35,959 bases of DNA from Candidatus Woesearchaeota archaeon (GTDB taxonomy: Archaea; Nanobdellota; Nanobdellia; Woesearchaeales; GW2011-AR4): positions 1-35,959 of the forward strand of contig JACOZN010000006.1 in NCBI GenBank assembly GCA_016181305.1. The letters run 5' to 3'. The position numbers were made by a program, and so were the translations under genes. The notes below the pieces were generated by a model. The model saw only the letters and a list, made by a program, of their open reading frames with translations, did not search any database and had not been told where the DNA came from. This document shows, piece by piece, positions 1 through 35,959 of the stretch; the stretch's first letter is position 1; each line of letters begins with the position of its first letter.

Positions 1-2
1 GA

Positions 3-131
3 GGCTATTACTTCGGCAACATGCCTATAGTAAAGGAGAATTTCACGATTGTGATTTTGATTATAATAATTTTGTCATTTATGCCGATGGCCTGGGAGTT
101 TTGGAAGCATAAAAAGAGAAAAGAAAGATAG
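3..131 (+). CDS. C-terminal end of a DedA/VTT-family membrane protein (partial)
   Basis: The gene enters from the left edge; only the last 42 codons are visible, ending at TAG 129-131. The tail has a GYYFGN...VKEN segment, then a hydrophobic helix rich in Ile and Leu, then a short Lys/Arg-rich cytoplasmic end. In DedA/SNARE-associated (VTT domain) proteins the last periplasmic re-entrant segment is followed by exactly such a final transmembrane helix and basic tail. That match is from family knowledge; the catalytic or transport function cannot be judged from this fragment. It converges with the hypothetical gene that ends at 139. Confidence 0.6.
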   Translation, partial: GYYFGNMPIVKENFTIVILIIIILSFMPMAWEFWKHKKRKER

Positions 132-138
132 TTGATTT

Positions 139-663
139 TTATATAACAGTTTTATAGGCATGAAGGAACGCCAATGGCTGGCTCTTGTTCCTGATATCTT
201 CGTTTAGCCGTACATACACTGAGATTTCGTCCTTAACATAGCTTACTTTAAAGGCATTTGAAGCATCAAAAACCCCGAATCTGTTTTTTGGCATTGCTTT
301 CAGGCAGTCCTCAAGGCTTCTTTCAAAGGTTTTCCTTATCAAATTTTCCCTGAATTCAGGGTCATCCTCTTCTTCCAGATGGAAAACAACACTGCCTTTT
401 CTCGATATATATGAGCCGAGAATGTTGTAGCCTATATTCCTGATTATCCCTTTTTGCTTTAGGCTAAGTAGCGCATCCCTATAGCTGTTTTTTAGCTTTA
501 TATATCCAAAGTACTCCTGCGATTTCTTAAACCCAAGCTCCAACACCAAACCCATCAAATCCCTAAAATCGGCATCCCGATATGCCTTCTTTTGGAAAAA
601 CTCCTCTGTGAATCTTGACAGCTCTTCGTCTATTGAAAATGGTTTTTTATGCTCTGCTGGCAT
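139..663 (-). CDS. Hypothetical protein, 174 aa
   Basis: I do not recognise the family. The protein is soluble, charged and mixed alpha/beta, without a signal peptide or membrane segment and without an obvious catalytic motif. An upstream ATG at 669 would add two residues, but a TATA box at 688-695 (minus strand) lies 25 nt before the ATG at 663, the spacing seen for other leaderless genes here, so I start at 663. It is divergent from the purM-like gene; the two TATA boxes are about 42 bp apart, so the promoters share a compact intergenic region. Confidence 0.7.
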   Translation of the reverse strand: MPAEHKKPFSIDEELSRFTEEFFQKKAYRDADFRDLMGLVLELGFKKSQEYFGYIKLKNSYRDALLSLKQKGIIRNIGYNILGSYISRKGSVVFHLEEEDDPEFRENLIRKTFERSLEDCLKAMPKNRFGVFDASNAFKVSYVKDEISVYVRLNEDIRNKSQPLAFLHAYKTVI

Positions 664-687
664 AGCCATTTAAGCATAGAACCTAGG

Positions 688-695
688 TTTATAAA
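688..695 (-). promoter_or_regulatory. TATA box of the hypothetical gene 139-663
   Basis: TTTATAAA on the minus strand ends 25 nt before the ATG at 663. The spacing implies a leaderless transcript and decides between two in-frame ATGs. Confidence 0.6.
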
Positions 696-737
696 CCTTT
701 TTTAAGCCATTATCGCTTTAAAAATATCTTAAAAACC

Positions 738-745
738 TTTATAAA
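738..745 (+). promoter_or_regulatory. TATA box of the purM-like gene
   Basis: TTTATAAA ends 23 nt before the ATG at 768. This places the true start at 768, upstream of the frameshift, and predicts a leaderless mRNA. Confidence 0.65.
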
Positions 746-767
746 CACCAATCCTTACTCTTTCTGC

Positions 768-1821
768 ATGAAGCCGAGCTACCAGGAAGCTGAGTCAAAG
801 GCTGTTGCAGCCATAAAAAAAGCCATTCCAATTGTTTGAAAACAATGAGGTTTTTCCGAGGCATTACCTTGCCAGTACAATTGACGGCGTAGGCACAAAA
901 TCCATAATTGCAGAATTGATGGACGAATATGGTACAATTGGAATTGACTGTGTTGCTGTAAATGCCAACGACTTGGCAACTTTGGGTGCAGTAAGCCCAT
1001 TCTTGTTCATGGACTGCATCTTGTGCCAGCCTGAAATTTTGGAAAAAGCAATAACGGGCGATATAGTAAGAGGAATGTCAAAAGGCTTGGAGCAGTGCAA
1101 TGCATCAAATATACTGAGAAACTCTATAAAAATAAATTTTGGAAAGGGGGAAACCGCTTCCGTTGATGAGCTGTTAAGCTCGCCTAAGCGCGGATACGCT
1201 TTTGAGGCATTCGGCTCCATGGTTGGGTTTATACTAAAAAATAAATTTGCAAAGCACAAAATCATGGCTGGCGACAAAATAATCGCATTAAAAAGCTCAG
1301 GGGCGCATTCCAACGGCTACACTGACTTAAGAAGGCATCTGTTAAAGGGAGATTTTGAGACAAGGCAGGAATACAAAAGGTTGTACAAAGGCAGGTTTTC
1401 CTTGCATGACAGGTTTGACGGCTCAACAATCGGCAAAATACTGCTTGAGCCGACAAAAATCTATATTCAAACAATGGCAAAAATATCGAAAAATTTTGAT
1501 GTTGCGGGATTTAACAACACAGGCTATGGGCTGAAGAACCTAAATCGCGCAAAGGAAAATGTCGAGTTCAGGATCAACAAGCCGTTAAAGCCGCAGCCTA
1601 TTTTCGAGCTGATGCAGAAGGAATCAGGATTTACCGATGAGCATATGTACTCGACTTTCAACATGGGTATGGGATTTTTTGTTGTCTGCGATAAAAAAGA
1701 TGCAGATGATATTCTTAATATTGCAAAAGAAGCGGATGTTGTCGGTGAAGTAAGGAAAAGCAATAAGGCAATCACAATTCTGGAAAAAAACAGCAAAAAG
1801 ATTATGTTTGAAGGATATTAG
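768..1821 (+). CDS. purM: Phosphoribosylformylglycinamidine cyclo-ligase (AIR synthetase)-like protein, divergent, frameshifted near its N-terminus
   Basis: PurM closes the imidazole ring of AIR in purine synthesis using ATP. Family signatures are DGVGTK, GIDCVAVNANDL, a GETA-like motif, SSGAHSNGY, LEPTKIY, NTGYGL and MYSTFNMGMG. The main reading frame opens at about 832, but the promoter and a natural ATG at 768 lie in another frame that stops at TGA 837-839. Removing one A from the seven-A run at 815-821 joins the two into a protein of 350 residues, close to the usual length of about 345. Even joined, the region before DGVGTK is roughly 25 residues shorter than in E. coli PurM and lacks the glycine-rich GGFGG loop, so this is a divergent type. 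Either the gene is broken or the A run was over-called. Confidence 0.85.
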
Positions 1822-1862
1822 AAAATTTTCATCTGTTTATTGCAATAAGGCCGTCAAGCAGC

Positions 1863-1961
1863 TTATTTCATCAGAAACTCGCCCATATTGTCGTCAAAGT
1901 CCTCCAATTTCAGGCTCCTGACCAAATCCTGCTCTGCATCGGATTCTTTTATGTTTTTCAT
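1863..1961 (-). CDS. Tiny acidic protein, 32 aa (third ORF of micro-operon)
   Basis: This ORF starts at ATG 1961 behind a GGAGG ribosome-binding site and directly follows the TGA of the ORF above it. The protein is acidic in its second half, with a DFDDN segment and a GEFLMK end. It is loosely like the acidic protein at 10349-10495 (VRESL..DDDE..EEAFM), which also sits beside a 46-residue zinc ribbon and an AbrB-PhoU regulator. The function is unknown; I rest the call on the RBS, the operon position and the repeated gene context. Confidence 0.45.
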   Translation of the reverse strand: MKNIKESDAEQDLVRSLKLEDFDDNMGEFLMK

Positions 1962-1962
1962 T

Positions 1963-2091
1963 TCAAGTGCCTCCATCTCTTTTGTTGTTTTGTGTTAGCA
2001 TTTCAATAACCTCCATCGCATTTTCTTCGCTTATAAGCGGAATCATGCTGCACAAATGCCTTTTTAACTGAAATATCTTTAAATTCAGCAT
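1963..2091 (-). CDS. Tiny hypothetical protein, 42 aa (second ORF of micro-operon)
   Basis: ATG at 2091 follows an AAAAAGGTGA ribosome-binding site; the ORF ends at TGA 1963-1965, two bases from the next start. The protein is a short amphipathic, probably helical chain with one cysteine and no recognised motif. An overlapping frame is also open, but only this frame has an RBS and neat junctions with its neighbours. Function unknown. Confidence 0.4.
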   Translation of the reverse strand: MLNLKIFQLKRHLCSMIPLISEENAMEVIEMLTQNNKRDGGT

Positions 2092-2123
2092 TGTATTCAC
2101 CTTTTTGCATTTTAACTGCAATC

Positions 2124-2264
2124 CTACAGATACCTGCGCTCAATTGACATGACTTCCCTGTATATTGTGCCTTCGCAATCCATGCAAAGGGCTTGCATAT
2201 CATTTGGCATTTCATTGCCGCAAAAGTCTGCTGCAGAACCGCAGCACGGGCATATTATATCCAT
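2124..2264 (-). CDS. 46-residue zinc-ribbon protein (first ORF of micro-operon)
   Basis: ATG 2264 follows AAAAGGGGG with a 4-nt spacer; the stop is TAG at 2124-2126. Cysteines are arranged C5-x2-C8 ... C27-x2-C30 (ICPCCG and LCMDCE), a compact four-cysteine zinc knuckle. It matches the zinc ribbon at 10537-10677 in length (46 aa) and layout, although sequence identity is low outside the cysteines. A TATA-like stretch near 2296-2304 gives a short leader. The gene is divergent from AbrB-PhoU regulator 1. A role as a small regulator or ribosome-linked adaptor is conceivable but unproven. Confidence 0.6.
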   Translation of the reverse strand: MDIICPCCGSAADFCGNEMPNDMQALCMDCEGTIYREVMSIERRYL

Positions 2265-2389
2265 AAAACCCCCTTTTGTATAATCTTTTTAGGCAGTATA
2301 TATTTGATGCATAATATATATTTTATCCTTACACTATGCTTATAGGAGCATATATATGCTTATTTTTAAATTACGCAAATAAACGAAAA

Positions 2390-2450
2390 TTATATATACT
2401 AGTTAAACAATATACCCAACATTGCAGTAAAGCATAGGGTGGTAATAATT
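2390..2450 (+). promoter_or_regulatory. Leader of AbrB-PhoU gene 1: TATA box, GGGTGGT site and ATT start
   Basis: A TATA box lies at about 2390-2398, predicting a transcript start near 2420. GGGTGGT at 2437-2443 is followed by four bases and then ATT at 2448-2450. The GTG at 2439 lies inside the ribosome-binding site and is not a likely start. The same arrangement occurs at 10159-10172 and, with ATG instead of ATT, before the zinc ribbon at 10537. Confidence 0.55.
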
Positions 2451-3386
2451 AAAAGAAAAGTTGTCCAGCACGGGCCTTCTACATTAATCATATCGCTGCC
2501 TTCCAAGTGGGTTAGGCAGCATAATGTGAGGAAGGGGGATGAGCTTGACGTAGAAGACACGGGAAACAATATTGTGATAAGCCCGCAAAAAAGAGAAAGT
2601 CTGGAAAAAGTCACTCTCGACATCAGCGCATTTGGGAATATGATTCCAAGAACTATATACTCCATGTACAGGAGGGGGGTTGACGAATTAATTATTTCAT
2701 TCAAAAACCAGGATTCTTTCAGCTTAGTACAAAGTTCCCTGGGAAAGGAAACTGTGGGTTTTGAGATACTGGAAACAGGTAATAACCATTGCTTAATAAA
2801 AAATGTATCAGAGGGGGGCAAGGAATTTAACCATCTGCTAAGGCAGACATTTTTATTGCTGTTGTCTATGGCGGAAGAGGGGCATAAAGCCTTAAAGCAG
2901 GGAAATTTCAAGCTGTTAGGCAATTTAATATCTTTGGAGGAGGCAAATAACAGGTTCACAAACCTATGCAGGAGGTACTTAAACACCAAAGGCAGCGAGG
3001 ATTTTGACAAAATCGGGCCAATTTATTATATAATCGAGCAGCTGGAAAAAATTGCAGATACATACAAGTATATGTACTCTTATTTGGCGGGCATAAACAG
3101 AGAAAATTTAAAAGTTAACAAGGAATTGCTGGAAAATTTTTATGAAATCAACAAAACCTTAAGAAAATACTATGACTTATTCTATAAGTTTTCCCCCCAG
3201 CAAGTTGCAGAATTAAAGGATGGGAGGGATAAAATAATAAAAGAGCTTTATTTAACGTCATCCAAAATAAGCAAGCCATATGACATCATATTTTTTCACC
3301 ACTTGATGGAGCTGGTCACTGAAATATTTTCTTTGGTTGATCCCTATTTGATACTCTCAATCAAGGATTCAGCTAAAACAGGATGA
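2448..3386 (+). CDS. AbrB-PhoU domain protein 1 (archaeal phosphate/transport-type regulator)
   Basis: The N-terminal 50 residues form a SpoVT/AbrB DNA-binding swapped-hairpin domain (KRKVVQHGPSTL, SLPSKWV, KGDELDVED). The rest, about residues 110-312, is an all-helical PhoU-like pair of bundles with the usual LxxxANNRxxxLCRRY and EQLEKIADTYKYMY elements. Archaeal family members usually begin at MKRKVVQHG, which here would be an ATT codon at 2448. An in-frame GTG at 2439 adds only three residues and overlaps the ribosome-binding site. The family is thought to link transport or phosphate state to transcription; no phosphate transporter lies nearby. Its last 43 bases overlap the convergent receiver-domain gene. 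Confidence 0.85.
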   Translation: MKRKVVQHGPSTLIISLPSKWVRQHNVRKGDELDVEDTGNNIVISPQKRESLEKVTLDISAFGNMIPRTIYSMYRRGVDELIISFKNQDSFSLVQSSLGKETVGFEILETGNNHCLIKNVSEGGKEFNHLLRQTFLLLLSMAEEGHKALKQGNFKLLGNLISLEEANNRFTNLCRRYLNTKGSEDFDKIGPIYYIIEQLEKIADTYKYMYSYLAGINRENLKVNKELLENFYEINKTLRKYYDLFYKFSPQQVAELKDGRDKIIKELYLTSSKISKPYDIIFFHHLMELVTEIFSLVDPYLILSIKDSAKTG

Positions 3387-5335
3387 GGGACCATATGCCT
3401 GCTGCACGATTTCAAAAGGTAGTGCATCCTGTCTTGCAGGCTGCTGCTGTCTCTTAATTTCGGCTGCGGCGCATGAAGCAAGCCTTTCTTATAAGCCTCA
3501 AAATCAGTCTGCCCTAGATTTTCTTTGATTTCTCTAAAGCTTAAGCCCTGTTCCAGATATCCTGCAACCAAATGCCCTAGCGATGCAAACCACAAAGCTT
3601 GGTTGCCCCAGTGCAGGGCTTTTCTTGCATAATCCTCCATGTCAGCCCTGTACTGCTCTTGGCCGATACGGCTTCTCTTAGCGTTATAATGCTTCTGATA
3701 TGAACCAACATGCTCAGTTAAAATACGGCACTGCCTCCATATGGACTTGTACAAGCCAACTGAAGCATAATCCATCCAATGATAGGGGGTTGGATTATCA
3801 CCAAATTTTTTTGTAGCTAAATCAGAAAAATGATTTATTATTTCCGGTGGTGTTAATCCAGCTTCAAGGCTGTTAAAAAAATTAACAAAATCTTCATAGG
3901 TATGCGCTATCCTATGGTGGCTGTCAACTAAAGTGCGCCTATTCCTCATAAAACTCAATGCACTCTGTTTTAAGCGCCAGTCGGGCTTGTCCTTCAAAAT
4001 GTCCCCAATAGCTTTATCTTTATCTTTACTTTTGTCAGGGATTTGATGTGAGAAAATTTGCTCATAGAGTTGCTCACGTGTCGGTTTTCGAATTCCTAAA
4101 TCCATGATGAGATTTCCATGGCTGTTGTCCGATAGCAAAGAGTAGACCCCTGTCCCTATAGTATGGGCGCTTAACCAGCTGAAACCATCCAGTGCCATAG
4201 AAAATTGCCCGATTTCCGAGTCTGAAATCCTTCTGTCTGCATGAGATTCGGCTGGACTTTTGCCGATAAGCTCCATTACCCTCTGTTCTATTGACTTTTC
4301 AGCCAAAGCCCTCAAACTTTTAATAACCTGGCCGGAATAGTAAGGCCTGGCTTTTTCAGCTTCTGCCAATTCATCTATTTTTGGGCTTATATTATTTTGC
4401 CAGTTCATCATCAATTTTGCATTTTCCTCTAAGAGCGTATTTTTTAGCAAAACAGATATCCTGTCTTTTCCCAGCATAGCAAAAACATCCGCATAGCTCT
4501 GGCCAATAACCAAAGGAATTAATGCAAAACACCTGCCATCATTGCCGTAATAAACGGCGGTTGGCCTTGCATGATTTATCCCGGATTCGGATCTGTAGCA
4601 TCTTTCAGAGTTCTCTATAAATGCTTTTATTTCAATTTGAGAGAATTCTTTTATTATATACGCTTCTTGATTTCTGCCATAAAATGTGGTTGTATGCACT
4701 GGTTTAAATGGGATGGCGCCCCCTTTTGCATCAACAATAAATGCAGGTTCGGTCCCCAAAATCCTGTCGTGCAATACCTTCAATACTTCTCCAATATCAG
4801 GGCCCACTTCCGCATATGTTTTTTTCTCGAAATGCTGATGCAACTGATATTGCCCATACAACTTCCAAAATTCTGCATGAAGTTTGTGCTCTCTTGAGCG
4901 CCGTGTGTGCGTCAATATAGCTTCTATGGTATCTCCTAATTCAATATGCGGTTTGGACAAGTATCTTACTATATTCTCATTTTCTACAGCTTCTTTTGCT
5001 GTCTTAAGAGAAGGATGAGCAGTTGCGATTGCGCAAGCAGCAGTCGGATCGTATTTTTTCAGTTCCTCAATTAACTGTAACCCATTCCTTTCCTCACCCA
5101 GCCTCAAATCAATAATGCTGCCGTCAGGAGAGTATTCATCAAAGGTTTTGACAGCCTCATCAAAGGTGCTGGCTGTGACTACGTTTAATCCAGCGTTTTC
5201 AATAGCCTTGCTGAGTATTTCTAAAAAAGAAGGGTGGTCATCAACTACCAAAATTAATGGTTTATCTCGCAAAAGCCTCAGTTCTAGTCCTGATTTGTTC
5301 AAATCTAATTCTGGCTTACTCATAGTAATACTCAT
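3344..5335 (-). CDS. Response-regulator receiver domain fused to a large uncharacterised region, 663 aa
   Basis: Residues 26-140 are a CheY-like receiver domain: acidic pair D32/D33, phospho-acceptor D76 (SIIDLRL), T105 (IATAH) and K128 (YLSKPH). After it comes about 520 residues I do not recognise. The middle part (about 175-320) has alternating strands and helices that could be a GAF/PAS-like sensor; the remainder is mostly helical and Trp/Tyr/His-rich. There is no DNA-binding, histidine kinase or GGDEF motif and no kinase gene in the window. It lies 46 bp downstream of the HAD-like gene on the same strand, so the two may be co-transcribed. An ATG at codon 5 is an alternative start. Confidence 0.75.
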   Translation of the reverse strand: MSITMSKPELDLNKSGLELRLLRDKPLILVVDDHPSFLEILSKAIENAGLNVVTASTFDEAVKTFDEYSPDGSIIDLRLGEERNGLQLIEELKKYDPTAACAIATAHPSLKTAKEAVENENIVRYLSKPHIELGDTIEAILTHTRRSREHKLHAEFWKLYGQYQLHQHFEKKTYAEVGPDIGEVLKVLHDRILGTEPAFIVDAKGGAIPFKPVHTTTFYGRNQEAYIIKEFSQIEIKAFIENSERCYRSESGINHARPTAVYYGNDGRCFALIPLVIGQSYADVFAMLGKDRISVLLKNTLLEENAKLMMNWQNNISPKIDELAEAEKARPYYSGQVIKSLRALAEKSIEQRVMELIGKSPAESHADRRISDSEIGQFSMALDGFSWLSAHTIGTGVYSLLSDNSHGNLIMDLGIRKPTREQLYEQIFSHQIPDKSKDKDKAIGDILKDKPDWRLKQSALSFMRNRRTLVDSHHRIAHTYEDFVNFFNSLEAGLTPPEIINHFSDLATKKFGDNPTPYHWMDYASVGLYKSIWRQCRILTEHVGSYQKHYNAKRSRIGQEQYRADMEDYARKALHWGNQALWFASLGHLVAGYLEQGLSFREIKENLGQTDFEAYKKGLLHAPQPKLRDSSSLQDRMHYLLKSCSRHMVPHPVLAESLIESIK

Positions 5336-5381
5336 TTAACTCGCTCTCAGAGCATTTTAAATTATGCTATTTTTCGGAAAG

Positions 5382-6023
5382 CTATGCGACAATTGGCAAT
5401 TTTCGAGCATAATCAACTACTCTTTGCCAATCAGTTGCTATATAGATGTGATCTCCTGCATTCCTCTTGTCTTTTCCCTTCCCAAATAAGATAAGGTGCA
5501 TGCCGTCAACAGGCTTATCAGGCAAATGCCTCTTATCATCATCTACTAAAAGCCAGGCGCCCAGTGTTAGTGCAATATCAGCCTTCATAGTGCCAGTGAC
5601 ATTCTTTATGTTAGCATATTTTGGGCTGTATAATGATAAAACTCCCTGAATGCAATCAGATAGCTTTAACCCCCCTAACCTTTCCCTGAGGCTTCTAATT
5701 TCTTCGGCGTCCCTGTTTGATAAGACATAAACCAAGCCTAACCTGCTAAGTTCTTGAACGCCTTCTAAAGCCCCCTCCAACGGGTGAGTATTCAAGGTTG
5801 ATTCCCTAGATTTAGAGTAATCATTTGCCTCAGTGTACCATGAGCTTCCAATTATTGGGGTAAGTTCTGTGCGGCTGCATTGGTATGGCTGGATACCCTT
5901 AATGATTTCTTGGTCCGGATAGCGCTCCCTTAGGAATTCAAGTTTTTTTTTGCCTGTTTCAAGCAAAACATCATCAGCATCCAATACAGACACTAATCCC
6001 CTCACAAGCTTTGATTCTGCCAT
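5382..6023 (-). CDS. HAD-superfamily hydrolase-like protein, 213 aa
   Basis: Haloacid dehalogenase-type motifs are visible in order: motif I VLDADDVLL (nucleophile D15, acid D17), motif II VLSNRD, a motif III lysine near TMKADIAL, and motif IV WLLVDDDKRH. The cap between motifs I and II, at roughly residues 25-85, suggests a small-molecule phosphatase such as a 5'-nucleotidase-like enzyme. The substrate cannot be read from sequence. It precedes the receiver-domain gene on the same strand with a 46-bp gap, suggesting a two-gene unit. Confidence 0.7.
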   Translation of the reverse strand: MAESKLVRGLVSVLDADDVLLETGKKKLEFLRERYPDQEIIKGIQPYQCSRTELTPIIGSSWYTEANDYSKSRESTLNTHPLEGALEGVQELSRLGLVYVLSNRDAEEIRSLRERLGGLKLSDCIQGVLSLYSPKYANIKNVTGTMKADIALTLGAWLLVDDDKRHLPDKPVDGMHLILFGKGKDKRNAGDHIYIATDWQRVVDYARKLPIVA

Positions 6024-6182
6024 TTCCGTTTTTCGTCTTTTAAAGTACGATATTCATAAACTAGTAAGCAACAATCTTATTTAAATGTTATTGAGTGAGT
6101 TAATAATATTCAATATCGAAAAAGCATATTCTGCATATAATGTCCACTAAAATTACTTATAATCAAAAATCAAAGGTTATGT

Positions 6183-6569
6183 ATGAAAAAATACGGGAAG
6201 ACAAGCTTATATTCAATTACAGTTTTAGTAGTAGTATCACTTCTAAGTTTTGTGTTTTTGGGCGGTGTAATTGTAAATGGACAAAACCTAAATACTTCTG
6301 ATAGTTTGCCTGCTCAGCAAATAACAAGCTCTGTTGGAGTTCCAAATACCATTCCCCCACTCCAGAACATTGTAGGCGAACTCCCAGCCACTATCGGATT
6401 GCAGCTGCCCACCATCATTACCGACACAACATACCAAATCCTGCTTCCGGGCAGAACTATCCGCAATGTTAGGCACGACTGCACAGGATTCGCTAACTGC
6501 CACACCGACTTGCAGCCTGCGCTTGACGAAGCCCAGCCAGGCGACGAAGCGCAAAAAAGACAGCTCTGA
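6183..6569 (+). CDS. N-terminal part of a secreted beta-helix surface protein (broken gene, part 1 of 3)
   Basis: The ORF opens with a signal peptide: basic MKKYGK, then a hydrophobic stretch up to about residue 30. It ends with LQPALDEAQPGDE, the typical start of a parallel beta-helix domain (LQxAIDxAxPGD). After this the frame runs into TGA at 6567-6569, while the beta-helix continues in the next frame (6553 onward). One extra A in the six-A run at 6553-6558 would explain the break. The short strand segment that normally follows PGD in such proteins also seems missing, so a small real deletion is possible. Parts 2 and 3 continue to 9148. Confidence 0.7.
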   Translation: MKKYGKTSLYSITVLVVVSLLSFVFLGGVIVNGQNLNTSDSLPAQQITSSVGVPNTIPPLQNIVGELPATIGLQLPTIITDTTYQILLPGRTIRNVRHDCTGFANCHTDLQPALDEAQPGDEAQKRQL

Positions 6570-8823
6570 CTGGATTACGATAACAACCTCCAATCCGGAG
6601 GCATTGCCGCCACAAGGAATCAGGATAACCCCCGCATACGCTGATGTTCTGCCAAAAATTGTAACTCCAAACACAGCGCCTGCATTAAATTTTGAGCCGG
6701 GCGCTAACCATTACAGGCTTCTGGGGCTGGAGATTACAGGCACCCACTCCAACACAGATTTTACACTTTACAATGTTGTCTTAATGGGCTATGATATTAC
6801 TGGCAACATAGAAGTAGCATCGCTTTCTGAACTTCCCCATGACATAGTCTTTGAGCGCGTTTACATCCACGGAACTCCGACAGGAAATGTAAGGCGCGGC
6901 ATAATGCTGAACGGCATAAGACTGTCTGTGATTGATTCCTATGTTTCAGACATTCATGAAGTAGGGCAGGATTCCCAGGCGCTTGCGGGATTTAACGGGC
7001 CAGGGCCAATCAAAATCATAAACAATTATCTGGAAGGGGCCGGGGAAAATATAATATTCGGGGGCGCCCCCTCAGTCTCGCCGGATTTTATACCCCAAGA
7101 CATTGAAATTCGCGGAAACCACTTCAGACAGCCGCTTCACTGGAGGATAGAAGACCCGAGCTACGCAGGCATCCCCTGGACGGTGAAAAACCTTTTTGAA
7201 CTGAAAAACGCAAAAAGGGTTTTAATAGACGGGAATATTTTTGAGTATCATTGGGCCCAAGCCCAGTCCGGGTCTGCCATAGTTCTTACGGTGCGGAACT
7301 CCGATGGCAACGAAACCTGGGCGACAATAGAAGATGTGATTTTCTCCAACAACATAGTGAGGCACAGCGCCGCAGGCATAAACATACTTGGGCAGGACGA
7401 CCTTGGCCCAAGCGGGCAGGCAAAGCGGTTTTTGATTAAAAACAACCTCTTTGAGGATATAGATGCAAACAGGTGGGGAGGCGGAGGCTGCTGCCTCGGG
7501 TTCCTTCAGGTGCTGAACGGCATAGCAGACTTGATTGTGGAGGGCAATACTGTACTGCACACAAACAATTTCATCATAGCTGATGGCATTCCCAATACGG
7601 GATTTGTTTTCCGCAATAATATTATTCAGAACAATTTGTATGGGCTCAGCGGAACCAATAAAGCACCTGGAAATGATGCATTGTCATCATTCTTCCCTGG
7701 CGCTGTTTTCCTTGATAACGCAATAGTCGGCGGCAGTCCTGCAGTATACCCTCCAGGCAATTTTTTTCCTTCTTCCATAGACGAGATTGGATTTGCAGAT
7801 GTTGCATCCGGTGATTACAGGATTTTGGCAGGAAGCCCATTAGCAGGCTTATTGCCTAAAGGTATTGGCGCAGATATTGATGCTATTTACGCTGCAACTT
7901 CAGGAGTAGCAAGCGGAGTATTTGACAATGCACCTCCAGCGCCACTTCCAGACTCTGACTCAGACGGCATTGCGGACATAAATGACAGGTGCCAATCCAC
8001 AACTCCTGATTTTAAGCCGAATATTTTTGGATGCCCCTTGCCCCAAGCTACAAAATTTGAAGATGCATTAACAACAAACTTCCTTAATGTCGACTTGAGG
8101 AATTTCACGGGGTTCAAAATAGGCGCTGACAGCCTTGGGCAGATAGATTATGGCAGCAGCATGGTCAGCCTTCTTAATGGAAGCAAGGCTGTTGATTTAG
8201 ACAGCCTTATCCTGTTTTTCCCGCGCAGGATTGTTGTGCGCTCTGAAGCATTTCCTGAGCTGAACAAATCCGCTACAATAACCTTTTTCAATGTCACAAT
8301 GGCAAATCCGCTCATACGCAAGGATAATTCCACTTGCACTGAATGCACTATACCGAGCTTTAGCTCTGGCATCCTTAAATTTACCGTACCTCATTTTACA
8401 GAATACTCAATCGATGAAGGCAGCTTTTGCGGAGACTTGTTTTGCAGCAGCCTTGAAAACTGCTCGAGCTGCGCCAGTGACTGCGGGGCATGCCCTGCGC
8501 TAGAAAGTCCTCCAGATGGGGGGAATTCAGGAGGTGGAAGCGGCTCTTCTGGAGGGGGAAGCTCAAGCGGAGGTGGAGGTGGTTCTTCCGGTGGCGGAGG
8601 TTCAAGCGGAGGAGGCGGCTCAGGAGGTGGAGGCGGAAGCGCTGGATTTGTATGCAACATGGACTGGAAATGCACAGAATGGAGCGTTTGCGACAATGGG
8701 ATGCAGACAAGGCAGTGCGATTTTGTAAATGTCGGCACAATGCCCCTCCAAGTCAAGTCCGCCCCCAACAACCCAGAAATGTGCTTTGCCAAAGCAGCCT
8801 GCTCCCCAAGTCTCGTGCAGTGA
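6466..8823 (+). CDS. Central part of the secreted beta-helix/Cys-rich surface protein (broken gene, part 2 of 3)
   Basis: The open frame has an ATG at 6466, but coding that makes sense starts near 6553 (SSDWITI). About 450 residues of parallel beta-helix follow, with repeated hydrophobic-Asn/Gly turns typical of right-handed beta-helices such as pectate-lyase-like folds. Next come a thrombospondin-3-like calcium loop (DSDSDGIADINDRC), a beta-rich domain, a cysteine module (FCSSLENCSSCASDCGAC), a long Gly/Ser linker and a WKCTEWSVC thrombospondin-1-like motif. The frame stops at TGA 8821-8823, just where the next module begins in the third frame. The protein would sit on the cell surface. Ligand or substrate unknown. 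Confidence 0.75.
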   Translation: MLGTTAQDSLTATPTCSLRLTKPSQATKRKKDSSDWITITTSNPEALPPQGIRITPAYADVLPKIVTPNTAPALNFEPGANHYRLLGLEITGTHSNTDFTLYNVVLMGYDITGNIEVASLSELPHDIVFERVYIHGTPTGNVRRGIMLNGIRLSVIDSYVSDIHEVGQDSQALAGFNGPGPIKIINNYLEGAGENIIFGGAPSVSPDFIPQDIEIRGNHFRQPLHWRIEDPSYAGIPWTVKNLFELKNAKRVLIDGNIFEYHWAQAQSGSAIVLTVRNSDGNETWATIEDVIFSNNIVRHSAAGINILGQDDLGPSGQAKRFLIKNNLFEDIDANRWGGGGCCLGFLQVLNGIADLIVEGNTVLHTNNFIIADGIPNTGFVFRNNIIQNNLYGLSGTNKAPGNDALSSFFPGAVFLDNAIVGGSPAVYPPGNFFPSSIDEIGFADVASGDYRILAGSPLAGLLPKGIGADIDAIYAATSGVASGVFDNAPPAPLPDSDSDGIADINDRCQSTTPDFKPNIFGCPLPQATKFEDALTTNFLNVDLRNFTGFKIGADSLGQIDYGSSMVSLLNGSKAVDLDSLILFFPRRIVVRSEAFPELNKSATITFFNVTMANPLIRKDNSTCTECTIPSFSSGILKFTVPHFTEYSIDEGSFCGDLFCSSLENCSSCASDCGACPALESPPDGGNSGGGSGSSGGGSSSGGGGGSSGGGGSSGGGGSGGGGGSAGFVCNMDWKCTEWSVCDNGMQTRQCDFVNVGTMPLQVKSAPNNPEMCFAKAACSPSLVQ
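8518..8643 (+). repeat. Gly/Ser low-complexity linker
   Basis: About 42 codons of GGS/GGGS-type repeats, encoded by GGAGG/GGTGG-rich DNA, link the cysteine module to the thrombospondin-1-like module of the surface protein. It is a flexible spacer, and its repetitive DNA is prone to slippage. The opposite strand gives a Pro-rich shadow ORF that is not a gene. Confidence 0.85.
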
Positions 8824-9148
8824 CAGAATCAAAAACCAGAATGAGGAAGGCGTAGACTGCGGAGGAGCCTGCAAGCCTTGCAGCCAAAAAAATTTTACTG
8901 TGAAAAAAACAGAAACTCAAAAGCCATCAAAAGCGCAAGCCCCGGCAAAAACAATGCCTATTGGAATGCTGCTTCTTGGCATAAGCTTGCCGATTGCCAT
9001 ATACCTTGTAATCTTGGCGGTGCTGGCTTTTATAAGTTCTAAAAGGAAAGAGAATGTCCAAAAAATAAAATCAAGTGATATAACACGAAAAATAAGTTTG
9101 CAGAAAGGCAATGAAGTTAAAAAAAGAACTAAAAGGGCAATCAAATAA
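8729..9148 (+). CDS. C-terminal anchor of the surface protein (broken gene, part 3 of 3)
   Basis: Although an ATG occurs at 8729, the reading before about 8805 is a shadow of part 2. From VSCSDRIKNQ onward the frame carries a conserved cysteine module (EEGVDCGGACKPC), then a spacer, one transmembrane helix (LLLGISLPIAIYLVILAVLA) and a Lys/Arg-rich cytoplasmic tail. Deleting one C from the CCCC at 8804-8807 joins it smoothly to part 2. The complete protein is then secreted at its N-terminus and anchored in the membrane at its C-terminus. It converges with AbrB-PhoU gene 2. Confidence 0.7.
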   Translation: MSAQCPSKSSPPPTTQKCALPKQPAPQVSCSDRIKNQNEEGVDCGGACKPCSQKNFTVKKTETQKPSKAQAPAKTMPIGMLLLGISLPIAIYLVILAVLAFISSKRKENVQKIKSSDITRKISLQKGNEVKKRTKRAIK

Positions 9149-9168
9149 AAAATAAAAGGCTAAAACAG

Positions 9169-10161
9169 CTACTCACAGCACATTACCATCCTTGCAGCAA
9201 GCCTTATCTCTGCTGCTGTTGCCTTCAGGTTTTCCACAATTTTGGCTACTGCAACAAGGCCTGTATATTCTGGCTTGCGCTTGCGGCTTCCGCATTCATG
9301 GCTGTACTCTTCAAGTATCCTGTCGCATGCGGATGTCCTATCCTTATGGGAATCCTCGATCAGGAAAGAAACTTGCCTGTCATTGGTGTAATATGCCTTC
9401 ATAACCTCATTGTAAGACTCGCTTATGTCTGTGTGAACCCTGTCCAGCTGTGCAAGGGTAGCCCTGTCAAGGCTGGATGTGCATACATACCTTGCAATCC
9501 TTTTCTGCCTGTCAGCTATTTTCTCAAGCCTCAGGATGATATGCGAGTCATTATGAAGCTGCCACACATTCAATCCAAGCGATTTTGCAATTCTTGGGTT
9601 TTTCATCGCATTTTTTATAACCCTGTAGCCCAGAAAGAACAGCCTGTTCACGTCAGTGTCCCTGTTTACTATGCTGTCGTAATTGCACTCCCCCCTGCAG
9701 CACAAGATGCAGTCCTCCATCATCGCCCTTGTTATTATGTCCATCCGCCTTATTATGTTGGCAATGGATATATCATTCACGTTGATCAGGTTTTTTGCAG
9801 TTATCCTGGTTGAAGTCTGCTCCATGATCTCCAGGCCTGAAAGGTTCCTTATTATCTCTTTTATCCTTGGGACTTCCTTGCTGCCGCTCTCAAGCAGGAT
9901 GGTGATTGTGTCGTAGCCGTTAAGGTAGGAGCTTACAATCTCTGACTTAAGAATTCCAAGGCTCTTGCCCTTGGCGTCTATGCTCGCTTCTTTTGAGTCC
10001 GGCTTTTTCTCCTGCTGTCCCGCGCTTAATACAAGCTCAACCCCGTCGTCGCTTACAGAAATCAAGTCGCCTTTTTTCAGGTTATTTTTTTCAACCCAGC
10101 CCTTCGGCATTGACACAATGTAAGAGCCCTTGCCAAAGCTTATCAGTTTTCTGACGTCAAT
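9169..10161 (-). CDS. AbrB-PhoU domain protein 2
   Basis: Same architecture as the gene at 2448: AbrB-like DNA-binding domain (DVRKLISFGKGSYIVSMPKGWV, KKGDLISV) followed by PhoU-like helical bundles (NRLFFLGYRVIKNAM, ILRLEKIADRQKRIARY). In-frame ATGs at 10197 and 10194 lie between the TATA box (10204-10211) and the predicted transcript start near 10181, so they are unlikely to be in the mRNA. The family usually starts at M-D/E-V/I-R-K, which here is ATT at 10159-10161 behind GGGTGGT and a 4-nt spacer. Unlike gene 1 it has a cysteine cluster (CILCCRGEC) in the first PhoU bundle that could bind metal or sense redox state. It is divergent from the small acidic and zinc-ribbon genes. Confidence 0.85.
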   Translation of the reverse strand: MDVRKLISFGKGSYIVSMPKGWVEKNNLKKGDLISVSDDGVELVLSAGQQEKKPDSKEASIDAKGKSLGILKSEIVSSYLNGYDTITILLESGSKEVPRIKEIIRNLSGLEIMEQTSTRITAKNLINVNDISIANIIRRMDIITRAMMEDCILCCRGECNYDSIVNRDTDVNRLFFLGYRVIKNAMKNPRIAKSLGLNVWQLHNDSHIILRLEKIADRQKRIARYVCTSSLDRATLAQLDRVHTDISESYNEVMKAYYTNDRQVSFLIEDSHKDRTSACDRILEEYSHECGSRKRKPEYTGLVAVAKIVENLKATAAEIRLAARMVMCCE

Positions 10162-10211
10162 GATTACCACCCTTTGTTTTAGCAGGTTGTGCATCAAAAT
10201 ACCTATATAAA
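10159..10211 (-). promoter_or_regulatory. Leader of AbrB-PhoU gene 2: TATA box, GGGTGGT site and ATT start
   Basis: On the minus strand the TATA box is at 10211-10204, GGGTGGT at 10172-10166, then AATC, then ATT at 10161-10159. Element and spacing are the same as for the paralogue at 2437-2450. Confidence 0.55.
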
Positions 10212-10348
10212 GATTGTTATTGGGAGTTATAGATATTGGAGAATATATTCTACTATATAGGGAGTTTAATTTTTATATATTATATATGTTATATAGATTA
10301 ACTATTTATATTCCTTTAATGATTATCAATAAAGAGGGGGTGATGAGG

Positions 10349-10495
10349 ATGCTGAAAAGGAAGTACCAAAGGGATGAAGAGAGCGACGACGACATAAGCA
10401 TCTATTCAAAGAGCGTGCGCGAGTCGCTGCTCGACGACGACGAGCTTAGCCCCATGGAAGAGGCGTTCATGAATGGCTATGAGGACGCTGTATAA
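10349..10495 (+). CDS. Small acidic protein, 48 aa
   Basis: The ORF is basic at the start (MLKRKYQR) and strongly acidic after that, with Asp/Glu runs and a C-terminal LSPMEEAFMNGYE motif. GGGGTGAT followed by four bases points to ATG 10349; an ATG two codons upstream is possible. The open frame extends back to 10214, but that part is AT-rich promoter DNA. A TATA box at about 10303-10310 gives a short leader. It is first in an apparent operon with the zinc ribbon and the 93-residue protein, divergent from AbrB-PhoU gene 2. Function unknown. Confidence 0.7.
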   Translation: MLKRKYQRDEESDDDISIYSKSVRESLLDDDELSPMEEAFMNGYEDAV

Positions 10496-10536
10496 AATAA
10501 TCAATGCAAGAATTAATTGTGAAAAGGGTGGTAAAA

Positions 10537-10677
10537 ATGGCCAGATACATCTGCATCAATTGCGGGACATTCATCACAAAGAGTGCCTTAAGCGACCCTT
10601 ACATGTGCAGGGACTGTGAAAAATTGCTTGAAGGCGAAGGCAGGGAAGAAAGGTTTACATACCTTGACAATTACTGA
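10537..10677 (+). CDS. 46-residue zinc-ribbon protein
   Basis: ATG 10537 follows GGGTGGT with a 4-nt spacer; the stop is TGA 10675-10677. Four cysteines are arranged as ICINCG ... MCRDCE (C6-x2-C9, C24-x2-C27), with an acidic tail. Length and cysteine layout match the protein at 2124-2264. It is the second gene of the operon, and the next ATG is five bases after its stop. Such tiny ribbons may bind RNA, ribosomes or RNA polymerase, but nothing here shows which. Confidence 0.75.
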   Translation: MARYICINCGTFITKSALSDPYMCRDCEKLLEGEGREERFTYLDNY

Positions 10678-10682
10678 TCAAA

Positions 10683-10964
10683 ATGAAGCTTCATCAGCAG
10701 TTTGACTTGAACCTGAAAACCATAAACGATTTTGGAAGAGAGCTGTTGGCTATTCCTCCTTACATAGTGGAGGAGCTGGCGGCAAAACTCACAAAAAAGG
10801 GCTATACGGTCATTAAGTCATCTGCGTACTACATGGGCATTCCCCAAAGCATAACGGTCATAAAGGACTTTACAGGGCCTTTTGTAACAAGGTTTTCCAT
10901 GAAGATAAGGGAAGATTTCAGCGATGTTTCCAAAGCCCTTGGAATTGAGAAATTGTTTGAGTGA
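10683..10964 (+). CDS. Hypothetical protein, 93 aa
   Basis: The ORF starts five bases after the zinc-ribbon gene and so is probably co-transcribed and perhaps translationally coupled. The protein is a small alpha/beta chain (IPPYIVEELAAKLTKKGYTVIKSS) without cysteines, signal peptide or known motif. It ends at 10964, directly against the stop of the convergent GNAT-like gene at 10965. I do not recognise the family. Confidence 0.7.
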   Translation: MKLHQQFDLNLKTINDFGRELLAIPPYIVEELAAKLTKKGYTVIKSSAYYMGIPQSITVIKDFTGPFVTRFSMKIREDFSDVSKALGIEKLFE

Positions 10965-11459
10965 CTACAGCAGCAATTCCAGCTGGTGGAACTTGTATCC
11001 GGCAACTTCAATGTCTCCTTTTTTCTCGAAGCCAAATTTTTGGTAAATCTCCATGGCTTTTTCAAAGTCAGGAGCCGCTAATGTGCGGATGCGCTTGAGC
11101 CCGTATATTGCAGTTTTGGCAACCCCGATTATTATGCCCAATATGGTTGCTTCTATATTATGTTCTTGATATTTTGGATCTATGCAAACATGGTACAGAA
11201 ACGAGTCGCTTTTTCCGTCAAACTCGAATGTTGGAGGGCTGCCGCGGATCAAAAAGCCGCTTCCGACTAAAGTTTCTTTGTTGTTTGCAAAAACATAAAA
11301 CAGATGTTTGTATTTAAGATGAACGCCTTTCATCAGCCTGTGCTCAGCCTCAACCTGCTGGGCACCCCTATCGCTTGCGCTGTACCTTTTCACTAAATCT
11401 GAGAGGTGCATTGCGCGCTCCGGGTTCATATCGCTTTCCAGCTGGTAGAGTAAATCCAT
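10965..11459 (-). CDS. GNAT-like N-acetyltransferase, 164 aa
   Basis: The C-terminal half follows the GNAT fold: strand 4 FLYHVCIDPKYQE, helix 3, strand 5 IRTLAAPDFEKAMEIYQKFGFEKKG. The acetyl-CoA pyrophosphate loop, normally Q/R-x-x-G-x-G/A, reads EHNIEAT here and lacks glycines, so catalysis is uncertain. A TATA box at 11484-11491 lies 25 nt upstream of the ATG at 11459, indicating a leaderless gene. It is related in layout (FLYxxxxxPxY, YxxxGYrKxG) to the next gene at 11590-12135, suggesting an old tandem duplication. Substrate unknown. Confidence 0.7.
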   Translation of the reverse strand: MDLLYQLESDMNPERAMHLSDLVKRYSASDRGAQQVEAEHRLMKGVHLKYKHLFYVFANNKETLVGSGFLIRGSPPTFEFDGKSDSFLYHVCIDPKYQEHNIEATILGIIIGVAKTAIYGLKRIRTLAAPDFEKAMEIYQKFGFEKKGDIEVAGYKFHQLELLL

Positions 11460-11589
11460 ACATGGCTAATATGGATTTTTGAGCTTATAAACTTATTTTG
11501 CATATTATATGCTTAATATGCGTAAATACCGCCATCTTTAATCCGGGCTTGTCGAGAATTTATGATGACAGAAAAATTTTTTGAGTGAA

Positions 11590-12135
11590 TTAAACTGCAA
11601 TTGTTTGGGCTGGGTTTAAGCTTAATTCTACTCTTGGAAAACTAAATTTAAAATCCCCAATGGTGAATTCAACTTCGCCTGTTTTTCTATAGCCAAGGCT
11701 TAAATAATGCTTAAGGTTTTTTTCAAAGATAGAAAAAGCATCAATAGTCCTTATGCCGCAATTTCCAGCCCGTTCTATAATAATATCATAAATTTTTTTC
11801 CCCAAAAGATGCTTCTTATATTCAGGGCGGACATACATTCCATATAAAAATGCATCAATGCCATTGGCTGCAAAGTCGGGAAACTTTCCATGAGCCAAAA
11901 AGCCGTTTCCTGCCAAAACTCCATTATCAAATGCAAAAACAGAAATTACAGGATTTTTCTTCAATACACTAATTTCGTCTGGAGAGTACATTGACAGATA
12001 AGTTTCCAGTTCCCTTTGCGAAAAAGCATTCTGGCGCTTATTCGCATCATCCAGCGATGACTTAACAACATTATGGACTTCTTCAGCCAAATCCCTTCCC
12101 AATACGGGGCTGGTAGTTAACAGGTACTCTATCAT
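11590..12135 (-). CDS. GNAT-like N-acetyltransferase, 181 aa
   Basis: GNAT features include FLYGMYVRPEYKKHLLGKKIYDIIIERA (strand 4 and a partial acetyl-CoA loop KKHLLGK), IRTIDAFSIFEKNLKHYLSLGYRKTG (strand 5 and helix 4) and a final beta strand. An ATG at 12180 would lengthen it by 15 residues, but the TATA box at 12160-12167 lies inside that extension and 25 nt before ATG 12135, so I use 12135. It has its own promoter and is not in an operon with 10965-11459, 130 bp downstream. Substrate unknown. Confidence 0.7.
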   Translation of the reverse strand: MIEYLLTTSPVLGRDLAEEVHNVVKSSLDDANKRQNAFSQRELETYLSMYSPDEISVLKKNPVISVFAFDNGVLAGNGFLAHGKFPDFAANGIDAFLYGMYVRPEYKKHLLGKKIYDIIIERAGNCGIRTIDAFSIFEKNLKHYLSLGYRKTGEVEFTIGDFKFSFPRVELSLNPAQTIAV

Positions 12136-12159
12136 TTTTACAAAGCCAACAGGGCATGA

Positions 12160-12167
12160 TTTATAAA
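12160..12167 (-). promoter_or_regulatory. TATA box of the GNAT-like gene 11590-12135
   Basis: TTTATAAA is 25 nt from the ATG at 12135 and excludes the upstream in-frame ATG at 12180. Confidence 0.55.
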
Positions 12168-12341
12168 GATATTGCCGCATATAAGGGGGTTATATTGAAA
12201 AATTGATGTTGTTTAAAATGGCAGAATTTGCCCATTTTAACCATTATAAAGCCATTCTGGGAGCGAAAGATTTATATAGTCCGAGCCTATAAAAAATAGT
12301 GAATTCGGGTGCTGTTTTATAGACGATAAAATTGGTTTTAA

Positions 12342-14324
<1,983 letters not shown>

Positions 14325-14352
14325 GAAGTATATTTCTGAATATAACAAGCTA

Positions 14353-14412
14353 TTACAAGCGGGTTTCCTCCTTCATGCATGCATCAAGAGGACGCTCACG
14401 TGTTTTTTGAAT
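14353..14412. repeat. 60-nt dispersed element, copy 1
   Basis: This stretch matches 32709-32767 with five mismatches and one T-run length difference. The shared core includes TCAAGAGGACGCTC followed by CGTG and a run of T. On the minus strand it can be read KTRERPLDACMKEETRL and stop, but I see no start codon with a promoter or RBS for this copy. It lies in the 173-bp gap between gyrB and the next convergent gene. Confidence 0.75.
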
Positions 14413-14497
14413 ATTTTTATATCCCTTAATGCTTTTTTGACAGATTTTAAATACACATTTACTAAACATTGCTATGTGTTTTAAGTCAAACTTATCC

Positions 14498-15175
14498 TTA
14501 TTTTCTTAATCCTGTGAACCTATAAGCAAAGTAAGGAAGTATATCTCCTTTTGCATTATATGGTTTTTTGCTCCGAACTAAAACTGGGCTTTCTACTGAC
14601 TCCGGGTTGTGATATTTTCTTATCACGTTCTCCAAACTTGGCGAATTCAAATCAGGAAGCCTTTCAAAAGCAACATGACTTTTAGCTCCTGTTTCTACAG
14701 AATACCGATATGCAATATAATTTCCACCTGATTTCATTAGTAGCAGGCCTCTGCCAAGAATTTCATCGCCCAATATATTATCCGGGGTGATTTGGACTTG
14801 AAATCTTACATTCTCCGATAATTCCTTGATAATTGATTCAACATGCTGTTCATAAGGCAAAAGAAATTGTTGGAGTATCCGCGAGTCTGCAAGATTCTTG
14901 GAATCCGCATAAGCGTGGCCGGGTATCATAAAATGAATAAGGGATGCTAGTGGCTCCAAGCTGCCAGTTTGCCTTGCACGTTCCAGTAATCTATGCATAG
15001 ATTCTCCTGTTGCCTTGCCAATAAATTCCTTGAATGGCAGCTTTGCATTATGGTCAAAACCAATTCTCGCCGCCACTTCTCGGCTTCTGCTGGCAAGTTC
15101 ATCTAATAATGGAAAATCTCCAACTTGAATCCCTCTTATTGGATATACAAGTCTGACTGGATGCTGTTCGTTCAT
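14498..15175 (-). CDS. Hypothetical protein, 225 aa
   Basis: Not recognised. It is a soluble mixed alpha/beta protein without signal peptide, membrane span or obvious catalytic motif. The open frame reaches a GTG at 15226, but a TATA box at 15201-15208 lies inside that extension and 26 nt before the ATG at 15175, so the leaderless start at 15175 is preferred. It converges with gyrB across the copy-1 repeat element. Confidence 0.7.
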   Translation of the reverse strand: MNEQHPVRLVYPIRGIQVGDFPLLDELASRSREVAARIGFDHNAKLPFKEFIGKATGESMHRLLERARQTGSLEPLASLIHFMIPGHAYADSKNLADSRILQQFLLPYEQHVESIIKELSENVRFQVQITPDNILGDEILGRGLLLMKSGGNYIAYRYSVETGAKSHVAFERLPDLNSPSLENVIRKYHNPESVESPVLVRSKKPYNAKGDILPYFAYRFTGLRK

Positions 15176-15348
15176 AGGCCTTAAAGAACTGTTTTGGATT
15201 TTTAAATATTTCGTTTTTGTAACCACCCTTAAGTCAATAAAATTTATTCACCGGATTTGGATTGGATCACTTACAATTCTATAAATACCACATCATTAAA
15301 AAACTTTAAATACACATTCTTGAATTTTCAATCAAAAAGGGGTGGAAG

Positions 15349-17217
15349 ATGAGGATTTATTTACCTGCATTAGTTTTTATTTTATTAAGCTTTGATTCTT
15401 ATGCTTTCTGGCAAACCTACCAGAATGACTTGAGGAACACGGGCAGTTCTAATGGCACAGGGTATTTTCCGCTGAAGACAGCAAATTTTAGTGTTGATAT
15501 AGGAATGGATTTCCAGCCTCTGGCGGATGACTTGGACAACAACGGCAACACTGAAATTGTGATTTTTTCAAACAATTCACTGGTAATATTCAATCCGCAA
15601 TTGGATATTTTAACTCAAACAAAAATCGGCGCAATACTTGGGCAGCCTGCCCTATTCAATTTTGACGATGACAATCCGGTTGAAATAATATTCAATGCAA
15701 GGCAGAATTCAACAGATTATTTTTTTGGCTACCAATTCGGCAATTCAAGCCTGCAGCAGGAATTCAACATAACGCTTGCAAACAATGCCAGCTTTGGAGG
15801 GATAAAATGCTATTCTGACGGCTCTGGCTATTGCGTATTCAAGGACAAGAAAAACTATGTGCACATAGTGAATTTAAGCACTAGGACAGACAGCTCCTAC
15901 AACACGTCAGTTTATGAAGAGATTCAGCAGACAGTCCCCGCTATAGGCGACATTGACAATGACGGCAGCTTGGAGGCTGTTTTCTGGTTCAACGAGGACA
16001 ACAACTTTGACTATGGGTTTCTTGTATTTGACCTTGGCAACAGGAGTCTAGACACAAATTTTAATGGAAGGGGGATTATTGACAATATATACGAGCCGTT
16101 TGCATCCAATTATGTGCTGAAAGGGCAGCCTGTTTTGGCGGATTTAAACAATGACGGCAAACTGGAGATTGCGGCAAGCGTTTTTTTTGATGATGTTACA
16201 AATGTCGATGCTACAACTGACTGGTTTACAGAGCTCTTTGTATTTAATAACAGTGGTGGTAAATTATTTTCAAAATGCAGCCAAAGTTCCGGGGGAAGCT
16301 GCAATGATGAATCCAGCGAAAAGAGCAAATGGGAAGGCACAAACCCTTTTGTCATGGATTATGATAAAAATGGGGTTGATGAGATTTGCTTTATAAAAGA
16401 CAAAAAAGGAGGATCGATTTCCATGGCAATCAATTGCTATAATTATTCCGGAGATCAAATTCTGGAGTCACGGGTAACCCCATCAACAGTTACTGTCAAA
16501 ACAGCAATAACTGCGGATATTAATAATGATGGTAATAAAGAGATTATAACTGAAAAACAGGTATACACTCAAAATGGAAGCTCTATTTTTGAGCTTCAAC
16601 TTGGCTCTAACTTTGTTATCCCTGTTGACTTAGACGGCAACAATGGCTTGGATTTAGTTTGGACTTCAGGCAGCCAGACAAAAGTGTTTCTGGACAACGA
16701 TAACTACAGCATTGATTTAAGCGTTAATAGTAATGATATCAGTTTCTTGAAAATAAACAAAACCCATGTAAATGTCTCTGCAATGGTTAATAACATTGGA
16801 GAGGTTGAAGCTAACGGAATTAAAACAATAATTTATAATGCTGAGACACTGGAGAATAAAACTGCATTATTAAACATAAGAAAAGGAAGTAATTTGACTT
16901 TTAGCTCTGTTTTAGCTTTGAAAGAAAATGAAAAAGTCATGGTAAGCGCTGATTTTGACAATGAGATAAATGAAAGCAATGAAGAGAACAATTTTGCATT
17001 CAGGGAGTTTATTGATTTGCCTCTTGTCTTTGTAAGTGCAGATGTTGAGCCTTTTACCCTAAATTCAGAGTTCAGGGATTACATTAAAAACAAGCTGGTT
17101 TCAGGGTATTATACAGCAGACTCGGGCAGGGCTGATGTCGAGGTTTACATCGGCAAGAACAACCCAAGGAACAAGGACAATAACATCAGAACATTGAGGG
17201 AGTTTGAGTTTGGATGA
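15349..17217 (+). CDS. Secreted FG-GAP/CARDB protein, N-terminal part of a split lipase-like protein
   Basis: A signal peptide (about residues 1-19, ending SYA) is followed by several FG-GAP/VCBS-type propeller repeats with calcium-binding DxDxDG loops (DLDNNGNTE, DIDNDGSLE, DLNNDGKLE, DINNDGNKE). Near residues 460-560 is a CARDB-type beta-sandwich (VNVSAMVNNIGEVEANG ... INESNEENNF). The frame stops at TGA 17215-17217, but the protein clearly continues in the next frame (17204-18403). Removing one G at 17212-17213 gives FEFDDGGRVKI without a break. A GGGGTGG ribosome-binding site precedes ATG 15349. The joined product of roughly 1,000 residues would be extracellular, binding and hydrolysing a surface or particulate substrate. 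Confidence 0.8.
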   Translation: MRIYLPALVFILLSFDSYAFWQTYQNDLRNTGSSNGTGYFPLKTANFSVDIGMDFQPLADDLDNNGNTEIVIFSNNSLVIFNPQLDILTQTKIGAILGQPALFNFDDDNPVEIIFNARQNSTDYFFGYQFGNSSLQQEFNITLANNASFGGIKCYSDGSGYCVFKDKKNYVHIVNLSTRTDSSYNTSVYEEIQQTVPAIGDIDNDGSLEAVFWFNEDNNFDYGFLVFDLGNRSLDTNFNGRGIIDNIYEPFASNYVLKGQPVLADLNNDGKLEIAASVFFDDVTNVDATTDWFTELFVFNNSGGKLFSKCSQSSGGSCNDESSEKSKWEGTNPFVMDYDKNGVDEICFIKDKKGGSISMAINCYNYSGDQILESRVTPSTVTVKTAITADINNDGNKEIITEKQVYTQNGSSIFELQLGSNFVIPVDLDGNNGLDLVWTSGSQTKVFLDNDNYSIDLSVNSNDISFLKINKTHVNVSAMVNNIGEVEANGIKTIIYNAETLENKTALLNIRKGSNLTFSSVLALKENEKVMVSADFDNEINESNEENNFAFREFIDLPLVFVSADVEPFTLNSEFRDYIKNKLVSGYYTADSGRADVEVYIGKNNPRNKDNNIRTLREFEFG

Positions 17218-18403
17218 TGGCGGAAGGGTAAAAATAATGATTGTCGGCAATGAGATTGAAGGGGATATTAATGGGGCTAAGGAGTTTATCAAAAATCAGG
17301 CAACGCTGCTTAATGCTAAAGATAAAGATGCAGTATTTGTTGATGATGAAAATGCCGATGCTGTGAAAGTTTATGATTATTTGCATTTAGGGGGCAATGA
17401 AGAGCATTATAAGCTGCAAAATGAGGAGTTCAGGAAAATAGTCAAAAATGCCTTGAATGACGAGATGTTCAGTGTTTTTGACAAGGATGTATTAACCAGC
17501 AACGGAATAACATTAAGGCTGAGGAATTTGAAGCCGAATATTTCAAGCGATTATCTGGAGTATTTGAATTCTACAGGAGTTCCAACAGAGCTGCCTGTGG
17601 TGCTGGCTCATGGCTTGTTCAGCAATTTAACAACCTGGGAAGTTTTAGGAGCTGAGATTTCCAACACCGGAAGGGACACATGGCTTATTGAAATAACAGG
17701 AGGCACAGGGCAGGACTGCGATAACTGCATTGACTACACTTTTTATAATTTGACTGACATTTTTGTTCCTGCACTGCTGAATGGCATTTTGAATTTTACC
17801 AATAAAGACAAAATACAATATGTCGGATTCAGCAATGGCTGTCGTGCAGCTTTGGACAGTTTGGAAAGAGGAAAGTTTGATTCAAACAAGGTTGAGATGT
17901 TTGTGGCTGTTGGGTGTCCGGGAGGGTTTGAGGGGAATAGTACTATGGGAAATATAATAAAATCAAAAAATGGTCAAATTTCAAGAAACTTAGAATCTAA
18001 GAATATTAAGCATCCATCGTTTGGGGAATTAGCGGTAATCGGACTTCTGGACAAGAATTATATCTCAAAAACACAAGAAGGTAGAATCTCTTTAAATTTA
18101 TATAAATTTTATGAAAATATAATATCTTCAATTAATGACTCGGAACCTGGTAATATTCCTATTCAAAATTTTATTATTGTTCAGGGTAGTGCTCTTTCAA
18201 GTGATGATGGAATAGTCACAATTAAGGATGAAGAGAAAATTTATCAAAACATTGATTCAACTAATAAAAAATATTTTGATATATTCGCTACACATATAAG
18301 TTTAGATGATAGACAAAGTACTAAAAACATCGTAAGAAAATCATTAAATAAACAACCATACAATTTTTATGAAAGAACCATAAACTTAATAAATGAAAGT
18401 TAA
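17204..18403 (+). CDS. Alpha/beta-hydrolase (lipase/esterase-like) part of the split secreted protein
   Basis: The listed start is a TTG with no independent promoter; the frame makes sense as a continuation of 15349-17217 after a one-base shift. It contains an oxyanion strand VVLAHGLFSN and a nucleophile elbow GFSNG with Ser at codon 210, the signature of lipases and esterases in the alpha/beta-hydrolase fold. A late His (ATHISLDD) is a candidate third catalytic residue. From about 17,945 onward the DNA becomes visibly more AT-rich, with a matching change in codon choice within the same gene. That suggests recombination at the edge of the defence island. Confidence 0.75.
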   Translation: MSLDDGGRVKIMIVGNEIEGDINGAKEFIKNQATLLNAKDKDAVFVDDENADAVKVYDYLHLGGNEEHYKLQNEEFRKIVKNALNDEMFSVFDKDVLTSNGITLRLRNLKPNISSDYLEYLNSTGVPTELPVVLAHGLFSNLTTWEVLGAEISNTGRDTWLIEITGGTGQDCDNCIDYTFYNLTDIFVPALLNGILNFTNKDKIQYVGFSNGCRAALDSLERGKFDSNKVEMFVAVGCPGGFEGNSTMGNIIKSKNGQISRNLESKNIKHPSFGELAVIGLLDKNYISKTQEGRISLNLYKFYENIISSINDSEPGNIPIQNFIIVQGSALSSDDGIVTIKDEEKIYQNIDSTNKKYFDIFATHISLDDRQSTKNIVRKSLNKQPYNFYERTINLINES

Positions 18404-18668
18404 TAATGATGGAAAAATGATAAAAAACAAACAATTATTGTATATTCTCTTAGTAGGTTTGTCTTTAAGTTTGGTAATGGGGCTTATTAGCTATATAACA
18501 CTTCAAAAATGTACTGACAATATTGGTTGTCTCTTATATTTTACAATACCCCTATTACCAGGTATATTACTAAATTTGAAGGGTAATATAAGTATAATGG
18601 TTAGTCTTATCTTCTGGTTCCTTCTCGGCTCTTTAATCGGCTTTTTGGTTTATAAGGTAAAAAAATAA
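18393..18668 (+). CDS. Small membrane protein, 91 aa
   Basis: The start overlaps the end of the lipase-like gene by 11 bases, so translation is probably coupled. Three hydrophobic segments are visible (LLYILLVGLSLSLVMGLISY, CLLYFTIPLLPGILL, ISIMVSLIFWFLLGSLIGFLV) and the tail is basic (KVKK). An internal ATG at 18417 is an alternative start. It resembles no family I can name and could be an accessory or immunity-like partner of the secreted hydrolase, which is a guess from position only. Confidence 0.65.
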   Translation: MKVNNDGKMIKNKQLLYILLVGLSLSLVMGLISYITLQKCTDNIGCLLYFTIPLLPGILLNLKGNISIMVSLIFWFLLGSLIGFLVYKVKK

Positions 18669-18674
18669 ATATTT

Positions 18675-19613
18675 TTAATAAATACTCTCAAAGAATTGTG
18701 GATAATATTTATAATAAATACAATATTTTTTAAGTACTTCTGTTTTTATACCTATCTTTTTACTTGGATTTGATCTTAGTTTTTTATCTTGCTTGATAAG
18801 GGAATCTATATGCATTTTTTCTTTTAATGAGATTATAGGACAATCTATATCTAGAATTTCTTGAGTATTCCTGCAAAAATAGAAATTTGATAATTCTTTT
18901 TTTAATATTCCTATATCCAACTCTTTACAGAATATAACACCGAATGTATACATTCTTTTTGTATCCTTATAGGATAAATTGAACATAGGTATATATGCAA
19001 TCTCTTCTATTTGATTTCTTAACCCATTTTGAATCGAGGTTATTAAAATTGAATTTAACATTTTTGGAAAGTCTTTGATATCTTTTAGCATTACTTCTCC
19101 AGGGAGGTATTGTTGATATTTCGTCTTGAAATTTTTTAATGCTTCTAAACTACTTGGAGATTCACCTTCAATAGTCACCAAAAGAAAGTCATTCGCTTTA
19201 GCATGTGATGAAATTATTTCCACATCAGATATCATCGATTCATCTATTTCTTTATCATAATCTAACCATACAAATAATTTGTCATTCCAAGGTGCAAATC
19301 TTTGAAAATATTCTTGAGAATCGCAAATATTTAACTTTACAAAGTCAAATGGTTTATTAAATTTAAATCTAATCTTATCATCTTTTTTATTTTCAATCGA
19401 AGTCATTTTATTTATGTTAAGATACTTATGGAACATAATAAAATCTGCAAAGTAAACAGAACCAAACCCAATATAATGATATTTATCTATTTCAATTTTT
19501 ATAGAAGCACTTAGGTGTAATAATGCCTCAATGATAAGCTTACGCTCAATTTGCTTTTTAAGACGTAATAAATAATTTACTTTCTCATAACTATACTCTA
19601 CTAGATTAGTCAT
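18675..19613 (-). CDS. O-methyltransferase-like protein, partner of GHKL ATPase, 312 aa
   Basis: The protein has a Rossmann-like SAM-binding start (YIGFGSVYFADF, residues 47-58), an acidic strand end (SIEN) and a WLDYD motif at the position of motif IV. This layout matches a poorly characterised O-methyltransferase-like family that I recall being found next to GHKL ATPases in restriction-modification-type loci; that is from memory, not a search. It overlaps the 3' end of the ATPase gene by eight bases, so the two are one operon and probably one complex. The DNA is AT-rich like the rest of the island. No nuclease domain is visible. Confidence 0.65.
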   Translation of the reverse strand: MTNLVEYSYEKVNYLLRLKKQIERKLIIEALLHLSASIKIEIDKYHYIGFGSVYFADFIMFHKYLNINKMTSIENKKDDKIRFKFNKPFDFVKLNICDSQEYFQRFAPWNDKLFVWLDYDKEIDESMISDVEIISSHAKANDFLLVTIEGESPSSLEALKNFKTKYQQYLPGEVMLKDIKDFPKMLNSILITSIQNGLRNQIEEIAYIPMFNLSYKDTKRMYTFGVIFCKELDIGILKKELSNFYFCRNTQEILDIDCPIISLKEKMHIDSLIKQDKKLRSNPSKKIGIKTEVLKKYCIYYKYYPQFFESIY

Positions 19614-20922
19614 TTGTTATCTCCTCTATTTCAATATAATAGTCAAAAGTTTTTTCTCCAACCGATCTATTGGACATTGAGGAATCTCCAAGTTTCTTTT
19701 TTACCTTTTTTACTAGTTCTTTTTCTTTTGAGTAAGATATATTTGTCCATTTTGATATCGGTGCATCTTTATAAACAATATCACCCTTAACAACAGGTAT
19801 AATACCCTTTGATTCTTCTTTAATATCCTTTCTTGCAATTTCAGTAATTCCTTTAAAAAGAGATCTACCTATTGTATCTCCAGTTTCTTTATCTTTTGTT
19901 CTACCAGCAAGTCGTATTACTTCAACAAAAAGATTAGTAACCGATCTCATTTCAACTTGTGCTTTTCGATATATAGGTGAATCTTCTTGTATATCTTCTT
20001 TAGTAGTATGCCATGGTAATGAGATTGGATTATCTGATCTAAAAAAAACTAATCCTAAAAACTTATTATCTTCGGCATAATGATAAATTTTACCATCTGA
20101 CCCACCCCAACCTGTTTTTGTAGTCGTGTCATTTCTAATAATCAATCGATCGTTACAAAAGACATACCAACCGTATGTTTTAACCTCCCAAATGTCTCCT
20201 GGGGTAAAACCCGCATAAATTTCTACTTCTACTTCCCCCCAATTAAATTTTTTATGATAAGGTTTAAATTTTTTATTCTCAGATAAAAAATTGAATTCAT
20301 ATGGTTCTACTGGTATATTCTTTACATTAATTGTTACTTTTTCAGTTATTAAAATTGAATATGTATTCTTTATCTTCTCTCTAAGAGTATTTTCAAAATG
20401 AACTGTATCAAATTCCTTGCTAATCCCAGAATATAACTCGGTTATAGTAATTCTTGTCATCGGTTTTCCCTTGGATTTTGTTTCTTTCTCAAAACTGAGT
20501 TTCCAGTTTTCTTCATCAATAATCCATTTTTCATTAATTCTAATAGAATAATAATCATGACCATCATCAGATTCAATAAGTATATTTTTACCCATCTTGA
20601 ATATTGCTCTCTTCATGCCTACCCCAAATACACCGATAGTTTTTACTTTTACCTCTTTTAGCATTCCAAATCTGAATACCTTATCATAGATATTTTCTTT
20701 TTTTATACCTCCACAATCGTCTTCTATAACAAATTGATCTTTAGAAAAGTTGACTGAAATGTTTTTTCTTCCTTTCAACTTATTCTCAATATATCCATCT
20801 ATGGAGTTATCAATAAGATCGAGTACTGCATCAGTTAGTTGTATATCTCTAACAAGAGTTGCGATAAAGAAACTTTTAGTTGGAGATGCATCTATTTCGC
20901 TACTGGGCAAAGATTTAGGCAT
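19606..20922 (-). CDS. GHKL (MORC/MutL-like) ATPase of a defence cassette, 438 aa
   Basis: The N-terminal GHKL ATPase fold shows the N-box DLIDNSID (residues 35-42), the Mg/adenine motif EDDCGG (67-72) and the ATP lid GVFGVGMKRA (97-106). The usual catalytic Glu of the N-box is Asp here. The middle third is beta-rich, like the transducer domain of MutL/MORC proteins, and the C-terminal third is helical and Lys/Glu-rich. Prokaryotic MORC/MutL-like ATPases are known from R-M-type operons (Iyer, Abhiman and Aravind 2008). ATG 20922 follows GGGGTGGT, with a TATA box near 20955-20964. The gene is divergent from the Dam-type methylase. Confidence 0.75.
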   Translation of the reverse strand: MPKSLPSSEIDASPTKSFFIATLVRDIQLTDAVLDLIDNSIDGYIENKLKGRKNISVNFSKDQFVIEDDCGGIKKENIYDKVFRFGMLKEVKVKTIGVFGVGMKRAIFKMGKNILIESDDGHDYYSIRINEKWIIDEENWKLSFEKETKSKGKPMTRITITELYSGISKEFDTVHFENTLREKIKNTYSILITEKVTINVKNIPVEPYEFNFLSENKKFKPYHKKFNWGEVEVEIYAGFTPGDIWEVKTYGWYVFCNDRLIIRNDTTTKTGWGGSDGKIYHYAEDNKFLGLVFFRSDNPISLPWHTTKEDIQEDSPIYRKAQVEMRSVTNLFVEVIRLAGRTKDKETGDTIGRSLFKGITEIARKDIKEESKGIIPVVKGDIVYKDAPISKWTNISYSKEKELVKKVKKKLGDSSMSNRSVGEKTFDYYIEIEEITND

Positions 20923-21026
20923 ATTACCACCCCATTAATTAACAACAAAACAAGTATATAAAAATCTTATGTTTTGTAACCGATATAAACTATACATTTT
21001 TATACTAGTATTTATAAGAGTAGATT

Positions 21027-21881
21027 ATGAACGTAAAAACTCCAACATTCTTAAAATGGGCTGGTGGTAAACAACAATTATTATCTCAATTCTCTAACTA
21101 TTTCCCAACAAATGTTGATTACTATGTAGAACCTTTTTTGGGAGGGGGGGCAGTTTTTTTCTATATCTTAAAGTACAAGCATCCAAAATCTGCAAGGGCA
21201 TTTGACAGTAATAAAGAGTTGATTAATGTATATTTGCAAGTTAAAAATAATATTGATGAACTTATAAAACAACTTGAAATACTAGAAAACGAACATAATA
21301 ATACAAACGACCCATTAAAATACTATTATTCAAAAAGAACAGAATTTAATCATTTAATATCAAATAAAAGACATCTTAGGAAAAATGATATTAAAAAGGC
21401 AGCTATTTTTATATATTTAAATAAAACTTGTTATAATGGATTATATAGAGTAAATTCTTTAGGCGAATTTAATGTTCCCTTTAATGGGTGTGAAAAAGTC
21501 AATCTGTTTGATAAAGAAAATTTAATTGAAGCCAATAATTTAATTAAAGACATAAATTTTGAATGTAAAGATTTTAGAGATGTCAAATTTTATAAAAAGG
21601 AAACAATATATTTTGACCCACCTTATTGGCCCAAAAAAAATGGGTTTATAAGCTATACTAATCCCCAATTTAGTCAAAATTCTCAAATTTTATTAGCAAA
21701 TTTATTTAAAAAACTTCATGCAAAAGGGTACAAATCATTGATATTAAGTAATAGTGATACTCAATTTATAGATCAACTTTATAATGAGTTTAATATATTT
21801 AAAATAAATGCTAGACGAATGATTAATTGTAATGGTAATGGGAGAACTAAGATTAACGAAGTATTAATCACTAATTATTAG
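21027..21881 (+). CDS. Dam-type (D12 class) DNA adenine-N6 methyltransferase
   Basis: The order is that of alpha-class N6-adenine methylases: motif X/I FLKWAGGKQQLL (residues 8-19) with FLGGGAVFF, then the target-recognition middle, then the catalytic DPPY at residue 197. The length of 284 residues is normal for Dam/DpnM. A TATA-like box at 20997-21003 gives a leaderless start. It is divergent from the GHKL ATPase pair and could modify self DNA for that cassette. It could also be the second methylase of the R-M system at 22.1-24.0 kb, since some systems (DpnII type) have two. The recognition site cannot be read from sequence; GATC is common for this class. Confidence 0.88.
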   Translation: MNVKTPTFLKWAGGKQQLLSQFSNYFPTNVDYYVEPFLGGGAVFFYILKYKHPKSARAFDSNKELINVYLQVKNNIDELIKQLEILENEHNNTNDPLKYYYSKRTEFNHLISNKRHLRKNDIKKAAIFIYLNKTCYNGLYRVNSLGEFNVPFNGCEKVNLFDKENLIEANNLIKDINFECKDFRDVKFYKKETIYFDPPYWPKKNGFISYTNPQFSQNSQILLANLFKKLHAKGYKSLILSNSDTQFIDQLYNEFNIFKINARRMINCNGNGRTKINEVLITNY

Positions 21882-21922
21882 ACATAAAGTTTATATAGAC
21901 CACTATTATAATAAATTCCAAA

Positions 21923-22069
21923 ATGCCTAACGTAATAAAATCTGAATGCCCAAAATGTGGTAAAAAAGGAAAGAATTATGAACAGATTGAAGATAAATTC
22001 GGTTGGAGAATAATTAAGGGTAAAAAGAGGCCTCAATCTTATTGTAGGGAATGTAGGAGAAGATTTTGA
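21923..22069 (+). CDS. Small zinc-ribbon protein, 48 aa
   Basis: A TATA box at 21890-21897 lies 26 nt before the ATG at 21923, giving a leaderless start. The protein has ECPKCGKKG near the N-terminus and YCRECRRRF at the C-terminus, a four-cysteine ribbon in a very basic chain, suggesting nucleic-acid binding. It sits between the Dam-type methylase and the R-M controller, inside the AT-rich island. It could be an accessory of either system. Its cysteine spacing differs from the two 46-residue ribbons elsewhere in the window. Confidence 0.65.
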   Translation: MPNVIKSECPKCGKKGKNYEQIEDKFGWRIIKGKKRPQSYCRECRRRF

Positions 22070-22116
22070 AAACCGCAACATTTATATATGTGTTTACTTC
22101 GTGCGTTCTATGTGGT

Positions 22117-22151
22117 TAAATATATATAAGCTGGTGCATTCATAGAATGCA
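22117..22151 (+). promoter_or_regulatory. Promoter and palindromic operator of the methylase-side controller
   Basis: An AT-rich TATA box (about 22117-22128) is followed by a perfect inverted repeat TGCATTC-ATA-GAATGCA at 22135-22151, whose last base is the first base of the ATG. With a leaderless transcript, the operator covers the transcription start and the start codon. A related half-site TTCTATG lies just upstream near 22107. The layout predicts autoregulation by the winged-helix protein. Confidence 0.6.
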
Positions 22152-22423
22152 TGGAAAGACAAATTATTAAAGGTATAAGCCTTATCAAAAACTCTGATTA
22201 CAGGAAAAGAATATTAATCAGTTTAAGTGACATAAACTATTTAACCCCATCAGAAATTTCACAAAAAACAAAAATAAGACTTAATCATGTCAGTAACTTT
22301 TTAAAAGACCTAAAAGATAGCAAATTAATATTGTGTCTAAATGATGAGGACAAAAGAGGCAGATTATATCAAATTACAGATTTAGGAAAAAAGGTGATTA
22401 AAGAAAATGGAACTCAAGATTAA
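22151..22423 (+). CDS. Winged-helix regulator, methylase-side controller of R-M system, 90 aa
   Basis: A compact winged-helix protein: helix-turn-helix at TPSEISQKTKIRLNHVSNFLKDLKDSKLI followed by a wing (NDEDKRGRLYQITDLGKKVI). It overlaps the methylase start (22407) by 17 bases, so both are translated from one message. Its sequence is homologous to the controller at 23747-23998 (shared pattern RK..L..L, ASF/NFLK.L....LI.C.N..DK.G.LY.IT..G). It probably acts like a C protein that balances methylase and nuclease expression, by binding the palindrome at its own start. That role is inferred. Confidence 0.75.
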   Translation: MERQIIKGISLIKNSDYRKRILISLSDINYLTPSEISQKTKIRLNHVSNFLKDLKDSKLILCLNDEDKRGRLYQITDLGKKVIKENGTQD

Positions 22424-23210
22424 CCAAATAATTCCAGGAGATTGTTTGGACACATTTAAAAAAATCCCAGATGAGTTTGTTGATTTAATAGTCACTGATC
22501 CACCTTTTAATATCGGCAAAAATTACAAGACCTACAAAGATAGGATGACAAAAGAAGGGTACATTAAGTGGTGTGAAGAATGGCTTGCCGAATGTATAAG
22601 AATTCTAAAACCTCATGGCAGTTTATACTTATTCAATTATCCGGAAAATAATGCTTATTTAATGCCCTTTCTTGACAAAAACATGATTTTCAAAAGATGG
22701 ATGACTTGGCATTATCCTACAAATACTGGAATGTCCCCAACAAACTATACAAGATCACAGCACAGCATACTTTTTTACACAAAAACGGAAAAAGCAACGT
22801 GGAATAAAAATTCAATAGCAGAGCCATATAGGAACCCGACAGATAAGAGAATCTTGGATAGACTAAAGAATGGAAGTGCAGGTAAAACTCCTTACGATGT
22901 TTTTAATTATAATATTGTCAAAAATGTAAATAAAGATAAAACTGAACATGTTTGCCAGTTGCCTGTTGAATTGGTTGAAACACTCATTAGGGCAAGCAGT
23001 AATGAAGGGGATTTAGTTTTTGATCCTTTCATGGGTTCTGGAACTGTGGCAGTAGCAGCTAAAAAGTTAGGTAGGAATTATTTGGGTTGTGAAATCGATA
23101 AGTATTATTGCAAAATAATCAACGAACGATTATCGAAAATTGAAAAACCATTAAGTAGATTTACTGAAATAAAGGCAAAGAACATGGCAGCAATTACAAG
23201 CTTTCTATAA
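22407..23210 (+). CDS. Type II DNA methyltransferase (beta class, DPPF)
   Basis: Motif IV DLIVTDPPFNIG lies near the N-terminus (residues 26-37), and motif I FDPFMGSGTVAVAAKKLGRNYLGCEID at the C-terminus; this order defines beta-class amino-methyltransferases. DPPF indicates N6-adenine rather than N4-cytosine targets, though exceptions exist. It is 267 residues long. The start overlaps the upstream controller gene, and the end overlaps the nuclease gene tail by six bases on the opposite strand. It protects host DNA against the nuclease encoded at 23205-23750. Confidence 0.88.
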   Translation: MELKINQIIPGDCLDTFKKIPDEFVDLIVTDPPFNIGKNYKTYKDRMTKEGYIKWCEEWLAECIRILKPHGSLYLFNYPENNAYLMPFLDKNMIFKRWMTWHYPTNTGMSPTNYTRSQHSILFYTKTEKATWNKNSIAEPYRNPTDKRILDRLKNGSAGKTPYDVFNYNIVKNVNKDKTEHVCQLPVELVETLIRASSNEGDLVFDPFMGSGTVAVAAKKLGRNYLGCEIDKYYCKIINERLSKIEKPLSRFTEIKAKNMAAITSFL

Positions 23211-23750
23211 TTTTACTTTTTCTCGCTTTAGCTTTACAGTATTTCTAGGAGTTATTTCAAAATCTCCAAAGAAAACAATTTTATCTTTTTTCTCATAAAC
23301 TGCTTTTGCTGTTAATGTTGGTCCATAAAATTTCTTTTTAATGTTAGATTTCCAATCGACATTTTTAAGTTGGGTTAAACAACAAAAAAATTCGTCAAAA
23401 TTCCCTCCCCAAGATATTAGTAAATAATCAAATGGTCTTTGACTAAATTCACCACCTGTCCAAGCGTTTTCAGTTGAGGTCATTTTTATTTCCATAGGCT
23501 TATTTATTTTAGTGAATAAAAGGTCTGGTTCTCTATCAGCCAATGCCCTTTTTACTTTGTAACCTAATCTCTTTGTAAAGACATCAGACGCCACCTTTTC
23601 CATAATTTTGCCTATGATTTCAGATAAATTCTTATTACTAAAACTGAGGTCGTATTCGTCCATAAGTTCTTTTTTGAATTTCTGCATCCTAAAAGAAACC
23701 CCTTCAAGAATTTCTACTACCATATCTTTAGTAATATTAAATTCATTCAT
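23205..23750 (-). CDS. Type II restriction endonuclease-like protein, PD-(D/E)XK type, 181 aa
   Basis: A PD-(D/E)XK nuclease core can be read as EPDLLF with P75-D76, then PMEIKM with E87-x-K89, preceded by a helix (SEIIGKIMEKVASDVFTKRLGYKVKRAL). This matches small type II enzymes. It is convergent with the DPPF methylase and forms an operon with a winged-helix gene (ATG/TGA overlap of four bases at 23747-23750). I cannot name its recognition site. Confidence 0.75.
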   Translation of the reverse strand: MNEFNITKDMVVEILEGVSFRMQKFKKELMDEYDLSFSNKNLSEIIGKIMEKVASDVFTKRLGYKVKRALADREPDLLFTKINKPMEIKMTSTENAWTGGEFSQRPFDYLLISWGGNFDEFFCCLTQLKNVDWKSNIKKKFYGPTLTAKAVYEKKDKIVFFGDFEITPRNTVKLKREKVKL

Positions 23751-23998
23751 TTTGTTGAAAGCACCTCTCCTTTTTTTGTTATAACATACAATTTTCCAAT
23801 CTTATCTTTAGGATTAACACATTCTATCAACTTTTTATTAGAAAGTTCCTTTAAAGTAAAAGAAGCCTGAGAAATGGCTATTTTCAGCGATTTCTTGATA
23901 TAATTAGTAGATAAAGGCTTATCCGATTTTGCAAGTAACTCTAATACACTCTTTCTTCTAGAGCCTCTATTAACCCAAGCATACAGCCCCCAATCCAT
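23747..23998 (-). CDS. Winged-helix regulator, nuclease-side controller of R-M system, 83 aa
   Basis: The protein has an HTH (STNYIKKSLKIAISQASFTLKELSNKKLI) and wing (NPKDKIGKLYVITKKGE) homologous to the controller at 22151-22423. The stop overlaps the nuclease start by four bases. An AT-rich box about 20-25 nt upstream (near 24018-24028) fits a leaderless ATG at 23998. An ATAGAA element at 24004-24009, between box and start, matches the arm of the palindrome in front of the other controller, so both arms may be under shared control. Confidence 0.72.
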   Translation of the reverse strand: MDWGLYAWVNRGSRRKSVLELLAKSDKPLSTNYIKKSLKIAISQASFTLKELSNKKLIECVNPKDKIGKLYVITKKGEVLSTK

Positions 23999-24003
23999 AA
24001 ACT

Positions 24004-24030
24004 ATAGAAAAACTTAAATATATATTTAAA
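24004..24030 (-). promoter_or_regulatory. Promoter region of the nuclease-side controller
   Basis: A symmetrical AT run TTAAATATATATTTAA lies at 24014-24029 and can act as a TATA box for the minus-strand controller, and possibly also for the plus-strand gene at 24076. CTATAG-AA at 24003-24009 shares ATAGAA with the operator at 22135-22151. Confidence 0.4.
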
Positions 24031-24075
24031 TTAAGTTAAGAAAATGTTAAGAAAATTAAAGGTGAGGTAATTAAC

Positions 24076-24252
24076 ATGAAACATAATGAAATAGAAAAAA
24101 TCGCCGTTGTTTACGGCAACAAAGATTTAGTCAAATACTTTGTTGAACAATTCAACATGGATAGGCTTCATGGTAGAGAAGAAATAAAAGCAATTTTAGT
24201 TAAAGATGATTTAAAGAAGGATTTAAAGCATTTCATCTATAAAGGCGGTTAA
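24076..24252 (+). CDS. Hypothetical protein, 58 aa
   Basis: ATG 24076 follows AAAGGTGAGG. The small alpha/beta protein contains VVYGNKDLVKYFVEQF and is rich in Lys and Glu; I do not recognise it. Its stop (TAA 24250-24252) is two bases before the next open frame, which begins at ATC 24254. The two could be separate coupled genes or one gene split by a +1 shift. It lies at the right end of the R-M block. Confidence 0.55.
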   Translation: MKHNEIEKIAVVYGNKDLVKYFVEQFNMDRLHGREEIKAILVKDDLKKDLKHFIYKGG

Positions 24253-24258
24253 AATCAA
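24232..24258 (+). repeat. Direct repeat, left copy
   Basis: This 27-base stretch matches 26741-26767 at 24 positions (TTCATCT, TAAAGG, TTAAAATCAA shared). It covers the junction of the two small genes here. The two copies bracket the MNT/HEPN region. Confidence 0.4.
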
Positions 24259-24535
24259 GCTCCAACAAACTCTTTTAATCAAGCGCTTTACTGTTGAGCA
24301 TAAAGTCAAAACCTATTATGTCGAATACGCCAATTCTGATGGTGTTGCTGGCTACATATTTAATAGAGATACTTGGGAAATCTTAGACGAAGAACTTGAA
24401 GAATTATGCGTCTGTGAATTTCAAGATGATACCAAAGAAGAAAAACAGCAAATAAAAAATAACATAAAGCTGGCAGACAAGCTAATCAACTTTTGTATCA
24501 AACATTTCAACGATTACAAGCCGAAACATTTATAA
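24254..24535 (+). CDS. Hypothetical protein, about 93 aa, apparently starting at ATC
   Basis: The frame is open from a stop at 24224-24226 to TAA 24533-24535 and contains no ATG, GTG or TTG at all. AGGCGGT plus a 4-nt spacer leads to ATC AAG CTC, the same element and spacing as before ATG or ATT at other genes here. The protein (KLQQTLLIKRFTVEH ... CVCEFQDD ... KPKHL) is acidic in the middle and has natural-looking codon use, so it is likely coding. Alternatively it is the second half of 24076-24252 after a +1 frameshift. Function unknown. Confidence 0.5.
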   Translation: MKLQQTLLIKRFTVEHKVKTYYVEYANSDGVAGYIFNRDTWEILDEELEELCVCEFQDDTKEEKQQIKNNIKLADKLINFCIKHFNDYKPKHL

Positions 24536-24569
24536 GTAACTAATTACTTATATTAGTAAAATGTTACTT
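24529..24569 (+). promoter_or_regulatory. Promoter and palindrome of MNT/HEPN cassette 1
   Basis: TATA box TTTATAAG at 24529-24536 is 25 nt before ATG 24561. Overlapping and following it is an inverted repeat AAGTAA-CTAA-TTACTT at 24534-24549. A further half-site, GTTACTT, lies at 24563-24569 inside the start of the gene. The GTAAC/GTTAC core is shared with cassette 2. Confidence 0.5.
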
Positions 24570-25154
24570 AATAATACAGAACTACTAATCATTGAGCCTT
24601 TTGTCCTGAATTACAGGGCGAGGCTTACAGGCAGCGCTATAGCAAAAACCAAAAAGCTGAACCAAAAAACAGTCTCAAATTATCTAAAGAGCCTTGAAAG
24701 CCAGAATTTCCTGAAAAGCGCAGAAGAGGGCAGGAACAGGCTGTACTTCCTGAATCTGAATGATGAGCAGCTTATAGTAAATTTCATCTCAGCGGTTGAA
24801 AATGCGAGAACAATAAATTTTTATCAAAAGCATATACTAATAAAGGAAATAGCGGCGAAGATACTGCCGCATACCAGGGGAATCTCATTGATATTTGGAA
24901 GCTATGCGAAAGGAAATGAGAAGGAAGGCTCGGATTTGGATATTTTTATTGCAGGAAGCGCAGATGAAGGCCAAATTGATAAAATTGCTAATGTATACCA
25001 TTTGGAGATCAGTATCAAAAAATACACGATGCTGGAATTCAAAAAAGCTCTAAAGGAAAACGACCCGTTAATAAAAGAGGTAATAAACAACCACATTTTA
25101 ATGCAGAATGCGCAGGAATTTGTGGGATGCGTGAGGGATGCCGAAAATGATTGA
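24561..25154 (+). CDS. Winged-helix/MNT nucleotidyltransferase fusion (antitoxin of HEPN cassette 1), 197 aa
   Basis: Residues 1-75 form a winged helix (GSAIAKTKKLNQKTVSNYLKSLESQNFLK). Residues 80-190 are a minimal nucleotidyltransferase with the canonical GSYAKGNEKEGSDLDIF motif (GS ... DxD). MNT proteins pair with HEPN ribonucleases as toxin-antitoxin modules, and in studied cases the MNT inactivates the toxin by adding nucleotides to it. Here the fused DNA-binding domain would also repress the operon through the palindrome at 24534-24549. The gene overlaps the HEPN start. Confidence 0.85.
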   Translation: MLLNNTELLIIEPFVLNYRARLTGSAIAKTKKLNQKTVSNYLKSLESQNFLKSAEEGRNRLYFLNLNDEQLIVNFISAVENARTINFYQKHILIKEIAAKILPHTRGISLIFGSYAKGNEKEGSDLDIFIAGSADEGQIDKIANVYHLEISIKKYTMLEFKKALKENDPLIKEVINNHILMQNAQEFVGCVRDAEND

Positions 25155-25641
25155 ATGGTGCATGAAGCTGAAAAACGGAATTGAGCTTGCAGCCCCAAAC
25201 GACAACCTTTGCAGAGCTTATATGCAAAAAGCAGAAACAGCGCTAAGTGCAGCTTCAGCATTGAGCGGGAATAAAGAATGGGAAGTATCTTCAAGCTATT
25301 ATGCCATGTACTTTTCCCTGTATGCGGTTATGAGCAAGATTGGAGTCAAATGCGAGAATCATAGCTGCAGCATCGCTTTCATGAAAGAGTTCCTGTCTGA
25401 AAAATTCAAAAAGGCTGATTCGGATTTTCTCAAAAAGGCCATGCATGCAAGGATCGATATGCAATATTATTCAAACAGGGGCATTGATGACGAATTCTAC
25501 CAGAAAATGATGAAAAATGCCCCGGTTTTTCTTGTTGAGTGCAAGGAGATAATTAACTCAATAAAGCATGAGGAAATAACCCAAATAAGGGATGAATTGG
25601 AAAAAATAAAAGAAGAGCTCAGTAAAAATCCAAATAAGTAA
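25147..25641 (+). CDS. HEPN-domain protein (toxin of cassette 1), 164 aa
   Basis: The protein is an all-helical HEPN fold: KAYMQKAE-type first helix, SSYYAMYFSLYAVMSKIGVKCENHSCSIAFMKEF, then RIDMQYY, the conserved Arg-containing motif. The classical RX4-6H His is not present at the expected spacing, so nuclease activity is uncertain. Homologous proteins start at MIEWC, so ATG 25147 is preferred over ATG 25138. It overlaps the MNT gene by eight bases and is co-expressed with it. Confidence 0.8.
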   Translation: MIEWCMKLKNGIELAAPNDNLCRAYMQKAETALSAASALSGNKEWEVSSSYYAMYFSLYAVMSKIGVKCENHSCSIAFMKEFLSEKFKKADSDFLKKAMHARIDMQYYSNRGIDDEFYQKMMKNAPVFLVECKEIINSIKHEEITQIRDELEKIKEELSKNPNK

Positions 25642-25718
25642 CAAAATCCTTGCAAACAACCTAATCTCCTTCTGCATAAGGCATTTTGATGATTATGAGC
25701 CAATAATAAACCAAAAGA

Positions 25719-25749
25719 TTTAAATACTAATGTAACAAATATGTTACAT
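25719..25749 (+). promoter_or_regulatory. Promoter and palindromic operator of MNT/HEPN cassette 2
   Basis: TATA box TTTAAATA at 25719-25726 is 24 nt before ATG 25750. Between them is a perfect inverted repeat ATGTAAC-N6-GTTACAT at 25730-25749, directly abutting the start codon. This placement fits autorepression by the winged-helix domain of the MNT protein. Confidence 0.6.
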
Positions 25750-26289
25750 ATGAAACAAAAATTATACAATACTATTTTGAACCTGCTTAATGGGGACAAC
25801 CATCTGAGGCAGATAGCCAAGGACATCAAGACAAACCATATGACAGTAAAAAGAGCCCTCGATATTTTAATAAAGGAAAACGTCCTTGATGTGAGGAAAG
25901 AGGGGAAAAACAGCATATATTCGATAAAGAAGACTTTGGAAGCGCAGAACTTCGTCTTTATGGCGGAAATCTACAAATTCAACAGCTTAATAAAAAAGCA
26001 CCCTGAATTAAAGCAGGATTTAAAGGAATTAAAAAAACTGCATATTAACATTATTGCAGTCTTCGGAAGCTATGCCAAGAGCATTGAAACAGATAAAAGC
26101 GACATTGACATGTATATCGAAACTCAGAATGGTAAAATAAAGAGGGAAGCTTCCAAAATAAACAGGAAATTCAGCATCAAAACAGGCTTATACGCCAAAG
26201 ACAGCCTGCTTATAAAAGAAATTGAAAAAAACCACATAATCGTGAAAGGGGTTGAAATTTTTTATGAAAAAAATAAATTTTTTGATTAA
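25750..26289 (+). CDS. Winged-helix/MNT nucleotidyltransferase fusion (antitoxin of HEPN cassette 2), 179 aa
   Basis: The architecture is the same as at 24561: an N-terminal winged helix (LRQIAKDIKTNHMTVKRALDILIKENVL) and an MNT domain with GSYAKSIETDKSDIDMYI. An ATG at 25741 lies inside the palindrome; the ATG at 25750 has the right TATA spacing for a leaderless start. The C-terminus overlaps the start of the broken HEPN gene. The two cassettes are clearly paralogous but well diverged, so the duplication or double acquisition is old. Confidence 0.83.
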   Translation: MKQKLYNTILNLLNGDNHLRQIAKDIKTNHMTVKRALDILIKENVLDVRKEGKNSIYSIKKTLEAQNFVFMAEIYKFNSLIKKHPELKQDLKELKKLHINIIAVFGSYAKSIETDKSDIDMYIETQNGKIKREASKINRKFSIKTGLYAKDSLLIKEIEKNHIIVKGVEIFYEKNKFFD

Positions 26290-26739
26290 GCTCAAGGAAG
26301 AGGGAAAGCTCTCCATTACAGATCCAAGCGAAGAAGTCAAGGAATCTTATATAAGGAAATCCGCAAGTTCGTTAAAATCGGCGGAATTTTATTGGGAAAT
26401 GGGCAGGTGGAAGATGCAGTACCCATGGCGTATTATTCCATGTACAACATGCTCACTGCCCTTCTCTATAAAGCAGGCATAAAATGCGAAAACCATTCGG
26501 CATCCATAATCATTTTAAAAGAATTATTTGGCATAGAAAATTCAAAGATAATCTTCGCAAAAAAGGAAAGGGTGGATAAGCAATACTATGTGGATTTTAA
26601 AATAACAAAAGAAGAAGTCGGAAATATGATTAAATCAGCGGAGCAGTTTAATTCAATGCTCTATGATTTTATTGACAAATTAACGGCAAAAAAGGCATCA
26701 GAGTACAGGAAAGAGTTTGAAGACAGTTTAGTAAATTAA
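26264..26739 (+). pseudogene. HEPN-domain protein of cassette 2, frameshifted
   Basis: The first frame starts at ATG 26264 and reads MKKINFLIKLKEEGK ... SLKSAEFYWEMGR. It then runs into nonsense and ends at 26482. The HEPN homology continues in another frame, VEDAVPMAYYSMYNMLTALLYKAGIKCENHSASIIILKE ... ERVDKQYYVDF, to the stop at 26737-26739. Inserting one G at about 26406-26407 restores MGR-VEDAVPMAYY. The break removes the toxin while leaving the antitoxin intact, which would be tolerated by the cell, but a sequencing error cannot be excluded. Confidence 0.75.
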
Positions 26740-26740
26740 C

Positions 26741-26767
26741 TTCATCTGTAAAGGTGATTAAAATCAA
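26741..26767 (+). repeat. Direct repeat, right copy
   Basis: This stretch matches 24232-24258 at 24 of 27 positions. It is non-coding here apart from a five-codon open stretch. It lies immediately after the broken HEPN gene and may be a remnant of recombination with the left copy. Confidence 0.35.
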
Positions 26768-26791
26768 ACAGCAAAAATAGCTATTCCCAGA

Positions 26792-26998
26792 TCAAATATC
26801 TTTACTTCTTTCCTGCGCTGTACTGTACATCTGCCAGCTTAGATACCCGGTCACAACAACTGCAACATAGCTGTACCACACAGGCACGTCAAAGCCGCCT
26901 ATGTTCGCTTCCCAGCTGAAAATGCTCCTCAGCAAATGCAGCAGAGCTATAATGCCGAAAATCACAGCTGCCAGCATCAATAATTGGTTTTTGTCCAT
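26792..26998 (-). CDS. Small membrane protein, 68 aa
   Basis: Two hydrophobic segments (LLMLAAVIFGIIALLHLLRSI and WYSYVAVVVTGYLSWQMY) are separated by a short Gly-rich loop, so it is a two-span membrane protein. An ATG at 27010 exists, but the TATA-like box ATTTAAAT at 27023-27030 is 25 nt before ATG 26998, favouring the shorter form. Function unknown. Confidence 0.6.
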   Translation of the reverse strand: MDKNQLLMLAAVIFGIIALLHLLRSIFSWEANIGGFDVPVWYSYVAVVVTGYLSWQMYSTAQERSKDI

Positions 26999-27043
26999 AA
27001 ATTCATCCATTATATTTGAAGTATTTAAATATTAGTAGTTTTT

Positions 27044-27184
27044 ATGGCTTTGGGCAGCGAGGAGTACTTTCCTGAGCTGGGTTCCCATTATAGTATGCAG
27101 ATGGTGGGAAGCGACGTATTTTTTAAGTTGTTATGGGTTTTTATTTTATCCAATTCATTTAATTTTCAAAACAGCAACCTTTAA
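27044..27184 (+). CDS. Possible 46-aa hypothetical ORF
   Basis: It lies in the 216-bp gap between the small membrane protein and the TPR gene. The ATG is only 14 nt past the palindromic ATTTAAAT box, shorter than the usual spacing. The first half looks codon-biased, the second half is AT-rich and overlaps the next promoter. It may be the stub of a decayed gene. Confidence 0.2.
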   Translation: MALGSEEYFPELGSHYSMQMVGSDVFFKLLWVFILSNSFNFQNSNL

Positions 27185-27214
27185 ATATATCTTACTAGAA
27201 TAATTTACTTTAAA

Positions 27215-28339
27215 ATGGTAATCAGCCGCATAAAGAGGTTCTTTGAAAGCCAGAGAAACAAGCTTGCCGAGCGCAGAAGGGAAAAGGAAAGCGCAGAGTC
27301 TTTCAAGGAAACAGAGGAGATGCGCAAGGCAGAGGAATTAAAGAGGGAAGCAGACAGATTAGCGCAATTAAAGCAGTACCAAACCGCAATTGAAGAATAC
27401 AACAAAGCATTGGAATTCTACCCTTACAAGGGCAATGAGCAGGACTTGTTCAAGAATGCAGCAGAGTTTTTGTTCAAGTGCAACTACAACATGGCAGCAT
27501 GCTATTCCTACCTTGACAATTTTGACGCGGCAATAAGCTACTTCAACAATGCGCTGCAAATCCAGTCAGCAGAGGATGAAAACAAGGTAAGGGCATTGAT
27601 GGGGAAGGGAAGCACTTACTACAGGAAGAAATTGTTTATCGAGGGAAGGTACAGGGCAGGCGCTTACAGGATTTCAATGGACACAGACTGGGAAGTAAGC
27701 GACAGGAAGATCGAGGAATACAAGAAAGAGGACAGCAAAAAAAGCTACATAAAGATGGCGCATGAGTGCTTTTCAAACTCCGCAGAGCTTGACAGGAGCC
27801 ATGCAGAGGCATGGTACAGCAAGGGGCACATGGAAGTTTTAATGAACAAAATCAAGGATGCAGTGCAGTCATTCGACAATGTGCTGAACATCAGCAAGAG
27901 CTATGAAAACAAGGAAAACATATCATTGTTTGACGAAATCAAGAGGGAAAAGGGAATTTCAATCAAGGCTTCTGAGATAATGGAAAGAAGCGAAAGCTCA
28001 GAGCCAAGCTTCAAAACCAAGACAGGGCATCTTGTCAGGACAAGGGCGGAAATGGAGATTGCAAACTTTTTGTTCGACAATAATTTATTGTTCCAGTACA
28101 ATGCAGTTGCAACATGGGCTGACAAGGACGATTTCAGGGCTTCATTCTACGTGCCGAAGCTTGACTTGTACATAGACCATCATCCTTATGATTATCTTAA
28201 GGAATACCAGAAAGTCATGAAAGCCAAGATAAAGCAGTACGAGAAGCACAAGAAGAAGCATGTTTACATTACTTCCGAGGACGAGAAGAACATTGAGGAA
28301 GCTATAAAATTAAAGATGAAGCCGTATATCATATTGTAG
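27215..28339 (+). CDS. TPR-repeat protein with a C-terminal PD-(D/E)XK-like domain, 374 aa
   Basis: After a charged coiled-coil start (residues 5-50) come tetratricopeptide repeats (YQTAIEEYNKALEFYP, CYSYLDNFDAAISYFNNALQIQ, AWYSKGHMEVLMNKIKDAVQSFDNVL). The last 110 residues (RTRAEMEIANFLFDNNLLFQYNA ... LDLYIDHHPYDYL ... KAKIKQYEKHKKKHVYIT) resemble the nuclease-like domain found in some helicases (pattern SKSEVxIANxLxxxGIxxxYE ... PDF ... YIEHWG). The expected PDF aspartate reads ASF and the EHW glutamate is Asp, so catalysis is doubtful. A TATA-like box at 27180-27189 precedes the leaderless ATG. It may belong to the defence neighbourhood. Confidence 0.7.
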   Translation: MVISRIKRFFESQRNKLAERRREKESAESFKETEEMRKAEELKREADRLAQLKQYQTAIEEYNKALEFYPYKGNEQDLFKNAAEFLFKCNYNMAACYSYLDNFDAAISYFNNALQIQSAEDENKVRALMGKGSTYYRKKLFIEGRYRAGAYRISMDTDWEVSDRKIEEYKKEDSKKSYIKMAHECFSNSAELDRSHAEAWYSKGHMEVLMNKIKDAVQSFDNVLNISKSYENKENISLFDEIKREKGISIKASEIMERSESSEPSFKTKTGHLVRTRAEMEIANFLFDNNLLFQYNAVATWADKDDFRASFYVPKLDLYIDHHPYDYLKEYQKVMKAKIKQYEKHKKKHVYITSEDEKNIEEAIKLKMKPYIIL

Positions 28340-28418
28340 AGTTCTGGATTAGGCAATTTAGAATAATTAAAGACTTAATCAGCTAATATTTATAAATTAA
28401 GATAGATTGCTTGAGATA

Positions 28419-29081
28419 ATGGGGCAGGATATATCTCATCTTGTGGAAATCATGGAAAAAATCAAGGATGTGGGGAGGTTGCCGACTTACGAGGAGGTGC
28501 AGTACTTCCTCAGGGCTGTCTCTGAAAACAAGGGAGGCATTAGAAGCAAGTTAGGGCTAATTTATCCGCATGACAGCTACAGCATTTACACTGGCGAATT
28601 TGTTGATGAGCTGGCATCCGTCATAAGGGGACTAAATGAGCACCCGATCATAGAGATATGTGCAGGCAACGGAAAGCTGTCCTATCATTTAAGGAAAAGA
28701 GGGTTAGAAATCAAGGCAACAGACGACTATTCTTTAAAAGAAATAGAAAGGCAGGAAGAGCTTGTGGAAAGAGCCACTCATAATGAAGCTTTGCGAAGAC
28801 ACCAGCCAAGAATTGTCCTTGGCTCATGGATACCTAACCAAACAAGAATAGGGTTTGATGTTCTGGGATTCCCGACAGTAGGGTACTTCATTGATATAGG
28901 GGAGGATAATCTGGCAGAAGATAGAAATAGGCATGGCTGGAGGACTCTAGACTTGTATATGAGGGAAGATTTGCAGGTAACCCATTTGGCAAGTGCTCAA
29001 AAATATCACTGCAGCCACTGGAATCCAGATGTTGTCTTGTTTGTAAAGAAAGGGAATGGCTCAGGCAGCACAACGTTATAA
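28419..29081 (+). CDS. Class I SAM-dependent methyltransferase-like protein, 220 aa
   Basis: The SAM-binding glycine loop is IIEICAGNGKLSYHLRKRGLEIKATDDYS: strand, ExxAGxGxLS, second strand ending in Asp. The rest lacks a DPPY-type motif, so it is not an amino-group DNA methylase; the substrate is unknown. A TATA box at 28389-28396 lies 23 nt before ATG 28419, which is preferred over the upstream TTG. The gene ends about 110 bp before the RNase H-like gene on the same strand. Confidence 0.65.
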   Translation: MGQDISHLVEIMEKIKDVGRLPTYEEVQYFLRAVSENKGGIRSKLGLIYPHDSYSIYTGEFVDELASVIRGLNEHPIIEICAGNGKLSYHLRKRGLEIKATDDYSLKEIERQEELVERATHNEALRRHQPRIVLGSWIPNQTRIGFDVLGFPTVGYFIDIGEDNLAEDRNRHGWRTLDLYMREDLQVTHLASAQKYHCSHWNPDVVLFVKKGNGSGSTTL

Positions 29082-29194
29082 GATTATAAATATACCCCAT
29101 TCTAAAACAACACTTAGCCAGCTTTGCCCAAAAACCCGCCACTGGACATCTGCTAACGCAGGCTATTTAAGGGAGTTCTGCATTGCTTTGCTTA

Positions 29195-29959
29195 ATGATA
29201 ACCTCCACATTCATCTTTTTGGAAAGAATAGGCGATAAGATTGAAAAAAACATATGGAACAATGGGATATCTGACTGGCACTCGTTCCTCAACAGAAAAT
29301 ACATCAAAGGCATGTCAAGGCACAGAAAGCTGCACTATGACAGGAAAATACTGAATGCAAGAAAAGCGCTCTATAATTTTGATTCAGGATATTTCCTTGA
29401 TTTACTGCCACAATCAGAAATGTGGAGATTGTATGATTTCTTCAGGGAAGATGCCGTTTTCCTGGACATTGAAACAACCGGCCTGAGCAAAAGCAATGAT
29501 GACATAACAGTTTTCGGGCTTTATGACGGGATAAGCACAAAAATAATGATAAAGGGAATGAATCTTCACTACAATTCGCTGAAAAAAGAACTGCAAAAAT
29601 ACAAATTGATTGTAACCTTCAATGGAGCTTCTTTTGACCTGCCTTTCATTGAAAAAAGATACCCGGATTTGCTGCCCAAAGTGCCTAACTTTGATGTGAG
29701 GTCAGTTACAGACAGGCTTGGCCTGAAAGGCGGCTTGAAAAATATTGAAAAGGCTTTGGGAGTCAAAAGAAGCGGCATAGTTGAAAAATTATACGGCGGA
29801 GACGCTTTAAGATTATGGAGAATGTACAGGGCAACTGGCGATGATTACTATCTTAATTTACTGGTTGAATACAACGAGTGCGATATTATCAATCTGAAAA
29901 TTGTGGCTGAGCATTGCGTGAAGAAAATAAAGGAGAAGATGTTTAATTTATTCCATTAA
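29195..29959 (+). CDS. RNase H-like (YprB/DEDD-type) exonuclease, 254 aa
   Basis: Three DEDD-type exonuclease blocks are visible: Exo I FLDIETTGLS, Exo II VTFNGASFDLPF, and Exo III around NECDIINL, preceded by LKGGLKNIEKALGVKR, typical of the YprB/RNase H-like family. It likely degrades or trims nucleic acid in the cytoplasm. A TATA-like box TATTTAAG at 29164-29171 lies 24 nt before ATG 29195, deciding the start over an upstream TTG. Confidence 0.83.
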   Translation: MITSTFIFLERIGDKIEKNIWNNGISDWHSFLNRKYIKGMSRHRKLHYDRKILNARKALYNFDSGYFLDLLPQSEMWRLYDFFREDAVFLDIETTGLSKSNDDITVFGLYDGISTKIMIKGMNLHYNSLKKELQKYKLIVTFNGASFDLPFIEKRYPDLLPKVPNFDVRSVTDRLGLKGGLKNIEKALGVKRSGIVEKLYGGDALRLWRMYRATGDDYYLNLLVEYNECDIINLKIVAEHCVKKIKEKMFNLFH

Positions 29960-30001
29960 TCAACAAACCAATTATAAAATCAAAAAACGAGAAATGCAAA
30001 A

Positions 30002-30259
30002 CTATTCAATCACAACTTTGCTCCCGATGCTCTGCCCCGGCATTCCACTCTCGAAAATAACCCTCAATGCGCCTGAGTTGCCGTGCGCAGATGCAATCTT
30101 GCCCGCCAACACTTTGCCTGCAGAAGTCTTCCACTCAACCATTCTGCCAACAAGCTTTGAAGCCTTTTCCTTTGAGTCAATGCTGCTGACTTGTATAATC
30201 ATGTGGTTGCCTTTCTTAACCCTTCTCGAGCCCCTGTAATTGACTATCGTCCCTTCCAT
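30002..30259 (-). CDS. rpl35ae: Ribosomal protein L35Ae (eL33)
   Basis: This 85-residue beta-barrel protein shows the family pattern: start MEGTIVNYRGSRR, central NHMIIQV, VGRMVEWKTSAGKVLAGKIASAHGNSGALRVIF and the end GMPGQSIGSKVVIE. It belongs to the large subunit of archaeal and eukaryotic ribosomes. A TATA-like box at 30282-30289 (minus strand) lies 23 nt from ATG 30259, so the gene is leaderless and has its own promoter. Confidence 0.95.
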   Translation of the reverse strand: MEGTIVNYRGSRRVKKGNHMIIQVSSIDSKEKASKLVGRMVEWKTSAGKVLAGKIASAHGNSGALRVIFESGMPGQSIGSKVVIE

Positions 30260-30314
30260 GAGAATTCAGGAAAATATGGTATTTTAAAAAGGTTGCTGTT
30301 TTTGTATATTCACG

Positions 30315-31076
30315 CTATGAACATGTGGATAGCATATCCTCTATGCTTAAAAGGCTTACATTAGAATGGCCCTGCCCTAAGAAATCCACTAAATTGTCTT
30401 TTCCTTCTGTATCTTTTGAGCTTCTGAATCTTACAACAACAATTTCTCCATTGCTAGTCTCTGTATTCCCGGTAAAGGGCACTACTTCAATTTTTGAGCC
30501 ATTATCACCTGTTACTTTCTTTATCCTATACCCAATGGGCTCTGAAGAAGGTTTCTCCAGCCTGTCCGGTATTGCAATATCCAACCTCCTTGAAGGGTAT
30601 AAAAAATCAATGAATGCTTTTAATCCAACTAATGGGGAGTATGCTTTCAAGACAACATGATTATCAGCACCATACGCAACCTTTGCAATATGCCTGAGTT
30701 CCCATTCCAGCTTATCTGGGTGGTAACGCATTAGCCTGCCCAAACCCCTGCCATCTGCTGAAATGTCTCCGAATTTAAAATAAGTGCGGACTCCGCGCCT
30801 TGTTTCTGATATTTCAACGAAATGCTCTCTTATTTCCTGCTCTGCTTTTTCATAGCTACCGCCGTCCAATATAGAATTAGCAATCTTGCCAATAAGCTCC
30901 TGCTGGGACTCTGGCTTTTCATGTAAAGATTTGATTGGAAGGATAAATCCAATCCCCCCATATATGTTAGTGGGCAGCGATAAGACTTCTTCTTTATTAA
31001 ATATTCCCCTGCCATAACGCATGGCGTATGAGGCGCCTTCGGTAAGCCCCTTTGGGCTATTCAAGCTTGGATTCAT
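30315..31076 (-). CDS. Hypothetical protein, 253 aa
   Basis: Not recognised. It is a soluble mixed alpha/beta protein with no signal peptide, membrane span or clear catalytic motif. A TATA box TTTTAAAA at 31099-31106 lies 23 nt before ATG 31076. It shows general size and style resemblance to the hypothetical protein at 14498-15175, but no alignment that I would defend. It is flanked by rpl35ae and the TctA-like permease, all on the minus strand but with separate promoters. Confidence 0.7.
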   Translation of the reverse strand: MNPSLNSPKGLTEGASYAMRYGRGIFNKEEVLSLPTNIYGGIGFILPIKSLHEKPESQQELIGKIANSILDGGSYEKAEQEIREHFVEISETRRGVRTYFKFGDISADGRGLGRLMRYHPDKLEWELRHIAKVAYGADNHVVLKAYSPLVGLKAFIDFLYPSRRLDIAIPDRLEKPSSEPIGYRIKKVTGDNGSKIEVVPFTGNTETSNGEIVVVRFRSSKDTEGKDNLVDFLGQGHSNVSLLSIEDMLSTCS

Positions 31077-31130
31077 ATTTTCGTGGTAATTGCAGCGATT
31101 TTAAAAGATTTTTCATTTTTGCTATGTAAG

Positions 31131-32342
31131 TTATATCAAATTCACCAAAATAATCGGTACAAGCAGGCAGGCCATTGAGTTGCTCCTTGAGACGTCAACA
31201 ATGTTCGGGATTAGCCCAATGAATGTCGCAATTATCAGGATTAAAAACCCAACAATCCCGGAGAAATACAAAACCATCAGCCCAATGAAGGCGATAATCC
31301 CGATGCTGAGCATTGAGTAATTCAGCCTGTTCATTATTGAGGAAAACACCTTGCTTGTGTACAAAGTGAAAAATGTGGCAATCCCTCCTGCAACAAGGGC
31401 GGCAGACATGAATAAAACAAGGATATTGAGGTTTATGTTCTGCAGCAATTGCTGCACCACAATAATAGAGCCGTTCCTTGCCTTTTCAATCGTGAAAAGC
31501 GTTATAAGCGACAAAATCATTGAAACTGTATTAATTCCACCCACCAAAACCAGATAGGCAGCAACTTCTATCTTGCCTACAACCTGCCCTGCGACCACAG
31601 CAGCCTGCGCAGGCCCCAGGCCCGGAAATATAGAGACAAGCGAGCCTGAGAAAATTCCCGATGAAAGGGCCTTTGCCATGTCTTTTGTTTTTACCTTTAT
31701 CATTTCTGTCGTTCTTTGGACAGGCAGGCTGGTTTTCTGAGTCAAACTCAAAAGCAGGACGCTGACTCCAAACAGTCCGCTTAACATCGGCAGCAATGGA
31801 TCCTTCAAATTCGGCACATTAAAAACAACCAGCCCCAAAATTCCTGACAGGGCAGCGACAGCAAATGCCCAGAATTTTTTATTCGCATTTTCCTCCCTTA
31901 AAATCATGAAAACAACGACTGCAAGCAGAATCCATCCAATGTAATCCTTGAGATAAGCAAAGATTATCGGGACAATGAATATGAGCAATGGCGACAAAAC
32001 AACAGTCAGAATCAGGCACAGCAGGCTCCCTATAACAGCCAGTTTTACCGCCTCGTGCCCCATACCTTCCAGAAGCATCCTGTGCGCAGGCAGCACAGCC
32101 AATGCAGTGTCGTCAGCAGGCGCCCCAAGATAAGTCGCGCTTATAAAATCAGCAAAAGTATGCGTTATGGACATTGCTATTATGAAGGACGCAACAGCAA
32201 TGACATTGGTGTAGCCCAAAAGAAATGGAGAAATGCTGAACAAAATCAATGCAACAAGATTTATGTGCAGGCCGGGAGTCAGGCCCGTCACAACGCCCAT
32301 AAGGCAGCCAAGGACAATTGCAATTAATATTTCCAAAAACAC
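31131..32342 (-). CDS. TctA-family (DUF112-type) membrane permease, 403 aa
   Basis: The protein is a polytopic membrane protein with about ten spans. Its start (GLTPGLHINLVALIL) and the second half (SIFPGLGPAQAAVVAG) carry the paired Pro-Gly signature of the TctA family, the large subunit of tripartite tricarboxylate transporters. Archaea often have the permease without the binding-protein subunits, and none is seen here, so the substrate is open. Start is GTG 32342, sharing one base with the stop of the OB-fold gene (TAGTG), a sign of translational coupling. Confidence 0.82.
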   Translation of the reverse strand: MFLEILIAIVLGCLMGVVTGLTPGLHINLVALILFSISPFLLGYTNVIAVASFIIAMSITHTFADFISATYLGAPADDTALAVLPAHRMLLEGMGHEAVKLAVIGSLLCLILTVVLSPLLIFIVPIIFAYLKDYIGWILLAVVVFMILREENANKKFWAFAVAALSGILGLVVFNVPNLKDPLLPMLSGLFGVSVLLLSLTQKTSLPVQRTTEMIKVKTKDMAKALSSGIFSGSLVSIFPGLGPAQAAVVAGQVVGKIEVAAYLVLVGGINTVSMILSLITLFTIEKARNGSIIVVQQLLQNINLNILVLFMSAALVAGGIATFFTLYTSKVFSSIMNRLNYSMLSIGIIAFIGLMVLYFSGIVGFLILIIATFIGLIPNIVDVSRSNSMACLLVPIILVNLI

Positions 32343-32689
32343 TATCCGGTCACCCTTATTTTCTGGGCAATAATCTCATTCCTGCCCTTGTATTCCTGGA
32401 CCTCGCCAATGACTTCCACATTGTCGCCATCATGCAATTTTAATTTGTCATCGTCTGTGAACAGGACAACTGTTACGGGATTTTGCTGGTTGACATCAAT
32501 GAAAACAGCACTTCCACTGTCTGTTATCTTTGTTACAACGCCGTTCAGCTTTACATCATCTCCTACGTTTTTGTTTAATATATTTGGCTTGTAGTCTTTT
32601 ATCTCGATTTTGGTTGATATAAAATAAAGGGCAACTAGCCCCACTAAAGAGCAAATAAGCGCAATTTTCAATAATGTAGCTTCTTTCAT
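32342..32689 (-). CDS. Membrane-anchored OB-fold protein, 115 aa
   Basis: One N-terminal transmembrane helix (LLKIALICSLVGLVALYFIS) is followed by an OB-fold: VKLNGVVTKITDSGSAVFIDV, PVTVVLFTDD, LHDGDNVEVIGEVQEYKGRNEIIAQKI, the pattern of tRNA-anti-type domains. Because of the anchor, the domain faces one side of the membrane and may bind a ligand other than nucleic acid. It is coupled to the TctA-like permease, so it may be an accessory subunit. No TATA box or RBS lies at the usual distance; the transcript may begin upstream at the mini-ORF 32709-32774. Confidence 0.75.
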   Translation of the reverse strand: MKEATLLKIALICSLVGLVALYFISTKIEIKDYKPNILNKNVGDDVKLNGVVTKITDSGSAVFIDVNQQNPVTVVLFTDDDKLKLHDGDNVEVIGEVQEYKGRNEIIAQKIRVTG

Positions 32690-32708
32690 TTTTCAAATAC
32701 GCCGATAA

Positions 32709-32767
32709 TTACAAGGGGGTTTCCTCATTCATGCTTGAATCAAGAGGACGCTCTCGTGTTTTTGAAT
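32709..32767. repeat. 60-nt dispersed element, copy 2
   Basis: It matches 14353-14412 with five mismatches and one missing T. In this copy TCCTC and GAGGA flank ATTCA-TGCT-TGAAT, so a nested hairpin can form; copy 1 does not preserve the inner stem. It lies between the divergent OB-fold gene and lonB. Confidence 0.75.
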
Positions 32768-32774
32768 CTATCAT
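32709..32774 (-). CDS. Possible 21-aa leader peptide upstream of the OB-fold/TctA operon
   Basis: ATG 32774 lies 27 nt from an ATTATAAA box at 32801-32808 on the minus strand, and the stop (TAA) is 19 nt before the OB-fold start. The peptide contains KTRERPLD and ends MNEETPL. The same stretch of DNA is found at 14353-14412, where the minus strand again reads KTRERPLD ... MKEETRL and stop. Substitutions are mostly non-synonymous, so the conservation may be of DNA or RNA rather than peptide. Confidence 0.35.
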   Translation of the reverse strand: MIDSKTRERPLDSSMNEETPL

Positions 32775-32839
32775 TTTTAATGTGTTATTTTTATTAATTG
32801 TTTATAATATTTCCTATGCCCCGAGTTATAATAGCAACC

Positions 32840-32847
32840 TTTAAAAA
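32840..32847 (+). promoter_or_regulatory. TATA box of lonB
   Basis: TTTAAAAA ends 25 nt before ATG 32872, predicting a leaderless lonB transcript. Confidence 0.55.
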
Positions 32848-32871
32848 TGCCCAAGCACTTACAATACAGGG

Positions 32872-34734
32872 ATGGTTTCCATTAAATTCAATTCAACAGC
32901 GGACATTAAAATACCGAAAAAGCTTATAGAGCAGGTCATAGGTCAGGATGAGGCAGTTGAAGTCATAAGGAAGTCTGCCCAGCAGAGAAGGCACGTCCTC
33001 CTGATAGGCGAGCCGGGCACAGGCAAGTCCATGCTTGGATTGGCTCTCGCAGAGCTTTTGCCCATGGAAAAACTCACTGATACTATTGCATTTCCCAATC
33101 CGAATGATGAAAATGCGCCCTTGATAAGGACGGTTCCTGCAGGGCAGGGCAGGGATTTGGTTGCAAGGGCAAGATTGCAGAGCATGGCAATGTTCAAGAA
33201 CCAGAACATAATAGTTTTCATACTGGTGCTTATCGCCATGTTTGCCCCGTGGTGGGTGCGCTCCTACTACAAAAGCGACATAATGTTTGCAGCCTTCTTT
33301 TTGGGCGGCATGGTATTCCTTGCATCGTTTGTCATTTTCATGAACTTGAGCAAAAGAGTCGAAACCAAGGTGAAAATCCCAAGAGTCATAGTCGACAATT
33401 TCAGGAAAAAACAGGCGCCTTTCAACGACGCAACAGGAGCACATGCAGGAGCTTTGCTTGGAGACGTGCTGCACGACCCGTTCCAAAGCGGCGGATTGGG
33501 AACACCGGCCCATGAAAGGGTTGTTGCGGGCATGATTCACAAATCCCATATGGGAGTTTTGTTTATCGACGAGATAGCAACTTTGCAGCCGGCAACCCAG
33601 CAGGAATTGCTGTCAGCTTTGCAGGAAAGGAAGTTTGCAATTACGGGGCAGAGCGAGAGAAGCGCAGGCGCGATGGTAAGGACAGAGCCGGTCCCTTGCG
33701 ATTTCATACTTCTTGCAGCAGGCAATCTTGAAACCATCAAGCACATGCATCCTGCGTTGAGAAGCAGGATTTCAGGCTATGGGTACGAGATTTACATGAA
33801 AGAGACAATTCCCGACACAGAGGAAAACAGGAACAAGATTGCTGTTTTTGTCGCGCAGGAAGTCACAAAGGACAAGAAAATACCCCATTTCAGCAGGGAG
33901 GCAGTTGAAGCCATTGTCGAGGAAGCAAAAAGAAGGGCCAACAGGAAAGGGCATTTGACGTTAAGATTAAGGGAGCTTGGCGGCTTGATAAGGGCGGCTG
34001 GCGATTTGGCTGTGGAAGACAAGGCAAAGCTTGTCATGAGAAAGCACATTATCGGCGCAAAAAAAATAGCAAGGACGCTTGAGCAGCAGCTTGCCGACAA
34101 GTATATCGAGCAGAAAAAGGAATATGAAGTCATTGTTACTTCAGGAAAAAGGATTGGAAGGGTTAACGGGCTGGCTGTGATTGGGGTTACTCCACCTTAC
34201 TCTGGAATTATCCTGCCGATTGAGGCAGAGGTTACGCCCGGAGGGAAGGAAAGTGAGATAATCGCCACCGGAAAGCTAGGCGACATTGCAAAAGAAGCGA
34301 TAAAGAACGTAACCGCAATCATCAAAAAATATTTCGGAGAGGACTTGAAGGAAACTTACGATATTTATGTCCAGTTCCTGCAGACTTATGAGGGCGTTGA
34401 GGGTGATTCTGCAAGCATCGCAGTTGCCACATCTGTAATTTCGGCATTCAAGAAACTGCCCATAAAGCAGGACTTTGCAATGACCGGAAGCCTGAGCGTC
34501 AGGGGGGAAGTGCTGCCGATTGGAGGGGTAACGGCAAAAGTTGAAGCTGCAATAGAAGCGGGCATAAAGAATGTTGTTGTCCCAAAAACGAATTTGAAGG
34601 ATATAATAATTGACAAGGAAAAGATGAGTAAAATTAAAATCATTCCGGTCGAGACAATACAGGATGTTCTCAAGGTTGTGCTGGACTGGCATGGCAAGCA
34701 GAGGATTTACAGGCAGATTGTTGCTGCTGATTAG
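32872..34734 (+). CDS. lonB: Archaeal membrane-anchored ATP-dependent Lon protease (LonB)
   Basis: LonB degrades misfolded and regulatory proteins at the membrane. The 620 residues run: AAA+ start with Walker A GEPGTGKS (46-53); two transmembrane helices inserted in the AAA+ module ([17 protein letters not shown] and [18 protein letters not shown]), the mark of archaeal LonB; Walker [10 protein letters not shown]; sensor and arginine-finger regions; and a C-terminal Lon protease domain with catalytic Ser513 (EGDSASIA) and Lys556 ([11 protein letters not shown]). The Ser-Lys spacing of 43 equals that of E. coli Lon (S679/K722). It ends directly against the convergent kae1 gene. Confidence 0.96.
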
Positions 34735-35715
34735 TCACCTCCACTTCACTTCCACATCATCAGTCCTTTCATAAGGCTTGATGTCTAAAGAATTATAATT
34801 TGTTGTTGCCTGTTTTCTCTGCAAAATCCCGAGCCAGCTTATCATAAGCCCGTTGTCAACCATGACTTCGTTTGGAGGAGCATAAAACCTGCCGTTCCTT
34901 TCATTGCACATTATCGTGCACATCTCCCTCAGCCTTTTGTTGCAGCCGACACCGCCTCCAATAACCAACTCGTTCTTGTTGCAGTGCGCCATTGCACGCT
35001 CAGAAACCTCGACAAGCATGGCAAAAACAGTTTCCTGCAAAGAAAATGCCAAGTCTTCAGTATTATATTTTTTTGAGTCGTATTTTTGCTTTAAATTTGT
35101 CAAAATCCCCGAAAAGGAAACGTCCATTCCTTTTACAACATAAGGCAGCTCAATGTAGTTTTTGCCCTGCAATGCCAATTTCTCAATCTTCGGCCCGCCT
35201 GGGAATCCCAAGCCGATGTATCTTGCAAAGGCATCAATGAAATTTCCAACTCCCTGGTCCAGAGTTTCTCCAAACACCCTGTATTTTCCGCCGTCATAGG
35301 CAATGACTTGCGTGTTTGCCCCGCTCGGGTACAGCAAAACAGGGTCTTTTGCCTTTGTTAATAGCTTGCCAATCTCGAGATGGGCTATGCAGTGGTTTAC
35401 TCCAACAATTGGAATATTCAATTTTTTTGCCAATTCTGTTGATTTTTTTAATCCCACCAGCAGGCAAGGCGCCAATCCGGGCCCTTGGGAAAAAGAAATC
35501 AAATCAATATCTTCCGGTTTTAAATTTGCAGCTTTCAAAGCATCTTCCACAACCTTGTCCTTTGCATTTTCGTGATGCTGCTTTGCCTCTGTTGGATGAA
35601 TGCCTCCTTTTTCTGTCTTGTACGCATCCGTAACATTGGCAAGGATTCTTCCTTTATCATCAATTATTCCGCAGCCGAAAGTGTGGGCTGTTGATTCTAT
35701 GCCTAGGCAGTTCAT
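34735..35715 (-). CDS. kae1: tRNA N6-threonylcarbamoyladenosine synthase subunit Kae1
   Basis: Kae1 (TsaD/OSGEP family) transfers threonylcarbamoyl to A37 of ANN-decoding tRNAs within the KEOPS complex. Signature elements: GIESTAHTFGCGI at the start, the metal-binding HHENA and NHCIAHLEIG histidines, SQGPGLAPCL, YPSGANTQV, GLGFPGGPKIEKLA and VDNGLMISWLG. The 326-residue length fits Kae1 alone, without the Bud32 kinase fusion found in some archaea. A TTTTTAT box near 35739-35745 (minus strand) lies about 24 nt before ATG 35715. Confidence 0.95.
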   Translation of the reverse strand: MNCLGIESTAHTFGCGIIDDKGRILANVTDAYKTEKGGIHPTEAKQHHENAKDKVVEDALKAANLKPEDIDLISFSQGPGLAPCLLVGLKKSTELAKKLNIPIVGVNHCIAHLEIGKLLTKAKDPVLLYPSGANTQVIAYDGGKYRVFGETLDQGVGNFIDAFARYIGLGFPGGPKIEKLALQGKNYIELPYVVKGMDVSFSGILTNLKQKYDSKKYNTEDLAFSLQETVFAMLVEVSERAMAHCNKNELVIGGGVGCNKRLREMCTIMCNERNGRFYAPPNEVMVDNGLMISWLGILQRKQATTNYNSLDIKPYERTDDVEVKWR

Positions 35716-35867
35716 AGCAACTTAGAAAATGATATCCAATAAAAACATTTCTAATAGAAATAAAATACAAAAACCATAGCCACCCCTCTTCGTTCCTAAT
35801 TTTTATTTTCTTTGTAGATTAATCTAGTTCTAACAAATCAAAAAAGAAAAACGTGGTTGAAAAAAAT

Positions 35868-35959
35868 ATGAAAACCATGCATAGGCTTGATCCTGCAATT
35901 AAACTAGAGGTATGGACTGTTAGTGAGCGCATGCTGAACATCTCGCCGAAGCTTGATGC
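35868..35959 (+). CDS. Start of an unidentified gene (partial)
   Basis: Thirty codons are open to the right edge from ATG 35868, behind a GTGGTTG stretch that could serve as RBS. The visible start MKTMHRLDPAIKLEVW is too short to assign; a second ATG at 35877 is possible. Confidence 0.4.
   Translation, partial: MKTMHRLDPAIKLEVWTVSERMLNISPKLD

Follow-up and report, generated by a model that had tools for sequence, protein, structure and literature searches.

The DNA analysed here, hereafter the window, is a 35,959-nucleotide stretch from the genome of a Candidatus Woesearchaeota archaeon (contig JACOZN010000006.1), and it includes two genes for AbrB-PhoU proteins (Table 1). The N-terminal SpoVT/AbrB-MazE domain (PF04014) scored above the Pfam cut-off in paralogue 1 as it did in paralogue 2 (8e-7). 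The C-terminal PhoU domain (PF01895) reached 18.5 bits in paralogue 2, against a cut-off of 23.5, and the match of this protein to TIGR02135 was weak; PF01895 was not among the Pfam matches listed for paralogue 1.

Table 1. Coordinates of the two AbrB-PhoU genes and of their initiation signals in the window
Feature	Coordinates	Strand	Basis
AbrB-PhoU gene, paralogue 1 (group B type), read from ATT, 312 aa	2448..3386	+	PF04014, 6.5e-11
ATT start codon, paralogue 1	2448..2450	+	sequence, family comparison
Shine-Dalgarno (SD) GGGTGGT, paralogue 1, holding in-frame GTG 2439-2441; spacer AATA	2437..2443	+	sequence
AbrB-PhoU gene, paralogue 2 (group A), read from ATT, 330 aa	9169..10161	-	PF04014, sub-threshold PhoU, orthologues
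ATT start codon, paralogue 2	10159..10161	-	ATT/ATC/ATA in 18/18 genus orthologues; distant ones mostly ATG
SD GGGTGGT, paralogue 2, spacer AATC (4 nt) to ATT	10166..10172	-	G.U-containing pairing with 16S tail
Rival GTG, in frame, inside SD, paralogue 2	10168..10170	-	orthologues without GTG or with a stop after it
TATA box TTTATATA, paralogue 2	10204..10211	-	sequence; transcript start ~10181 predicted from spacing
Upstream in-frame TTG-ATG (TTG 10197, ATG 10194), not conserved	10192..10197	-	downstream of TATA box, ahead of predicted transcript start

Common to both window genes is an SD, AGGGTGGT, followed by ATT at the position of the family's start methionine. The original prediction had placed GGGTGGT-AATC-ATT on the minus strand exactly where the family would start (M-D-V-R-K-L), and these elements are indeed present at 10172-10159, with GAC GTC AGA AAA CTG (D-V-R-K-L) after the ATT. 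Similarly, the same start that it had claimed for the other paralogue is found as GGGTGGT-AATA-ATT at 2437-2450, with AAA AGA AAA GTT directly 3′ of the ATT. AUU and AUC lie outside the textbook set of start codons. A point that had gone unweighed is that the SD of both window genes contains an in-frame GTG; in fact, GGGTGGT-N4-ATT by its makeup always includes one. This GTG is the canonical alternative upstream of the ATT in paralogue 1, and paralogue 2 offers GTG, ATG and TTG in frame, of which annotators would choose GTG 10170, ATG 10194 or TTG 10197.

Unrelated genes of the window's genome, for example one resembling superoxide dismutase and one resembling SDR genes (names from sequence resemblance), likewise have GGTGGT 3-5 nt ahead of their ATG, and judging from these the SD of the AUH genes (AUH being AUU, AUC or AUA; ATH in the DNA) is the ordinary SD of these genomes. 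The 16S tail is canonical, CTGGATCACCTCC, in two members of the genus (G016 and G019), and the SD pairs, with G.U, to ...GGATCACCTCC; worked by hand, GGGGUGGU against 3′-CUCCACUA-5′ permits eight paired positions, of which two are G.U. A search of the window's own assembly did not find its 16S 3′ end. An unusual 16S tail was rejected as the cause of the AUH starts on the strength of the canonical tails in G016 and G019. Genome-wide statistics were drawn from stretches of sequence amounting to 401 kb of the window's genome and 1.19 Mb in all, and in a strict screen for SDs the start codons that stood apart from background were mostly ATG (48) and TTG (14), so AUH is a minority class. ARAGORN, run in its bacterial mode with the initiator tRNA in mind, returned very few tRNAs from the sampled stretches.

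Spacing from the TATA box was calibrated on 1.19 Mb of sequence from three genus members. ORFs there that lack an SD have their ATG 29-32 nt downstream of the first T of TTTATA, and the distribution peaks sharply at 30 (46 cases), which is the pattern expected of leaderless mRNAs. By this spacing the transcript of paralogue 2 would begin at about 10181 and carry a leader of about 20 nt. ATG 10194 and TTG 10197, 13-16 nt upstream of this predicted end, should therefore be absent from the mRNA, as the original prediction had anticipated.

To place these starts within their family we searched for orthologues in 59 related genomes and in GTDB genomes, all of them metagenome assemblies, and the matches in GTDB came nearly all from Candidatus Woesearchaeota and other Nanoarchaeota. 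Among the 18 group A orthologues of the genus with a readable start, the codon is ATT in nine, ATC in eight and ATA in one, never ATG, and it is preceded by GGGGTGGT or a close variant. Thus GGTGGT-N4-ATT does recur in relatives, and the suggestion that the shared start of the paralogues was no chance event was borne out, the arrangement being present in all 18 and in most genes of the family. Across the 36-genome family, ATT, ATC or ATA occupies the start in 42 of 58 AbrB-PhoU genes: 24 of 27 in group A (the others being two ATG and one GTG), and 18 of 31 in group B together with paralogue 1 genes, where nine have ATG and four TTG. At least five of these nine ATG genes lack an SD and appear to be leaderless or to belong to other subgroups. 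A further AbrB-PhoU paralogue, seen in L004 (G000:C2) and L184, lacks an SD and has its ATG-ATA-ATG start about 24 nt downstream of a TATA-like box; it is probably leaderless, in contrast to the SD-led AUH paralogues.

More distant orthologues mostly have ATG at the homologous codon, for example MDVRKLISFGKGSYVVSIPK in L117 and MEFRKLISF in L118, with isolated cases of ATA (L132, L135). Among relatives, the homologous codon is ATG in L065 (GGGTGGTTTAA-ATG) and TTG in L039, L048 and the C20 paralogue of the window's own genome, and the TAA-ATC of L055 stands against TAA-ATG in L065. Exchange of ATH for ATG or TTG at one homologous position is the way start codons evolve, and a position homologous to the ATG start of relatives is what would be expected of a genuine non-canonical start, as is the SD that lies at proper spacing before the ATH. 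Since some relatives use ATG, TTG or GTG, an AUH start is not essential for the AbrB-PhoU family.

The codons around the start also bear on where translation begins. Over the 18 genus orthologues, the synonymous share of differing codon pairs is 10% at codon -1, 100% at codons 0 and +1, and 72-100% over codons 0 to +14; codon -1 is thus free of coding constraint, and substitution of the coding type starts exactly at the ATH codon. Internal isoleucine codons of these genes are 50% ATA, 32% ATT and 18% ATC, and ATA occurs at the start in only 1 of 18 orthologues, a comparison of related rows that is to be read as a tendency and not as a formal test; the start tends in this respect to be unlike an ordinary internal isoleucine codon. 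Moreover, nine of the 42 ATH genes have no in-frame ATG, GTG or TTG back to the preceding stop, five of them with TAA directly before the ATH, and the next canonical codon can lie as far on as codon 46 (L028) or 70 (L057). At the level of sequence comparison, then, the position of the start, its conservation, its SD and the absence of alternatives in many orthologues are all established.

That this kind of start is perhaps specific to AbrB-PhoU, as had also been proposed, did not hold. By scanning genes conserved between three sampled genomes we found a gene for an AI-2E family transporter (PF01594, 171.8 bits) whose conserved N-terminus starts with ATC or ATT after GCGGTGAGA or similar sequences. 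This start occurs in 13 genus members (at least 13 species), nine of which have no in-frame ATG, GTG or TTG back to the stop; L239 and L246 were not clearly readable, and L240 and L241, at contig ends, could not be placed. Eight other family members have ATG at the start codon, again homologous to the ATH, and the codon is ATA in L258 and ATC in L261, as it is in L263 from another family of the order. A restriction of AUH starts to AbrB-PhoU is ruled out by this gene. Orthologues devoid of any canonical alternative thus number nine for AbrB-PhoU and nine for AI-2E, and the two genes of the window are not among them. One of the AI-2E genes (L236; G000:C2, about 66978, minus strand) apparently lies just downstream of a tRNA.

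Beyond these families we found single candidates. ORFs whose conservation reaches upstream of the first canonical codon were screened for, with much noise, as conserved promoters and wrong-strand ORFs also align; on inspection only AI-2E and one gene of G001 held up. The latter, of 150 codons, has ATC after GGTGGTTTAA and its first canonical codon at 49, and the window's genome has ATG there. Two further AUH starts are possible: a glyA-like gene (G001:C3 188033, plus strand), with ATC 4 nt after AGGTGGT and an ATG two codons on, and a gene for a 269-aa protein (G001:C3 157203, minus strand; homologue G000:C2 28803, plus strand), with ATC after GGGTG in both genomes and an in-frame GTG as well. 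Matches to the pattern in G008, G012, G021, G033 and G016 yielded two more possible cases, ATC in the gene for a secretion F-like membrane protein (L231, G008:C36) and ATT in that for a lipoprotein (L233, G012:C22), and the others look like chance.

Taken as a whole, we consider it very probable that ATT is the true start, reached by way of the SD; AUH would then have been kept by selection, most likely for an output that is low or dependent on initiation stringency. The strong SD in a leader of about 20 nt would fix the small subunit and place initiator Met-tRNA over AUU, AUC or AUA, where it would start with two of the three codon bases paired, and the first residue would be methionine, giving M-D-V-R-K-L. 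Such a weak start may hold protein output low, or tie it to start-codon stringency as set by aIF1, aIF1A and aIF2, and selection would keep AUH in two AbrB-PhoU groups and in the AI-2E gene of this Woesearchaeota family. The original prediction stands in that ATT is very probably the start, that the paralogues agree and that relatives share the arrangement; its restriction to AbrB-PhoU falls. Low-efficiency or regulated initiation, which it had also suggested, is favoured because ATT and ATC have been kept although ATG is one substitution away, and these genes are probably weakly translated or under control. Indeed, the group A tree implies at least eight changes of start codon within the genus, never to ATG or GTG, and the avoidance of ATG, a single step away and the commonest start, argues for selection on a weak start.

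The start-codon fidelity factor aIF1 is encoded in 34 of the 35 genomes searched, including the window's own, and its loss was thereby dismissed as the cause of AUH starts; given its presence, output should be low and sensitive to the stringency of initiation. According to work cited in PMC6237735, aIF1 of Sulfolobus helps to discriminate against non-canonical starts, and by analogy it is a plausible factor for holding down AUU and AUC starts. Autoregulation of aIF1 of the infC kind was rejected, since its own gene starts with ATG in the genus loci inspected.

It is quite possible, if not the reading we would choose, that AUH starts are merely tolerated, through relaxed start-codon fidelity and drift, and have no regulatory role, an account that bears only on the regulatory part of the explanation. 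The presence of AUH in the AI-2E gene and perhaps in single other genes would fit it, as would the alternation of AUH, TTG and ATG in group B. Against it stand the predominance of ATG and TTG among sampled SD-led genes, the repeated changes on the group A tree that never arrive at ATG or GTG, and the occurrence of aIF1 in 19 of 20 genus genomes, including the window's own.

As to the position of the start, translation could instead begin at the GTG inside GGGTGGT (10170; 2439 in paralogue 1), leaving ATT as an ordinary isoleucine three codons in. In archaea GTG is an ordinary start codon, 16 of 18 genus orthologues have this one in frame, and a gene caller restricted to ATG, GTG and TTG would pick it or a codon upstream. 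We nonetheless regard this as very unlikely. The in-frame GTG is absent from four orthologues (L010, L016, L028, L177), and in five others (L031, L037, L055, L057, L186) a stop, the TAA directly before the ATH, intervenes, so that reading from GTG could never reach the protein. In addition, the GTG would be without an SD of its own, codon -1 does not evolve as coding sequence, and ATA is avoided at the ATH position. The orthologues that lack the GTG or have the intervening stop rule it out; in both window genes the GTG is in frame, and there its exclusion comes only through analogy with those orthologues.

Initiation at ATG 10194, on a transcript beginning further upstream, is less credible again and in our view extremely improbable. 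An in-frame ATG is present in the window gene and, at a different position, in its closest relative (L020), but ATG 10194 is only 17 nt away from the TATA box's first T, as against the calibrated 29-32 nt, lacks an SD and is not conserved among the other orthologues; spacing and non-conservation together rule it out. Finally, the notion that the genes are decayed or mis-assembled and have lost their start codon has no specific support, save that purM of the same window does carry a frameshift, and we give it practically no credence in view of open frames of 300-350 codons with strong amino-acid conservation in 18 independent genomes.

The closest precedents for such a start are bacterial. The gene for initiation factor IF3, infC, uses ATT as its start in E. 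coli, ATC in Streptomyces, and is held down by IF3, and sigR of Streptomyces starts with GTC behind a conserved strong extended SD, AGGAGGTG, and has been found by experiment to be IF3-repressed; annotations of Streptomyces genomes commonly misplace both starts, and for sigR the choice falls on a canonical codon a short way upstream (PMC5472188). As with infC, the AUU or AUC start of the Woesearchaeota genes occurs in more than one species; unlike infC, whose product is a fidelity factor that autoregulates, they encode AbrB-PhoU proteins and an AI-2E transporter. The likeness to sigR extends to a regulator gene with a conserved non-canonical start, a strong SD and mis-annotation to an upstream canonical codon, whereas sigR is bacterial and uses GTC or GTT, and its repression is experimental where AUH in Woesearchaeota is known from sequence. 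A review of archaeal initiation names AUG, GUG and UUG as starts in all mRNA types, with AUU absent from its text, and describes the pairing of SDs with the 3′ tail of 16S rRNA that is also predicted here (PMC7531240).

Full-text searches of open papers found no report of an AUU or AUC start in archaea, and by comparison with infC and sigR what appears new is the conservation of AUH starts in archaea, in families unrelated to initiation. More tentatively, and with some doubt on our part, selection might maintain AUU and AUC as a regular class of starts in several unrelated families of SD-led genes, with output set by aIF1-dependent stringency in an archaeal parallel to the IF3-controlled starts. 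If AUH starts are truly conserved over an archaeal genus and beyond, start-codon stringency may serve regulation in archaea too, and in DPANN genomes at large gene callers would be giving these proteins misplaced or truncated N-termini.

Elsewhere in the window, purM (phosphoribosylformylglycinamidine cyclo-ligase, TIGR00878; 769-1821, plus strand) is split by a frameshift near 820-838, either a sequencing error or a real lesion. Genes for a Methyltransf_35 protein, a HATPase, a D12-class adenine methylase, an N6/N4 DNA methylase and a small protein that matched no Pfam family lie at 18675-23750, in what looks like a modification or defence island. At 24561-26739 a Polbeta/NTP-transferase gene overlaps a HEPN gene and an apparent second such pair follows, which looks like a toxin-antitoxin arrangement of the MNT-HEPN type.
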